DNA from: Bacteroidota bacterium
GTDB taxonomy: Bacteria > Bacteroidota > Rhodothermia > Rhodothermales > UBA10348
Assembly: GCA_027622005.1 (NCBI GenBank)
Contig: JAQBZH010000013.1
Coordinates: 1 to 58,269, forward strand
DNA length: 58,269 bases
Direction of reading: 5' to 3'
Shown one piece after another: positions 1 to 58,269 of this stretch (the first letter of the stretch is position 1; each line of letters starts with the position of its first letter). Below the pieces are notes generated by a model that worked only from the letters and a program-made list of their open reading frames with translations, had not been told where the DNA came from and made no database searches. Made by a program: the position numbers and the translations under genes.

Positions 1-45
1 CGAAGATCACCCAGGCCGCGCCCTCTTTTCTATTTGTAATGGACG

Positions 46-216
46 TTAATTCCGTCCGTGTGTAGCCAGCACCCAAATAGCATGTACCAAACCGGGAATG
101 TATCCCAGAATGGTCAAAACGATATTGATCCAGAAGTGCATCCCAAAACCCACTTTGAAAAAAACGCCGACCGGGGGGATGATGATGGAGAGAACGACGC
201 GTAAAAAATCTGCCAT
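46..216 (-). CDS. Pmp3/YqaE (UPF0057) small membrane protein
   Basis: A 56-residue protein read by hand on the minus strand from the ATG at 216 to TAA at 46. It has two hydrophobic segments, about residues 4-20 and 29-50, joined by a short loop. Features typical of the Pmp3/YqaE family are visible: the early IIIPPVGVF stretch and the second-helix LTILGYIPGLVHAIWVL. Members are about 50-60 residues, sit in the plasma membrane and are linked to salt or membrane-potential stress in yeast and plants; the bacterial role is poorly defined. A GAGAAAG stretch lies upstream of the start. Family call is firm; function is not. Confidence 0.9.
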   Translation of the reverse strand: MADFLRVVLSIIIPPVGVFFKVGFGMHFWINIVLTILGYIPGLVHAIWVLATHGRN

Positions 217-384
217 GAGGCTTTCTCAAATTATGTAGAAAGGGGTCTTTCTAGGTTAATTCACCTTGTTTGGTGTCCTCTACGGAAAACCAAATGGTAG
301 GATGCGTCTACTTTGCAGAAGACCTTTCTCACACGCTAGCCAAGAACTTATCATTGGGACTGATTGCCAGCCGAATGCCACTGG

Positions 385-1887
385 CTATGGCGTAGCCCGA
401 AAAGCAGTTTCCGGGAGAGAAGCAAGAATGTCATCTTTAATTTGCATCATGTAGGCAAAAGCGGCATCGTGGTCGTTGGCGACTAAGCCATCCAAAATGG
501 CTTCCCGAATAGCGTTTTTAATTTCGCCGACGGCTTTCGAAGGAGCTAGGTTTAGCTCCGACATAATCTCTGCCCCATCCACAGGCGGCTGAAAATTCCG
601 AAGGTGGTCCTTTTCTTCGACTTCTTTGAACTTGGCCTCAACCGAATCAAAGGCCCGAAGGTAGCGGCGAACCTTTTTGGTATTTTTAGACGTGATGTCC
701 GCGCGAACCAAGAGCATCAGGTCTTCTATTAAGTCCCCTGCGTCGAATAACAATCGGCGGATAGCTGAATCTGTCACGGTGTCATCAACCAAGGAAACCG
801 GACGATGATGCAATCGAACAAGCTGCTGCACCGTTTTCATTCGATCATCTGAGGGTAGGCGTAGGGTCGTAAACAATTTGGGAATCATTCGAGCGCCTTT
901 TTCTTCGTGCCCGTGGAAGCTCCAACCAACCCCTTCCGCAAATCGTTTGCTTTTAGGCTTACCTATATCGTGAAGTAGTGCGGCCCAGCGCAGCCACAGC
1001 GTTTCCTCTGCCGGCCGATCCGCGACGCTTTCAACCAGGTTGTCAACGACCTGCAACGTGTGGAAGAAATTGTCCTTATGCCCAACACCATCTTGGATCT
1101 GAGCGCCTTGTAACGCGACCAAATCGGGAAAAAAATGATGCAGTACGCCGCACTCATAAAGGTATTTGAATCCCGATGACGGCTTGGAGCAGAGCATGAT
1201 TTTTTCGAGCTCCACGGCAATCCGCTCAGGGCTCACAATCGAAATCCGATCCGCACGGTCCTTCATCCCGGTAAAGGTGATCGGGTCGATGATAAATCCA
1301 AGCTGGCACGCAAACCGGGCTGCCCGAATGATGCGCAAGGGATCGTCTTCAAACGTTGCGATCGGGTCCAGCGGGGTACGAAGCACCCCGTTGCTGAGAT
1401 CGGCTATACCTCCAAACGGATCAAGAAGACTACCATATCGGTCGGGATGCAAATCCACGGCCATGGAGTTGACTGTAAAGTCCCTTCGGTGTTGATCGTC
1501 AGAAAGAGAGCCAGATTCCACGACTGGCTTACGTGAGTCCCGGGAGTAACTTTCTTTACGTGCCCCGACAAACTCTAAAACCAGTGAACCCAGTGAACCC
1601 GGAGCGGAGCTGTGGGGAATTCGAAGCGCCGCTGTCCCAAAATTTTCGTAAACGTGGACTACATCGCCGCCCACTTTTCTTCGAAGCGCTTCTGCTAGTC
1701 GAATTCCGCTTCGCTGGCCGATACAAACGAAGTCAATATCGGTTGTTTCGCGTCCTAAGAGTGCGTCCCGAACCACTCCACCTACAGCATAAGCTGCGAT
1801 CCCTTCGCTTTTTGCCACTTCGCCCACCTTTCGGAGGACGTCATCAAAGGGAATTTGGGCTAAAATGGGCTCAATGGAAGAAGCCAT
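385..1887 (-). CDS. cca: CCA tRNA nucleotidyltransferase with HD domain
   Basis: Class II nucleotidyltransferase that builds or repairs the 3' CCA end of tRNAs from CTP and ATP in the cytoplasm. Visible motifs: GGVVRD at residues 36-41, the metal-binding DID at 50-52, RRDFTVN at 134-140, DDPLRIIRAARF at 181-192 (the nucleotide/neck region), and an HD phosphohydrolase motif LLHDIGKPKS around 304-313. The 500-residue length and the fused C-terminal HD domain match the longer bacterial CCA enzymes. The tRNA-Gln in this window lacks an encoded CCA, so such an enzyme is needed. Poly(A) polymerase is the main alternative from the same superfamily, but the HD domain favours CCA. Confidence 0.9.
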   Translation of the reverse strand: MASSIEPILAQIPFDDVLRKVGEVAKSEGIAAYAVGGVVRDALLGRETTDIDFVCIGQRSGIRLAEALRRKVGGDVVHVYENFGTAALRIPHSSAPGSLGSLVLEFVGARKESYSRDSRKPVVESGSLSDDQHRRDFTVNSMAVDLHPDRYGSLLDPFGGIADLSNGVLRTPLDPIATFEDDPLRIIRAARFACQLGFIIDPITFTGMKDRADRISIVSPERIAVELEKIMLCSKPSSGFKYLYECGVLHHFFPDLVALQGAQIQDGVGHKDNFFHTLQVVDNLVESVADRPAEETLWLRWAALLHDIGKPKSKRFAEGVGWSFHGHEEKGARMIPKLFTTLRLPSDDRMKTVQQLVRLHHRPVSLVDDTVTDSAIRRLLFDAGDLIEDLMLLVRADITSKNTKKVRRYLRAFDSVEAKFKEVEEKDHLRNFQPPVDGAEIMSELNLAPSKAVGEIKNAIREAILDGLVANDHDAAFAYMMQIKDDILASLPETAFRATP

Positions 1888-1914
1888 GCGTCGGAGTAAC
1901 TGCTAAAAAGCGCC

Positions 1915-2991
1915 TTATTGAATTCTTCGGTTCACCAAGCGAGATACTCCACCCGGTCCCGCTGCCCATCCATGGTCGACATCAACGAAAGAAACCGTCC
2001 AGAAATTATCATCGCTAATCCTTGACCAGGTCAACCCGTTGTCGGACGAAAAGGCAGTTCCCGTAGGAGCAACCCCTACCAATGTGGGGGTTGGAGCTCC
2101 AGGTACGTAGGACGATCCGTAAACCGAGCCACCAATGGGGGCTTTTCCTGCAAAGGCCCAAGTCGCGCCGCCATCGGTTGATATGGCGACGTTTTGATAG
2201 ATGGAATCCCGTTGAGTAAAATCTCCACCGAGAACAGCTAAATGGTTGGTATCGAGGACAGATAGAGTTGAGATGCCTTGTGTGGTGGTTAAACTTTCAA
2301 TCGGTGTGATAACTTCCGACCACGTTGCCCCGAAATCGGATGTATGTAGGACCCGCGTATCCTTCGCAGAAGCTCCTGTCGCAATCCAACCATGCCCGCC
2401 TGCAGCCGTCTGGACACAGGTCCCGCTCGCGGCAAAAGCTCCTTCGCCTTCGCGGGCGTCCGGCACTAATCCTGGATCGATTCGCGACCACGTAACACCG
2501 CCGTCTGAGGTTTGAATAAGGGTAAATTCTCCTTCAAACGAATCGCTGAATGCTAGCCCATGTTGATTGTCCCAAAAAGAGAAGCAATCAAAAAAAGCTT
2601 TGGGATCTTGATTTTCAAAGGAGAGGGTCCAAGCCGCGCCGCCATCCACCGTTTTGTAAATCCGGGATGATGGACCGTTTCCAATCGATAATACAAAGGC
2701 TTCTTGCCCGTTAAAGGCATGGACATCGCGAAATTGCAGCGTATCCGCGCCTGGGACAAACATGGTCGACCATGAAACCCCACCGTCAACCGTTTTGACG
2801 ACTCGTCCAGCACTTCCCGCCGCCCACACCGTAGTGGTATCTACAGCATGAATGCCAATAAAAAAGGAAGTCGTGTCGTCGTATTGTCTCTCCCAAATGG
2901 GGTCCTGGACGGACAATACTATAGGTTCTGAAGGAGAACAGCCAATTCCAAGGACAAATAGGACGGCTACGACGAGAAAATTACGTGTCAT
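1915..2991 (-). CDS. YCF48/HCF136-like beta-propeller lipoprotein
   Basis: A secreted lipoprotein of 358 residues. I start it at the ATG at 2991, not the upstream codon at 3018, because this places a signal peptide directly at the N-terminus with an LGIGC lipobox. The rest consists of repeated blades carrying SxDGGxTW-type motifs (VDGGVSWS, VDGGAAWTL, TSDGGVTWS, STDGGATW, SSDNGLTWS), as in the photosystem II stability factor/YCF48 and sialidase-like propellers. In heterotrophic Bacteroidota such proteins are exported and their ligands are mostly unknown. It ends 27 bases before the start of cca and could be co-transcribed with it. Function beyond the fold is not claimed. Confidence 0.8.
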   Translation of the reverse strand: MTRNFLVVAVLFVLGIGCSPSEPIVLSVQDPIWERQYDDTTSFFIGIHAVDTTTVWAAGSAGRVVKTVDGGVSWSTMFVPGADTLQFRDVHAFNGQEAFVLSIGNGPSSRIYKTVDGGAAWTLSFENQDPKAFFDCFSFWDNQHGLAFSDSFEGEFTLIQTSDGGVTWSRIDPGLVPDAREGEGAFAASGTCVQTAAGGHGWIATGASAKDTRVLHTSDFGATWSEVITPIESLTTTQGISTLSVLDTNHLAVLGGDFTQRDSIYQNVAISTDGGATWAFAGKAPIGGSVYGSSYVPGAPTPTLVGVAPTGTAFSSDNGLTWSRISDDNFWTVSFVDVDHGWAAGPGGVSRLVNRRIQ

Positions 2992-3175
2992 GATCGGAGT
3001 GAGTTGGTGGAGCCCCAATTTACATGTTTGACATCAATTCCTAGTCATGTTTTGGGCTTGGAATGTTCCTTCCTGGGATTCCATCCATTTTCGGTCCGTC
3101 ATCCGAGACGAGGGACGGAACCTTTACTAAACGCTGCCATACTGATTTTTAGCCTCAACAAACCGATCCTATGCC

Positions 3176-3655
3176 GTGAAAAAGAAAGCCATCATCCTCG
3201 TAAGTGTTTTACTCTTGTCCCTAGCGGGCGTTTTTGCCTACAAGAGCGACGGTGCCCCTACACTGGTAGTGTACAAAAGTGCTTCTTGTGGATGCTGTAA
3301 AGGTTGGGTTGAGCACATGAAGGAAGCAGGATTCACTGTTGAGGTTCATGATGTCGAGGATATGACTGCGGTCAAGCAGCAACAGGGCGTTAACGGATCG
3401 CTTGCTTCCTGTCACACGGCTGTGATCGACGGCTATGTCATTGAAGGACACGTTCCAGCCGAAGATGTTACACGCCTACTAGCCGAGAGACCAGCCATTT
3501 TAGGATTGGCCGTTCCCCAAATGCCAGTGGGCACTCCCGGGATGGAGCAAGGGTCCCCTGAGAACTACGACGCGTACGATATTATCACATTTGACGGTTC
3601 GGGTGCTACATCCGTTTATCGCAGCGTGCCGGGCGGTTCTGCAACCAAGCTATAA
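3176..3655 (+). CDS. DUF411 metal-binding protein, exported
   Basis: A 159-residue protein with a GTG start (3176) and an N-terminal hydrophobic signal or anchor at residues 5-21. The DUF411 hallmarks are present: a thioredoxin-like VVYKSASCGCCKGW segment with Cys38, Cys40 and Cys41, then SCHT (Cys79-His80) and IEGHVP at 89-94. DUF411 proteins are usually found in copper or other heavy-metal resistance loci and probably bind metal in the periplasm. It stands alone on the plus strand between minus-strand genes. A multicopper oxidase is encoded about 50 kb away, too far for a shared operon. No Shine-Dalgarno sequence is obvious. Confidence 0.85.
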   Translation: MKKKAIILVSVLLLSLAGVFAYKSDGAPTLVVYKSASCGCCKGWVEHMKEAGFTVEVHDVEDMTAVKQQQGVNGSLASCHTAVIDGYVIEGHVPAEDVTRLLAERPAILGLAVPQMPVGTPGMEQGSPENYDAYDIITFDGSGATSVYRSVPGGSATKL

Positions 3656-3664
3656 TAACAAACG

Positions 3665-3698
3665 CGCTTAGCGGCCATAGTCTTCTGACCGCTAAGCG
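3665..3698 (+). terminator. Hairpin downstream of DUF411 gene
   Basis: A perfect 10-bp inverted repeat (CGCTTAGCGG ... CCGCTAAGCG) with a 14-base loop begins nine bases after the DUF411 stop codon. No T-run follows, so it may be a weak or factor-assisted terminator, or an mRNA-stabilising 3' stem. It lies between convergent genes. Confidence 0.45.
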
Positions 3699-3759
3699 GG
3701 CTGTGTATTGGGCAGAATTGATCTGATGTGATCAGAAGAATTCGTCTATTTAGATTCGA

Positions 3760-4485
3760 CTATTCTGCAGCGGGTTTGTCGATACGACGCACGCGGATGT
3801 TTTTAAACCATACTTCGCCGTGGTCACCTTGAAAAGCGATATGGCCGGTGGTGGTGGTGCCATACGTTGGATAATCCACCCATTTTGAAGCAGCTACAGC
3901 CGCTGTGTGCGTTTCGCTTCCTTTCTCGTATTCGACTACTTTGACGTCGTTGAGCCAATGCTCAACCCAATTGCCGTCGACCACGATCCGCGTTTTATTC
4001 CATTCACCCGCAGGCTTGTTGGCCGCTTCTGAAGGCGCTTGGACATCGTAGTTTGAAGCCGCACTGTTTTTGCCAATAACTCCGTCGTTGAAGGCCGCAT
4101 CATCCAATAATTGGTATTCAGGGCCTGTCATCCAAGGTGCATCCCCAGCGGATTCGTCCACATGCCACATAATGCCGCTATTTCCACCGGCAGCCACCTT
4201 CCATTCGAGTTCCAATTCAAAATTGGTAAAGGTTTCCCGGGTAATGATATCCATTCCGGCGCCTGGGGTCGATGCAAACATAGCCCCTTCCGTCATGGTC
4301 CAGCCGACTGGCATCACTTCTTGCTTGTAGCCCCGCCATTGGTCCATGGAAGTGCCGTCAAATAGTGCAATCCACTGGTGCCCCGTGGCGTCGTGATCCA
4401 TTTCTGACATTTCTGATTCAGCTTTATCGCTTGACTGGCAGCCTGTAAAGACCACAAACATCAATATAAAAAGAAGGGTTTTCAT
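3760..4485 (-). CDS. DUF1080 lipoprotein, 3-keto-disaccharide hydrolase family
   Basis: A 241-residue lipoprotein (VVFTGC lipobox at residues 11-16) with one concanavalin-like jelly-roll DUF1080 domain. Visible family features: WIALFDGTSMDQWRG near residue 37, EWKVAAGGNSGIMW in the middle, GPEYQLLDD, the HWLNDVKVVEYE strand and the closing IAFQGDHGEVWFKNIRVR. Characterised members cleave 3-keto-disaccharides or 3-keto-glucosides outside the cytoplasm. It is the last gene of a minus-strand run with a sugar isomerase/epimerase (21 bases upstream) and an MFS permease, which supports a role in sugar catabolism. The actual substrate cannot be read from the sequence. Confidence 0.88.
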   Translation of the reverse strand: MKTLLFILMFVVFTGCQSSDKAESEMSEMDHDATGHQWIALFDGTSMDQWRGYKQEVMPVGWTMTEGAMFASTPGAGMDIITRETFTNFELELEWKVAAGGNSGIMWHVDESAGDAPWMTGPEYQLLDDAAFNDGVIGKNSAASNYDVQAPSEAANKPAGEWNKTRIVVDGNWVEHWLNDVKVVEYEKGSETHTAAVAASKWVDYPTYGTTTTGHIAFQGDHGEVWFKNIRVRRIDKPAAE

Positions 4486-4506
4486 TCGTATTGGAAGGTG
4501 AAAAAG

Positions 4507-5448
4507 TTAAACATATTCAGGTTCGAGCGCAGTGCGGCAGAGCTCAAGAAGGTCTTTGGTTAGCTTGATGCCTTCGGCTTCAGAAACTTCAGAGCCTTCA
4601 AATTCAATACCAATATGGCCTCGATATCCTGCTGCCAGAACGATTCGCAACAGGCGCATATAGTCTTTATCGCGCTCGTTTCCAGCTGCGTCAAAATTGT
4701 GGCTCTTGGCACTAACACCTTTGGCGAAAGGCATGAGTTCTTCGACACCCAAATACATGTCGTACCAACCGCCCAGATCTTCGCCCATGTTGAAGTTTCC
4801 AAAGTCTGGAAGGGTACCACATCTCGGAAGATTTACGGTCGTCATGACCTCAGCCAACCACTTGCCGTTGGAAGAAATACCGCCGTGGTTTTCAACAATT
4901 ACATTGATTTCTGCTTGATTGCCATACTCAGTCAGCCTTCTCAGTCCATCTGCAGCTAGATCCCTTTGAATTTCCCAGATCCCTTCGCTGGAAGCATTGA
5001 CGCGGATGGAGTGACAACCCAATTCTTTAGCGATATCGATCCAGCGATAGTGGTTTTCGACCGCCAAGATCCGTTCTTTTTCATCGGGATCGCCGAGACG
5101 ACCTTCGCCATCGCACATTATGAGGACGTTCGTTATGCCCTCATTAACGCAGATATTCTTGAGCTCCTGAACATACTTTGGGTCCCTTGATTCCTCTTTC
5201 ATGAACGAATTGACGTACTCCACCGCATCAATCCCAAATGCTTCCCGAGCCCTTATTGGAAACTCAAGGTTGGTCATTTCTTTGGCCTGTAGCGCCTGAT
5301 GCAACGACCATTGGGCTAGAGAAATCTGAAAAAGAGGCGCCACCGGAATAGCGATAGGCTCCTTATCGGGGGCGCAAGCAAGGGGAAATAAGCTGGCTCC
5401 TGCCACGCCGAGAGCGGTGCGCTTCATAAAATCACGTCGATCAATCAT
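4507..5448 (-). CDS. Sugar phosphate isomerase/epimerase, Tat-exported
   Basis: A 313-residue xylose-isomerase-like TIM-barrel protein. The N-terminus carries a twin-arginine signal (RRDFMKRTALGVAGASLF), so it is probably exported folded with its metal. Barrel features include QISLAQWSLH, the VIVENHGG strand with its metal-ligand Glu and His, GTLPDFGNF, AKSHNFDAAG and IGIEFEGSE near the end. The start at 5448 lies two bases after the stop of the MFS gene, with AGAGG overlapping that gene's end as ribosome site, so the two are translationally close. With DUF1080 and the permease it probably interconverts keto-sugar intermediates. Exact reaction unknown. Confidence 0.85.
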   Translation of the reverse strand: MIDRRDFMKRTALGVAGASLFPLACAPDKEPIAIPVAPLFQISLAQWSLHQALQAKEMTNLEFPIRAREAFGIDAVEYVNSFMKEESRDPKYVQELKNICVNEGITNVLIMCDGEGRLGDPDEKERILAVENHYRWIDIAKELGCHSIRVNASSEGIWEIQRDLAADGLRRLTEYGNQAEINVIVENHGGISSNGKWLAEVMTTVNLPRCGTLPDFGNFNMGEDLGGWYDMYLGVEELMPFAKGVSAKSHNFDAAGNERDKDYMRLLRIVLAAGYRGHIGIEFEGSEVSEAEGIKLTKDLLELCRTALEPEYV

Positions 5449-5450
5449 AA

Positions 5451-6665
5451 TTAAACCTCTGAGGAATCTACCCGGTCCTTAAATGCAAAGATAAACAAGA
5501 CCATTATCAAGCAGGCAAATGCCGCTGGAATCCACCAAAAAGACTGCCAGGCGGCAGCGGAAAGGGTTTCTCCGCCATCTTTTAATAAGTTATTCAGCCA
5601 ACCGGAGACCTGAGCGCCGATCAGCATGCCGAGGCCCAGCGTTATCAAGACCAAAAGGCCCTGCGCCTGCCCGCGGATTTCAGGTGTTGATTTTTTATCT
5701 ACGTAAATCTGACCGGTGACGAAGAAAAAGTCGTAGCAAATGCCGTGGAGCAATACGCCAAACATAATCATCCAGACCACGCTGGAGGGTGCTGCAGCGG
5801 CGAAAAGCGCATATCGGAGCACCCAAGCGCCCATGCCCACAACGAGCATCCACTTGACGCCCAGACGCCGGAAGAAGAAGGGCATAAGTACCATGAAGAG
5901 GACCTCGGACATCTGCCCGAAGCTCATCTTGAAGGCCACATTCGACAGATTGACGTCGTTTGCAAAGATGGGAGCGAAGTTATAGTACGCTGCAAGGGGG
6001 ATGCAGATCAGGAAGGAGGAGATAATGAAGACGTAAAACGAGCGACTGCCCAGCTTGGCCATGGCATCGAGGCCCAAAATCTCGCGAGCGGTAATTTTAC
6101 CCTTTCCGGCCCCAGGAGGAGGTGTGTGGGGGAGCGAGAAGCTAAACAACCCCATAAGAATAGAGGCTCCGCCGGCCACGTAAAACGGAACCGCAGTCGT
6201 TTCCGCTTTAAGGCCCAAACTGACCATCACACCGGCCACAATCCAGCCAATCGTTCCAAACACCCGAATGAGCGGAAACTGCTTCTCCTGATCGGTTATG
6301 TTGTGAAACGCGAGGGTATTCGTCAGCCCAATGGTTGGCATGTAGCACAGCATGTGAACCGCCAACAGGACGATGAAAACGACGGGGGATCCCGAATAAA
6401 AAGGTGCCGCAATAATGGCCACGCCGCCCAGCAAATGCATCACCCCTAGAACCTTTTCAACATCAAAATAGCGATCCGCGATCATGCCCAAGAAAAAAGG
6501 CGAAATGACAGCAGCCAGGGGTCCTACGGTATAGGCCCAATGAGAAATATCCCCCATCCCGTTGTCCCCCATGAAGATACCGACGGTCACGTACCAGGCT
6601 CCCCAGATAAAAAACTGGAGAAACATCATGACGGACAATCGAGCGCCGAGAGCAGTTTGATTCAT
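5451..6665 (-). CDS. MFS permease, nucleoside:H+ symporter (NupG-like) family
   Basis: A 404-residue integral membrane protein with about 12 predicted hydrophobic helices. The opening MMFLQFFIWGAWYVTVGIFM and the loop FFLGMIADRYFDVEKVLGVMH are characteristic of the NHS (NupG/XapB-like) branch of the major facilitator superfamily. In Bacteroidota and Planctomycetes this branch commonly sits beside Gfo/Idh oxidoreductases, DUF1080 proteins and sugar isomerases, and is thought to carry sugars or sugar derivatives rather than nucleosides. Here it lies between the DUF5916 gene (29 bases upstream) and the isomerase (2 bases downstream), so one transcript is likely. Confidence 0.88.
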   Translation of the reverse strand: MNQTALGARLSVMMFLQFFIWGAWYVTVGIFMGDNGMGDISHWAYTVGPLAAVISPFFLGMIADRYFDVEKVLGVMHLLGGVAIIAAPFYSGSPVVFIVLLAVHMLCYMPTIGLTNTLAFHNITDQEKQFPLIRVFGTIGWIVAGVMVSLGLKAETTAVPFYVAGGASILMGLFSFSLPHTPPPGAGKGKITAREILGLDAMAKLGSRSFYVFIISSFLICIPLAAYYNFAPIFANDVNLSNVAFKMSFGQMSEVLFMVLMPFFFRRLGVKWMLVVGMGAWVLRYALFAAAAPSSVVWMIMFGVLLHGICYDFFFVTGQIYVDKKSTPEIRGQAQGLLVLITLGLGMLIGAQVSGWLNNLLKDGGETLSAAAWQSFWWIPAAFACLIMVLFIFAFKDRVDSSEV

Positions 6666-6694
6666 AGGTCCTTTTGAATGGGTGAAAGATCGCT

Positions 6695-8929
6695 CTATTT
6701 AATGAAAGTATAGCTGTACTTCAACAATAACGTTCGCCCACTTAGCCGTGGTGCGATTGGATCCTTCGCGAATCGATCCGTGTGAATCCCTTCATTATAA
6801 ACCAGATAGAAATCGTTTCCTTCTTTCGGGTTAAAACGAAGGCGGAAGTTGCCCAGCAGAAAATCGGCATCGGAACCATACTGCACAAAACTGGAAACGG
6901 AGAATCTGCGATTGAAGGTCAGTCCAACTTTCAAACGCATGGTATGCGCATCAAACGTTTCTTGACGAGTCGCAAACTTCACGTGGTCAAACTGGTAGCT
7001 CCCACTGAGTTCCAACACCTTCGAGACGTTCCACTTAGGCGCGGTCTGGATGGTGAATCGATTGCCATCGAAAAACTGCCCAAGAACGACAAAATTAGTA
7101 GATGTTATAGCCTTTGATCCCCAGGTTGTCGCCGTAATCTTTACCTCGTTATAGGTGTATCGATCAACCGGAATTTCAATCTTGTCTGACAGTTCAAAAG
7201 CTTCATCGAGGTTTTCAGTCCAGCGACTTGCTTGCAATTCCACTGTGAAATCGGTCCAGGTCTGGATGGTCCCTTTTATGGTCGACTCTCGCGTTTGTAA
7301 CTGCTGCGTCGAATTGCCAACAAACACATCGGTATAGGCAAATCCTTCAATTCGTTTTAGCCTATCACTCTCTTTTCCGAGCCGACCCCATCCACCTTGG
7401 AACTTGGCTTCTGTGTAATCTTCTCTCATTTCAAACCCCATGTCAGGTCGATAGTCGATCCCGGCTCGGTTGAATTCAAAAGAGTATCTAAATCCTTCGG
7501 TTGCTTCCCGTCGTAGGTGCGCTCGAAGTCGGGTCGCGTCAAAACCGCGTTCGACCTCTTCATCGAACGTGTGAACGGCCGCCAATGAAAGGTAGTCTTC
7601 TCCTCGAAGTCTGACGATGCCGTCGATTCCAAGTCCAATGTTCTGCCCGCCCTTTTCTCCAATCCTCGTTGTGACAATACCACCAGCGAACGAGTTGGCG
7701 TTAAGTACCTGCCTGCGAAGTCTAACGACTCCAAAGTTTTCGGCAGGCAAGCCATTTTGTCGCCCAGATTGCATGTTCAAAACGCCTACATCCCAACTTC
7801 CCACCTTGCCTACAATTTTGGCCCCCCCAAGGAGAGGTACCAATTCTTCGTCATTGATCCCGATCTGCCGGGTGTAAAAAAGACGGTTGCTTTGACCGAA
7901 ATTGAGTTCAAAGTTGGTGGATCGTTCTTGAAAAAATAACCGCTGCTCTGGGAAAAACAGAGAAAAACGGGTCAGATTGATCTGTTGATCATCGGCTTCG
8001 ACCTGAGCAAAATCGGTATTTGCCGTCAAATCCAACGTCAAATTGCTGGTTAGACCCACTTTGACGTCGAGCCCTACATCGAAAGTCGGTCCTGAATCCT
8101 GTTCGTAGGCGGTCTCGGCGTCATTTAGGGTATTGCTGCGACTAGATCCTCCCAGTAAGTAAGGGGTGATATACGTGGCACGTTTTGGCTCAATACGCTC
8201 AAAAACGACCTCCTGTGCTATAGAAGGCTTGAATAAGCTGAAAAAGCCCCAGGTTTTTCGTCGTTCTGGATATAAGTGCATCTCGTTAGCTCGAGACAAA
8301 TATCGATAGACGCCAAGGCCCATTTTTGTGACATCGTTGCTTGAATTGAAGCGGAGGCTTGAGAGCGGGACTCGAATTTCAGCATCCCAACCATGGCTCC
8401 CAACGCTGGTTTCAGCGTCCCAGAAGGCGTTCCAAGGGATATTATATGGAGCCTCTCCCTGCGCATCGTTGAGAATCGCTACGTCGATTCGGACACCCGC
8501 TGCAGAAACGATAAACAACAGGTTGTTTTCCTTGTCGTTAAAGGTGTCCAGCATTAGCGCTACTTGATCATAGTTAGACTCCCACGCATCGCGCTTAAAA
8601 GTTGTTTGTGCAATTTTATCCGGCTCTGAATCAAAGCAGACGCAGGAGAAATAGACGAATTGATCATCGTACGCGACCCGAAATTCCGTTTTTTGGCTTG
8701 CAGGAGCTCCATACGAAGGGTCGTAAACGTGAAACGGAATGGGAGTAATCTCTTGCCACGCCGCTTCATTGACCTTTCCATCAATCGCGATCGCTCCGTT
8801 CATACGCTGAATGAGGACCGGTTTATCGCTTCGGAATTCGTGATCCGAGAAAGTGGCGTACTGAGCAAGAACAGGTTGGGCACCCGTCAGGAAAGAGACC
8901 AACAAAAGAACGAAGTAATATTTAGTCAA
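6695..8929 (-). CDS. DUF5916 outer-membrane protein with CBM9-like domain
   Basis: A 744-residue exported protein (signal peptide ending about residue 22, VLAQ). The N-terminal part, about residues 40-210, is a carbohydrate-binding family 9-like domain (IDGKVNEAAWQEI, FRVAYDDQFVYFSCVCFDSEPDK, WDAEIRVPLSSLRF). The remainder matches DUF5916: LTANTDFAQVEADDQQINLTRF, FFPEQRLFFQERSTNFE, then many alternating beta-strand segments ending in YSYTFIK, as expected for a beta-barrel. It is the first gene of the permease/isomerase/DUF1080 run, suggesting that it binds or admits a glycan at the outer membrane. No enzymatic activity can be assigned. Confidence 0.85.
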   Translation of the reverse strand: MTKYYFVLLLVSFLTGAQPVLAQYATFSDHEFRSDKPVLIQRMNGAIAIDGKVNEAAWQEITPIPFHVYDPSYGAPASQKTEFRVAYDDQFVYFSCVCFDSEPDKIAQTTFKRDAWESNYDQVALMLDTFNDKENNLLFIVSAAGVRIDVAILNDAQGEAPYNIPWNAFWDAETSVGSHGWDAEIRVPLSSLRFNSSNDVTKMGLGVYRYLSRANEMHLYPERRKTWGFFSLFKPSIAQEVVFERIEPKRATYITPYLLGGSSRSNTLNDAETAYEQDSGPTFDVGLDVKVGLTSNLTLDLTANTDFAQVEADDQQINLTRFSLFFPEQRLFFQERSTNFELNFGQSNRLFYTRQIGINDEELVPLLGGAKIVGKVGSWDVGVLNMQSGRQNGLPAENFGVVRLRRQVLNANSFAGGIVTTRIGEKGGQNIGLGIDGIVRLRGEDYLSLAAVHTFDEEVERGFDATRLRAHLRREATEGFRYSFEFNRAGIDYRPDMGFEMREDYTEAKFQGGWGRLGKESDRLKRIEGFAYTDVFVGNSTQQLQTRESTIKGTIQTWTDFTVELQASRWTENLDEAFELSDKIEIPVDRYTYNEVKITATTWGSKAITSTNFVVLGQFFDGNRFTIQTAPKWNVSKVLELSGSYQFDHVKFATRQETFDAHTMRLKVGLTFNRRFSVSSFVQYGSDADFLLGNFRLRFNPKEGNDFYLVYNEGIHTDRFAKDPIAPRLSGRTLLLKYSYTFIK

Positions 8930-8974
8930 AACCTAGTTTTACAAGTAAATCCACAGTTAAAAAAATCCGATGAC

Positions 8975-9006
8975 CGCCAGGAGCCCGTGGCCGGCGCCAG
9001 GAGCCC
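8975..9006. repeat. 12-bp direct repeat between ridA-like gene and DUF5916
   Basis: CGCCAGGAGCCC occurs twice, at 8975-8986 and 8995-9006, in a GC-rich patch just after the RidA-like stop codon. The patch is unlike the AT-rich spacer next to it. It may be a replication-slippage scar or part of a 3' stem; no function is evident. Confidence 0.5.
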
Positions 9007-9007
9007 A

Positions 9008-9481
9008 TTATGGCAACGTCGCGATACATTCAACTTCAAAAAGTGCTCCTAGAGCCAATCCCTTAGATCCAAAGGCAGAGCGAGCTGGCTTAGGGCCGGG
9101 GAAATATTGGACGTAAACCGCATTAAAATCGGCCCAACGGCTCATATCCTCGATCATGACTAGACATTTGACCACTCGGTCCATCGAGGAGCCAAATTGT
9201 TCAGCCGTAATTTTGATATTGTTCATTACCTGATGAGCCTGCTCATCAAAGCCGCCTTCCGGAAACTCACGTGTGCCGGGCATAACGCCAATTTGACCGG
9301 ACATATACAACATGTTTCCGACCCGAACTGCTTGTGAAAACGGAGCATCCGGGAGCGCACTTTCACTGTTGAGGAATTCCACTTCTGGCTTTGGAGTCTC
9401 GACTGGTGCTATTTCGGCGAGTTCGCTTTGTTGGCAGCCCGTAAAGGTCAAAAAGAGGGCGAGCGCAATTAGATATTTCAT
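9008..9481 (-). CDS. RidA-family lipoprotein
   Basis: A 157-residue RidA/YER057c/UK114-family protein, but with a lipoprotein signal (LTFTGC, residues 11-16), so it is placed outside the cytoplasm. The domain spans about residues 35-155: PFSQAVRVGNMLYMSGQIG, then AHQVMNNIKITAEQFG, VVKCLVMIEDM, and the closing PARSAFGSKGLALGALFEVECIA. The conserved Arg of the RidA active site is in PARSAFG. Cytoplasmic RidA deaminates reactive enamines; the role of lipoprotein versions is unknown. It follows the M20D amidohydrolase by 11 bases, so both are probably one unit acting on an exported amide or amino-acid derivative. Confidence 0.85.
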   Translation of the reverse strand: MKYLIALALFLTFTGCQQSELAEIAPVETPKPEVEFLNSESALPDAPFSQAVRVGNMLYMSGQIGVMPGTREFPEGGFDEQAHQVMNNIKITAEQFGSSMDRVVKCLVMIEDMSRWADFNAVYVQYFPGPKPARSAFGSKGLALGALFEVECIATLP

Positions 9482-9492
9482 GATACTATTGA

Positions 9493-10785
9493 TTATTGGG
9501 TGGATGCTTGATTCATGTAATCTAGCGTCAGATTTATCAGCGTGCGAAGTCCCAGTTTCATCCCAGATTCGTCGATAAAAAAGTCAGGAGTGTGATGGGA
9601 TACTTTAACATCGGCGGGAACGGAAAGGGGCTTTCCCCCCACAAATAAAAACAACCCGGGTACTTCATTGGCGAAAAATGAAAAGTCTTCGGCGCCGGTT
9701 CTGGCATCGATCAAAACAACATTTTCTTTGCCGGCCGTACGTTCCAGCGTATCCATCATTTGGTCGGTCAGCCCAGGATCATTAAACGTGACCGGATAGT
9801 GAGCGCTGTAAGGCAAATCGACAACGGCGGTAGCACCATTGGACTCAGCCGTATTAGTTACAATGGTTCGAAAACGGGAATGAAGCTGCGTGCGCATTTC
9901 GGGATCGAACGTGCGAATGGTTCCGATCATTTCCAGCTCTTCCGGGATGATATTGGACCGGACTCCGCCGTGAATGGCCCCGACGGTCACCACGGCCGCC
10001 GCCTTGGTCAATTCGAGGCTACGACTCACAATCGTTTGAAGATTATTGACGATTTGAGCGGCTGTTACGATAGGGTCAACGCCCATCCAGGGAGCAGATC
10101 CGTGTGCTTGTTTGCCTTTAACGGTAATTCTGAAGTCATCGACGGCGGCCATCATGCCTTTTGGCCGATATTCAAGCTTTCCAACATAAGTCCCGGCAGC
10201 TATGTGTAGTCCAAAAATGACGTCTACACCCTCCATCACGCCTTCCGAGACCATCAATTCCGCACCGCCGTCTTCTCCCGGAGGAGCTCCTTCTTCGGCG
10301 GGTTGAAAGATGAATTTAACCGTTCCATGGAGTTGGTCGCGCATCCCGGCGAGCGCCTCGGCGGCCCCCATAAGCATAGCCACGTGGGTATCGTGTCCGC
10401 AGGCATGCATGACCGGCACTTCTTCACCTCGATAAAGACTGATCACTTCCGATTTGAATGGAAGATCGACGCGTTCTTTTACCGGAAGCGCGTCCATATC
10501 CGCTCGAAGGGCAACGGTTGGGCCCGGAAAGGCTCCTTTCAAGATCCCGATCACACCAGTATGCGCCACTTCCGTGGTCACTTCGAGACCCAGATTGCGC
10601 AGATGTTCAGCCACTACGCCGGCCGTCCGAAACTCCCGGTTGGATAGCTCAGGATTGGCATGGAAGTCTCGCCGCCACTCAATAACCTTGGGCTCGAGCG
10701 CATTGGCAATTTGATCCACCAGGTCCTGCGCCCCAACGGGCGCAGCAACCATGATGGTTATAAGGCAAAGGAATAACTTTCTCAT
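9493..10785 (-). CDS. M20D amidohydrolase (hippuricase/IAA-amino acid hydrolase type)
   Basis: A 430-residue zinc or manganese amidohydrolase with a signal peptide (ending VGAQ, about residue 20). Visible metal and active-site motifs: ALRADMDALP, HACGHDTHVAMLMGAAEAL, FQPAEEGAPPGEDGG, FGLHIAAG and the C-terminal GAEDFSFFANEVPG. The small dimerisation domain (DDFRITVKGKQAHGSAPWMGVDP) sits in the middle as usual. M20D enzymes hydrolyse N-acyl amino acids such as hippurate or indoleacetyl conjugates. Its export suggests use of external conjugates. It is followed directly by the RidA lipoprotein. Exact substrate not inferable. Confidence 0.9.
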   Translation of the reverse strand: MRKLFLCLITIMVAAPVGAQDLVDQIANALEPKVIEWRRDFHANPELSNREFRTAGVVAEHLRNLGLEVTTEVAHTGVIGILKGAFPGPTVALRADMDALPVKERVDLPFKSEVISLYRGEEVPVMHACGHDTHVAMLMGAAEALAGMRDQLHGTVKFIFQPAEEGAPPGEDGGAELMVSEGVMEGVDVIFGLHIAAGTYVGKLEYRPKGMMAAVDDFRITVKGKQAHGSAPWMGVDPIVTAAQIVNNLQTIVSRSLELTKAAAVVTVGAIHGGVRSNIIPEELEMIGTIRTFDPEMRTQLHSRFRTIVTNTAESNGATAVVDLPYSAHYPVTFNDPGLTDQMMDTLERTAGKENVVLIDARTGAEDFSFFANEVPGLFLFVGGKPLSVPADVKVSHHTPDFFIDESGMKLGLRTLINLTLDYMNQASTQ

Positions 10786-10850
10786 GGGCTGAACACAATT
10801 TTGGTGAGCCCAAAGAAACCGCGTTTAAGGGTCGCAATCAAGGGGCGACC

Positions 10851-11591
10851 TTATTTGGCTTTCAGTTCTTTGAGGCGTGCAGCGGCCGGGCTTCTCGCGT
10901 CAAGAACAACTGCTTTTTCGTAGGCCTCGATAGCTGCTGGGATTCGGTCCAACTTTTCGTTCATTTCACCGATTCCGGTCCAAATGGAGGCAGATTCGGG
11001 AAATCGCTCGGCGTTCATCGAATAGATGATCAGTGCATCTTCAAATTTGCCTTCGCTAGCTAAGTCTTCAGCAACTGTATTCGTCTCCCACTCCCGGAAA
11101 TCATAGGCTCCGACGTCGCTAAAGTCCGACTGAAGTTCTTTGAACTTATTTACGGCGGCTTGACCACCGCTCTGATGCGCGGCTAAAAGCATTTCCTGAG
11201 CTAATAAACGCGGCTTCGTGGTTCCGCGGTGGCACGTTTTGCACGTTACGACAACTGGCGGATCATCCCGATTTGGCACCGATGGCAGGAGTTCATTGTT
11301 GATGGCAGCCACCATTCGAAGCATTGCCCGGGCCTTTTCTTTATTTGGATTCTCGTCGCTTGCAAAGTCGTTGCCTTGACCATCTGCGCCGAGCGCATGA
11401 CAATGAGTGCAACGGACATCAAGCGCAAAGGCAAATTGACGCATTTCCGCAATCAATGCTTGTCTTGAGATGTCTTTCGGAAATACTTGAAGGTTGGTAA
11501 GCGGATCTTGACCCGCCGCTTGTTTTACCACTAAGCCGGAAACAGCCAGGGTGAACATCACCAGAAAAACAGAACAAATTCGAATTCGCAT
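10851..11591 (-). CDS. Reaction-centre-type cytochrome c with TPR tail
   Basis: A 246-residue exported c-type cytochrome. I use the ATG at 11591 rather than the TTG two codons upstream. After a signal peptide (to about residue 28) come two haem-binding motifs, CTHCH at 61-65 and CKTCH at 117-121, with the pattern EMRQFAFALDVRCTHCH resembling the photosynthetic reaction-centre cytochrome subunit family. The last 80 residues (about 165-246) form TPR-like helices (EDALIIYSMNAERFPESASIWTGIGEMNEKL...). Such proteins occur in many non-phototrophs and probably carry electrons in the periplasm. No photosynthesis genes are nearby. Confidence 0.85.
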   Translation of the reverse strand: MRIRICSVFLVMFTLAVSGLVVKQAAGQDPLTNLQVFPKDISRQALIAEMRQFAFALDVRCTHCHALGADGQGNDFASDENPNKEKARAMLRMVAAINNELLPSVPNRDDPPVVVTCKTCHRGTTKPRLLAQEMLLAAHQSGGQAAVNKFKELQSDFSDVGAYDFREWETNTVAEDLASEGKFEDALIIYSMNAERFPESASIWTGIGEMNEKLDRIPAAIEAYEKAVVLDARSPAAARLKELKAK

Positions 11592-11681
11592 AATCAAAAC
11601 CTCTGGGTAAATGATTTAATTGTACTGAATGGTATTTAATCGTGCGATCCTATTCCGATGAAGTCGAAGGCCGCCGTGATA

Positions 11682-12005
11682 TTAGTCCTCCTTGGCAATA
11701 AGCACGGCCGTTCCATAAGCCAAGAGTTCTGCAGCCCCAGCCATTACCTGACTCGTCATAAACCGAACATTGATCACAGCATCTGCGCCCTGAGACTGCG
11801 CATCTGCCCTCATCCGGTCCAAGGCTGCGTTGCGAGCTTCCGTAAGCATTTCGGTGTACTCTTTGATTTCCCCGCCTACAATCATCCGAAAACCAGCCAT
11901 GATATCTTTACCGATATGCTTAGCTCTAATCGTGTTGCCCCTCGCAATACCAAGGGTTTTAGTAATCTTATAGCCGGGGATAAAATCCGTATTGACAACG
12001 ATCAT
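11682..12005 (-). CDS. YbjQ/UPF0145 family protein
   Basis: A 107-residue cytoplasmic protein matching the YbjQ (heavy-metal-binding domain DUF74) family. Visible family signature: YKITKTLGIARGNTIRAKHIGKDI, then the helix ARNAALDRMRADAQSQGADAVINVRF and the C-terminal strand LLAYGTAVLI. Family members form ring-like pentamers; metal binding has been suggested but the role is unknown. It stands alone between the cytochrome gene and the AI-2E gene, 71 bases from the latter's stop. Confidence 0.88.
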   Translation of the reverse strand: MIVVNTDFIPGYKITKTLGIARGNTIRAKHIGKDIMAGFRMIVGGEIKEYTEMLTEARNAALDRMRADAQSQGADAVINVRFMTSQVMAGAAELLAYGTAVLIAKED

Positions 12006-12076
12006 GGATTTGACAAATTGGTATTCAAAACTCCAACTTCATTCTTGGTGATGATTTATCGGTTCACCAAAAAAGG

Positions 12077-13162
12077 CTAGGAATCGGAAGACATTGAATC
12101 CGGGCGCTGGCCGAGACTTTCTGCAAAAGCATCTCCGTACATATACCAGACGGCAATAAACAAAGATGCAATGATGGGTCCTAGGATAAAACCAATGCCT
12201 CCAAAGAGGAAGATGCCGCCCAATGTGCTTAGCAATACCATCAAATCCGACATTTTCGTATCGCGTCCGACTAACCAAGGGCGCATGAAATTGTCGATGG
12301 TACCAACTACCAGGGCGCACCACAAGGTAAAAAGAAGTGCAACCCAGAACGGACCCTGTATGAACAATACAATAGCTGCCGGAATCCATATTAACGGGGA
12401 ACCAATGGCTGGAATGATAGACAAAACCATCATTACGGTTGTCCAAAAAGCCCATCCTGGGATCCCCACGATCCAAAATGCCAACCCGGCAAGCGCCCCT
12501 TGAATGACTGCTATCACCAAGGAGCCTTTTAAAACCGCTTTGACCACAGAAACGATCTTTTGGATCAATTCCTGTTCGGATTCGGGCGGTAAGGGGATGT
12601 AATATAGAATCTTATCCAAAATGGCACTGCCATCTCGAATGAAAAAGAACATCGAGTACACTAGGACAAAAAGCTGAAGAGTGAAAGCCGCTGTACCGCG
12701 CGTAAATCCAACAACACTATTGGCCAGAAATTGTCCGGTAGAGCGAGTTACTTCGCTCAATTTGGCAAGAAGTTCAGCTTGTTCGGGTAAAAATCTCCCC
12801 AAAAAGGGATACGTCGACATCAATTCATTCCAACTAATGGCATCAATAATTTGTGATTCAATCCATGGCCTTGCCGATTGACTTACGTCCAACGCTTGGG
12901 CGGCCACTAGACCAAAAAAGCCGAAAACGGGGATTGCGACGATGAAAATGAAGATCAGCAGCGTCAAGATGGCGATATACCCGGGTTTCAGCTTGAGCTT
13001 GGAGCACAGATACCTGTGAACCGGATTCACTAGCGCGCTGAAAATGGCGGCTAGAAAAAGCGTGATCAAAAAGCTACGAACCATCCACAAAAATAGAATC
13101 GTGATGGCCACAACCAATCCGAATAAAAATCGACGCTGGAAGCGATCTAAATCTGACAGCAT
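12077..13162 (-). CDS. AI-2E family transporter (TqsA/YdiK-like)
   Basis: A 361-residue membrane protein of the AI-2E (UPF0118) family, with about eight hydrophobic helices. N-terminal helices are at about residues 13-50 and 62-90. The central soluble region (SQSARPWIESQIIDAIS...) is followed by the hallmark C-terminal segment: GIPGWAFWTTVMMVLSIIPAIGSPLIWIPAA, NFMRPWLVG and LLSTLGGIFLFGGIGFILGP. Members export autoinducer-2 or act as Na+(Li+)/H+ antiporters; the substrate here cannot be decided. The gene is transcribed divergently from the phosphate genes at 13310. Confidence 0.88.
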   Translation of the reverse strand: MLSDLDRFQRRFLFGLVVAITILFLWMVRSFLITLFLAAIFSALVNPVHRYLCSKLKLKPGYIAILTLLIFIFIVAIPVFGFFGLVAAQALDVSQSARPWIESQIIDAISWNELMSTYPFLGRFLPEQAELLAKLSEVTRSTGQFLANSVVGFTRGTAAFTLQLFVLVYSMFFFIRDGSAILDKILYYIPLPPESEQELIQKIVSVVKAVLKGSLVIAVIQGALAGLAFWIVGIPGWAFWTTVMMVLSIIPAIGSPLIWIPAAIVLFIQGPFWVALLFTLWCALVVGTIDNFMRPWLVGRDTKMSDLMVLLSTLGGIFLFGGIGFILGPIIASLFIAVWYMYGDAFAESLGQRPDSMSSDS

Positions 13163-13309
13163 TTGAATTGTTGTGCGTTTTGTCGGGGAAATTCTTGCAT
13201 CGAGAATATAGCGTCTTTCTACTCATTATTGTCGGAATCTCGGAGGTCATTCTCTATTTTTGAATCTGATTTGCGAACGAATTGAACTGAACTTTCAGCT
13301 TGAATCATT

Positions 13310-13993
13310 ATGCTAGGGACAAATCCTCTTGGCCGCTTGTTCGGTCCCAATCCATTTAGCCTCCTTAAACAACACATGCGGTTGGCAAAGGACTGTGCGG
13401 AGCAACTCCCTGCGCTTTTCGGAGCCATATTGGAGGGTAATTCGGAAGAAATTGCACGCCTCCAAGGGGAGATCGATCGGCTAGAGAACGAAGCAGATCA
13501 GGTCCATAAGACCGTTCGGCAGCATTTGCCTCGAACGTTTATGCTTCCTGTAGATCGTAGGGACCTACTGGATTTGCTGGAAATGCAGGACAAAATTGCC
13601 AATGTCACACAGGATATTGCTGGGCTGTTGGTTGAGCGGCAAATGCAGATTCCCTCCGGAATTTCAGAACCGCTTATGCCCTTTGTTCGGGAATGCGTTG
13701 GGGTGGTTCGACTTACCGCCACGATTATGGAGGAAATGGACGAACTTTTGGAAACCGGGTTTTCCGGACCAGAGGCGCGAAAAGTGAGTGAAATGATAGA
13801 TCGGCTCAACGACGCCGAACAGGAATCAGACAATACGGGCGCAGCCGTGTCAAGAGCACTTTTCGCGCACGAAGATCAAATAAACCCTGTCTCTGTCATT
13901 TTTTGGTATCGACTGTTGGAGTGGATCGGAGATACCGCTGATTATGCCGAAGCGGTCGGAAATCGACTTCGACTCATGATTGCCCAACGATAA
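13310..13993 (+). CDS. DUF47 (PhoU-like) phosphate transport regulator
   Basis: A 227-residue all-helical protein of the TIGR00153/DUF47 family, related to PhoU. The opening LFGPNPFSLLKQHMRLAKDCAEQLPALF and the metal-ligand helices EIARLQGEIDRLENEADQVHKTVRQHL and DRLNDAEQESDNTGAAVSRALF carry the repeated ExxxD-type acidic signature. The segment DPINPVSVIFWYRLLEWIGDTADYAE-like near the end is also typical. Genes of this family lie directly upstream of PiT transporters and are thought to control them. Here the pit gene follows after 32 bases, consistent with one operon. Confidence 0.9.
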   Translation: MLGTNPLGRLFGPNPFSLLKQHMRLAKDCAEQLPALFGAILEGNSEEIARLQGEIDRLENEADQVHKTVRQHLPRTFMLPVDRRDLLDLLEMQDKIANVTQDIAGLLVERQMQIPSGISEPLMPFVRECVGVVRLTATIMEEMDELLETGFSGPEARKVSEMIDRLNDAEQESDNTGAAVSRALFAHEDQINPVSVIFWYRLLEWIGDTADYAEAVGNRLRLMIAQR

Positions 13994-14025
13994 TCTCCTT
14001 TTTTGAACCTTTTCGCAGTTGACAC

Positions 14026-15291
14026 ATGGAAATTATTGCACAATATGGCCCTTGGTTTATCGGATTAGCCCTCGTCTTCGGTCTGTTTATGACCTGGGGC
14101 GTGGGCGCCAATGATCTAGCCAACGCCATGGGCACCTCTGTTGGGGCAAAAGCTCTAACTGTCAAGCAGGCCATAATCATCGCTGCAGTTTTCGAATTTG
14201 CCGGTGCCGTTCTAGCTGGTGGGAGTGTCACAAGTACGGTTCGAAAGGGTATTATTGATCCGGCTGGATTGACCGATAACCCGGAATTCTTGGTCTATGG
14301 GATGTTGGCTTCACTGCTGGCAGCCGGTTTTTGGTTGATGACGGCATCTTGGAAAGGATGGCCAGTATCTACCACTCATTCTATAATTGGAGCTCTTGTT
14401 GGTTTTGGAGTGGTTGGAATTGGCGCGGATAGCGTCCAGTGGGGTCAGGTTGGGGCGATCGTGGCATCTTGGGTCGTGTCGCCTATTCTCGGAGGCCTCC
14501 TGGCTTTTACTTTGATGCACTCCGTTCGGGCGCTGATTTTAAACCAGGAGGATCCTTTTGAGGCGGCTCGTAAATGGGGGCCTTACTACATCTTTTTTGT
14601 AGGTTTTATCATTTCTTTGGTGACCATCAGCAAAGGATTGACCCACCTTGAAATCGAAATCAGCACGATCAACAGTTTATTGTTGGCGGTTGGAATGGGA
14701 ATCGTAACGGCCCTGGCAGGAGGCATCCTGCTGCGACGGGCCAAGCGCGACCTCGAAGCCGAGAAAGGTCATCGCTTTTTTAGTGTCGAAAAAGTCTTCG
14801 CTCCAATGATGATTTTTACGGCGTGCGCCATGGCTTTTGCGCACGGTTCCAACGACGTGGCCAACGGCATCGGGCCGCTCGCGGCCGTGGTTAGTATTGT
14901 TGGATCGGGAGGAGAGATTCTTCAAAAGTCAGGACTTCCCATTTGGGTTTTGCTGGTCGGAGGAATTGGTATTGTTGCCGGCCTGGCAACGATGGGGTAT
15001 CGGGTGATGAAAACCATTGGCACACGCATCACCGAATTGACCCCCACTCGCGGATTTTGTGCGGAATTAGCTGCGGCATCGACCGTCGTTATAGCATCCG
15101 GAACCGGACTTCCCGTTTCAACCACTCACATCTTAGTTGGGGCAGTAATGGGCGTTGGTTTGGCGAGAGGAATTGGAGCGTTGGATTTGGGTATGATTCG
15201 AAAAATTATCATGTCTTGGATTATTACCCTTCCGATTGCTGGCGCCTTATCGGCCATTTTCTTCTTCATGCTTCTCTTCATTTTCGGGTAA
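14026..15291 (+). CDS. PiT family inorganic phosphate transporter
   Basis: A 421-residue Na+- or H+-coupled inorganic phosphate permease of the inner membrane, with about ten helices. Both copies of the internal family repeat are visible: VGANDLANAMGTSVGAKAL near residue 26 and AHGSNDVANGIGPLAAV near 273. The paired WPVSTTHSIIGALVG and LPVSTTHILVGAVMG motifs are also present. The large cytoplasmic loop between repeats is short. It lies 32 bases after the DUF47 regulator and six bases before the GH18 gene. The substrate is probably phosphate, but sulfate-permease relatives (CysP) exist in the same family. Confidence 0.93.
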   Translation: MEIIAQYGPWFIGLALVFGLFMTWGVGANDLANAMGTSVGAKALTVKQAIIIAAVFEFAGAVLAGGSVTSTVRKGIIDPAGLTDNPEFLVYGMLASLLAAGFWLMTASWKGWPVSTTHSIIGALVGFGVVGIGADSVQWGQVGAIVASWVVSPILGGLLAFTLMHSVRALILNQEDPFEAARKWGPYYIFFVGFIISLVTISKGLTHLEIEISTINSLLLAVGMGIVTALAGGILLRRAKRDLEAEKGHRFFSVEKVFAPMMIFTACAMAFAHGSNDVANGIGPLAAVVSIVGSGGEILQKSGLPIWVLLVGGIGIVAGLATMGYRVMKTIGTRITELTPTRGFCAELAAASTVVIASGTGLPVSTTHILVGAVMGVGLARGIGALDLGMIRKIIMSWIITLPIAGALSAIFFFMLLFIFG

Positions 15292-15297
15292 GCTTTC

Positions 15298-16335
15298 ATG
15301 CGCTTATTAGGCTTGATTGCGCTCCTAATTCTGGTACTACCCGCGCACGGGCAGGAAGTAATAGTTTATGGCGGAAGCGGAAGCGGCCGGGGCGCCGATG
15401 AGTTTTTAGCGCGCGCCGACCAAATCGATGTGATATCTCCCCAGGTCTATGGGGTGGACTCGCTGGGCGTAGTAACCGGAGGGGTTCCGGAGCGGCTGTT
15501 GCGTGAATCCCGGGAAACGAATACGCGCCTTATGCCGCTCATTATGAATCCCGGTTTCAATCAGGCGCAGATCCATGGACTATTGGGAAATTTGGCCGCT
15601 CAGGCCAAAACCATCGATTTTATGGTGAAGGAGGGCGTTAAGCACGGATTTTGGGGTTGGCAGTTCGATTTTGAAAATATCCATTCATCCGATAGAGATG
15701 CATTTACGGCTTTTTTTAAGGCAGCAGCGGCTGCTCTGCACTTGGCTGGGATGACCGCCTCCGTAGCCGTGGTTCCAACCAACAACGTGGCCGAAGAACG
15801 AGGTTTCTCGCGTTATATGCAGGACAACTGGCGCGGCAATTTTGATATGGTCGAGTTGGCTGCCGCCGGGGATTTTATTTCGTTGATGACCTACGCTCAG
15901 CACGGTGGACCGACGGCTCCTGGACCGATCGCAGGCCTCCCCTGGATGAAGGAAATGTTAGATTATGCCCTTTCTTTGGGTATTCCGGCGGGAAAAATCT
16001 CGCTAGGTCTTCCGTTTTATTCCGGGTACTGGCATCCTGATTATTTTTCTGACGGGATGGCTCGAGTCAGGGGCAATGAAGTGTCTTTTTCCAGAGCCTC
16101 GGAACTGTTAAAAGCCAATAATGTGGAGATGATCTGGTTACCCGATCAAGGTGTTTCGTACGGATTTTGGCAGCAGTACGGTGTTTTTCACTGGGTTTTT
16201 CTGGAGAACGTGCGCTCATTTCAAGCCAAAATCGACTTATTTCACGCTTATCCGGGGTTGAGAGGGGTATCAATTTGGGTGCTTGGTGCCGAAGACCCAG
16301 CCGTTTGGGAAACTATTCGGGAAACTTTTCACTGA
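15298..16335 (+). CDS. Glycoside hydrolase family 18 protein
   Basis: A 345-residue exported protein (signal peptide to about residue 18) with a GH18-type barrel. The catalytic DxxDxDxE strand appears as WGWQFDFENIH, with Asp124 and the acid Glu126; the upstream Gly/Asp positions are less canonical. SLMTYAQHG near residue 198, GLPFYSGYWHP and the end strand LRGVSIWVLGAED fit the family. GH18 includes chitinases, endo-N-acetylglucosaminidases and cortical-lytic-type hydrolases. This one lacks chitin-binding domains, so the substrate is open. It starts six bases after the phosphate transporter, but the functional link is not obvious. Confidence 0.78.
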   Translation: MRLLGLIALLILVLPAHGQEVIVYGGSGSGRGADEFLARADQIDVISPQVYGVDSLGVVTGGVPERLLRESRETNTRLMPLIMNPGFNQAQIHGLLGNLAAQAKTIDFMVKEGVKHGFWGWQFDFENIHSSDRDAFTAFFKAAAAALHLAGMTASVAVVPTNNVAEERGFSRYMQDNWRGNFDMVELAAAGDFISLMTYAQHGGPTAPGPIAGLPWMKEMLDYALSLGIPAGKISLGLPFYSGYWHPDYFSDGMARVRGNEVSFSRASELLKANNVEMIWLPDQGVSYGFWQQYGVFHWVFLENVRSFQAKIDLFHAYPGLRGVSIWVLGAEDPAVWETIRETFH

Positions 16336-16349
16336 GATGAGCCTGTGTT

Positions 16350-17306
16350 TTACTGGGCTCTGAGCGCTTCATTAAGGAATTTTTTTGCGCGGCTTTCCGA
16401 CCAATATTGGCCTTTTTGTTGAAAGCCGACGTGCCCTCCAAATCGGGGACGTTCAAGCGTGAGAGCGGGGTTTTTGTTGGTCTGGGTAACTGGATAACAG
16501 CTTTCGGATAGAAATGGATCGTCTAAGGCATTGACCAATAAGGTGGGCACGCGAATGTCAGGGATGAAGGGGTTAGAGCAACATCTTGCCCAGTAATCTT
16601 CCGCATCTTTAAAACCGTTTAGCGGGGCGGTATATCGATCATCAAATTCCTGAAAAGAAGAGATCTTGTCAAAGCCATCGGCGCTAACTAGATCCGGAAA
16701 CTGCTCGGCCTTGACCAGGACTTTAACCTTTAAGAGTCGCAGAAAATTCCACATATAGAGTCTGTTTTCGCTACGAGTCAAGGCTAGAGAGCTGCCCTTC
16801 AAGTCAGATGGAACTGAAAAGGCTACCGCTGCTCGAACCGGCGTTTGGAGCCCCATTTCGCCCAAATATTTCAATAAGACATTACCGCCGAGACTAAATC
16901 CTATCGCGGCTATGGTGGAGTACTTCAGTTGGATTTGGTCGATGATAAAACTAAGATCGTCAGTGGCACCGCTGTGGTACGAGTAGGGCTTTCGGTTCAT
17001 TTCGCCCGAGCAACTGCGGAAATTCAGGGCCAACACGTCCCAACCATCGGTACTAAGCGCCCGAACCATGCCGCGCATGTAGGGTCTATCTGCAGAGCCT
17101 TCCAATCCGTGCAGCACAATGACGACTCGTTGATTACCAGATCGCACCCAATCCAAGTCCAAAAAGTCTCCGTCGGGGGTTTCAAGACGCTCACGGACGT
17201 ACTTTGGCGCCGGAACGTACCTGAGTTTGCTCGCATAAACAGTGTGAATGTGGCACGGCCTGAGCAGGAGAGAAGGTTTGTATAATTCTGGAGATGATGG
17301 GGTCAC
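16350..17306 (-). CDS. YheT-family alpha/beta hydrolase
   Basis: A 318-residue cytoplasmic alpha/beta hydrolase of the YheT/ABHD1-3 family, with a GTG start at 17306. Visible motifs: VIVLHGLEGSADRPYMRGM (oxyanion region), the nucleophile elbow GFSLGGN with its Ser, the acid-bearing strand VPTLLVNALDDPFLSESCYP, and the catalytic His in RFGGHVGF. It also has the early PWLxxxHxxT-like PCHIHTVYASKLRY segment of this family. The substrates are probably short acyl esters or lipids, but none is proven. The gene is convergent with the GH18 gene. Confidence 0.88.
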   Translation of the reverse strand: MTPSSPELYKPSLLLRPCHIHTVYASKLRYVPAPKYVRERLETPDGDFLDLDWVRSGNQRVVIVLHGLEGSADRPYMRGMVRALSTDGWDVLALNFRSCSGEMNRKPYSYHSGATDDLSFIIDQIQLKYSTIAAIGFSLGGNVLLKYLGEMGLQTPVRAAVAFSVPSDLKGSSLALTRSENRLYMWNFLRLLKVKVLVKAEQFPDLVSADGFDKISSFQEFDDRYTAPLNGFKDAEDYWARCCSNPFIPDIRVPTLLVNALDDPFLSESCYPVTQTNKNPALTLERPRFGGHVGFQQKGQYWSESRAKKFLNEALRAQ

Positions 17307-17381
17307 AGTGCCAAAAGAAGTAATTAGATGGAGGTCCGGCAGCGGTTTCTAGCCCTAATTTTCAAAGAGTTGCCATCTAAT

Positions 17382-17504
17382 CTAGCCCATTTTCGCAAGG
17401 GCCACCTCACCTTTCATTTCGGTGATCAGCGCTACTCGATCCGATTGCGCAGCGGCGTCAACTATCACCCAAAACCTATGGCGAGGGCTAAGACAAATAC
17501 TTGA
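17382..17504 (-). pseudogene. Possible decayed C-terminal gene fragment
   Basis: On the minus strand a 40-codon open stretch ends in TAG at 17382 and reads as a protein-like tail: FWVIVDAAAQSDRVALIT followed by EMKGEVALAKMG. It has no good start codon and meets an in-frame TAG upstream at 17505. The composition (hydrophobic strand, amphipathic helix, few rare residues) is unlike random intergenic DNA. I do not recognise the family. It may be the remnant of a lost gene or a very short gene starting at an internal GTG. Confidence 0.3.
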
Positions 17505-17552
17505 CTAGACGATTGATCTATTTCTTCCAGCAACCTAAGCGTCTGGCTGGGT

Positions 17553-18095
17553 TTAACCCTTTTGCAATTCGGTCAATGCCGCTAGCACTTCCGCCGAATG
17601 AGGGTCGGGTTTTACACTCATGAACACTTTCGCCACCTTACCTTCCGGGTTGATCACAAAAGTATTTCTGGCTGATAGAACTGCGGTTCCAACTCCTCGG
17701 ATTGATCCATAGGATGATGAAACCATTCCGCCAACATCAGCTAGTAACTTGAATTCGAGGCCTTCCTTGGCGCAGAAATCGGCATGGGATTCAGCGCTGT
17801 CTACGCTCACACCCAAAATAACGGCGTTTTTCTCGTGATAGAGTGCTTGATCCCGTTGAAAATTGTGCGCTTGAAGGGTACAACCGGAAGTAAAGTCCTT
17901 AGGATAGAAATAAAGAACGACCCATTGACCGAGATAATCCGAGAGTTTTACTTCAGTCCCTTCGTTCGAAACTAAAGCAAATTTCGGGGCCATGTCGCCG
18001 ACTTTTGGTGGGTCATCGCCGGAGTTGAAGGAAAAGAAACCAAAGGTTACGAGGCCTAATACGGCTAACACAGCGGCGGATTTGAGCATTTTCAT
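17553..18095 (-). CDS. Peroxiredoxin, Bcp/AhpC-TSA type, exported or anchored
   Basis: A 180-residue thiol peroxidase. The N-terminus (residues 5-23) is a hydrophobic signal or anchor, so it probably acts in the periplasm. The peroxidatic Cys72 lies in FYPKDFTSGCTLQAHNF, and the following strands (AVILGVSVDSAESHADFCAKEGLEFKLLAD) match the Bcp/PrxQ type. The resolving cysteine found five residues after Cys72 in E. coli Bcp is absent here, so it may use the later DFCAKEG cysteine or act as a 1-Cys enzyme. It reduces hydroperoxides. Its neighbours do not suggest a pathway. Confidence 0.88.
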   Translation of the reverse strand: MKMLKSAAVLAVLGLVTFGFFSFNSGDDPPKVGDMAPKFALVSNEGTEVKLSDYLGQWVVLYFYPKDFTSGCTLQAHNFQRDQALYHEKNAVILGVSVDSAESHADFCAKEGLEFKLLADVGGMVSSSYGSIRGVGTAVLSARNTFVINPEGKVAKVFMSVKPDPHSAEVLAALTELQKG

Positions 18096-18190
18096 TGCAG
18101 TAGGAAATTGGGTCTAGGGGAGTCGTGCATACACCCATTGGGGCGCCGCGTTCCATTTTTTACGGGTGATAATGGTGCGACGGCCATGAA

Positions 18191-18511
18191 TTACCCCTGC
18201 CATACGCCATGCCCTTTTTGGCGAAGTCGCTCAGCCAAATAGACCTCTAATTCTTCCGCATCTTTCCGAGATGGAATTGGATTATAGGCCTCGAATAGGT
18301 CCGGACGGAGATGAAGCCCGTAGACCCGCGCATATCTGTTTGATTTGTACGCTTTCTTGTGTTGGTCGAATCGCTCATCGGGCGATCGATAAGTACTCCC
18401 GACGTAAAAGCACTCCTTTAATGGATTAAGATTCGGATTGGCGTCGCGAAACCGTTTTGCCCCACGGACCTGAGTGTCGAGCTCAATGACATAAACAGAG
18501 TATCGTTTCAT
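18191..18511 (-). CDS. Solo GIY-YIG-like nuclease domain protein
   Basis: A 106-residue single-domain protein resembling GIY-YIG nucleases. The first strand YSVYVIELD and the second CFYVGSTYRSPDERFDQHKK match the GIY...YIG core, with YVG standing for YIG and the later Arg and His in the expected positions. The C-terminal DAEELEVYLAERLRQKGHGVWQG fits the acidic residue on the last helix. Solo proteins of this kind are common and unassigned, and some may be inactive. It has a divergent partner, the patatin gene, and a palindrome lies between them. Confidence 0.65.
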   Translation of the reverse strand: MKRYSVYVIELDTQVRGAKRFRDANPNLNPLKECFYVGSTYRSPDERFDQHKKAYKSNRYARVYGLHLRPDLFEAYNPIPSRKDAEELEVYLAERLRQKGHGVWQG

Positions 18512-18580
18512 AACAATTCAATTTACACTTTGTACGGGCAAAGCCTCAAGGATGATGAATAAGAATCGAAACACCAACCG

Positions 18581-18598
18581 TACGATTAATGAATCGTA
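18581..18598. promoter_or_regulatory. Palindrome between divergent genes
   Basis: TACGATT-N4-AATCGTA is a perfect 7-bp inverted repeat between the GIY-YIG-like gene (minus) and the patatin gene (plus). It lies about 80 bases from the patatin start. It could be an operator or a small hairpin; no T-run of terminator length follows on either strand. Confidence 0.3.
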
Positions 18599-18678
18599 GG
18601 AACCGTTTTTGCTACCTGTAGATTTAGTAACATTAGGCCTTGGTTTGAACACTCAAAGGCATTTTACGAGCGGACTTT

Positions 18679-21000
18679 TTGCGCCCTTTTATTTTAATAC
18701 TGCTGTTTTTGGTATTTAACGATCACGATGTGGTCGCGCAGGAAGTCGAGACGCACTCAGCGAACCGGCCCAAAATCGGCCTCGTCTTGAGTGGGGGATC
18801 GGCAAAAGGAATCGCCCACGTGGGAGTGCTAAAGGTTTTTGAAGAAGCTGGAATCCCAATCGATGTGATTTCTGGGGCGAGCATGGGAGCAATTGCCGGG
18901 GGGCTCTATTCCATTGGGTTTAGGGCGAAGCAACTTGAGGCCATCGTAAACGACCCGGACTGGCAGCAAACCTTGGGAAACGCGGTCCGAAGTAGAGATC
19001 AGAATTTGATGAGCAAGGTGTCTTCTCAAGGTGTTCTGATTGCACTTCCGACAAGAGGGACGGAATTCAAAATACCGAGCGGTGTTATTTCAGGCCAAGA
19101 GATCATAACGCTGCTGGCGAATTGGACATGGTCGTTTCAGGAAGAAGTCGATTTGACCCGATTGCCCATTCCTTTAGCCGTGATCGCAACCGACCTAAAG
19201 ACGGGGCAGGCAGTCTCCCTGAAAGGGGTATCTCTTTCCACGGCGCTACGCGCGAGTATGTCAATTCCGACCCTTTTTGCCCCTGTTGACATTTCTGGTA
19301 CAACGTACATCGATGGTGGCGTTTCGAGGAATTTGCCGGCGATCGATGCTATCGAGTTAGGAGCAGATATCTTGATCGGGGTTGATGTCGGCTCACAGGT
19401 TGACGACCAAAATCTTGACGATCCGACCCTGATTGATGTTTTGATGCGCACCGCCTCCTATTTGGGATATCAGTCCGATTTAGAGCAGCGAGCACTTCTG
19501 GATGTTCTGATTCGCCCCGATATCTCCGAATTGTCCATCACGGATTTTGAAAATGCAGAGGAATGGGTAAAGCGCGGGGAAGCAGCGGCTCGCGCTGCGC
19601 TCCCTCGAATAGAACAGTTATTAGATTCGTTGGGAATTGCCAGATCGACCCGACCCTACAGTCTTCCTAAGCCGGTATCGAAATTTGTAACTAATCTTGA
19701 AATTGAGGCTGGAATCGAAGAAGCAGCGATTTTGGTCGATCAACGACTCGGCCTCGTTCTTCCAGCTCTTTTGGGCCCAAATGAGGTCGATAGCGCCGTT
19801 TCCAATGTCTATTCTACCGGACTATTTGACTTAGTGACCTACGAGTTTCGACCGATATCCGATAGTACCTATACGTTGGTGATTAAGGCACATCCACGAA
19901 AAACACCAGATCGCGCAGGGTTGGGAGTTCGATACGACTCAGAAAATGCTGCGCAAATATTGTATTCAGTCGCCCTGCGAAATCGGCTGCGATTCGGATC
20001 CATCACTGAGCTTAGGGTCAGTGTTGGCCGGCAAAAACAGGTACAAGCCGTCTATATGAGTGCCAATACAGGAGATCAAAAATTTAACGTGGGTGTTGGC
20101 GTCGATTATTCAGAGGCTCCTGTTCGATTTTTCCTTCCTGATCGGTTTGCGGAGTCCATCGATACAGACCCTGACGTGTCGGTTTTAAGCATCGGATTGA
20201 ATGTTTTCAGTGTCAATTTATTGGCTGGTTATTCTGTAGACCCGGCCACTAAGTTAGGATTCAGAATCAAAGCTGAACAAATTCTAGTCCGACGTGAGGT
20301 GGCTACCCTCTCCACCGCTCCGGGCGTCTTTGATCCGCTTCCCACTGGGAACCAAGACCAATCGGCAATAACAGCTTCGTTTTCCATTGATAGGGACACG
20401 TTCGACGACCGCTCATTTCCCGAAAACGGGATGGAATTGTCGGTTAGAGGCGGTATTGGATTTTCCAACGCTGAACCAAGAATCTCGACCTCTTCCAAAT
20501 CTGGCGGGTCACGGTTTCAATTTTTTCGCTTCGATGCGCAAGGATATGTGTCGGTAACGCCAACCTTATCCGTTTTTGTTCGCACGGCATTGGGATACGG
20601 GTCTGGGGCAGCTCTACCGCTAAACTATCACACTTTTATTGGTGGAACCCGTCCCACGACGGTGCTTCATGGCATCTTTTTCCCCGTTTACGGCCTCGAC
20701 TCCCAGGCTCGTTTCGGTCGGAAAGCCTACCTGGGTGCCATAGGCGCGCAATGGGAGTTTCGAAAAAATGTCTATAGTCGAATTCTTTTCAACGCCGGCG
20801 GTACATCCGACCTATCGATAGATAACGAAAAATCAAGGCTGCCTGCTGAAGTCAGCGATTTGCTGGCCGAGCCGGCGTCCGTAGGTTTTGGATTTGAGTT
20901 AGGTGTTCGAACGCCTATGGGGCCGGCTTCCATGGTGATGAGTACCGATCATCTCTTAAGATGGCCCGAAATGGGGATTAGTGTTGGATATTCTTTCTAA
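18679..21000 (+). CDS. Patatin-like phospholipase with POTRA/Omp85-type barrel
   Basis: A 773-residue exported protein starting at TTG 18679, with a signal peptide to about residue 20. The patatin domain (about 30-330) shows the oxyanion GGSAKG at 39-44, the nucleophile GASMG with Ser68, and the catalytic YIDGG with Asp212. It is followed by a POTRA-like module (about 340-410) and a C-terminal surface-antigen/Omp85-like beta-barrel ending in GYSF. This is the layout of the type Vd autotransporter PlpD group, in which the lipase is delivered to the cell surface by its own barrel. A lipase acting on phospholipids is likely. Confidence 0.88.
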   Translation: MRPFILILLFLVFNDHDVVAQEVETHSANRPKIGLVLSGGSAKGIAHVGVLKVFEEAGIPIDVISGASMGAIAGGLYSIGFRAKQLEAIVNDPDWQQTLGNAVRSRDQNLMSKVSSQGVLIALPTRGTEFKIPSGVISGQEIITLLANWTWSFQEEVDLTRLPIPLAVIATDLKTGQAVSLKGVSLSTALRASMSIPTLFAPVDISGTTYIDGGVSRNLPAIDAIELGADILIGVDVGSQVDDQNLDDPTLIDVLMRTASYLGYQSDLEQRALLDVLIRPDISELSITDFENAEEWVKRGEAAARAALPRIEQLLDSLGIARSTRPYSLPKPVSKFVTNLEIEAGIEEAAILVDQRLGLVLPALLGPNEVDSAVSNVYSTGLFDLVTYEFRPISDSTYTLVIKAHPRKTPDRAGLGVRYDSENAAQILYSVALRNRLRFGSITELRVSVGRQKQVQAVYMSANTGDQKFNVGVGVDYSEAPVRFFLPDRFAESIDTDPDVSVLSIGLNVFSVNLLAGYSVDPATKLGFRIKAEQILVRREVATLSTAPGVFDPLPTGNQDQSAITASFSIDRDTFDDRSFPENGMELSVRGGIGFSNAEPRISTSSKSGGSRFQFFRFDAQGYVSVTPTLSVFVRTALGYGSGAALPLNYHTFIGGTRPTTVLHGIFFPVYGLDSQARFGRKAYLGAIGAQWEFRKNVYSRILFNAGGTSDLSIDNEKSRLPAEVSDLLAEPASVGFGFELGVRTPMGPASMVMSTDHLLRWPEMGISVGYSF

Positions 21001-21022
21001 AATCGGTCCAGCCGCGATGCGA

Positions 21023-21041
21023 GCCCTACATTTAGTAGGGC
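21023..21041 (+). terminator. Short hairpin after patatin gene
   Basis: GCCCTAC-N5-GTAGGGC forms a 7-bp GC-rich stem 22 bases after the patatin stop codon. No T-run follows, so termination by this stem alone is doubtful. Confidence 0.3.
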
Positions 21042-21149
21042 GTCTCAGCCAAATGTAATTAGCCCTCGGTCGCTCTTCACGTAACGGATTCGTGCCCGCC
21101 CCCTCGTAGTTTATAAGATCCCAAAGAATCCACGCCGAACAACCAAACC

Positions 21150-23201
21150 ATGATTTTTGCCGCTACAATTCCCTTTCTCAATGAGTTAGTCGCACTTTTT
21201 GCAGTTAGTGTCTTAATTGCCTACGTCTGTTTTCGGCTTAAACTCGTACCCATTGCCGGGTATTTGATTGCGGGGGTTGTGATTGGACCGAGCGCCTTAG
21301 GATTGGTCAAAAACAAGGAACTAGTAGATGTCCTGGCCGAAGTTGGTGTCGTCTTACTTCTATTCGTAATCGGCATGGAGCTCGGTCTTAAGAAGATTTT
21401 ACGTTCGGGCCGAGCCATATTTTTAGGCGGCGGACTTCAGGTGGCATCGAGTATCCTAGTCGTGATGTTAACCCTTCTAGCATTCGGCGTCAGCTGGAAA
21501 GTGGGGATTTATACTGGCTTTTTAGTCGCGTTGAGTTCGACGGCTATTGTGTTGGGATTGCTGTCAGAACGTAAGGAAACGGATACGCCTACGGGAAGAC
21601 TCTCCTTGTCCCTTCTCATTTTTCAGGACCTGGCCATCGTTGGAATGGTCCTGATTGTTCCAGTTCTAGGTGTTGAGGGCGGGTCTTTAGGGGAAGTACT
21701 CCTGGTTTTGGGCCAGGCGCTCGTGTTGATCGCAGCCGTTCTCTTTCTGGCTCGAAAAGTGGTCCCTTGGATTCTTGAACGAGTTGCAATGACTCGACGC
21801 CCCGAGCTTTTCCTGTTGACCATCGTAGCCATTTGCTTTGGGACTGCTGCGGCATCCAATTTAGCGGGGATAAGTTTGGCCTTGGGCGCTTTTTTAGCCG
21901 GACTTGTGGTCAGCGAAAGCCAGTACAGCACTCAAGCAATAAGTGAAATATTGCCGCTAAAGACCATTTTTAACGCTGTTTTTTTCGTGTCGGTTGGAAT
22001 GTTGTTGGACGTTCAGTTTTTGTCCGAAAATCTGCTGCTGGTTTTGGCCGCTGCGGGCATAGTGCTGCTTATCAAGGCTTTTACAACGTTCGGAAGCGTC
22101 CTGTATTTGGGGTATTCGTCCAGAATTGCGGCGGCTGCCGGTTTAGGCTTAGCCCAAATAGGAGAGTTCTCCTTTGTACTCGAGCGCACTGGCAGAGATG
22201 CGGGTCTTACACCGGCCGGCTTGGGAGAAGCGGGTGCCCAAACTTTCTTGGCCGCCACGGTATTGTTGATGCTCTTGACTCCATTTCAGATGCAGTTGGG
22301 TACCTGGGTTGGTGCTCGGCTGTCTCTCGTAAAGTTCGGTTCAATACGCCGAAAATCGCACAGCCCGTTTCGTACGGAAGCGAGTCCTAAGCTTGAAACG
22401 GAGGCTCTAAAATCCCATTTGGAGGATCACGTCATCATTGTCGGATATGGCCCTTCTGGCAAGCGTCTCGTGCAGGTGTTGCAGGATAGAGGGATACCTT
22501 TTGTTGTCGTAGAATTTGATCCTGTTCTGATTCGAGAAATGAGAAAAGCGGGGATTCCGGCCATTTTTGGTGATGCCACGCGGGCGCACGTACTAGAAGC
22601 TGCGGAAATTGAAACCGCCAAACTTTGCGCTATTGTGATGAATGATCCTGGTGTAGTTCCGAGACTACTCCAACAGGCTCGCTACCTCAATCCAACCCTT
22701 CAAATTATAGTTCGAACTCGAAGCCTGGAATCGATGGGGCCTCTCCAAAAACTAGGGGCTGATATTGTGGTGCCCGAAGAAGTTGAGACGAGTGTGCGCA
22801 TTTTTTCCCACGTTTTAGGCGCGTACATGATTTCTCCTGAGGAAGTGGATCGTCAGATTCAAATTATTCGGGAGCAGGACTATGGAATTATGCGAGGAAG
22901 TATTCAGGAGGCGCATCTGATGGTTTTACAGGGTCTCGATGAAGACGGAATGCATACTAGGGTAGTTGCCGTTCGAGCTGGGGCCGAAGCCACGGGAAAA
23001 ACACTGGGAGAATTAGCACTTCGCAGGCTTTACGGTATAACGGTTCTGGCAGTTCGTCGGGCCGGAAAAACGATTGCGAGCCCAGCTGGCAACTTTTTAG
23101 TTCTGGAAGGAGACCGTCTTGTTCTCGTTGGAACGGCCGATCATTTTGCCGAAAGTGCGCATTTATTTAGACCTGCGTTGAACCCTGCTGAGCCTTCTTA
23201 A
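21150..23201 (+). CDS. CPA2 cation:proton antiporter with RCK domains
   Basis: A 683-residue membrane antiporter of the KefB/YbaL type. Residues 1-390 form about 12-13 helices with the CPA2 signatures IAGVVIGPSALGLV, FVIGMELGLKKI, LSSTAIVLGLLSER and SLALGAFLAGLVVSES. The TrkA-N (RCK) domain begins near residue 427 with the nucleotide fold HVIIVGYGPSGKRLVQVLQDRG, and a TrkA-C domain closes the protein (about 595-675). It exchanges K+ or Na+ for H+ under nucleotide or ligand control. It is 149 bases after the patatin gene. Confidence 0.92.
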   Translation: MIFAATIPFLNELVALFAVSVLIAYVCFRLKLVPIAGYLIAGVVIGPSALGLVKNKELVDVLAEVGVVLLLFVIGMELGLKKILRSGRAIFLGGGLQVASSILVVMLTLLAFGVSWKVGIYTGFLVALSSTAIVLGLLSERKETDTPTGRLSLSLLIFQDLAIVGMVLIVPVLGVEGGSLGEVLLVLGQALVLIAAVLFLARKVVPWILERVAMTRRPELFLLTIVAICFGTAAASNLAGISLALGAFLAGLVVSESQYSTQAISEILPLKTIFNAVFFVSVGMLLDVQFLSENLLLVLAAAGIVLLIKAFTTFGSVLYLGYSSRIAAAAGLGLAQIGEFSFVLERTGRDAGLTPAGLGEAGAQTFLAATVLLMLLTPFQMQLGTWVGARLSLVKFGSIRRKSHSPFRTEASPKLETEALKSHLEDHVIIVGYGPSGKRLVQVLQDRGIPFVVVEFDPVLIREMRKAGIPAIFGDATRAHVLEAAEIETAKLCAIVMNDPGVVPRLLQQARYLNPTLQIIVRTRSLESMGPLQKLGADIVVPEEVETSVRIFSHVLGAYMISPEEVDRQIQIIREQDYGIMRGSIQEAHLMVLQGLDEDGMHTRVVAVRAGAEATGKTLGELALRRLYGITVLAVRRAGKTIASPAGNFLVLEGDRLVLVGTADHFAESAHLFRPALNPAEPS

Positions 23202-23428
23202 TGGCTAAGTCTTGGCACGCAGTCGGGCTTCCGGCGTCAATGGCAGCCGTTCTGATTAGCGAGTTGAGAAACTCCGAAATTGGACTTTTTTAATCGGGGA
23301 AACCCTCATTATAACGTCTGTATCTCAGTCCAAACGTACCTTTCTGCTCGAAATCTCCCCAGTGTTTCTGCGGATTCTTCTTGACATGAATTGCGAGAAA
23401 ACCCTTCTGGAGTGGTATACTGAGGGTT

Positions 23429-25330
23429 ATGACCAAAGAAAAAGCCCCCCGCCCCGAAGCAATCGACGAAAATCGAGAGTCTATTACTTCTGATATCGCG
23501 TTTCGCGACCTCGATTTAGCGCCAGCGTTATTGTCCGCTATTGAAGAAATTGGTTACGAATCGCCGTCTCCAATTCAAGCCCAAGCCATCCCGCATTTGT
23601 TAGCTGGATTGGATTTACTGGGCCGAGCCCCGACCGGAACTGGAAAGACAGCTGCGTTTGCATTACCCCTGCTTTCGCGTCTCGATATCAAGAACACCAG
23701 CGTTCAGGTTATGGTGCTGGCGCCTACTCGCGAGCTGGCTATACAGGTTTCTGAAGCATTTCAACGCTATGCGGCGCACATTAAAGGATTTCATGTGCTA
23801 CCGATATATGGTGGCCAGGACTATTCGGGCCAGCTTCGGCAGCTCAAACGGGGAGTTCATGTGGTGGTGGGAACGCCAGGTCGAGTAATGGACCACATGC
23901 GGAAAGGAACCCTCAAGCTCGATAATTTGAAAGCGTTGGTTCTGGACGAAGCGGACGAAATGCTTCGCATGGGTTTCATTGATGATGTTGAATGGATTCT
24001 CGAACAAACGCCTGGAGAGCGCCAAATGGCCCTTTTTTCGGCTACGATGCCCAAAGAAATCCAGCGAATCGCGGAAAAGTATCTTAGAAATCCGCAACTC
24101 ATATCGATCAAAACCAAAACAGCGACAGCCGCGACTATTCGTCAGCGCTATTGGGGAGTTAGTGGCTTACATAAGCTCGATGCCTTGACTCGCATTTTGG
24201 AAGTCGAACCATTCGACGCGATGTTAATTTTTGTTCGCACAAAAGTTGCGTCGGTTGAACTGGCCGAGCGTTTGGAAGCCCGTGGATATTCCTGCGCGGC
24301 TCTAAATGGCGATATGGCCCAAAACCACCGAGAGCAGACGATCGACCGCCTTAAAAAAGGGTCGTTGGACATCCTGATTGCAACCGATGTGGCAGCTCGC
24401 GGTCTTGACGTGGAGCGGATTTCGCACGTCTTAAACTATGACATTCCCAATGGTGCAGAAGCATACATTCACCGAATAGGACGAACGGGTCGGGCCGGCC
24501 GGGATGGCGATGCTATTCTTTTTGTTGCTCCCCGCGAGCGCAGAATGCTTGCTCTAATCGAAAAAGCGACTCGTCAGGAAATTGAGCGGCTAGAGCTTCC
24601 GACCGTTGAGATGGTTAGCAATAAGCGGATAGCAGACTTTAAGCAGGCCATCAGCGATACGTTGGCAGGTGGAGATCTGGATTTTATGCGCAGTCTGCTC
24701 GAACAGTATCAGATTGAGCACAACGTTCCTGCCATTGAAATTGCCGCTGCCTTATCAAGAATGGCTATTGGCGATCGCGATCTGGTAATGGCCAAAGAAA
24801 AGCGCCACTCTGAAAGAAGCGATCGCGGCGACCGTGGCGACCGAGGAGAGAGAAGCGACCGTGGCGACCGAGGAGAGAGAAGCGACCGTGGGGAAAGAAG
24901 CGACCGAGGAGAGAGAAGCGCTCGCGGGGAAAGGGGAGACCGTCGCGAGAAAAGCGAAGGTGGCGGCAAGAAGTTTGGCGAATCAGGGGCTCGTCGCTCG
25001 GGCACGCTCCCTGGTCGCGGAATGGAGCGGTATCGAATTGAAGTTGGGTATAAGCACGACGTAAAGCCAGGCAATATCGTTGGCGCAATCGCGAATGAAG
25101 CCGGTCTAGATTCGCAGTATATCGGTCACATAGATATTCAGGATGACCATAGCTTGATCGATCTACCGCGTGGAATGCCTTTTGAAGTCCTCCTGGAGTT
25201 AAAGAAAGTTTGGGTTTGCGGTCAGCAATTGGACATTGCTCCTCTCGAACAACCACGCCATAAGAAGTCCAAGGAAGGCGGAACGGATACGCCGAAGAAG
25301 CTGAAGAAGAAAAAGAAGAAATCTGAATAG
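23429..25330 (+). CDS. deaD: DEAD-box RNA helicase, DeaD/CsdA type with DbpA-like RNA-binding domain
   Basis: A 633-residue ATP-dependent RNA helicase. Order of parts: Q motif (FRDLDLAPALLSAIEEIGYESPSPIQ, 25-50), Walker A APTGTGKT near 68, PTRELA, GTPGR, DEAD near 173, SAT, then the second RecA domain with RGLDVE and HRIGRTGRAG. A basic RGG-like tail of DRGERS repeats covers about residues 460-510, followed by a DbpA-type RNA-recognition domain (about 530-605, RYRIEVGYKHDVKPGNIVGAI) and a lysine-rich end. It acts in ribosome assembly and mRNA turnover, often at low temperature. A GAGGG sits just before the start codon. Confidence 0.93.
   Translation: MTKEKAPRPEAIDENRESITSDIAFRDLDLAPALLSAIEEIGYESPSPIQAQAIPHLLAGLDLLGRAPTGTGKTAAFALPLLSRLDIKNTSVQVMVLAPTRELAIQVSEAFQRYAAHIKGFHVLPIYGGQDYSGQLRQLKRGVHVVVGTPGRVMDHMRKGTLKLDNLKALVLDEADEMLRMGFIDDVEWILEQTPGERQMALFSATMPKEIQRIAEKYLRNPQLISIKTKTATAATIRQRYWGVSGLHKLDALTRILEVEPFDAMLIFVRTKVASVELAERLEARGYSCAALNGDMAQNHREQTIDRLKKGSLDILIATDVAARGLDVERISHVLNYDIPNGAEAYIHRIGRTGRAGRDGDAILFVAPRERRMLALIEKATRQEIERLELPTVEMVSNKRIADFKQAISDTLAGGDLDFMRSLLEQYQIEHNVPAIEIAAALSRMAIGDRDLVMAKEKRHSERSDRGDRGDRGERSDRGDRGERSDRGERSDRGERSARGERGDRREKSEGGGKKFGESGARRSGTLPGRGMERYRIEVGYKHDVKPGNIVGAIANEAGLDSQYIGHIDIQDDHSLIDLPRGMPFEVLLELKKVWVCGQQLDIAPLEQPRHKKSKEGGTDTPKKLKKKKKKSE
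24816..24960 (+). repeat. Tandem repeat coding DRGERS units in DeaD tail
   Basis: Copies of an imperfect 27-base unit (AAGCGACCGTGGCGACCGAG and so on) and shorter derivatives encode DRGDRGERS-type repeats in the DeaD tail. Copies differ mostly by small indels in multiples of three, so the frame is kept. The repeat number could vary between strains by slippage. Confidence 0.8.
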
Positions 25331-25350
25331 CAGGATAACCCTCCGCAAAA

Positions 25351-26172
25351 ATGGATTGGAATGCACTTCTTGGGGGCGCTGGCCGGGGGCAAGTCTCACC
25401 GAAAAAGCGGACCAAGTCCGCCTCGGTGTCTGCGGTCCGAAAAGTGCAGATCGAGGTTGGTAGTGTTACTGCTATAGTGATGTTTAAGAAGGTCAAAAAC
25501 CTTCGAATGACCATTCGACCGCCACACGGGGACGTTTTGATTTCAGCTCCTACCCGGATGACTTTGGCTCCGATTCGGGCTTTCGTGGAATCCAGAATCG
25601 ATTGGATCAAACAACATCAATCGGAAATTCGCTCTCGGAAGTATCCCAAGCCGATCGAGTACGAATCAGGCGATGCCATTTTTGTGTGGGGGCATGCGTA
25701 CTCTCTGGTCGTTTTACCACAAAAGGGCAAACCTCGTGTAGAACTGACCGATTCTGAACTTTTGCTGAGCATCCGACCGTCATCAACAGCTCTCCAAAAG
25801 GAGAAAGCCATTCAGGCCTGGATCAAGGAGCTCTTGGTTGAAGCCATTGGTTCGCTCCTACAAGAATGGGAGCCGAAAATGAACGTAAAGGCTCAGTCTT
25901 TCTCTATCCGCCAGATGAAAACCCGTTGGGGGAGCTGCAACACCCGCGCACATACCATTCGGTTTAACACGGGGCTGGTCAAAAAACCCATTGAGTGCCT
26001 CGAATACGTTGTGGTACATGAGCTTGTCCACCTTTTAGAACGGTCCCACAACGCTCGCTTCAAGGGTTTTATGGATAGGTTCTTGCCTGAATGGCGCTTG
26101 GTTCAGAAACGACTAAATCAGCCACTACTGGATGGGACGATGGGGCCCGCCCATGGCGGAAACGTGGACTGA
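25351..26172 (+). CDS. YgjP/SprT-like metallopeptidase (DUF45)
   Basis: A 273-residue cytoplasmic protein of the YgjP (M48-related, DUF45) family. The early TIRPPHGDVLISAPTRM region fits the family fold. The zinc site VVHELVHLLERSHNARF carries the HExxH-type signature (HELVH), and KTRWGSCNTRAHTIRFN is the usual preceding motif. It starts 20 bases after deaD and may be co-transcribed. Family members are found beside restriction-type or housekeeping genes and their peptide substrates are unknown. Confidence 0.88.
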   Translation: MDWNALLGGAGRGQVSPKKRTKSASVSAVRKVQIEVGSVTAIVMFKKVKNLRMTIRPPHGDVLISAPTRMTLAPIRAFVESRIDWIKQHQSEIRSRKYPKPIEYESGDAIFVWGHAYSLVVLPQKGKPRVELTDSELLLSIRPSSTALQKEKAIQAWIKELLVEAIGSLLQEWEPKMNVKAQSFSIRQMKTRWGSCNTRAHTIRFNTGLVKKPIECLEYVVVHELVHLLERSHNARFKGFMDRFLPEWRLVQKRLNQPLLDGTMGPAHGGNVD

Positions 26173-26497
26173 TTCTTCCAGTCCAACTGGCCCAAGGTGG
26201 GCAAATAAGGCGCCTTTGGCCGCCGAGGCGTTGCTCAGGAACCTTTAATCAATTCGGTCATTCCAATGAACTGGCCTAAAAAGCCAGAGGGCTTACAACC
26301 CAACTGGTCCTCGGCGATTGCACGTGGGCGTTTGAACACTTCTTGGCATTCTTGCCACTTGTCCGAAACGTCACTTCCCGAGCTTGCCTTTCTTTCTTAT
26401 TCCGTAGGTGGCGCGCCCCCACGGATCCTTTTGCCCTCGTCTGGAGCAGTTTTTAATCTTCAGATAAAACGAGCGCTACCCTTATTTCCCTTATTTT
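26173..26497. other. Gene-free interval upstream of rhlE-like gene
   Basis: I see no convincing gene, RNA or strong hairpin in this 325-base interval. An open frame at 26266-26514 on the plus strand has no recognisable protein features and runs into the helicase start. It may hold the long 5' leader of the helicase gene, as cold-regulated helicase mRNAs often have, but this is inference. Confidence 0.5.
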
Positions 26498-27841
26498 TTG
26501 AAACATTTTTCTGATCTAGGACTCATTGAGCCCTTGAATCGTGCCGTGCAAGCAGAAGGCTACACGACACCAACTCCTGTACAGGCTGCGGCTATACCCC
26601 CAGCTCTTCGTGGTACCGATTTATTGGGTATAGCCCAGACCGGCACCGGTAAAACGGCAGCCTTTACGCTACCAATTTTGCAGCGTTTGGATGAAACCAA
26701 CAAACGTCTGGTACCCCATGCAACGCGTTGCCTCATTTTGACCCCAACCAGAGAGTTGGCTATTCAGATTGGGGACAGCATGGAAACCTATGGTAAATAC
26801 CTCAATCAACGACACACCGTCGTTTTCGGTGGTGTCGGACAGCAACCCCAGGTGTCCCAAATGCGCCGCGGCGTTGATACCCTGATTGCAACTCCGGGTC
26901 GTTTGCTCGATTTGATGAATCAAGGCTTTATCCGCCTTGACCAGGTCGAGATTTTCGTTCTCGACGAAGCTGATAGAATGCTCGACATGGGCTTCATTCG
27001 GGATGTTCGCAAGATAGTGGCCAAACTTCCGACCAGAAGGCAGACCCTCTTATTTTCGGCTACCATGCCTGAAGCTATCGTATCGTTTGCAGAAGATATT
27101 CTCTACCAATACGAGCATATCGATATTAAGCCGGAATCCAAAACCGCGGATCGAGTGGGACAACGCGTCATGTTTGTGGAGAAATCCAACAAACAGCGTT
27201 TGCTCAACGAATTGTTTGATGACCCCGCTATGGATCGAACCATCGTTTTCACCCGGACCAAGCATGGTGCCAACCGGGTAGCCAAATATCTAGGCCAGCA
27301 CGGTATCGAGGCAGACGCCATTCACGGCAACAAATCCCAATCGGCGCGTCAACGCGCGCTCGAAGGATTTCGTGACGGAAACGTCCGGGTTCTAGTGGCC
27401 ACCGACATCGCGTCACGCGGAATCGACGTAGATGACGTCTCTCACGTCGTTAACTTTGATCTTCCCAATGAACCAGAAAGCTACGTCCACCGTATTGGTA
27501 GAACAGCACGCGCTGGCGCAGAAGGGATGGCCTATTCTTTCTGTGATGCGGATGAAATAGACTATTTGCGAGACATTGAAAAGATCATTCAACAAAAGGT
27601 TGAAGTGGATCTGAACCACGGTTTTCACGACGATCGGATTGCTCTCATGCACGCCACTTCGAGAAACGGTGGAAAATCAGGCCAGTCTTCCGGCGGGCAA
27701 GGCCGCGGAAAGAGCCGGAACTCAAATTCGGGTGGCGGACGTTCAAACGGCGGTCACTCGAATGGCGGAAATTCTGGTGGCGGTGGAAACGGCGGCGGAA
27801 ACTCTGGTGGATCTTCAAGTGGGCGTCGTCGCCGGCGATAA
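26498..27841 (+). CDS. rhlE: DEAD-box RNA helicase, RhlE-like
   Basis: A 447-residue helicase with a TTG start at 26498, chosen because the Q-motif phenylalanine ([19 protein letters not shown]) follows at residue 4 and no ATG is available upstream. Walker [24 protein letters not shown] (VLDEADRML), SAT and [10 protein letters not shown] are all present. The tail is a glycine/serine/asparagine-rich low-complexity region (about residues 395-440) ending in RRRRR, typical of RhlE-type proteins of Bacteroidota. It acts on structured RNA. It is the second helicase within 2.4 kb, separated by the YgjP-type protease. Confidence 0.9.
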
Positions 27842-27871
27842 GGCCTGCGACGACGCACGCGTTAAATAGCC

Positions 27872-29374
27872 TTACTTAATCGACCCAGACATCCGCTTAA
27901 CGATCCATTTGTTGATGATTATAAACAATCCGATCATTAGCGCCCATTGAACCAACAGCGTCATTAGGCTTCCCGGATCGAACGGATCAAACCAGCGATC
28001 TGTGACTGATTGGGACAACCACCAAGCGAGGAGAGTCACGGCAGCAACTGGAATGAAATACTTGACGATTATCACCCAGGCCTGACTGACTTTCCAATCG
28101 CCATCTTCACCGTCAAGACTTTCGCTTCGCATTTTTTCGACGCCATTTCGGATCACAATAAATGCGACGAAGGCCCCAGACACCATCAGGGCAACCCCCC
28201 AGACGAAGTCTTGATTGCCGAGAATATCTAGGTTTACGGCAGAAGGAATTCCGAGCAGGTAGCTAAATCCGATGACCATCAAAATGGCTTTCGTTCTGGA
28301 TAAACCAGCATCGATGAACACCCGGGTCGGTAGTTCAAGCTGAGCAATTAAGGACGAAAAACCGGCAAAAGTGAGTCCGAGAAAGAACATAATTGCCAAC
28401 GGGCTCCCTAAAAACATGCGTGCGAATAGCTGAGGCATCCAGATAAAGGTCAGCCCCGTGGAAGCTGGCCCACTGTTTCGCATGATTTCCAATACTTCGA
28501 CCCGGCTCATACCCATTTCGGTTTGTAAAACGGCAAATACGGTTGAGAAGACCATCATTGCGGCCAACAAAGACACGAAATTGTTACTTACTGCGGTAGC
28601 CACGGCGCTTTTAACCACATTGTGCTTATGGCTCATGTAAGCCGCATACGTGAGGAAAAGGCCCCACCCGGCTCCCGTATCCCAGGCGTTTTGCGTCAGC
28701 GCCTCGATCCAAATCTTTGGTTTGGCTAACTGGGCCCAATCTGGAGTGAAGAGGTAAACCAGTCCTTCCGAAGCGCCGGGTAGCATCAAGGCCCTGACCG
28801 TGGCTATCACCACGATGGCCAGAAGCGTCGGGACCAACACCTTATTGACCCGCTCAATCGAGGATACCCCTTTATAAATGGCTAGGCCGCCCAACCCCAT
28901 TGCGATCGCGTGAAAAAATAGCGGCCAACCACCACTTTGATAATCATCCCAAACCGCCATCGCCGCTTCCGTAGACTGTGGTAGGGGTGAAATAACCATT
29001 TGTATGAGGTAGTAAATACACCACCCAACCACCACCGAATAAAAAAACGTGATCGCTGTGGCGACAAAGGCCACAAATGCACCCATCCAGGCAAATCGAT
29101 CTCCGCCTTCTTTTATGAACGTGCTGACCACGCCAACGCGGTTGCGGCGCCCCCACACGTATTCGATCATAATTAGGGGGATACTCCAAGCGAACAGAAA
29201 CACCACCCATGCAATTAGAAACGCTCCAGCTCCATCATCGCCACCATTTTGCGCGGCTATTCGTGGAAATCGCCAGATATTGCCTGTTCCTACAGCGATT
29301 CCGAGTACGCTCAGGAAAAAGCCCCAGCGCGAAGAAAAACGAGCGCCCACGCTCGAGTCCATGGTGTTTGACAT
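27872..29374 (-). CDS. Neurotransmitter:sodium symporter (NSS) family transporter
   Basis: A 500-residue sodium-dependent transporter with about 11-12 helices, in the LeuT/MhsT-like family. The first helix carries the sodium- and substrate-site segment AVGTGNIWRFPRIAAQNGG, and GIPSAVNLD, the GWGLFLTYAAYMSHK helix and a Trp-rich C-terminal helix follow. Bacterial NSS proteins take up amino acids by Na+ symport; the specific amino acid is not inferable. The gene is convergent with rhlE and faces an unrelated SUI1 gene. Confidence 0.9.
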   Translation of the reverse strand: MSNTMDSSVGARFSSRWGFFLSVLGIAVGTGNIWRFPRIAAQNGGDDGAGAFLIAWVVFLFAWSIPLIMIEYVWGRRNRVGVVSTFIKEGGDRFAWMGAFVAFVATAITFFYSVVVGWCIYYLIQMVISPLPQSTEAAMAVWDDYQSGGWPLFFHAIAMGLGGLAIYKGVSSIERVNKVLVPTLLAIVVIATVRALMLPGASEGLVYLFTPDWAQLAKPKIWIEALTQNAWDTGAGWGLFLTYAAYMSHKHNVVKSAVATAVSNNFVSLLAAMMVFSTVFAVLQTEMGMSRVEVLEIMRNSGPASTGLTFIWMPQLFARMFLGSPLAIMFFLGLTFAGFSSLIAQLELPTRVFIDAGLSRTKAILMVIGFSYLLGIPSAVNLDILGNQDFVWGVALMVSGAFVAFIVIRNGVEKMRSESLDGEDGDWKVSQAWVIIVKYFIPVAAVTLLAWWLSQSVTDRWFDPFDPGSLMTLLVQWALMIGLFIIINKWIVKRMSGSIK

Positions 29375-29573
29375 TGGTCGTTTTGGGAAATGTGATACGT
29401 TATGGAGGCGACTACTTTTAGTCCCGACAGAAATACGTTTTATTCACTAGAATACAAAACGGTCGATCGCATAAATCGAGGTGGGCTCAAAAATTTTAAC
29501 TAACTAATTTTCAGCGATGGAGGACCGTTTTTCGATGAAACAGCAAGTAGAAGCCTTTTTCGAGACGTACTCG

Positions 29574-29831
29574 CTAACCGCCGGCTTTTTTAACTGTATA
29601 CCCAGCGTCGGACAGAATCTTGACCAATCGATCTCGTTGATCTCCCTGAATTTCGACGATCCGGTCCTTTACGGTGCCTCCGACGCCGCATTGCGCCTTC
29701 AGTTTGCTGGCAATCTGTTTGAGCGCGTCTTCGCTACCTGGGAGTCCCGATATGACGGTTACGCCACTTCCCCTTCGGCCCTTAGTTTCGCGACCAACTC
29801 GTACCACTCCGTCATTGGGATAAAAAGACAT
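29574..29831 (-). CDS. yciH: SUI1/eIF1-like protein YciH
   Basis: An 85-residue eIF1/SUI1-family protein. I prefer the ATG at 29831; a TTG nine codons upstream is possible. The family core is clear: GVVRVGRETKGRRGSGVTVI, KQIASKLKAQCGVGGTVKD, IEIQGDQRDRLVKILSDAG and the conserved C-terminal VKKAGG. Bacterial YciH binds the small ribosomal subunit and discriminates against incorrect initiation complexes. It is preceded by the DUF2911 gene, about 40 bases upstream on the same strand. Confidence 0.92.
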   Translation of the reverse strand: MSFYPNDGVVRVGRETKGRRGSGVTVISGLPGSEDALKQIASKLKAQCGVGGTVKDRIVEIQGDQRDRLVKILSDAGYTVKKAGG

Positions 29832-29870
29832 TGTATTGCGGGCCTCAAAAGGAATCAACCGAAAATCAGT

Positions 29871-30482
29871 TCATCGAGCGACCGAAAAATCAACCATGGC
29901 CATTTCGTTTTCCCATAGGAAGACCATGGTGCCTTTCTCCCCGGTCATTCCAACAAAAAGGAAGGTCATTTGATCGACAGAAACGGAGTTTTTAGACAAC
30001 ATCATCGGGGTCCGAAGTACATCCATTTCCATTTGATACTCATAGGCTCCCCAAATACCTTCTTCCATGGAGTCGCCGGAGCTTTTGGCCTTATGATTGG
30101 ATATTACAAGGGTCCAGGCACCTTCTTTTAAATCAATAAAAAGGGAGTACTCTCCGGCCGCGAGGCGTTTGCCCCCAATCACTAGATCTATTTCCGTGCT
30201 AAACCGAGTAGATTTGTTAGCTCCGGCTCTCCAGACTTCTCCGTCGCCTTGGAGCATTTTCCCATAACTATCACCAGAACCAAAAATGTTAGTTCGTCCG
30301 CGAAGGATGGGGCGTCCATATTCGACCACAACCCAGCTTCCACCGGTATAACGCCCTTCTGCCATGGATCCCCCAACTTGTGTCGCTGCTTCTCCGCGCG
30401 GTGAAGCAATGCGTTCTTGGGCGTTTGATAGGTTTGGAGAGACTACCAGCAGGGCTAAAAGAAGAGTTAAAAAGTTGCGCAT
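29871..30482 (-). CDS. DUF2911 exported protein
   Basis: A 203-residue exported protein (signal peptide to about residue 21). It carries the DUF2911 domain: VVEYGRPILRGRTNIFG, GEVWRAGANKSTRFSTEIDLVIGGKRLAAGEYSLF and TLVISNHKAKS are its recognisable blocks. The family is almost limited to Bacteroidota and relatives, is secreted and has no known biochemical role. Its start at 30482 is well placed. Confidence 0.85.
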   Translation of the reverse strand: MRNFLTLLLALLVVSPNLSNAQERIASPRGEAATQVGGSMAEGRYTGGSWVVVEYGRPILRGRTNIFGSGDSYGKMLQGDGEVWRAGANKSTRFSTEIDLVIGGKRLAAGEYSLFIDLKEGAWTLVISNHKAKSSGDSMEEGIWGAYEYQMEMDVLRTPMMLSKNSVSVDQMTFLFVGMTGEKGTMVFLWENEMAMVDFSVAR

Positions 30483-30632
30483 GATTCCGATAAATTGAGT
30501 GAAGCCGTCTTTACCTCAAACTTTTTGTTAGGTTCTTTGATTTTACTCGCTCCAAGTAAAAAATGGTAAAAATTGTTATGTAATAACAAGTAATTACAAG
30601 CTACCTACTTTTTATCTCTTCAAAGCCAAGAC

Positions 30633-30869
30633 TTAGAAAGAAATGATCCAACGCATCACACCCACCAAGGCTGAATCAAGGTCAGGATTGGTGTCTGGGT
30701 GATGGTAATACTGCAGGTCAAGTTGATCGGAGGCACGGATGAAAAGCTTGGCGTAGCGTATTCTGGGTAGAGTCAGCTGCTGGGTACCACCAATAATATT
30801 TGTACACTTCTGCTGAGCACTATTCTTTCCAATCCTGGACCCTTCTCTTAAGGTTGGTTTGGTGGAACC
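30633..30869 (-). pseudogene. Possible remnant of an outer-membrane barrel protein (C-terminal end)
   Basis: The 411-base gap between the DUF2911 gene and the FG-GAP gene holds a start-less open frame on the minus strand that ends in TAA at 30633. It reads like a beta-barrel tail: LTLPRIRYAKLFIRASDQ, LDLQYYHHPDTNPDLDSAL, VGVMRWIISF, finishing on an aromatic residue as barrel proteins do. There is no start codon in a sensible place and the upper end runs into the FG-GAP leader. I read it as a decayed gene end; it could also be a chance frame. Confidence 0.35.
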
Positions 30870-30893
30870 TTTCCAGTCAAAAACTTCGGCATC

Positions 30894-32042
30894 ATGACCT
30901 CTCTTCTCAAATCAATCTCCTGCCTAGCCGTGGTACTTGCCATCGTGGTTTTTAATGGTCAACCGCTCGCTGCCCAAACCCGAACTTTTTCCGAGTCGCC
31001 CCAAATCCCTCTTGGACTGCGGACGGATCGGTCGGCATCACTCACGTTTGCCGACATCGATGCTGATGGGGACTTGGACGTTTTGGTAGCTAATGGCCGG
31101 CATTGGCCGGCGCAAAACGAGGAATTTATTAATAACGGCATGGGGCGGTTTATGGAAAGCTATCCGCTAGCCGTAGAAAGCCGGACTACCTACACGTTGC
31201 CCATGGCAGATCTAGATGGAGATGGGGATTTGGATGCCATCGAAGCCAACGACCTTACACAGAACAGAGTCTATTTGAATAATGGCAAGGGTCGATTTCA
31301 TGAAATCGCACCGCTTGGACCGGAAGTCGCTTCAACTCGAAGTGTGACGATTGCCGATCTGAATGGCGATGGAAAACAAGATGCGATCGTTACGAACAGA
31401 GGTGAGGAAAATGTCATTTATCTCGGAAATGGTGACGGTACTTTTGGCGCCAAAATACCATTCGGAACGAGCGACGATTCCACCATTTCGGTGGCCGTCG
31501 CAGATATCGATTTGGATGGCAAACCAGACTTGGTGTTGGCAAATCGGGACGGAGGGGCCAACTTTATCTATCTGAATGATGACCAACTGAGCTTTTCCAG
31601 ATCAATTCCCTATGGAAGTGGAAAAGACGAAACGCGCTCGACCGTGGTTGGCGATCTCAATGCCGATGGACATCTCGACCTTGTGACAGCAAATATTGGG
31701 GAGGCCAATGGAATCTATTTTGGCGACGGAAAAGGAAAGTTCGATCAGGGGATAACGTTTGGCACTTCGGACAGCCAGAGTTACGATGCGTTACTTGTTG
31801 ATCTAGATAAGGACGGTGATTTAGACATTGTCATTGCGAACGTGGGCTCACAAAATGCCGCTTATTTCAATGACGGAACCGGTCGGAATTTTGTTGAAGT
31901 GTCGTTTGGGGGAGCTAAGGACCAGACCTACGGTATTGCCGTAGGTGACGTGAACGGTGATGGGTTTCCGGATATCGGAGTCGCGAATTCTGATGAGCTA
32001 AATGGGATCCATTTGAATGTGCCTAAACGCGCCTCGAATTAG
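30894..32042 (+). CDS. FG-GAP/VCBS repeat secreted protein
   Basis: A 382-residue exported protein (signal peptide ending about residue 27, LAAQ). It has about seven FG-GAP/VCBS units, seen as repeated DxDxDGxxDxxxAN calcium-loop motifs such as ADIDADGDLDVLVAN, ADLDGDGDLDAIEAN and ADLNGDGKQDAIVTN. Such proteins form calcium-binding beta-propellers. The ligand is unknown. Its TAG stop overlaps the stop of the opposite-strand RidA-MBL gene in the four bases TTAG at 32039-32042. Confidence 0.85.
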   Translation: MTSLLKSISCLAVVLAIVVFNGQPLAAQTRTFSESPQIPLGLRTDRSASLTFADIDADGDLDVLVANGRHWPAQNEEFINNGMGRFMESYPLAVESRTTYTLPMADLDGDGDLDAIEANDLTQNRVYLNNGKGRFHEIAPLGPEVASTRSVTIADLNGDGKQDAIVTNRGEENVIYLGNGDGTFGAKIPFGTSDDSTISVAVADIDLDGKPDLVLANRDGGANFIYLNDDQLSFSRSIPYGSGKDETRSTVVGDLNADGHLDLVTANIGEANGIYFGDGKGKFDQGITFGTSDSQSYDALLVDLDKDGDLDIVIANVGSQNAAYFNDGTGRNFVEVSFGGAKDQTYGIAVGDVNGDGFPDIGVANSDELNGIHLNVPKRASN

Positions 32043-33478
32043 TTGACGATAATCGTCTCCAAGTGAACCGGTGTTAGAACCTTAGAGTGTGGCGAAATCT
32101 TGCCAACTGCTTCAATAAACGGATTGATGTTTCGATCGATACCGGCCTGTTGGGAATAATCATAGGGCAGCCTGAAATTGTCCCAGTGAGTCGGAATAAC
32201 TATGGCCGGGTACCCAGTTACTTTTAAAAGTCGCTCATCGTATTTGTAGAGTCCTAGTCTGGATCCGTTGATACCGGCCAAAAGGATGTCTGGATGAATG
32301 CCTTCCAATTCACGCTCTGCAAAGTTCATGGACCCCATGGTTAGGACCTCGTGGCCTTCAAAACGTGCCAAAAACATGAGCGATCCTCCCTCGATGAATT
32401 GATCGATGCGAAGGGGCGCTTTGAGGGGCGTGTTTTCATCAAACCGTCTGGAATCGAAATAGTGTTTTTCATTTAAGGCGGAATGAATGGACGGGACTAC
32501 CCGAACGGAGAAATTATCAAACTGATAGTCTTCGCCGCCTCCAACTGCATACAATTGCTCTTCAGGGATACCATAGGCTCTCAAAATGTTCATCGTCGTC
32601 TCGGTGCCGATGACTTTCGCGCCCGTTTTACGTGCGATAAAAGGCACGTCTCCGAGGTGATCAAAATGGCCGTGATGAACCAAGATGAAGTCCGCCTTTT
32701 TAATGATACTGTCTATCAAAACAGTGTCCGAAACGGCCGTGGCATCTCGTCCAAAGTCTGGGCGATGATCATTAGGGTCACCTCCACCGCCATACTTCAA
32801 GCGGGAGATATAGGGATCGACAAGGACGGTCACTTTTCCATCGGTCATTTCCCAGCCGGCAGCCCCCAGATATTTCATGGATAGCGGAGTTCGAGCGTTG
32901 TCGCCATGAGCGATAGGCACGCCAGTGTCCATGACCTCAACAATCATTTCGATTTCGATGGCCTGTCCCCGCGGTAATGTCGCCATTCCGACCGCCGAGC
33001 GCGCGTGTTTTCCTCGCTCTCCAAAAACTTCGACGATCAGATCCGAAAACCCATTAATAACCGCAGGTTGATTTCCAAAACTGGGGTCTGAATTCACCAT
33101 TCCAAGTACTTTCACCACGCGAACGACACGATTCAGATTACCCAACATGTCTTTCAAGACAGCCAGTTGGTTGATGGCCGTTTGGCGAGCGCCTTGATAA
33201 CCTTGTTCGATGGTCAGATCGGCGCCCAATTTTCCGTGTAATTCTGTCCCGTCTGGGTTCTTAGGCCCTTTTCCGGCGGTAAATATCAAATTTCCGGTCC
33301 GAACCCCGTGCACGTAATTGGCCACCGGTTTGGCGGGAGGGGACAGTGTTATTCCTAGCTCAACAAGCCGCGCTTCGGGGTCATAAACGACCTCATTTTG
33401 CGCCAAAACACGATTTGGAGTAATGAAAATGAAGATTCCAACCGCGAAAAGAAGAATGCTTTTTAATGGTCTTAACAT
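32039..33478 (-). CDS. RidA-metallo-beta-lactamase fusion protein, exported
   Basis: A 479-residue protein with signal peptide (about 1-27, VLAQ) and two domains. Residues about 30-185 are a RidA/YjgF-type domain (LGITLSPPAKPVANYV, TGNLIFTAGKGP, and ARSAVGMATLPRG with the conserved Arg160). Residues about 190-479 are a UlaG-like metallo-beta-lactamase fold with HGHFDH at 269-274 as metal ligands and the later strand VVIPTHWDNF. A RidA domain normally handles reactive enamine/imines and UlaG hydrolyses lactones; a fusion suggests a bifunctional enzyme or a sensor. Two other RidA- or MBL-type genes are elsewhere in this window. I am sure of the fusion, not of the reaction. Confidence 0.88.
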   Translation of the reverse strand: MLRPLKSILLFAVGIFIFITPNRVLAQNEVVYDPEARLVELGITLSPPAKPVANYVHGVRTGNLIFTAGKGPKNPDGTELHGKLGADLTIEQGYQGARQTAINQLAVLKDMLGNLNRVVRVVKVLGMVNSDPSFGNQPAVINGFSDLIVEVFGERGKHARSAVGMATLPRGQAIEIEMIVEVMDTGVPIAHGDNARTPLSMKYLGAAGWEMTDGKVTVLVDPYISRLKYGGGGDPNDHRPDFGRDATAVSDTVLIDSIIKKADFILVHHGHFDHLGDVPFIARKTGAKVIGTETTMNILRAYGIPEEQLYAVGGGEDYQFDNFSVRVVPSIHSALNEKHYFDSRRFDENTPLKAPLRIDQFIEGGSLMFLARFEGHEVLTMGSMNFAERELEGIHPDILLAGINGSRLGLYKYDERLLKVTGYPAIVIPTHWDNFRLPYDYSQQAGIDRNINPFIEAVGKISPHSKVLTPVHLETIIVN

Positions 33479-33542
33479 GGCCGAAATGCTTTTGGTTTAC
33501 TGACAAGAAGCTTATTGATATTCCGCTTTCGATCGAATGAGT

Positions 33543-33743
33543 TTAACCCTTGGGCTCGGAAGCCTCAACCGTCGTGTATCCTGATCCATCTTCGAGCCAA
33601 CGGGCCGGACCAAACTGCTCGCTCGCAAAATCAGAAGAGCTGAAAAGGCGCTCCAGCGAGAGCTTGGAAGCATCCGACTTTTGGGCATGAGCGCTCGATG
33701 CCACCAAAAGGCAAACAAAAGTCAGAAATAGGGATCGTTTCAT
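33543..33743 (-). pseudogene. Truncated S9/DPP-IV-type peptidase remnant
   Basis: A 66-residue frame with a clean signal peptide (to about residue 21, SSAHAQ) and then the N-terminal signature of dipeptidyl-peptidase IV-like S9 proteases: LSLERLFSSSDFASEQFGPA and RWLEDGSGYTTVEAS. After the stop at 33543, another minus-strand frame continues with peptidase-like residues (SFDRKRNINKLLVS) to about 33472, where it collides with the start of the RidA-MBL gene. The full protein should be about 700-800 residues; the propeller and the catalytic domain are missing. I read it as a deletion plus frameshift remnant. Confidence 0.65.
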
Positions 33744-33856
33744 TGGACGTATTAATTGGGTGTCAGGAGAGTCCGCGCTTGATTCGGTACATATCTTAGT
33801 AAAAAACCATCACGGGATTTCGGATTGATACTCTGTGATCGACCTCAATCGTTACC

Positions 33857-35266
33857 CTAAAGAGGCCTCGGCATCTTAGCCCCGGACGCCTTCAGCCACG
33901 CCCCAAGATTTGCTTTCATTTCGGTGGCTCTTTCAGGCATTTCTCTTGCAAGGTTGGTTGTTTCCGACAAATCGTTAACGACGTCGTAAAGCTCCACCTC
34001 GTCTTGGTCGTAAAAATGGATGAGCTTGTAGTTGCCTTGACGAATAGCGCTTCCTAGTCGGTTTTCACCATGAAAAGCGTAGTTAGGGTAGTGGAAGTAA
34101 ATGGCTTCCCTTTCCATGTTTCCTGTTTGGCGAAGGATGGGAAGGATGCTTTCGCCATCCAGCGGTACGTCTGGAGTAGGATCTAGTCCTGCGACATCAA
34201 GGATGGTGGCAAAGAAGTCCGTGCTGATCACAGGTTCCCCCGACACGACCCCCGCCTTGATCTGGCCCGGCCATCTCACGATAAGAGGAACCCTGATTCC
34301 GCCTTCGTAAAGATGCCCTTTTACGCCGCGAAGAGGAGCGAGGTCGGTAACACCGCCGTACGCGCCGTTGTCAGAGGTAAAAATAACGAGGGTCTCTTCG
34401 GCAAGGTTTAATTCATCCAGCTTTGCTAATACGCGTCCCACAGCATCGTCCATTGCTTCAATCATGGCCGCGTACGTGGTGCTCGACTCGATGCCATCGC
34501 CATAATCTTTGAATCCTGGGCGATTGGCGTACTTGTCCACTAATTCCTGGGGGGCTTCCATCGGCCAGTGGACCGTGTATGGCCAAAGAGCAACGAAAAA
34601 TGGCTCATCTTGATGCGCTTCAATGAACCCCATGGCCTCATCGGCGAGCCGAAACGGTAGGTACTCACCTTCTTGACGGTCCTTCAATTCCGGATTTCTG
34701 TAGGGGTCAAAGAAACTAGGGGGGCCGCCGAAACTCAGTCCGCCCACATTGACATCGAACCCTTGATGTTGCGGCCTCCGGCTCGGTTCGACCGTCTCCA
34801 TTTCACGGTCGGTACCCGAAAGATGCCACTTTCCAAAAAAGCCGGTCGTGTATCCACCATCCTTGAGTCTTTCGGCAAGTGTCACATAGTTGAGATCGAG
34901 ATAATCGATCATTTCAGCAGCCCCCAGCGTGGCTCCAGGTGGTCGAAATCGTTCCTGGTTACCCGACACATGGTTGGTGAGGGCCAATCTGGCGGGCGAC
35001 ATTCCGGTCATAATGGCAGCGCGCGTTGGCGAGCAAACTGGAGCGGCTGCATAACCATCGGTAAAACGCATCCCTTGAGACGCGAAGTGATCCAACCTCG
35101 GCGTTTCCAATTTTTCGTTTCCCTGGATGTGGAGATCGGTCCATCCAAGGTCGTCGACCATGATCAAAATTACATTCGGCCGCCTTGTTGGTTCTTCGAT
35201 TTGCGTTTTGCCATTGCATCCTGAAACCATTATTAGGGCGAGTGCTGCGACGAAAAGTGGCTTCAT
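33857..35266 (-). CDS. Sulfatase lipoprotein (arylsulfatase type)
   Basis: A 469-residue sulfatase with a lipoprotein signal (VSGC, 14-17). The alkaline-phosphatase-fold motifs are visible: NVILIMVDDLG (31-41) with the metal-binding Asp pair, CSPTRAAIMTG with Cys78 as the residue to be converted to formylglycine (type CxPxR), GKWHLSG, and FTSDNGAYGGVTD later in the protein. Sulfatases of this kind remove sulfate esters from algal or animal glycans. An activating enzyme is not in the window. The lone gene has no adjacent polysaccharide-utilisation genes. Confidence 0.92.
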   Translation of the reverse strand: MKPLFVAALALIMVSGCNGKTQIEEPTRRPNVILIMVDDLGWTDLHIQGNEKLETPRLDHFASQGMRFTDGYAAAPVCSPTRAAIMTGMSPARLALTNHVSGNQERFRPPGATLGAAEMIDYLDLNYVTLAERLKDGGYTTGFFGKWHLSGTDREMETVEPSRRPQHQGFDVNVGGLSFGGPPSFFDPYRNPELKDRQEGEYLPFRLADEAMGFIEAHQDEPFFVALWPYTVHWPMEAPQELVDKYANRPGFKDYGDGIESSTTYAAMIEAMDDAVGRVLAKLDELNLAEETLVIFTSDNGAYGGVTDLAPLRGVKGHLYEGGIRVPLIVRWPGQIKAGVVSGEPVISTDFFATILDVAGLDPTPDVPLDGESILPILRQTGNMEREAIYFHYPNYAFHGENRLGSAIRQGNYKLIHFYDQDEVELYDVVNDLSETTNLAREMPERATEMKANLGAWLKASGAKMPRPL

Positions 35267-35408
35267 TATTGGGGACCGGATAATTATGATTCAAGACTTA
35301 AAGTAATTCATCCGGGTGAAAGAGCAATCCTTCCGTCTCTGACGACGATCGCGTTTCGCCGTTTTTTTCGGACTTGGATATTGCAGCGACTAGGGCCGAT
35401 TATGGCAC

Positions 35409-35452
35409 AAAAAAAGAGGACTGAAAAGGGAGTTATTCCTTCTCAGTCCTCT
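35409..35452 (-). terminator. Intrinsic terminator of tRNA-Gln
   Basis: On the minus strand, five bases after the tRNA, a perfect 9-bp stem (AGAGGACTG ... CAGTCCTCT) with a 20-base loop is followed by seven consecutive T residues. This is a standard Rho-independent terminator. Confidence 0.85.
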
Positions 35453-35456
35453 AAGG

Positions 35457-35529
35457 TTGCCCTACTAGGAGTCGAACCTAGAACCTCCGGAACCAGAATC
35501 CGACGCTCTGCCAATTGAGCTATAGGGCA
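35457..35529 (-). tRNA. tRNA-Gln (anticodon CTG)
   Basis: A complete 73-base cloverleaf including the discriminator base. Acceptor TGCCCTA/TAGGGCA, D-arm GCTC/GAGC with an 8-base loop, anticodon stem TCGGA/TCCGG with loop TTCTGGT giving anticodon CTG (codon CAG), and T-arm CTAGG/CCTAG with TTCGACT loop. The 3' CCA is not encoded (CCT follows the discriminator A), so the CCA-adding enzyme at 385-1887 is required. A terminator lies directly downstream. Confidence 0.95.
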
Positions 35530-35737
35530 ATAAATGGTTGCGGCCCTCACAACGTGAGACGATCGTCTGGTATACTACAATCGCATCTGTGTAAATACGT
35601 CGCATCTATGCGCTTTGCAACGTCGCGGTTCCGGCGGATGAAGCCCAGAGGTCTTTTTTACTGAGTCTTTACCTATTCGGAATCGCAAGGTGTATTTCCC
35701 GTCCAACTTTTAGAGTAGCCGATGAGTTTTGGAGTAA

Positions 35738-36505
35738 TTAGCCTGCGAGAGTGGCTAAGCTGTCGACCGTATCTGGAGTTGTATCGCGCCAATCAGCCAC
35801 TTTGTGGATGATCATTTTTCGGACGTGATCGCACATCCCCGTTCCGTCGTTCTCCCAATCAGAGGGCTCGATCGGGTCAAATACGTGGAGCTTTATAATA
35901 GATCCTGATCCAAATAACCAACCGCTTTTGGGTAGTGCATCGAACGATCCATCCAGGGCTATAGGCAGCACGGGTATACCAAGTTTTAGCGCCAACTTGA
36001 AAGCCCCGTCGTTAAACTCGCCCACGCGTCCGTCGGGGCTACGCGTTCCTTCGGGCATGATCATTACACTCACCTTCTGTTCGAGGCGTTCTTTGGTGTC
36101 GAGCATGACCTGGGCCCGGCTTCTGCGGTCTCCGCGAGATACTGGAATATCCCGGGCCACCTTCATCATCCATCCCAAAACGGGAAGTTTAAACAGGGAG
36201 TCTTTACCTACCCACTTCATATCCCACGGAAGGCGGCTTACGATGGGGATATCCGCAAAAGATTGATGATTGCACACCACGATGTAGGGGTTTCGCATCG
36301 ATTTTGGATATTTCCCGCTGATTCGAATGGTCCAAGCCGGATTGACGGAAGCCATCAGGTATCCAAGTCTGCGAAACTGCCGACCCGTTCGGTACTTTCC
36401 TGGATCTGATCGGTCAGTCCAATGGGTTATGGCCATGACCGGTAGCCAAATCACAATCAATAAAGAGATGGACACCCAGGCCCAAACAGATCGAAGTACA
36501 ATCAA
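35738..36505 (-). CDS. plsC: 1-acyl-glycerol-3-phosphate acyltransferase (PlsC family)
   Basis: A 255-residue membrane-associated acyltransferase, with a hydrophobic N-terminal anchor (residues 8-28) and the family motifs NHQSFADI (His80, Asp85) and PEGTRSPDG at 151-159. It transfers acyl groups to lysophosphatidic acid in phospholipid synthesis. The start appears to be TTG at 36505. It is divergently transcribed from the unknown gene at 36568. A relative acting on other lysophospholipids is possible. Confidence 0.88.
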   Translation of the reverse strand: MIVLRSVWAWVSISLLIVIWLPVMAITHWTDRSDPGKYRTGRQFRRLGYLMASVNPAWTIRISGKYPKSMRNPYIVVCNHQSFADIPIVSRLPWDMKWVGKDSLFKLPVLGWMMKVARDIPVSRGDRRSRAQVMLDTKERLEQKVSVMIMPEGTRSPDGRVGEFNDGAFKLALKLGIPVLPIALDGSFDALPKSGWLFGSGSIIKLHVFDPIEPSDWENDGTGMCDHVRKMIIHKVADWRDTTPDTVDSLATLAG

Positions 36506-36567
36506 GTTGAAAGCGCGTCGTATTTTGATAGAGGTTTCGGACCCACAAAATAGACCGTTCTTTCCGC

Positions 36568-37224
36568 ATGCGCGTCATTAAATATTTCTTTGAGGAGCCA
36601 ACCTTGTTGGATTTCCAAGAATCCGCATCAGAAAGCTTCTTGGGCGTGGTTAGTTTCAACGTCACTCTTGCTGGCGCTGCGCGTCATTATCGCGGATATT
36701 TGGCTGCATCTGACCTAGAAAGTCGGACAATTGGTGGTTCTTCCCTAGAAGATCAGGCAGCGGCCAAAATTTTAGCTCAAGTCATAGAAGGGCCAGGATG
36801 GTATTTCAGTAGAGGATCCGGGGCCAACGAGAGTATAAAAACTCAGCTTTTATCGAGCTCCGATACCATCTTACAGGCTTTGGTAACTATGCCTGCTGAA
36901 AGTTTATTGGTCACCAACTTTAATCCAATGGGCCAGGAGTTGACCGCTCTGGTTAATAGATCCAATGAAAAAAACACGTTTGGCGCTATAGTTCGACTTC
37001 TTGATCTAGGGGCAACCATCATTTTACCTGAACCCGCGCACGTTGGTCACGATTGGAGCGTTTTTTCTTCGAAACCGCTTTCCGAATCATTTCGAATGGC
37101 GGCACAAGAAATGGCCCCCGAGGATTGCAGATGTTTTGTAGTCCCCTATGGCAGAGCCAAAGGAGAACACAAATTTTATTTTGAACAGTACGACATCGAG
37201 TTATTTAAGGAATTTGAGATTTAA
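36568..37224 (+). CDS. Hypothetical protein, 218 aa
   Basis: I do not recognise this family. The protein has no signal peptide and no membrane helix, and its composition is soluble. Observable features: an acidic start (FFEEPTLLDFQESASESFLG), a central ANESIKTQLLSSSDTILQALV helix region, a hydrophobic strand LLDLGATIILPEPAHVGHDWSVF, and a C-terminal FVVPYGRAKGEHKFYFEQYD segment. The ATG at 36568 gives the only start of good length. It is 29 bases before a YwaF-like membrane protein on the same strand, so the two may be one unit. No function is claimed. Confidence 0.7.
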   Translation: MRVIKYFFEEPTLLDFQESASESFLGVVSFNVTLAGAARHYRGYLAASDLESRTIGGSSLEDQAAAKILAQVIEGPGWYFSRGSGANESIKTQLLSSSDTILQALVTMPAESLLVTNFNPMGQELTALVNRSNEKNTFGAIVRLLDLGATIILPEPAHVGHDWSVFSSKPLSESFRMAAQEMAPEDCRCFVVPYGRAKGEHKFYFEQYDIELFKEFEI

Positions 37225-37253
37225 TTTTGCGGTTCCATTAAAACCCTATCGTT

Positions 37254-37970
37254 GTGGATTCCATCTTCGCGCATTTTACAGAGCCCAATAACCCATTTAT
37301 TCTTTTCGGTACGGTTCACCTTACGGTCAGCGCTGTTTTGGCTGTGATTGGGTTTCTGTTAGTTCGACAAGGAATGAAGGCGAACGAGTCCTCTCGACGG
37401 CGGATTCGCGTGGGAATGGCGCTCGTCTTCCTTTTTTTCGAAATCGAATGGCAAGTGTGGCACTTGTGGCATGGGGTCTGGTCGACGGATATCAATTTGC
37501 CGCTGCATCTCTGTAGCGTGATGATTTGGGTGAGTATGTACGGCCTGTGGTTCGAAGACCGAAGGGTGTATGGACTGATATACTTTCTGGGGATCGCGGG
37601 CGCCATTCAGGCTATAATTACCCCAAATGCGAATGAAACATTCCCCCATATCCGTTTTATTTCGACCATGATTACCCATAGTTTGTTGGTCGTTGGTGGC
37701 TTTTGGGTGGTTTTCGTTGAAAAGTACCGCCCGACTTTCAAATCTGCCTTAAATGCCTTTCTCGGGCTAAACGCCTATGCATTTGTAGTCTATTTCATCA
37801 ACAAAGCCGTCGGATCCAACTATCTCTACGTGGTGGACAAACCTTCGGTGGCCACCGTTATGGACTATTTCCCAGAGTGGCCTTGGTACATCCCAATTCT
37901 GGAAGGGATTTTGATTGTACTAATGGCCCTCATGCTGCTCCCATTCCGGAGAGCAAAGAAGGCGAATTAA
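37254..37970 (+). CDS. YwaF/TIGR02206 family membrane protein
   Basis: A 238-residue integral membrane protein with a GTG start and about seven helices. It matches the TIGR02206 (YwaF) family: the loop INLPLHLCSVMIWVSMYGLW, the IYFLGIAGAIQAIITP helix, then HIRFISTMITHSLLVVGGFW and the tail PEWPWYIPILEGILIVLMALM. The family is of unknown role. It follows the unknown 218-residue gene and its 3' end lies 11 bases from the convergent serine hydrolase gene. Confidence 0.82.
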   Translation: MDSIFAHFTEPNNPFILFGTVHLTVSAVLAVIGFLLVRQGMKANESSRRRIRVGMALVFLFFEIEWQVWHLWHGVWSTDINLPLHLCSVMIWVSMYGLWFEDRRVYGLIYFLGIAGAIQAIITPNANETFPHIRFISTMITHSLLVVGGFWVVFVEKYRPTFKSALNAFLGLNAYAFVVYFINKAVGSNYLYVVDKPSVATVMDYFPEWPWYIPILEGILIVLMALMLLPFRRAKKAN

Positions 37971-37981
37971 AGTTCAGCGCG

Positions 37982-39145
37982 TTAATTGGCGAGGAGCTTA
38001 ATAGCTTCCTCAACAAATTGATAATGGGTCGTTCCACCACCGGATTGGGTGAAATAAAGGATGATGAGTTCTTTTTCGGGGACGACCCACCCAATCGTGC
38101 CTGAGGCTCCTGGATGGCCAAACGAAGCAATACCTGTACCTGGGCGCAAGACACTCGGGCCCAAATCCCAATGCAGGCCATAAGGGGTCTGACCGTAGGA
38201 CGTTGAAACCATCATACTTAGGGGCTCCAGGGTCAAAGCCTCGTTGACATACTTTTCGTCGATGTACTGTACAGCCCCAATTCGGCCTCTGTTTAGCCAC
38301 AAACGTAAGAATTTGGCATAGTCGATCGGCGTGGAATACAAACCAGCAGCGCCGGGAAAGAATCTGAAAATAGTCGGAGCTGCGGTATTTCTGACAAGTT
38401 GGAATTGAGCGCCATTTCGAAGATACACCGAGCTCATTCGGGCCCGCCAAGGCGAATCGGGTGCCAAAGAAACATAGGTATTGTCGGTCATTTTCAGATC
38501 GGACAACACGGTTTCACTCAAATACTCGGGTAGTAAGACACCGGTAACAGATTCAATAATAGCTCCCAATGTTATCGTGGCGGATGAATTACGGGCATAG
38601 ACTGAACCAGGGGGAGAGTCGGGGCCCAATCGACCCAATTCATTCACTGCTACCATCAGCGAGGGGAAGGAAAGGGGGGTTATCGGCATCCGCGTAAATC
38701 CATCCGTCCTTGACAAAAGTTGTCGAATGGTGGTAGAATGTTTTTCAAAGCTCGGGAGATACTTGGATACTTTATCATCAATATCCAACCGGCCTTCTGT
38801 TGCCAGGCGGAATATTCCAGTAGCCACGATTGGCTTGGTCATCGACTGGATATCAAAAATAGTATTGATTACCATCGAGTGCCCCTTTTCTCGATCGCGG
38901 AGGCCGCGCGCACCATGGAGCACAATTTCATCTCCCTTGATTATCAAGTATTCCGCTCCTACGACAGCCCCGGAGTCAACCCAGCTTTGAACCTTTGCTT
39001 CCAGAGTAGCGAGCGACGCCGCCAAATTATCCTGGGGAATTGACGTATCAAATCCCTTAGGATCAGCCTGACCCGCGTCGCATGCCACGGGAAACCCTAG
39101 GAATAAGGTCAACGATATTCCAGAAAGGAATCGGGCGAATTTCAT
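37982..39145 (-). CDS. Serine hydrolase, beta-lactamase class C family
   Basis: A 387-residue exported serine hydrolase (signal peptide, perhaps lipidated at Cys22). The catalytic Ser-Lys pair is SMTK at residues 101-104. The tyrosine region is SVYARNSSAT, where the usual YxN reads YARN, and the third motif is HPGASGT. Such enzymes include class C beta-lactamases, D-aminopeptidases and esterases (EstB type). The lack of any resistance context favours an esterase or peptidase role. It is probably transcribed alone, from just upstream of the large hairpin at 39275. Confidence 0.87.
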   Translation of the reverse strand: MKFARFLSGISLTLFLGFPVACDAGQADPKGFDTSIPQDNLAASLATLEAKVQSWVDSGAVVGAEYLIIKGDEIVLHGARGLRDREKGHSMVINTIFDIQSMTKPIVATGIFRLATEGRLDIDDKVSKYLPSFEKHSTTIRQLLSRTDGFTRMPITPLSFPSLMVAVNELGRLGPDSPPGSVYARNSSATITLGAIIESVTGVLLPEYLSETVLSDLKMTDNTYVSLAPDSPWRARMSSVYLRNGAQFQLVRNTAAPTIFRFFPGAAGLYSTPIDYAKFLRLWLNRGRIGAVQYIDEKYVNEALTLEPLSMMVSTSYGQTPYGLHWDLGPSVLRPGTGIASFGHPGASGTIGWVVPEKELIILYFTQSGGGTTHYQFVEEAIKLLAN

Positions 39146-39264
39146 GGTGGCGAAGTTGGTCGATTTTCAAAGTGTAAGTGTACGTCTTTGAATGACTCGT
39201 TTGAAATGAAAAAACAAGTGCCCCTTAATTTGGTGCAGTGCCCGTCATCAACCTCAAAGGGCCA

Positions 39265-39321
39265 AAAAAGGAGAGGGCGGGGGGTCAGCGGCGATTAGAA
39301 ATCGACCCTGACCCCCCGCCC
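39265..39321 (-). terminator. Large hairpin and T-run after TonB receptor gene
   Basis: On the minus strand a perfect 14-bp stem (GGGCGGGGGGTCAG/CTGACCCCCCGCCC; arms 39275-39288 and 39308-39321) encloses a nested CGATT-AGA-AATCG hairpin, and is followed after CTCTCC by six T residues (39265-39270). It starts about 80 bases after the receptor's stop codon. This is a strong intrinsic terminator for the 39402-42116 gene. Confidence 0.7.
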
Positions 39322-39401
39322 GCCACCTGCAAGCAGTTTGAAAGTTATCAAACCATGGGGATGACTCCCCGTTTATTTAGCAGAGAAAGTAGACCCTTCT
39401 C

Positions 39402-42116
39402 TTACTTAAAGGTAATGCGCGTACCGAAATTAAACGCACGTGGCAGACCTAAATGCACTTCGGCATCGTCCGCTTTGTGGTTTTTACCATTTGCGGTGTA
39501 TGCATTGTATGCTGAGTTGTCCGTGGCATCCTGTACATAGAAACTATCAAATACGTTAAATACGTTTGCGAACAAACGAATATCAAAGCGAGATAGCTTC
39601 AGCATTTTACTAGGGATGTCATAGCCAAAGTTCAAATCAAACACGTTGTAAGCAGGGATTTTCCAGCTTTGCTCGCGGTCCGTGGAAACGGTGCGGCTAA
39701 CTGGGTCGAAATTTGCATAGTAATTTGAGTAAGAACGACCAGTAACCTTCGCATAAACACCTTCTAGTGGGAAAAACGTCAAGGAGTAAGCGAACTGCGT
39801 TTGTGGCGCATCGCCAACTTTGATGTCTTTCAAATACAGGTTGACCGAATTCTGGGTACCTGGGTTGGCGGTATCTGGCGTGTATTTCGCCGAAACGTCG
39901 TCGGTATACGTCCAGTTGCCAAGGGAAACAGCAACATCAGCACGAACCAGGTCGATTGGCTGGTACGCGAATTCAGCTTCAATTCCGCGGTGAAGCGCAT
40001 TGAGGCCTGAGATGTTGATAAGACCATCATCGCCATTGAGTTCTTGAACGAACTGAGTGATGGTGCGGTCATTCCAGGACGTGTTGTAAACATTGATCTT
40101 TCCGGCCAAGCTGCGGTCTGTAGAACGAACGGTGGCACCCGCTTCAACAGCTATAAACTGCTCGTTTTTCGGATCTGGATTGACAACACCGGTAACATCG
40201 TCGATGGCACCATCAAGAATCGGTACTTTCGATACTACACCAGCATTGGCATAAACGCTTACGTTGTCGTTGATAGAAAGGGAAGCACCTCCTTTCACCT
40301 GGTAGCCACCGATGTTGTCGGATTCGGTTTCAAACTCGTTGCCCGTCCCATCATCCCTGAAATGGTCGATGTATTTGTACTTGACCATGGAATAACCAGC
40401 CATACCGTAAGCGGTCAATTGATCTTTGGTGTATTCACCTTGTAAGAAAGCACCAAACCAATTTACCGTGTTGGTATTGAAGTAATTGAATTTGTCTCCG
40501 GGTTTGAGGTTTTGACTACCGACAAAATCATTGTCCGAGCGAACATAGCTCGTTCCGCCCAAAAGATCGCGAACCGAGTAGTAATGCTCGATTTCCGCTG
40601 TACGCCAATCAACACCGGCTTCCAACGTTACGTTTTCATTCAATTCGTGCTTGAATTTGGAAATAGCCCCAACCGTCCACTGAACGTTTTGGCTGTTTCT
40701 CAGAATTCCGCGAGAGGTACCGTTGGCTGCGTTACGAGCAATGGTTGCATCATAATCAACACGACGGCTCGGACCGCTAAAGTCCCAAACCATGGATCCG
40801 TGGGTACCTGTTCCGCCCCCTTTACCACCTGAGTAATAAGCAACCGTTGACCACAATGACTTGTCGGACAACTGGTTAAAGTAATTCAGGTTGATCTGTG
40901 GCTTGTGGAAATAGTTTTCGCGTTCATTTAAGATGTTATTGCGAGGGCGATCCACAGAACCGAAACCGTTGTTTCCGAAGTCTCCGTAGGAGTTTGATAC
41001 AGGCGATGAGTTCTGATTCCAACGCCGACCAGCTTCTTTATACTTAGTCAGAACACCGGCAATATCAGTTGCTGAAAGCCCATCTTCTTTCAACACTTCG
41101 GTCGCATACTCATGGTCGTATGCTGCAATGTTTTGCCGGTATAAGTTCTGACCATGACGCTGTGGTGCACCCACGGCATAGAAATCGAGGCGTTGTTTAG
41201 CGTCGATATTCCAGGCAGCAGCAGCATAGTAAGCCCAGGCATCGGTCCAGGTACCATCATAGTACCCGTCGCCGGTCTTGCGAACACCCGAAACGGTGAA
41301 AGCATATTTGCCGTCAATCAGTCCCGTGGAAAGTGAAACAGTCGATTTCAAGAATCCATCGTTCCCAACTTCCTGTTTAGCTAGAACCTGGCGGGTATTG
41401 GCTGATGGATCCGTAATGATGTTCATCGTGCCACCGATAGAAGGGGTGGCCAGATTAACAGCCGAAAGTCCGCGTTGTAGCTGAACGGAAGAAGTCGCAT
41501 CTCCGACCCCGTCCCAGTTCGACCAATAAACCCAGCCGTTTTCCATGTCATTGACTGGAACGCCGTTGAGCATAATGGCCACATTGCGTTGGTTAAAACC
41601 GCGTACGTTTACGCGGGCATCGCCGGCACCACCACCTTGCATCGTCGCATAAACGGAAGGCGTGGTGTTAAGGATCATCGGGGCGTCGCGTGACCCAAGT
41701 TCGCGTTGAACCTGGACTTTATCGACGTTGGTGAAGGCAACCGGCGTTTTCCGGTCAACGGCGCGGGAAGCAAAAACTTCCAAAGCACCGAGTGCTTGGC
41801 TATAAAATTGCATCGAAAAGTCAACGGTTACACTCGAGGTGCGCACCGTAACAACTTTTGACTGAGAATTGAAACCAACAAACTGCGCAGTAACCGTATG
41901 TGTCCCGGCGGTTACACCAGCAATGGAGTATTTACCATCGTTGTCAGAAACAGCGCCAAAAGTCGTTCCTTCGATCACGACTTGGGCGCCAGGAAGCGCA
42001 TCTCCGGTATCGGAATCGGTAACCGTTCCGGAGACTTGAAGCTGGGCAGTGGCGGAGCCTGCTAATAGCAGAGTCAACGCAAAGGCCAGGCTGCGAAAAC
42101 GTAGCTTATAATTCAT
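39402..42116 (-). CDS. TonB-dependent outer-membrane receptor with CarboxypepD_reg domain
   Basis: A 904-residue receptor. The first ATG at 42116 is preferred to the GTG two codons upstream. Layout: signal peptide (to about residue 24), carboxypeptidase-regulatory-like domain (about 26-110, VSGTVTDSDTGDALPGAQVVIEG), TonB plug domain (about 120-245, with MILNTTPSVYATMQGGGA, VRGFNQRNVAIMLNGVPVND, SVQLQRGLSAVNLATPSIGG), then the 22-strand barrel ending in GTRITFK. It admits a siderophore, oligosaccharide or peptide with energy from TonB. No SusD partner is adjacent, so it is not a classic SusCD pair. An 11-bp inverted repeat lies in its leader. Confidence 0.9.
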   Translation of the reverse strand: MNYKLRFRSLAFALTLLLAGSATAQLQVSGTVTDSDTGDALPGAQVVIEGTTFGAVSDNDGKYSIAGVTAGTHTVTAQFVGFNSQSKVVTVRTSSVTVDFSMQFYSQALGALEVFASRAVDRKTPVAFTNVDKVQVQRELGSRDAPMILNTTPSVYATMQGGGAGDARVNVRGFNQRNVAIMLNGVPVNDMENGWVYWSNWDGVGDATSSVQLQRGLSAVNLATPSIGGTMNIITDPSANTRQVLAKQEVGNDGFLKSTVSLSTGLIDGKYAFTVSGVRKTGDGYYDGTWTDAWAYYAAAAWNIDAKQRLDFYAVGAPQRHGQNLYRQNIAAYDHEYATEVLKEDGLSATDIAGVLTKYKEAGRRWNQNSSPVSNSYGDFGNNGFGSVDRPRNNILNERENYFHKPQINLNYFNQLSDKSLWSTVAYYSGGKGGGTGTHGSMVWDFSGPSRRVDYDATIARNAANGTSRGILRNSQNVQWTVGAISKFKHELNENVTLEAGVDWRTAEIEHYYSVRDLLGGTSYVRSDNDFVGSQNLKPGDKFNYFNTNTVNWFGAFLQGEYTKDQLTAYGMAGYSMVKYKYIDHFRDDGTGNEFETESDNIGGYQVKGGASLSINDNVSVYANAGVVSKVPILDGAIDDVTGVVNPDPKNEQFIAVEAGATVRSTDRSLAGKINVYNTSWNDRTITQFVQELNGDDGLINISGLNALHRGIEAEFAYQPIDLVRADVAVSLGNWTYTDDVSAKYTPDTANPGTQNSVNLYLKDIKVGDAPQTQFAYSLTFFPLEGVYAKVTGRSYSNYYANFDPVSRTVSTDREQSWKIPAYNVFDLNFGYDIPSKMLKLSRFDIRLFANVFNVFDSFYVQDATDNSAYNAYTANGKNHKADDAEVHLGLPRAFNFGTRITFK

Positions 42117-42125
42117 ATCCACATG

Positions 42126-42201
42126 ATTTGGTAGGTGAAAGTAACAAGCGAAAAAAGAGGGTATTTCACTTGGGGTGTACAGTCACATAAACCTACCAAA
42201 T
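42126..42201. promoter_or_regulatory. Long-spaced inverted repeat in TonB receptor leader
   Basis: Two perfect 11-bp arms, ATTTGGTAGGT at 42126-42136 and ACCTACCAAAT at 42191-42201, flank a 54-base interval upstream of the receptor start. They could form a long-range hairpin in the leader or bind a dimeric regulator. No standard promoter is certain here. Confidence 0.45.
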
Positions 42202-42319
42202 ATTGATATTTTATTGTGTGAACGAATGAGGAAGAAACGGTTATTTCCGTATTTCCAACATTTTCGCTAAACGTATAAATATCAACCAGATACGAGCTGC
42301 TTGTGAGCGCTCGCTATTG

Positions 42320-43807
42320 TTAATGACGCTGAACCGGCGAGTCAGACAGTTCAAAACGATATTGACCATCCGCAAGGCGAATCATTCGAGCCCCATCGGT
42401 GCGACTGAAAGGAGCTCCTGATCCTCCTAAAATCACTTCGAGCGTTCCGTTTGGACCAGCGCTTTTGATGCTAATGACATCTACAACGGGTATTTCGGGA
42501 TTGAGCGGATCAACATTGTCCAGAACTCGGAACGTAAAGTGCGTTATCCCGGGACCTCGAACTACGTGCTGATAATCAATTCCACCTGAAAAAGCGGTAT
42601 CGTCCAATTGAACGGATACATGACCGGCCGCTTTGACGGCAGTACCTTCCACCTGAACACTGATGTTCGTCCCCTGTGCCAGAGGATTTCCATTGTAATC
42701 CATGACGGTATAATTGTAGGTCGTATTGCGGGATGCAGAGCCCGGATTAACCGTGATAACGGGTGTTCCAGAGAATACAACTGGGATTTTGTCCGAAACC
42801 ACATTTTGCTGATCGTCGGCGGTATAGGCACTTATATGAGCAATACCATCGGCCGGCAACGGATTTGATGAAAGGAGATTGACTCCTCCTTGTCCTTGAG
42901 CATCTGTTGTCGATGAGCCCTCAATTACCCCGTGTGTGGTGTCGAAGTAAACAGCCGTTCCAATTCGAACCGGATTGCTGTACTTGTCCCCTACAATTAC
43001 ACTAATGGGGTTAATCAAACCAAATGCGTTAAGCCCAGGGAAATTCCGTTTGGCCGGTCCAAGACTGAAATGACGCTGATCGGGGAGTCCTCCATGGATC
43101 GTTATCGCAACCGGCTGTGATCGCATTACGCGACCATCCACAATCGATTCAGCAATCACCTGAACCACTCCAGATCGGGTTCCTGCTGAAAGACTTACGA
43201 CTGCTTGGCCGTTGTTATCCGTTTTGACCGAGGAAGGAGACAAGTATTCACCACCACCTGGGCGAACCCCGAATCGGAAATTCACTTGGGCCGAACTACC
43301 TAACACCAAGGGTTTGCCAAGGGAATCAGCCATTTGGAATGTTATGGATACCAGTTCTTCAGATCCAGATTCACGCACGCCTATGGAAGCCACAGACTGG
43401 GACAATAGAATGATGTTGGCTGCTTTACCCGATGTGGCTTGTTCGGAAATGATCTGTGTCAGCTTAAATGAAGGTACTTGGATCACTCTTCCTGCCAAAG
43501 CCAACACGGGTAGCGCTACCGGACGATATCCATCGGCCGAAGCGGTAATGGTCAATTCCATCGTACTGTCGATTTCCACATCAAAGGAATAATTACCTTC
43601 GGGGTCTACTTCAAACAACAAATCGTGGGGCAACACCCGAATAAACGCTTCGGTAATTGGATTATTCGTGGCTTCGTTTAAAACCTGTCCGGAGAGAGTT
43701 ACGGTTCCACCGTCTTCGTCCTTGGAGGAAAAAACATCGCATCCGGTCGTGAAAACGACGAAAAACAGCGCGATAAGTACAAAAATGTAGCGGGCTCGAA
43801 CGTTCAT
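42320..43807 (-). CDS. Ig-like/carboxypeptidase-regulatory lipoprotein
   Basis: A 495-residue lipoprotein starting at the ATG at 43807, chosen so that the TTGC lipobox (FVVFTTGC) sits about residue 24. It begins with a carboxypeptidase-regulatory-like domain (LSGQVLNEATNNPITEAFIRVLP) and continues as invasin-like (Big_1) immunoglobulin folds (VNFRFGVRPGGGEYLSPSSVKTDNNGQAVVSLSAG and others). No enzyme motif is visible. It is the gene upstream of the TonB receptor on the same strand and may serve as a surface partner. Confidence 0.78.
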   Translation of the reverse strand: MNVRARYIFVLIALFFVVFTTGCDVFSSKDEDGGTVTLSGQVLNEATNNPITEAFIRVLPHDLLFEVDPEGNYSFDVEIDSTMELTITASADGYRPVALPVLALAGRVIQVPSFKLTQIISEQATSGKAANIILLSQSVASIGVRESGSEELVSITFQMADSLGKPLVLGSSAQVNFRFGVRPGGGEYLSPSSVKTDNNGQAVVSLSAGTRSGVVQVIAESIVDGRVMRSQPVAITIHGGLPDQRHFSLGPAKRNFPGLNAFGLINPISVIVGDKYSNPVRIGTAVYFDTTHGVIEGSSTTDAQGQGGVNLLSSNPLPADGIAHISAYTADDQQNVVSDKIPVVFSGTPVITVNPGSASRNTTYNYTVMDYNGNPLAQGTNISVQVEGTAVKAAGHVSVQLDDTAFSGGIDYQHVVRGPGITHFTFRVLDNVDPLNPEIPVVDVISIKSAGPNGTLEVILGGSGAPFSRTDGARMIRLADGQYRFELSDSPVQRH

Positions 43808-43943
43808 GATGGTCCTATTTGTCGAATTTTGGCCTAAAGGGGGTATCGACACTCACAAACGCGCCTTAAACGTTTTGATTTGTAAATTCTAAGCAGGTGT
43901 GACTCTCTAAATTCCATCCGACCATTCCGGGCTTTGTGAAGTT

Positions 43944-43971
43944 TTGACGCACGGGAAACCAACCTTATCTT
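43944..43971 (+). promoter_or_regulatory. Candidate promoter of rpoZ
   Basis: TTGACG (43944-43949) and TATCTT (43966-43971) are separated by 16 bases and lie about 70 bases upstream of the rpoZ start. The TTG to TA distance also fits the Bacteroidota -33/-7 arrangement. It is a sequence match only. Confidence 0.35.
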
Positions 43972-44041
43972 AACGACAATAAGCAGGTCCGCACTACACT
44001 AGCTCAGATGAGCTTTCTTTCACGATTGGAATCCTACTGAC

Positions 44042-44350
44042 ATGGCAATCAAAACCGTCGATATGAACCGCCTGGCGGCAATGACTGGTAACCTTTTTGA
44101 ATCCGTTGCCATTCTTTCAAAGAGATCGCGACAGATTTCGACCAACATCAAGACCGAGTTGGATGATAAGCTTTCCTATTTTGAGGGATTCGAACAGGAA
44201 TTAGAAGATCCTCGCTTTCAGGAAGAGCAGGCAAAAGTTTCGGTTGAATTTGAACTAAGACCTGAGCCGACAGAAATGGCCATCGATGAGATGATTCAAG
44301 GAAATACGTTCTTCCGTCAGAATAAAGAAGAGTCGGATTTTCTGTATTAG
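44042..44350 (+). CDS. rpoZ: RNA polymerase omega subunit, Bacteroidota-type Rpb6-like
   Basis: A 102-residue protein matching the Bacteroidota-type omega/Rpb6 family. The characteristic block is NLFESVAILSKRSRQISTNIKTELDDKLSYF, followed by an acidic segment (FEQELEDPRFQEEQAK) and the tail EPTEMAIDEMIQGNTFF. It binds the beta-prime subunit and helps assembly of RNA polymerase. A composite hairpin and a strong terminator follow, so it is probably transcribed alone. Confidence 0.85.
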   Translation: MAIKTVDMNRLAAMTGNLFESVAILSKRSRQISTNIKTELDDKLSYFEGFEQELEDPRFQEEQAKVSVEFELRPEPTEMAIDEMIQGNTFFRQNKEESDFLY

Positions 44351-44358
44351 GGCTTCAC

Positions 44359-44395
44359 CAACGCGTCTTTCTGACAGATCAGAAAAACCGCGTTG
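44359..44395 (+). other. Composite 3' hairpin after rpoZ
   Basis: Eight bases after the rpoZ stop codon the sequence folds as CAACGCG, a two-base loop, TTTCTGA, a four-base tip, TCAGAAA, a three-base loop and CGCGTTG: 14 base pairs with a small internal loop. It precedes the strong terminator at 44430 by about 35 bases. It may stabilise or process the mRNA end. Confidence 0.55.
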
Positions 44396-44429
44396 CTGGA
44401 TCTTCTCAGGTAATTGAGAAACGACATTC

Positions 44430-44463
44430 GGGTGGGTCTCCAAAGGAGACCCACCCTTTTTTT
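44430..44463 (+). terminator. Intrinsic terminator downstream of rpoZ
   Basis: A perfect 12-bp stem (GGGTGGGTCTCC/GGAGACCCACCC) with an AAA loop is followed by seven T residues. It is an unmistakable Rho-independent terminator on the plus strand. Between it and uvrA (start 44679) there is no gene. Confidence 0.95.
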
Positions 44464-44678
44464 GTTCAACAAACATCGGATCGCTAATCAATAATGGTAA
44501 AGGGGCGAAAAAAGGGTCGATTCCACGCCCCTCCAAGGCCAAACCGATCGTTTCCTAAAGATACCGGTTGGAATAGGCCCAACGAAATTATTTGACCTTT
44601 TTTCCTGAAACGATAAGGCGCTGCACGGGTTAAGGATAGATTCCGGTCCTTTTGATCGTCATCCGAAGAACTCGTCTA

Positions 44679-47642
44679 ATGACCGAGCAGATCGTCATTC
44701 GCGGAGCCCGCGAACACAACCTAAAAAACGTCGACTTAGACATCCCGCGCAATCAGCTGGTGGTCATTACCGGGTTGTCGGGTTCGGGTAAATCTTCGCT
44801 CGCTTTCGATACGATTTATGCGGAGGGACAGCGCCGCTATATGGAAAGCCTTAGCGCTTATGCGAGGCAGTTTTTAGGGATGATGGAGCGCCCGGATGTC
44901 GATTTTATAGACGGGCTCTCTCCGGTAATCGCGATTGAGCAAAAAACGGTAAGCCGCAATCCGCGATCTACCGTGGGAACGGTTACCGAGATCTACGATT
45001 TCCTCCGGCTCTTATTTGCGCGAGTTTCGACCGCTTATTCGCACGTGTCCGGCGGCCTCATGCGCAAGCAATCGGATGATGAGATCATAGACGGAATCAT
45101 GGGACTGGCCGAGAACACCCGTGTTTTGCTGCTTGCACCTCTCGTGAAGGGTCGAAAAGGGCATTACAGAGAGCTATTTGAGCAAATCGGAAAGCAGGGC
45201 TTTCAGCGGGTTCGAATCGATGGCGAAGTCGTCGACATTGAAAAAGGAGCCAAACTAGACCGCTACAAAACCCACGATATCGAAGTCGTAATAGACCGAC
45301 TGGTCATCAAGCCGGGTATTCGGACGCGCATAGCACAGTCGGTGGAAACAGCTCTGGGAATGGGAGGGGGAACGGTCATCGCCCAGATCATTGAAGGCAC
45401 GGAAGAAATTGGCGATCGCATTTTTAGTCGCCACCTGTTTTGTCCGGAAGATGGAGTCTCGTATGACGACCCATCACCCAATACCTTCTCATTCAACTCG
45501 CCTTATGGTGCTTGCCCCGAATGCAACGGATTGGGTTCGAAAAAAGAACTGGATCCGGATTTGATCATTCCGGATCGGTCGAAGTCGATTCGGACGGGGG
45601 CCATTTTGCCCTTGGGCGTGCCTAGAGATATTTGGATTTTTTCCCAGGTCGAGGCCGTGGCGGATGCATTTGGGTTTTCCTTTGATACGCCTATCAGCGA
45701 CCTGACAGAAGACCAATTTCGAGTGTTGATTGAAGGGGCTGGAGAGCAGCAGTTCGACATCATCTACAAGTACAAAGACCGCGAAGTCACGTACAAACAT
45801 CGTTTTTCGGGCATCAACGGGCATGTTTTACATACGTATGAAAACACTGCTTCCAACACGTCACGAAAGTGGGCCGAAGCCTACATGCGCCATAGGGATT
45901 GTCAGGTGTGTAATGGTGGACGGTTGCGGCCTGAAAGTCTTGCCTTTAAGCTTGGAGGAAAGTCGATTGCGGACCTGACCCGCATGGATTTGCGGTCGTT
46001 AAAAACCTTCCTGGATGAGCTGGAATTGACCGAGCGTCAAACCATTATAGGTGGACCCATTGTAAAGGAAATTCGGGAGCGCTTAGTATTTATGCTGAAC
46101 GTAGGCGTGGGGTATTTGAATTTAGATCGCTCAGCTCGCACGCTTTCGGGTGGCGAAAGTCAACGAATTCGATTGGCCACGCAAATTGGGACGCAGTTAA
46201 CTGGCGTCTTGTACGTACTGGATGAGCCATCCGTTGGGCTGCACGCCAGAGACAATGCACAACTGATCGCATCGCTCAAACATCTCCGGGACCTCGAAAA
46301 CTCTGTGTTAGTGGTTGAACACGACCGAGAAATGATCGAAGCCGCCGATTTTTTGATCGATCTTGGCCCGGGCGCGGGTGAGTTGGGCGGAAAGGTCGTC
46401 ACGGCCGAAGAAAGTTTGACGACAGCCTATCTCAATGGCACCCGGTCTATTGCCGTTCCAGCAGTTCGTCGATTTGGAAACGGGGCGAAAATCACCCTGA
46501 AAGGCGCCAAGGGCCACAATTTGAAGGGAAATGACATTGTCTTGCCCGTAGGCACGTTTATTTGCGTAACGGGCGTTTCAGGTTCAGGAAAATCCAGCTT
46601 AATCAACCAAACGCTGTATCCGATTCTAGCCGAGCACTTCCACAATGCGCTGACCGTCCCGTTGAGATATGATTCTATCGAGGGGCTGGAGCATATCGAC
46701 AAAGTGATTGATATGGACCAGAGCCCCATTGGACGCACGCCTCGATCCAATCCAGCCACGTACGCCGGGCTTTTTAATCACATTCGAGACCTATTTGCCC
46801 AGTTACCTGAATCTAAAATCAGAGGTTATAAACCCGGACGATTCTCCTTCAACGTCAAAGGAGGGCGGTGTGAATCGTGTAAAGGGGCGGGAATCGTAAA
46901 ACTGGAAATGAACTTTCTACCCGACGTCTATGTGGCGTGCGAAACGTGTAACTCGAAGCGCTACAACGCCGAAACACTGGAAGTTCAGTTTAAGGGCAAA
47001 AATATTGCGGATGTTCTTGAAATGACGGTTGAAGAATCGTTGTCGTTTTTTGAGCATATCCCAAAAATCGAAAGAAAGCTTCGGACGCTGCACTCCGTTG
47101 GACTGGGCTATATTCGACTTGGCCAACAGGCCACGACCATTTCAGGTGGGGAAGCGCAGCGCGTCAAACTTGCAAAAGAGTTGTCTCGCCCGGGGACCGG
47201 AAAGACGTTATATATTCTGGATGAGCCCACAACGGGACTGCATTTTGAGGATATCCGGCATTTGTTGGCCGTCCTTCAAGCGTTGGTTCGCAAGGGCAAT
47301 ACGGTACTCGTCATTGAGCACAACATGGACGTCATAAAGGTCGCTGACTATGTGGTTGACCTGGGTCCTGATGGGGGTAATGAGGGCGGCTACATTCTGT
47401 TTTCTGGCACCCCTGAGCAACTGGCCCTTTCCGGGACATCCACAGGGGACTATTTGGCGGAAGAGCTGGCACGTATACTGCATGATGTGACCGAGGTTGA
47501 ACAAGAAATTGATCTGGATGCCCTCGCGTCTGACGATGATGACGATGACGAGGATATGGACGACACAGATGACGATTCGGGTGATGACGCCCAGGAACCT
47601 GGAAATGAAAGGGAAAGAGCGGAAACGCGGTTAAAGTCGTAA
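44679..47642 (+). CDS. uvrA: Excinuclease ABC subunit UvrA
   Basis: A 987-residue damage-recognition ATPase of nucleotide excision repair. I use the ATG at 44679 rather than the TTG at 44652. Two ABC modules are visible: GLSGSGKSSLAFD, ERLVFMLNVGVGYLNLDRSA/LSGGE with VLDEPSVGLH, then VTGVSGSGKSSLINQ and ISGGEAQRVKLAKELSRP with YILDEPTTGLH. The second zinc finger (CESCKGAG ... CETCN) is intact, but the first has CPED where CPxC is expected, as in other Bacteroidota. The last 45 residues form a very acidic tail (DDDDDDEDMDDTDDDSGDD) not needed in standard UvrA. Confidence 0.97.
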   Translation: MTEQIVIRGAREHNLKNVDLDIPRNQLVVITGLSGSGKSSLAFDTIYAEGQRRYMESLSAYARQFLGMMERPDVDFIDGLSPVIAIEQKTVSRNPRSTVGTVTEIYDFLRLLFARVSTAYSHVSGGLMRKQSDDEIIDGIMGLAENTRVLLLAPLVKGRKGHYRELFEQIGKQGFQRVRIDGEVVDIEKGAKLDRYKTHDIEVVIDRLVIKPGIRTRIAQSVETALGMGGGTVIAQIIEGTEEIGDRIFSRHLFCPEDGVSYDDPSPNTFSFNSPYGACPECNGLGSKKELDPDLIIPDRSKSIRTGAILPLGVPRDIWIFSQVEAVADAFGFSFDTPISDLTEDQFRVLIEGAGEQQFDIIYKYKDREVTYKHRFSGINGHVLHTYENTASNTSRKWAEAYMRHRDCQVCNGGRLRPESLAFKLGGKSIADLTRMDLRSLKTFLDELELTERQTIIGGPIVKEIRERLVFMLNVGVGYLNLDRSARTLSGGESQRIRLATQIGTQLTGVLYVLDEPSVGLHARDNAQLIASLKHLRDLENSVLVVEHDREMIEAADFLIDLGPGAGELGGKVVTAEESLTTAYLNGTRSIAVPAVRRFGNGAKITLKGAKGHNLKGNDIVLPVGTFICVTGVSGSGKSSLINQTLYPILAEHFHNALTVPLRYDSIEGLEHIDKVIDMDQSPIGRTPRSNPATYAGLFNHIRDLFAQLPESKIRGYKPGRFSFNVKGGRCESCKGAGIVKLEMNFLPDVYVACETCNSKRYNAETLEVQFKGKNIADVLEMTVEESLSFFEHIPKIERKLRTLHSVGLGYIRLGQQATTISGGEAQRVKLAKELSRPGTGKTLYILDEPTTGLHFEDIRHLLAVLQALVRKGNTVLVIEHNMDVIKVADYVVDLGPDGGNEGGYILFSGTPEQLALSGTSTGDYLAEELARILHDVTEVEQEIDLDALASDDDDDDEDMDDTDDDSGDDAQEPGNERERAETRLKS

Positions 47643-47668
47643 ACGAAGTATCAAAGGAATCAAGAAAC

Positions 47669-48055
47669 GTGAGCAACCCAACGTATAGCAAGCCCGATTC
47701 GCCCGGAATCGCGATGAACTTCGACAACACGGTTTCCTTGTACCAGATCGTGTCTGCAGAGGATACATTTGATCAAGCTGCGACTGAAGCGTTTTCTCTT
47801 ATACGGGAAGCTCAGGAGAAATACCCGGATTGGCCGAGGGTCTTTTATCTCGATATCGAGGGGCATAAAGGACCGCAAAGCGGCTTTAACGAGGAATTTT
47901 TTGAATTTCAGCAGGAATTCTGGTTCCAAACCATCGCCCATTTTGTTACTGCGTTCGAAACGCCCATGGTAGGGGCGCTAGTCAATCCAAACCCACAGCA
48001 AAACGACGTTCCTACTGCCCTCAGAGTGGACCCACCGAAACCAAGCGAATCATGA
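47669..48055 (+). CDS. Hypothetical protein, 128 aa
   Basis: I do not recognise this family. A 128-residue soluble protein with a GTG start (47669) preceded by an AGGA stretch. It has a helical middle (AEDTFDQAATEAFSLIREAQEKYPDWPR), a strand VFYLDIEGHKG, and a helix rich in aromatic and acidic residues (NEEFFEFQQEFWFQTIAHF), then a proline-rich tail. Its last four bases overlap the start of the M24 peptidase gene (ATGA), so they are translationally coupled. It starts 26 bases after uvrA. Confidence 0.8.
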   Translation: MSNPTYSKPDSPGIAMNFDNTVSLYQIVSAEDTFDQAATEAFSLIREAQEKYPDWPRVFYLDIEGHKGPQSGFNEEFFEFQQEFWFQTIAHFVTAFETPMVGALVNPNPQQNDVPTALRVDPPKPSES

Positions 48056-49413
48056 ATCGGATATTTTTGGCCTGTATAGCTATAACCGTTATAGCTATTG
48101 CCGTTTCAGCAACGGCCTTTTTCGTGCCCGCTCACTCGGCGGATGATCCCGTGGTACTTTCGGTTCGAAAGCAGGCGGAAGTCATCGACAAACTACTCGA
48201 AGATCGTCTTGATACGGTCGTTCCGGCTCTTATGCGCCGAGAAGGGATTGATATGTGGATTGTAGCTGCTCGCGAATACAATGAAGACCCCGTAATCCGA
48301 ACCATGCTTCCTGCCACGTGGATTGCAGCCCGTCGCCGGACCATTCTAGTATTTTATGATCGTGGGGAGGCAGGGATAGAGCGCCTGGCGGTTGCCCGAT
48401 ACAACATAGGTACATCTTTTAAGAGTGCCTGGAATCCTGAAGAGCAACCCGATCAGTGGGCTCGCCTCGCTGAAATCGTCGAGGAACGCAATCCCGCAAA
48501 GATTGGGATTAACGTATCAGATACATTTGGGCACGCCGATGGATTAACCGCTTCTGAGCGCGACCAGATGACCAACGCGCTTCCAACTTCGTTTCAGTCT
48601 CGCTTGGTTTCGGCTGAAAAATTGGCCGTTGGTTGGCTAGAAACGCGTACCCAGAGCGAAATGGAGATCTACCCCATGATTGTACGCCTTGCCAGGAGCA
48701 TCATCAGTGAAGGATTGTCCGAAAAAGTCATTCAGCCGGGGGTAACCCGCACCGACGATGTCGAGTGGTGGTATCGGGAAAGAATAGCCGAATTGAATCT
48801 GATTACGTGGTTTCATCCTTCTGTTGATATCCAGCGACCTGCCGCGAAAGAGCGGGATGCCGATTTTTCGAACCGGGAAGAACCAGGCGTGATCCAGCGC
48901 GGGGACTTGCTGCATATCGACTTTGGAATTACCTACCTCCGTTTGAATACGGATACCCAAATGCTCGCGTATGTCCTCAAACAGGACGAAAAAGAGGCCC
49001 CGCAGGACCTACGAGAAGCGCTAAAAATCGGAAATCGTCTTCAAGACATCCTAACGGATCAATTCGTTACGGGACGCACTGGAAATGAGATCTTGCACGG
49101 GGCATTGGCACAGGCAAAGAAGGAAAACATCAATGCCACCATCTACACCCACCCGATTGGGTTTCATGGACACGCTGCGGGCCCAACGATCGGACTTTGG
49201 GATCAGCAGGGGGGCGTTCCGGGAAGTGGAGATTACCCGTTGTACCCGATGACCGCGTACTCCATCGAACTCAACGCGGCCGTACCCATCCCATCATGGG
49301 ATGGGCAGACCGTGCGAGTAATGTTGGAAGAAGACGCTTTGTTTGACGGGTCAAAGGTGACCTATATCGACCCCCGTCAGGAAAAACTACTGTTGATTCC
49401 GAGACAACACTAG
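48052..49413 (+). CDS. M24 family metallopeptidase (Xaa-Pro aminopeptidase-like)
   Basis: A 453-residue M24-family protein with a hydrophobic N-terminal signal (residues 4-30), so it is exported or anchored. The N-terminal creatinase-like domain (about 35-220, with RREGIDMWIVAAREYNEDPV) precedes the pita-bread domain, where VIQRGDLLHIDFGITYLRLNTDTQM gives the first metal Asp pair and HPIGFHGHAAGPTIG plus the terminal SIELNAAVPIPSWDGQTVRVMLEEDALF the other ligands. The start overlaps the preceding gene by four bases and the stop overlaps the opposite lipoprotein gene (CTAG at 49410-49413). Confidence 0.85.
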   Translation: MNRIFLACIAITVIAIAVSATAFFVPAHSADDPVVLSVRKQAEVIDKLLEDRLDTVVPALMRREGIDMWIVAAREYNEDPVIRTMLPATWIAARRRTILVFYDRGEAGIERLAVARYNIGTSFKSAWNPEEQPDQWARLAEIVEERNPAKIGINVSDTFGHADGLTASERDQMTNALPTSFQSRLVSAEKLAVGWLETRTQSEMEIYPMIVRLARSIISEGLSEKVIQPGVTRTDDVEWWYRERIAELNLITWFHPSVDIQRPAAKERDADFSNREEPGVIQRGDLLHIDFGITYLRLNTDTQMLAYVLKQDEKEAPQDLREALKIGNRLQDILTDQFVTGRTGNEILHGALAQAKKENINATIYTHPIGFHGHAAGPTIGLWDQQGGVPGSGDYPLYPMTAYSIELNAAVPIPSWDGQTVRVMLEEDALFDGSKVTYIDPRQEKLLLIPRQH

Positions 49414-50170
49414 TTCTTTGCCGACGCCATGGTCGAATCGGCGGTGGCGGCTTCTGAACCGGTGGTCACTTTCAGCGAAGAAACATGTACGTTCGTGGCA
49501 TGATTCAGGCGAAGTCCGACAATGCCATCAAGCGGAAGCATTCCTTTATCCTGGGTATGAACGACCGTTCCATTTGCAATAAAGGAAACGGTGGAGCCTT
49601 GGACCTGGATACTCAAATTGTTTTCGATCGTACCGCTGGATTCGGGCGTCCACGCTGCGACCGCTTCATTGGCAGTCCAATCCACGATGACGTAGGTGCG
49701 GTCTGCTTTGCGCTCTTTGATCAAGAACTCACCTGTGCGACGGGCCAATACAGGTAACGTTGGTCATCTCCTGCCAGATCAGACCCACCTAATATCATTC
49801 CGTAACCTTCGTTCAAGTCACCGGGATCAAATAGGTAAATGTTAGCAGAAGCGGTGTAATCGCCCTCGGCTGTACTGGCTGGATGCCAGAAAATGCCAGC
49901 TGCATGAGTCATGGTCACATGCCATCCAGGAGTCATGGAAGTAAAATACACATCTGGGGTAGCTACGGAGCTATCGCCGGTAACCACTAACTCCGCGTTT
50001 GGCTCGTCAAGACGGTATTCCCAGCTACCAGGCCACGAAAAAACAGGGGTAGCTGGATTTAATGCATCTGGGCGGTCGGGATATTCTAACGCCACCGCTG
50101 GTGGTGTTTCGGTCTGTGTGCAAGCGCCTAACAGCAGCGAGAGGCATGCTATACCAAGTAAAGATTTCAT
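49410..50170 (-). pseudogene. Frameshifted lipoprotein, LamG/DUF1080-like fold
   Basis: Two overlapping minus-strand frames make one protein. The first (50170 to 49721) has a lipoprotein signal (LLGAC, about residue 13-17) and ends with DQRYLYWPVAQVSS. The second (49748 to 49410) starts RRTGEFLIKERKADRTY in another frame and continues with LSIQVQGSTVSFIANGTVV. Read through, YLYW-RRTGEFLIKERKAD is a normal family segment, so one base appears to be missing near 49740-49750 (GG-CCC context). The full protein would have about 253 residues with a jelly-roll fold. It may be a sequencing error, a real lesion or a -1 frameshift site. Confidence 0.78.
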
Positions 50171-50279
50171 AGGTTTTGGTGTCTGGTCTGTGGTGTCTTT
50201 AGAGCCCTTGGGCGCGCTCTTTTTATATAAAGGTCTGCGGCTACCGATGAGATTCAGCTAAAAGTAGTACTAGAATGGA

Positions 50280-51197
50280 TTACTCCACCGTTCTGGTCAC
50301 TTCCTCATAAACAGTCTTCAAATTATTAGCAATTCCGGTTCCAGAACCGTTCACTTTAAAACTGTCAAATCCGTCTAGTCCTCCTTCGGCGATCTCATCA
50401 GACGTTTTGCCATCTCGGATACCATCGCTGACCGTCTGGCGAAGAGCCGTAAAATAATCAGCTGTGGCCAGAAGATCCTCCCGAGTTCCTAAAATTCCAT
50501 AGGTCGGATTCCCGTGCCCAAAAATGAAAATGGTATCGTCCGAAAACTCTTTGTAGGCCCGCTCGAGCAGCGCTATCCAGTTTCGCGTATCGGCGCCAGA
50601 CGCAAGGTCGATGAAGGCATGACTATGATTAAAGACTAGATCGCCCATGTGGACCACATCGGCTTCCTGAAAATGGATGATCGAATCTCCGCTAGTGTGC
50701 CCCGGTCCGAAATAAGAGAGCCTAATATTTTCGTCACCAACCGACTCTTCCCAAACTTCTTCAAACGTCACGTCTGCATACTTTTGAGCATCTAACGTGT
50801 TATTTCGCTCGGCCGCCCTTTTTTGAAGAGTCGGAACGTTAGCATGGGCCAGAATATGGGTTGCATCCGCGCCCAAAACGGCGTTTCCAGCGGTATGGTC
50901 GCCGTGGTGATGGGTATTGATTAAAAAGTCTAGGGATCTTCCAGACTTCTCTCGAAGTCCTTCCCGGCAGGTGATGGCGCTTTCCGGATACTGAGAATCA
51001 ACCACGACTAGGGCTTCAGGTCGAACGAGCCATCCAATGGTTCCACCTCGGCTTTCGTAAATGCCAACTCCTCTGCGAATCGGAGTAAAATTATTGGGCT
51101 GGAATCCAGCTCCTAAGCCACGAAGCGGCGTTGGAAGCGATGAAATCATAGCCAGCATCGCAGACTTGGTCAAAAAAGATCTCCGGGAGATATTCAT
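50280..51197 (-). CDS. MBL-fold metallo-hydrolase, Tat-exported
   Basis: A 305-residue metallo-beta-lactamase-fold hydrolase. I start it at the ATG at 51197, which gives a twin-arginine signal (ISRRSFLTKSAMLAM) directly at the N-terminus. The metal ligands are in FLINTHHHGDHTAGNAVLGA (HxHxDH), with further strands YFGPGHTSGDSIIHF and FIFGHGNPTYGI. It resembles the exported SoxH/cyclase-like group, but the substrate is unknown. It is divergently transcribed from the serine hydrolase at 51300. Confidence 0.88.
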   Translation of the reverse strand: MNISRRSFLTKSAMLAMISSLPTPLRGLGAGFQPNNFTPIRRGVGIYESRGGTIGWLVRPEALVVVDSQYPESAITCREGLREKSGRSLDFLINTHHHGDHTAGNAVLGADATHILAHANVPTLQKRAAERNNTLDAQKYADVTFEEVWEESVGDENIRLSYFGPGHTSGDSIIHFQEADVVHMGDLVFNHSHAFIDLASGADTRNWIALLERAYKEFSDDTIFIFGHGNPTYGILGTREDLLATADYFTALRQTVSDGIRDGKTSDEIAEGGLDGFDSFKVNGSGTGIANNLKTVYEEVTRTVE

Positions 51198-51299
51198 GTC
51201 GAGTGTAAGAGAAACGATTCCGCGTGGGTGAAACCTCATGGGTCAAGGAACCCCTGAAGCCTTAAGTCTTACTCAGACCCACACGTCTTTATTTTAGCT

Positions 51300-52721
51300 A
51301 TGATACGAATTTGTAGGCTCATTTTCTTTTTTTTAGTTGCCTATGTGTTACCGTTTCCTACGATTTCGGTAGGTCAAACCTCGGATTTTGATCGGGTAAT
51401 TCGAGAAGCTGAAATCGCGGGGCTCGCGGTTGTTTCCATTCAAAAGGGTGCCATTGGGGAATCTTTTTATGGGGGCGTTCGCAGCACGGCAACCAATCCA
51501 CCTGTTACCGCCAACACGGTTTTTGAAGCTGAGTCTCTGAGTAAGCCCATTGTTGCTTACATCGCTTTACGGCTAGTCGAGCAGAAATTGCTCGATCTGG
51601 ACAAACCACTCGCTGAATACGCTACGTACCCGGACGCCTCGGCAGATCCGCGCTATTTGAAAATTACCGCGCGAATGGTGTTAACACACACGTCGGGATT
51701 CCCCAATTGGCGCAACAACCGCCCCGACCTACCGGTTTTGTTTGATCCTGGGATTATGTTTAGCTATTCGGGTGAAGGTTATGTATTTCTTCAGCGAATC
51801 ATGGAGCACATCACTTTTAAATCGCTGGAAGATCTGGCGATTTCCTACGTGTTTGAGCCGTTAAAAATGACGTCATCCAGCTTCATCTGGCAGTCCACAT
51901 TTGCTTCAAACGTGGCCGTTGGGCATTCCGATATGAGCGCAGCGCTCGACAAGTTTACCCCACAAACCCCCAATGCCGCGTTCAGCCTGCACACCACCGC
52001 CGCCGACTATGCACGATTTATGCTGGCCATGTACAACGGGGAAGGCCTGACGCGCAGTCAAAAGAAGGACTTTACTTCCGTACAAGTATCCGCTGGTGAT
52101 GGCATCTTCTGGGGATTGGGCTGGGGTCTACAACCTTCGCTGTCCGGTGCATCCATGTGGCATTGGGGTGATAATCCCGGCTATAAATCGTTCGCCTTTT
52201 TATCGGCCGACGGACAAAAAGGATTTGTGATGATGAGCAATTCCGCCAATGGAATGCTGGCCCTCTCGTATATCTACGAAAAGTTGATAGGTGGTCCGCA
52301 GGCTGCTGTCAAATGGCTCAACTACGAATCGTTTGATGATCCGCAATTTCAGCTAGGCCGTCGACTACACCATGCTCTGTTGGCAGGTGGGATGGAGGAA
52401 GCCAAAGTCGTGTACCAATCGTCAAAAGCTGACCTGCCAGCAGAGGCATTCGATGAAGGGTCTCTTAACTCGTTGGGGTACAGGCTGTTACGTCAAGGAT
52501 TAACCGATCTTGCCGTGTCGGTGTTGGAGTTCAATGCGGAACTCTTTCCAGCTTCCGCAAACGTGCACGACTCCCTTGGAGAAGGCTTATATGTGGCCGG
52601 CAAACTTAAGGAAGCGCTGGTCCATTACCGGTCTTCGTTGCGAATCGACCCAACAAACGCTTCAGGTTCGGCCATGGTCAAAACGATCGAAGCAGCACTA
52701 GCGGCCAAAGGCGAAAAATAA
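51300..52721 (+). CDS. Serine hydrolase with TPR C-terminus
   Basis: A 473-residue exported protein (signal peptide to about residue 25). The serine hydrolase/beta-lactamase domain (about 28-340) carries SLSK at 79-82, YSGEG at 156-160 and the later WHWGDNPGYKSF. Residues about 350-470 form TPR-like helices (LAVSVLEFNAELFPASANVHDSLGEGLYVAGKLKEALVHYRSSLRI), a common tail for this group. Likely an esterase or D-aminopeptidase acting outside the cell. It is convergent with the multicopper oxidase gene. Confidence 0.87.
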   Translation: MIRICRLIFFFLVAYVLPFPTISVGQTSDFDRVIREAEIAGLAVVSIQKGAIGESFYGGVRSTATNPPVTANTVFEAESLSKPIVAYIALRLVEQKLLDLDKPLAEYATYPDASADPRYLKITARMVLTHTSGFPNWRNNRPDLPVLFDPGIMFSYSGEGYVFLQRIMEHITFKSLEDLAISYVFEPLKMTSSSFIWQSTFASNVAVGHSDMSAALDKFTPQTPNAAFSLHTTAADYARFMLAMYNGEGLTRSQKKDFTSVQVSAGDGIFWGLGWGLQPSLSGASMWHWGDNPGYKSFAFLSADGQKGFVMMSNSANGMLALSYIYEKLIGGPQAAVKWLNYESFDDPQFQLGRRLHHALLAGGMEEAKVVYQSSKADLPAEAFDEGSLNSLGYRLLRQGLTDLAVSVLEFNAELFPASANVHDSLGEGLYVAGKLKEALVHYRSSLRIDPTNASGSAMVKTIEAALAAKGEK

Positions 52722-52753
52722 TTCTTCGTACGAAAATCCTCCTGAACGGGGAG

Positions 52754-54478
52754 CTACTTAGAAACAGTAAAACCTAACATCATTCCCGAGTGCAGATGTT
52801 CGGCAATGTGGCAATGCGCCATCCAAGTCCCAGGGTTGGTCACGTCGACTAGGATATCCATCGTGGCTCCCACCGGAACAATCGCGGTATCTTTCCAGAC
52901 CAAATTGGTATTTGCCACGCCATCCATCGACGTAACCAAAAATCGCTGACCGTGCACATGAAACGGATGATTCATCGGGTGAAACGTTTTAGGATCGTTA
53001 AAAATGCGGATTTTGACAACATCTCCCACCTTCCATTGCCACTGGATATCCATGTTTTCCTTTCCGGTCTCCTCATCCTTTAAAATCCAGTCCACCTGAT
53101 CGTGAGACGACAGCCAATTCATCATAGGCATCGTATCATTCCACTCCATAGGAGGCACGTATAGGGTGTCAATTTCCATCATTCGGACGGTAGGCATCGG
53201 TAGACCGTGGACCTTGAGCGTCAATCGAAGTTTGTGATCCGGTTCTCGACCAAAATCTTTACGAAATCGATCTATGTCGGCAATTGTATCAGCATTCGTG
53301 CGCAGAACCGAATAATCGGTCACAAAGGACGGGTTTGAAGGCTTACTCGAAACGGAGACCCTACCAAGCGCATGTACCTCGGGTACAAAAACGCCCCGGT
53401 AATGGTCAATAGCCTGGATTGAATTCGAGATCTGATAATCCCTGGTTTCATCGAACAAGACATCAACGATGTACCTCTCCGCCGGCGAGATGACCACACT
53501 TGGAACGAACTGTTCGCGCTCGTATTTGGACACGTCGCTCGCCACAATTTTGATTTTAGCGCCGCCAAAAGTCACATTAAATGATCGAGTATTCGCGACA
53601 TTTGTGAGATAGAATCGGACCACATCGCCCTTATCGACTTGTAGTTTGTAGTCCGTGATTCCATTGACCATCAGAACGTTTCCAAATCGACCCATAAGCG
53701 CGTGTGTTGGACCAGACTCACCAAACGGCAAAAGCCCGTTATCGTCAATCAGAATATCGTCCAAAATCAAAGGGACTTCGCGGTTTGCTGGGCCGTAAAA
53801 TCCTTTCGTCGTAGGGTCGACAAGCATATTGCCGTAAAGACCTAAATCTTGTTGAACATCCTCGCGCATATGCGGATGATACCAGAACATGCCTTCATCT
53901 GGGAATATCAGTTCATAAGTGAAGGTCTCGCCGGTTAGAATGGGGTCCTGAGTAACTCCGGGGACACCATCAAAAGCGTTGTCCAGGCGCAGTCCATGCC
54001 AATGCACGGTGGTGGGCATTTCGATGTTGTTGGTGAACTCCACGACTACTTTCGAACCGCGATCGGCCCGAAGTAGGGGTCCGGGGTACATACCACCGTA
54101 GGCCATCATCACATACTCTTTTCCACCTATGGTTCGCCTTACCAACGATGCATCCATTCGAAGAGTATCCCCGTGTGCCAAGTCGATTATTTCTGATGGT
54201 TTTGCTTCAGCAAACATGGAAACATCCATCCCGTAACCCGGCAGAAAAGGTGCTACGTTGGGCACATCGTCCATCATGTCTGGCGCCATAGGCATCGTGG
54301 CGGTCATGGGTACCATGCGCCAGGCAATCTTACTACCGGGGCCCATGTTCATATCACCCATATTGTGCCCTGAGTGGTCTTGACCGCCAGACAGGCTCGC
54401 CGTGAACGCGACCAAGAGGGTCATACAAATGCCGAACCGTAAGAAAACGATCAAAGAAGATTCCGATTTAGGTGTCAT
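52754..54478 (-). CDS. Multicopper oxidase
   Basis: A 574-residue exported multicopper oxidase with a signal peptide (to about residue 32) and a Met/His-rich N-terminal stretch (HSGHNMGDMNMG and TATMPMAPDMMDD). The copper sites are complete: HWHG at 159-162, HPH at 201-203, HPMNHPFHVHG near 495-510 and HCHIAEHLHSGMM at 555-567, with Cys556 and Met566 for the type-1 copper. It could oxidise Cu(I), Mn(II), Fe(II) or phenolics; the Met-rich segment suggests copper. It starts eight bases after the gene for a small partner protein. Confidence 0.92.
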   Translation of the reverse strand: MTPKSESSLIVFLRFGICMTLLVAFTASLSGGQDHSGHNMGDMNMGPGSKIAWRMVPMTATMPMAPDMMDDVPNVAPFLPGYGMDVSMFAEAKPSEIIDLAHGDTLRMDASLVRRTIGGKEYVMMAYGGMYPGPLLRADRGSKVVVEFTNNIEMPTTVHWHGLRLDNAFDGVPGVTQDPILTGETFTYELIFPDEGMFWYHPHMREDVQQDLGLYGNMLVDPTTKGFYGPANREVPLILDDILIDDNGLLPFGESGPTHALMGRFGNVLMVNGITDYKLQVDKGDVVRFYLTNVANTRSFNVTFGGAKIKIVASDVSKYEREQFVPSVVISPAERYIVDVLFDETRDYQISNSIQAIDHYRGVFVPEVHALGRVSVSSKPSNPSFVTDYSVLRTNADTIADIDRFRKDFGREPDHKLRLTLKVHGLPMPTVRMMEIDTLYVPPMEWNDTMPMMNWLSSHDQVDWILKDEETGKENMDIQWQWKVGDVVKIRIFNDPKTFHPMNHPFHVHGQRFLVTSMDGVANTNLVWKDTAIVPVGATMDILVDVTNPGTWMAHCHIAEHLHSGMMLGFTVSK

Positions 54479-54485
54479 TTATGAA

Positions 54486-55034
54486 TTAGTATCCGTAGAC
54501 CGCGCACGGTTCGGTTTCGTAAGGACCGTGTCCAGCCAAGGTGTGCATCAAGCCGCTGCGCGACATACCACGGGCAACGATTGGGCCCGTCCAGGTAGCA
54601 CCGAGTGGCGTATCCTTGGGTTCGAGGGTAATAACTACCAAAAACTTATTCCAATCGGTCGATCCAGCGACTTTAAACTGACTGTCAAAGCGCCCAATGA
54701 CCCTAATTTGATCGATTTGAGGGGTGGAAACCCACGCGACCAATGACATGCCTTCATCAAGGGTCACGTTCTGCATTGCCAACTCCAAATTGACGACGTA
54801 AGTGCCGCTTTCAGACAGGGCAACACCAAAGGGAGACTGAGCAAACGTGACGCCGGTCATACCTTTGGCCATTCGGGCTCCTCGAACCTTATTGGTGCCG
54901 ACTAGCTTGATTTGATAATAATCACTCCTAAAGGTTGGGGATACACACTCAGCCCCGGAGTTTGGTGGGGAAGAAGCCCAACCGGCCGTACTTAGGATGC
55001 AAACGGCCAACAGCAGGTAGCAACTACGTAGCAT
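54486..55034 (-). CDS. Exported protein next to multicopper oxidase, unknown
   Basis: A 182-residue exported protein (ATG at 55034; signal peptide to about residue 20, STAGWA). It has two cysteines in the mature part (GAECVSPTF and TEPCAVYGY) that could form a disulfide bond across the domain, and a beta-rich pattern (SGTYVVNLELAMQNVTLDEGMSLVAW). I do not recognise the family. Its stop is eight bases before the start of the multicopper oxidase, so they are almost certainly co-transcribed. It may assist copper loading, or act as a substrate-binding partner. That is inference. Confidence 0.72.
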   Translation of the reverse strand: MLRSCYLLLAVCILSTAGWASSPPNSGAECVSPTFRSDYYQIKLVGTNKVRGARMAKGMTGVTFAQSPFGVALSESGTYVVNLELAMQNVTLDEGMSLVAWVSTPQIDQIRVIGRFDSQFKVAGSTDWNKFLVVITLEPKDTPLGATWTGPIVARGMSRSGLMHTLAGHGPYETEPCAVYGY

Positions 55035-55178
55035 AAAAACGTCATCGATGCAAAGTTGATCAGGGGTCTTCAAGCCTACAAAATACGTGGCAGACTGTTT
55101 CTGGGTCAACTAAATCTAGCTCCCTACCGTCGAGTTAACACTCTATTTCCGCTAGCTTCCAAGGGCAGCATTCCCCAT

Positions 55179-57872
55179 TTATTCGGATCTAAGTGAAATG
55201 GTTGGATTGGCTGACGCGGCCCGGTAGGTTTGATACGCAATACTTAAAAGAGCAACGCTAAGCACAATGACTGTCGACCAAACAAACGGACCTAAACCTA
55301 AGTCAATTCGATAGGCGAATGAGTTCAACCATTCTTGAATTGAAAGGATTGTGAGCGGAACAGCCAAAATCAGGCCCAAGAGAATTAAAAGTCCAAACTC
55401 GAAGGTGAATGACAAAAAGATGTTATGAGTGTGAGCTCCCAAGGTCTTTCGAATTCCGATCTCTTTCGTTCGGCTCTTCGTCGTAAACGATGTTACGCTG
55501 AACAAACCAAATCCGGCGAGAAGAAGAGCCAATATGGCCGAATAGGTGAAAATATTCCCGAGGCGATGTTCGTTGGAATATTGGTTTTCAAGCCTGTCAT
55601 CCATCCACGAAAACGCGAAAGGAAAATCAGATTCGTATTGCTTCCAATCCGATTCTAACTGTTCCAGAACGGCAGCAGAGTGTTCAGGAAGTACCTTAAC
55701 GATCAAATTGGACGATCCAAACCGTGAGAGATTAAAAACGATCGGGGATATCGCGTTGTGGAGGGACCCATAGTGGAAGTCCTTAACGACTCCAATTACG
55801 GGAGCGGTAAAACCACGGTCTCCCATTTCCCAAACGATGTTGCGTCCAAGGATAGAATTGTCGGGCTCCCAGCCCAAAGCACGTGCTCCGGATTCGTTAA
55901 GTACGAAAGCCAAACTGTCTGCAGGATCATCGGGGCGAAAAGTCCGACCGACAAGGACTTCGATCTCCAAGACGTTCATCAAATGGGAGTCTAACGCAAG
56001 ATTTCCGAGCGAAACCGTCTCGTCCGGTCCAGCTCCCTCAGGCAAATAAGAAAAACCATTCAGGAAGCTGCTTGGAAGCGAATGGGAGGCGGACGCGTCG
56101 ACCACTCGTGTATCGTTCCGAAGCCGTTGAAGTATGCTCTGGATATTGTCCGAAATACGCGTGCTATGACCAAATTGGACGACCAAAACATTTTCGGTCG
56201 CATACCCCAAAGGACGATTGGCGACAAAACTCATTTGAGCCTGCATAATGAGGGTGGTAGCGACTAATCCAAAGGACGCTGCAAGCTGAAAAACGATTAG
56301 ACCTTTTCGAATCCAAGACATTTTGAAGCGGGAAGAACTACCGGGTTTGAGCGCATCCACTGGCTCATATCGAGATAGAATCAATGCGGGATAAAAACCG
56401 GATGCCAAGCTAGTCAGAAGTGCAATTCCGACCATTCCGAAGGCATAGTTTGGTTTCAAAAGGGAAAGCAGGGTGAGATTTGTTTGTGTGATTTGAAAAA
56501 CAAAGTCTTTAATCAAATAAGCCAATACCAAGCCGCCCATTAGAGAAGCAAGTGTTAGGGCACCCGCCTCAATAAGGTATTGGGTCCGAATCTGTCCCTT
56601 CGAGGCACCAATCGCTTTTCGCATTCCAATTTCTTTGGACCGAAAGAAGGCACGAGCAACTGCTAGGTTGACGAAATTGACAATTGCCAAAATCAATACA
56701 ATGCCGGCCAATCCGGAAAGCAGGTAAACATATCTAAGGCTACCCCCACCTTGAAAATCGCCTCTTTTTGTGGATTCAAGATGGATTGATCCAAGTTCTT
56801 GCAATTCCAGGTCGTCGAGAGCGTAGCGTGTATCGGGGATGAACGAACGCAGGACCGTGCCTATTTGGTCTCTGACCGCCATTCGGTCGGAACCGGGCTC
56901 GAGTAGGAGATACGTCTTTAACGTTCGATTTGTCCAGCTGAAGGGAGTACCCCATTCACCGAGATTGTCCAGTACGATGACTGTTTCAAGTGATAGGATA
57001 TAATCAAAGGTAATGTGAGAAAGGCCTGGAGAAGACTCCAATACACCCGTTATTTCGTAGGTTCTGCGTTCTGCGGAATTAGAAATGCCGGCAATATCAA
57101 GTTGCGTTCCAATTGGGTTGGCTGGGAGCCCTAATTTTGTAATAAGTTCGCGGGTTAGGACAATAGTGTAGGGACGGGCCAGAGCGGTTTCAGGTGAGCC
57201 TAGAGCCAGTTTCCAGGAGAAGACATCAAAAATGGAGTTGTCTGCAAAGATTCCCCGACTCTCAATAGAAACCATCTCGCCATACTTAAAAACGGTTTGG
57301 TCAAAGGCCCCATTCATGATCCGTACCCCGTCTTGAACGCCCGCTACCGATCCTTCGATTGGTGCTAACCATCTTTCAGGCGTGTTTACTGAGGTTCCTT
57401 TGACTAAACGTACAATGTTGTCCGATTGGACGTGGAATCGATCGTAATTCAGCTCATGGCCGGCATAGACTAAAATCCAAGCACAGCAGGCTAGCGCAAT
57501 GGCCAAGCCAAAGGTTGCAATGAAGGTGTAAATGCCGCTTCGTCGCATGCTCCTAACAGCGCTTCGAAAGTAATTTTGAAAAAGTGCCGGGAAAAATCGG
57601 TCAGAGAACCGGGCTGTTTGGCCTAGAACGGTATCTGAAAAGCGATTGTCACGGTACATTATCGCCAGTTCCTGAGGGCTACCTAGCGATTCCGTTGCAC
57701 GTTCAAATGCTACTGTTTCTGAGAGTCCAGACTCCACGTAGGACTCAAACAATTCGCGAATGTGAGACTCCAATTCGTCCAATTCAACAGGCCAAATGTC
57801 TGCTTGCTTGGAGTATTTCTTTCGCCAATCTGCGATTGCTAGTTCGATGCTAAACGCATTTTTAGTTGCCAT
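55179..57872 (-). CDS. ABC transporter permease, FtsX/MacB type with N-terminal prefix domain
   Basis: An 897-residue membrane protein. The first 90 residues are a soluble prefix domain (ELESHIRELFESYVESGLSETVAFERA) found in PadR-linked permeases. Then come the FtsX-like layout twice: helix at about 115-135, a MacB-type periplasmic domain (about 140-370), three helices (about 380-510, with EIGMRKAIGASKGQI), a second periplasmic domain and three helices near the end (TKEIGIRKTLGAHTHN). No ATPase gene is adjacent. It overlaps padR by 34 bases. Roles suggested for the family include antimicrobial-peptide response and export. Confidence 0.88.
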   Translation of the reverse strand: MATKNAFSIELAIADWRKKYSKQADIWPVELDELESHIRELFESYVESGLSETVAFERATESLGSPQELAIMYRDNRFSDTVLGQTARFSDRFFPALFQNYFRSAVRSMRRSGIYTFIATFGLAIALACCAWILVYAGHELNYDRFHVQSDNIVRLVKGTSVNTPERWLAPIEGSVAGVQDGVRIMNGAFDQTVFKYGEMVSIESRGIFADNSIFDVFSWKLALGSPETALARPYTIVLTRELITKLGLPANPIGTQLDIAGISNSAERRTYEITGVLESSPGLSHITFDYILSLETVIVLDNLGEWGTPFSWTNRTLKTYLLLEPGSDRMAVRDQIGTVLRSFIPDTRYALDDLELQELGSIHLESTKRGDFQGGGSLRYVYLLSGLAGIVLILAIVNFVNLAVARAFFRSKEIGMRKAIGASKGQIRTQYLIEAGALTLASLMGGLVLAYLIKDFVFQITQTNLTLLSLLKPNYAFGMVGIALLTSLASGFYPALILSRYEPVDALKPGSSSRFKMSWIRKGLIVFQLAASFGLVATTLIMQAQMSFVANRPLGYATENVLVVQFGHSTRISDNIQSILQRLRNDTRVVDASASHSLPSSFLNGFSYLPEGAGPDETVSLGNLALDSHLMNVLEIEVLVGRTFRPDDPADSLAFVLNESGARALGWEPDNSILGRNIVWEMGDRGFTAPVIGVVKDFHYGSLHNAISPIVFNLSRFGSSNLIVKVLPEHSAAVLEQLESDWKQYESDFPFAFSWMDDRLENQYSNEHRLGNIFTYSAILALLLAGFGLFSVTSFTTKSRTKEIGIRKTLGAHTHNIFLSFTFEFGLLILLGLILAVPLTILSIQEWLNSFAYRIDLGLGPFVWSTVIVLSVALLSIAYQTYRAASANPTISLRSE

Positions 57873-58186
57873 GCTCTATTCATCGTTGAGTTTACCTGTT
57901 CCCATTGAAGCTTTAGTTCTGCGAGCGCCTCGTGACCATTCTTCGTGATCCGATAGTATTTCCTTTTGCGACCGTTTTCGGCTATTTCCCATCTCGTAGC
58001 CACCAGTCGATCCTTCTCCATTCGATGTAAAACGGGATACAACATCCCGTCTTTCCATTGAATGGCGCCCTCTGAAAGGGATTGAACAAGTTGGATGATT
58101 TCATAACCGTAGCTTTCTTCGCATTTAGCAAGAATGGCTAAAATCAATGACTTATTAGTGGCTGCGTGTATGGCTGCTGGGAGCAT
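57839..58186 (-). CDS. PadR family transcriptional regulator
   Basis: A 115-residue winged-helix repressor. Family features: SLILAILAKCEESYGYEIIQLV, the WKDGMLYPVLHRMEKDRLVATRWEI recognition region and RKRKYYRITKNGHEALAEL wing. PadR proteins bind palindromic operators upstream of their own gene and respond to small molecules. Two near-identical 19-bp palindromes lie just upstream at 58203-58257, so autoregulation is likely. The gene overlaps the permease gene by 34 bases, which couples their expression. It may be that the permease's export product or a stress signal releases the repressor. Confidence 0.93.
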   Translation of the reverse strand: MLPAAIHAATNKSLILAILAKCEESYGYEIIQLVQSLSEGAIQWKDGMLYPVLHRMEKDRLVATRWEIAENGRKRKYYRITKNGHEALAELKLQWEQVNSTMNRAWQLKMRLASN

Positions 58187-58201
58187 AAAAAAGCTAGTTT
58201 A

Positions 58202-58222
58202 ATACGTAGTGTCCTTACGTAT
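58202..58222. promoter_or_regulatory. PadR operator 1 (proximal)
   Basis: A perfect inverted repeat ATACGTA-N7-TACGTAT, 16 bases upstream of the padR start codon. Its inner 19 bases match operator 2 (58239-58257) at 14 of 19 positions. The position overlaps the likely promoter or leader. Confidence 0.7.
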
Positions 58223-58238
58223 AGCAATGAATAAGAGT

Positions 58239-58257
58239 TACATAAGCTCCTTATGTA
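58239..58257. promoter_or_regulatory. PadR operator 2 (distal)
   Basis: A perfect inverted repeat TACATAAG-N3-CTTATGTA. The 19-base core aligns with operator 1, sharing TAC-TA and TCCTTA-GTA. The centres of the two sites are about 36 bases apart. Confidence 0.7.
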
Positions 58258-58269
58258 TAAAAAAAGTGG

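Follow-up and report, generated by a model that had tools for sequence, protein, structure and literature searches.

A predicted exported Rid1 domain fused to a metallo-beta-lactamase-fold domain suggests a candidate extracytoplasmic catabolic module in Bacteroidota

Results

The fusion gene and its two domains

The window analysed here is the whole 58,269-nucleotide stretch of contig JAQBZH010000013.1 (GenBank assembly GCA_027622005.1), from a Bacteroidota bacterium placed in the Rhodothermales. Positions 32039–33478 of its reverse strand form a single uninterrupted open reading frame of 479 amino acids, and the features of this protein given below are all encoded on that strand. The protein is laid out as a signal peptide, a Rid domain (residues 35–182; 32933–33376), a linker (residues 183–200; 32879–32932) and a metallo-beta-lactamase (MBL)-fold domain (residues 201–479; 32042–32878). 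In Pfam, PF14588 (residues 35–165, 1.7e-18) and PF01042 (residues 50–181, 1.7e-13) match the first domain, and PF13483 (residues 201–431, 4.9e-9), together with PF12706, matches the second. The N-terminus, MLRPLKSILLFAVGIFIFITPNRVLA followed by QN, is a predicted Sec-type signal peptide (residues 1–26; 33401–33478) with an Arg/Lys-containing n-region, a hydrophobic stretch and a cleavage-like site between VLA and QN. Equivalents of this signal peptide are present in both fused and split homologues. An AlphaFold model predicts both domains confidently (mean pLDDT 85.9), with low pLDDT at residues 186–194 of the linker, which we delimited by comparing the junction between homologues, and an uncertain orientation of the domains relative to each other (pTM 0.61). 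The first-pass annotation had proposed a single exported protein with a Rid and an MBL domain, and the reading frame, with exactly these boundaries, the Pfam matches and the N-terminal sequence all bear this out.

The Rid domain, previously labelled RidA, does fall within the Rid (YjgF/YER057c/UK114) family but appears to belong to the Rid1 subfamily and not to archetypal RidA, since it scores 37.9 bits against the RidA profile TIGR00004, below the cut-off of 106.25. Its top Rid matches in the PDB by sequence are 3d01, PA0814 (6e-24), 2otm, ACIAD3089 (9e-15), and RidA-type entries rank lower (8e-5 and weaker). The closest proteins by both sequence and fold are Atu1372 (3d01), PA0814, SO_1960 and ACIAD3089. 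PA0814 and ACIAD3089 have been classed as Rid1 and both deaminate imines in vitro (PMC5619798). These two proteins (9bk9 and 9bkb/9bki, respectively) resemble the window domain, a putative imine/enamine deaminase, in their fold, in the equivalents of RidA Arg105 and Glu120 and in matching PF14588 and PF01042. They are, however, short stand-alone proteins, whereas the window domain is predicted to be exported and is joined to a metallohydrolase. Arg160 (codon 32999–33001), the counterpart of RidA Arg105, and Glu175 (codon 32954–32956), which by spacing corresponds to Glu120, are invariant in all 53 Rid1 homologues.

The MBL domain carries the ligand set of its superfamily, an HxHxDH motif and two further histidines within an MBL fold. 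The motif occupies residues 269–274 (32657–32674), followed by His332 (32483–32485) at the position of the third site-1 ligand and His431 (32186–32188), the motif-5 ligand, within the sequence PTHWD. His269, His271, Asp273, His274 and His332 are invariant in 80 of 80 homologues and His431 is present in 79, with one gap; the surroundings of these ligands are strongly conserved as well. The earlier placement of Arg160 and of the HxHxDH motif is thus confirmed to the residue, and the catalytic residues of both domains are retained among the homologues.

The domain had also been described as UlaG-like. The MBL fold stands, but UlaG is not the closest relative: the nearest fold is TM1162 of the UPF0173 family (Z 23.6 across 214 residues), with UlaG (2wyl) further away (Z 20.3). 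UlaG, the L-ascorbate-6-phosphate lactonase, shares membership of the superfamily and a similar core, and to our knowledge has no Rid partner. Membership of the UlaG, class B beta-lactamase and RNase J groups was rejected on profile scores far under the cut-offs (24.2 bits against 306 for UlaG, NF008688; 22.7 and 21.4 bits against 100 and 240 for the class B profiles NF012229 and NF033105), and the fold similarity to RNase J/CPSF73 reflects the shared MBL core; Pfam gave no match to a beta-CASP domain. The UPF0173 profile itself, NF001911, gave 60.1 bits and its cut-off of 144 was not reached. UPF0173 proteins share with the fusion the nearest fold, the HxHxDH motif and a conserved DP motif. 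The UPF0173 relatives that we examined have no signal peptide and keep both the histidine of the FGHS motif and the motif-4 aspartate. In the fusion family the former is an alanine and the latter, at Ser383 (32330–32332), a serine in all 80 homologues; in 15 of 15 UPF0173 sequences from related genomes motif 4 reads GDT, aligned to GSM. Because of these two replacements the domain appears to form a separate family related to UPF0173, and since the motif-4 aspartate has been exchanged for serine its metal site may be altered.

The FG-GAP partner

Convergent with the fusion, and overlapping its stop codon by 4 bp, lies a forward-strand gene for a predicted exported FG-GAP beta-propeller protein (30894–32042) with seven repeat stretches in Pfam. 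A genome scan yielded 79 distinct loci, and within these FG-GAP is the most constant partner of the MBL gene. Of the 79 loci, 57 have it close to the MBL gene, 48 of them within 150 bp, although many of these loci come from related Flavobacteriaceae and the counts are hence not independent. The second most frequent neighbour cluster reaches 15 loci. The FG-GAP gene may be upstream of, downstream of or convergent to the MBL gene, and the adjacency also occurs, in other orientations, in Gemmatimonadota and in the window's own group. Many MBL loci have an FG-GAP gene and no Rid gene. The family members are full-length homologues with a median identity of 45% to the window protein, which is modelled as a beta-propeller (pLDDT 91.5). 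Its predicted fold matches CRTAC1 (the top hit), ADAM22-LGI1, integrins and GlcNAc-binding fungal lectins, the last with the highest percent identity among these matches (20–22%). Given these matches, it is reasonable to guess that the propeller binds a ligand or serves as a scaffold.

Origin of the fusion

Rid1 and MBL are encoded as separate neighbouring genes in 15 of the 79 loci, two of which (L055 and L057) have the FG-GAP gene placed between them, and as one reading frame in five scanned loci and the window. The MBL protein of the split pairs carries its own signal peptide; the fused frames have a short linker where the split relatives have a stop codon and that signal peptide. The fused frame occurs at full length in three other genomes of the window's genus (83, 82 and 78% identity), and a fused frame is also present in two metagenome-assembled genomes (MAGs) of Gemmatimonadota (L007 and L008), which argues that the fusion is not a chance event; it is real and conserved. 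The genus itself is mixed, with four genomes fused, the window included, and two split. We found no conserved internal start with a Shine-Dalgarno sequence in the linker of the fused frames, and the linker of L007 has no possible start codon at all, which rules out the production of two proteins through internal initiation. The existence of two separate genes, named in the first-pass annotation as evidence against a fusion, therefore does not hold for the window but does describe most Rid-linked relatives.

In a tree of 84 MBL domains the fused copies occupy two separate positions, the window's genus and Gemmatimonadota L007/L008, and a single clade of fused copies was rejected (AU p 0.003) on what is a quick MBL-domain tree with many weak branches. 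The fusion thus appears to be derived, a late merger of two adjacent genes for predicted exported proteins, that probably arose at least twice. Such recurrence is good evidence that Rid1 and MBL are functionally linked, and the separate adjacent genes in most Rid-linked relatives argue in the same direction. Tight adjacency of the two is seen in MAGs and genomes labelled Rhodothermales, Flavobacteriia genera, Cyclobacteriaceae, Acidobacteria and Proteobacteria, and linked genes are present in the cultured strains Formosa algae KMM 3553, Cellulophaga baltica DSM 24729 and Polaribacter sp. DS7-9. No Rid gene adjoins the MBL gene in 63 of the 84 tree rows.

Exported Rid proteins and the wider neighbourhood

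The first-pass annotation regarded export of a Rid domain as exceptional, the cytoplasm being the norm. This premise does not describe the Rid1 group: a signal peptide or lipobox was recognised in 51 of the 53 Rid1 homologues from the scanned loci, by a simple sequence rule plus reading and with L007 (GTG start) added by eye, and 44 of 394 genomes of the phylum match the fusion strongly, nearly all through the Rid part only. The two copies that have no signal peptide are Flavobacterial (L063 and L065). Exported Rid1 therefore appears to be common in this phylum, a lineage that had gone unremarked in the first-pass annotation, as had the FG-GAP gene and the split ancestry of the fusion.

That annotation was right, in contrast, about a RidA lipoprotein elsewhere in the window (9008–9481, reverse strand), which has the lipobox FTGC and matches PF01042 at 1.7e-30. 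It scores 113 bits against TIGR00004, over the cut-off, and so represents archetypal RidA and a lineage separate from Rid1. A homologue is found in 22 of the 27 genomes of the family. Adjacent to it, after a gap of 11 bp, is a gene on the same strand for a predicted exported M20 amidohydrolase (9493–10785; PF01546), and the two adjoin in 11 of the 20 loci examined, the window included. The region 9008–10785 would thus be a second, independent unit of an exported Rid and an amide hydrolase. With a third Rid, which has a Tat-like leader in L131, the view that Rid export has evolved more than once is upheld.

Similar pairings recur among the relatives of the fusion. Loci of Formosa, Cellulophaga and Maribacter have the order M19 dipeptidase, amidohydrolase, FG-GAP, amidohydrolase, (Rid1), MBL, the amidohydrolases being predicted to be exported, and some continue with genes for a creatininase-family protein, an asparaginase-like protein, a beta-hydroxyaspartate dehydratase-like PLP enzyme and a DASS symporter. 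A shortened version, close to a SusD-family gene, is present in Polaribacter sp. DS7-9 among others. In locus L129 an FG-GAP-amidohydrolase fusion (2820–5912, 1031 aa) is flanked by an M19 gene on one side and the gene for a Rid1 lipoprotein on the other. Loci L131 (6634–8341), L138 (4006–7961) and L147 (8545–10282) place a predicted exported Rid1 close to two other enzymes, a DgaE-family PLP ammonia-lyase that has a Tat-like leader and a predicted exported amidohydrolase, and PLP chemistry may possibly take place outside the cytoplasm there. A second Rid, also with a Tat-like leader, was confirmed by profile in L131 and is predicted from clustering in L138 and L147. Taken with the RidA lipoprotein-M20 loci, these arrangements suggest that an exported Rid and an exported amide hydrolase form a repeated pairing.

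Upstream of the fusion by 379 bp, on the same strand, is a gene for a predicted exported sulfatase (33857–35266; PF00884). Sulfatases of the same cluster are found near the MBL gene in L004, which also has a GH95 glycosidase, L022 and L028; with so few loci an obligate partnership is ruled out, and the sulfatase is possibly an occasional partner. A neurotransmitter-type symporter (27872–29374) was likewise rejected as a partner, as it recurs in three loci, two of them from the same genus. Between this symporter and the FG-GAP gene the window encodes an SUI1/eIF1-like translation factor (29574–29858), here in a bacterium.

Discussion

We consider the chances about evenly balanced that the fusion is an exported Rid1 deaminase joined to a dinuclear-metal MBL hydrolase which, together with the FG-GAP protein, makes up an extracytoplasmic degradation module. 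An exported amide hydrolase (M19, amidohydrolases or M20 in the relatives) or an exported PLP lyase would give rise to a short-lived enamine or imine. M19 enzymes include renal dehydropeptidase, which releases dehydroamino acids. The Rid1 domain would then convert the enamine or imine to a 2-oxo product and ammonia, and the MBL domain would cleave an ester, lactone or amide linkage of the same molecule, with the propeller binding the substrate or acting as a scaffold for the enzymes. The first-pass annotation put forward extracellular processing of reactive imines or lactones, which is plausible. An amide hydrolase of the type seen in the relatives was not found beside the window fusion, and searches of the window genome with the Flavobacterial amidohydrolase (AMH2) and the L129 M19 enzyme gave distant matches only and no close homologue.

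A simpler explanation would be general damage control, in which Rid1 clears stray imines from the envelope, the MBL protein is an unrelated housekeeping enzyme and the two merged through co-expression and not through a shared pathway. Exported Rid1 is indeed widespread without MBL in the phylum genomes, and many MBL loci have FG-GAP and lack Rid. This explanation would, however, have to account for the independent recurrence of the fusion, for the tight adjacency of Rid1 and MBL over several taxa and for the recurring proximity of exported Rid and amide hydrolase genes, and we regard it as rather unlikely. It is also conceivable, if improbable, that the substrates are oxidised amino sugars or their lactones, such as N-acetylglucosaminate or a lactone derived from chitin: an amidohydrolase would deacetylate, a lyase deaminate, Rid clear the enamine and MBL open the lactone, while the propeller would bind GlcNAc. 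The chemistry would parallel that of the ong cluster, in which the breakdown of N-acetylglucosaminate involves a deacetylase, a PLP deaminase and OngD, an essential RidA protein whose role is unknown (PMC9537276). A DgaE-family lyase near exported Rid1, the percent identity of the propeller to GlcNAc-binding lectins and the distant relationship of the MBL domain to the lactonase UlaG would fit with such a pathway. Yet DgaE-type enzymes are absent from the MBL loci, the ong enzymes are predicted to be cytoplasmic, the top fold match of the propeller is CRTAC1 and not a lectin, and the Flavobacterial neighbours (M19, asparaginase-like, beta-hydroxyaspartate dehydratase-like and DASS symporter) point rather to peptides or C4 acids.

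The replacement of the motif-4 aspartate by serine in all 80 homologues, along with the loss of the UPF0173 FGHS histidine, raises the question of whether one domain is degenerate or structural, the MBL part for example being a binding domain and not an enzyme. Subclass B3 beta-lactamases combine the same HxHxDH, His and His ligand set with serine at this position, and the conservation of H269, H271, D273, H274, H332 and H431 and of their surroundings further speaks against degeneration, which we think quite improbable. That a sequencing error or frameshift removed a stop codon between two genes, as the split state of close congeneric relatives might hint, is scarcely credible: three more congeneric genomes are fused in frame at 78–83% identity, the MBL signal peptide has gone and been replaced by a short linker, and a second fusion exists in Gemmatimonadota.

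The wider proposal, of a module of exported Rid1, a new metallohydrolase family and FG-GAP that performs imine/enamine chemistry outside the cytoplasm in Bacteroidota, Gemmatimonadota and some Proteobacteria, is one to which we again give about even chances. It would recruit M19 enzymes and amidohydrolases in some lineages, and its members would repeatedly fuse (Rid1-MBL at least twice; FG-GAP-amidohydrolase). The components are of known kinds and the module looks undescribed; a literature search for fused Rid and MBL domains, for export of a Rid protein or for a unit of FG-GAP and MBL returned nothing relevant, which is not proof that they are unreported. Rid proteins have been studied for their role in the cytoplasm, where they guard against the reactive enamines that PLP enzymes make. 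A known parallel in the catabolism of oxidised chitin is the ong cluster (OngB deacetylase, OngC PLP deaminase and OngD RidA; PMC9537276), which likewise directs an amide hydrolase, a deaminase and a Rid protein at one nitrogenous substrate; it differs in being predicted to be cytoplasmic and in having no MBL or FG-GAP component described. An exported Rid1 lineage that is fused or linked to specific hydrolases would imply that many marine bacteria have imines forming outside their cytoplasm. What Rid1 to Rid3 act on in vivo has been stated to be unknown (PMC4433059), and the compound on which the partner hydrolases act may offer a concrete route to the physiological substrate of Rid1.

Elsewhere in the window, positions 18679–21000 encode another domain fusion, of a patatin phospholipase domain to an Omp85 barrel in an arrangement like that of type Vd secretion, and positions 37254–37970 a bacterial membrane protein of the TMEM164 family (PF14808).
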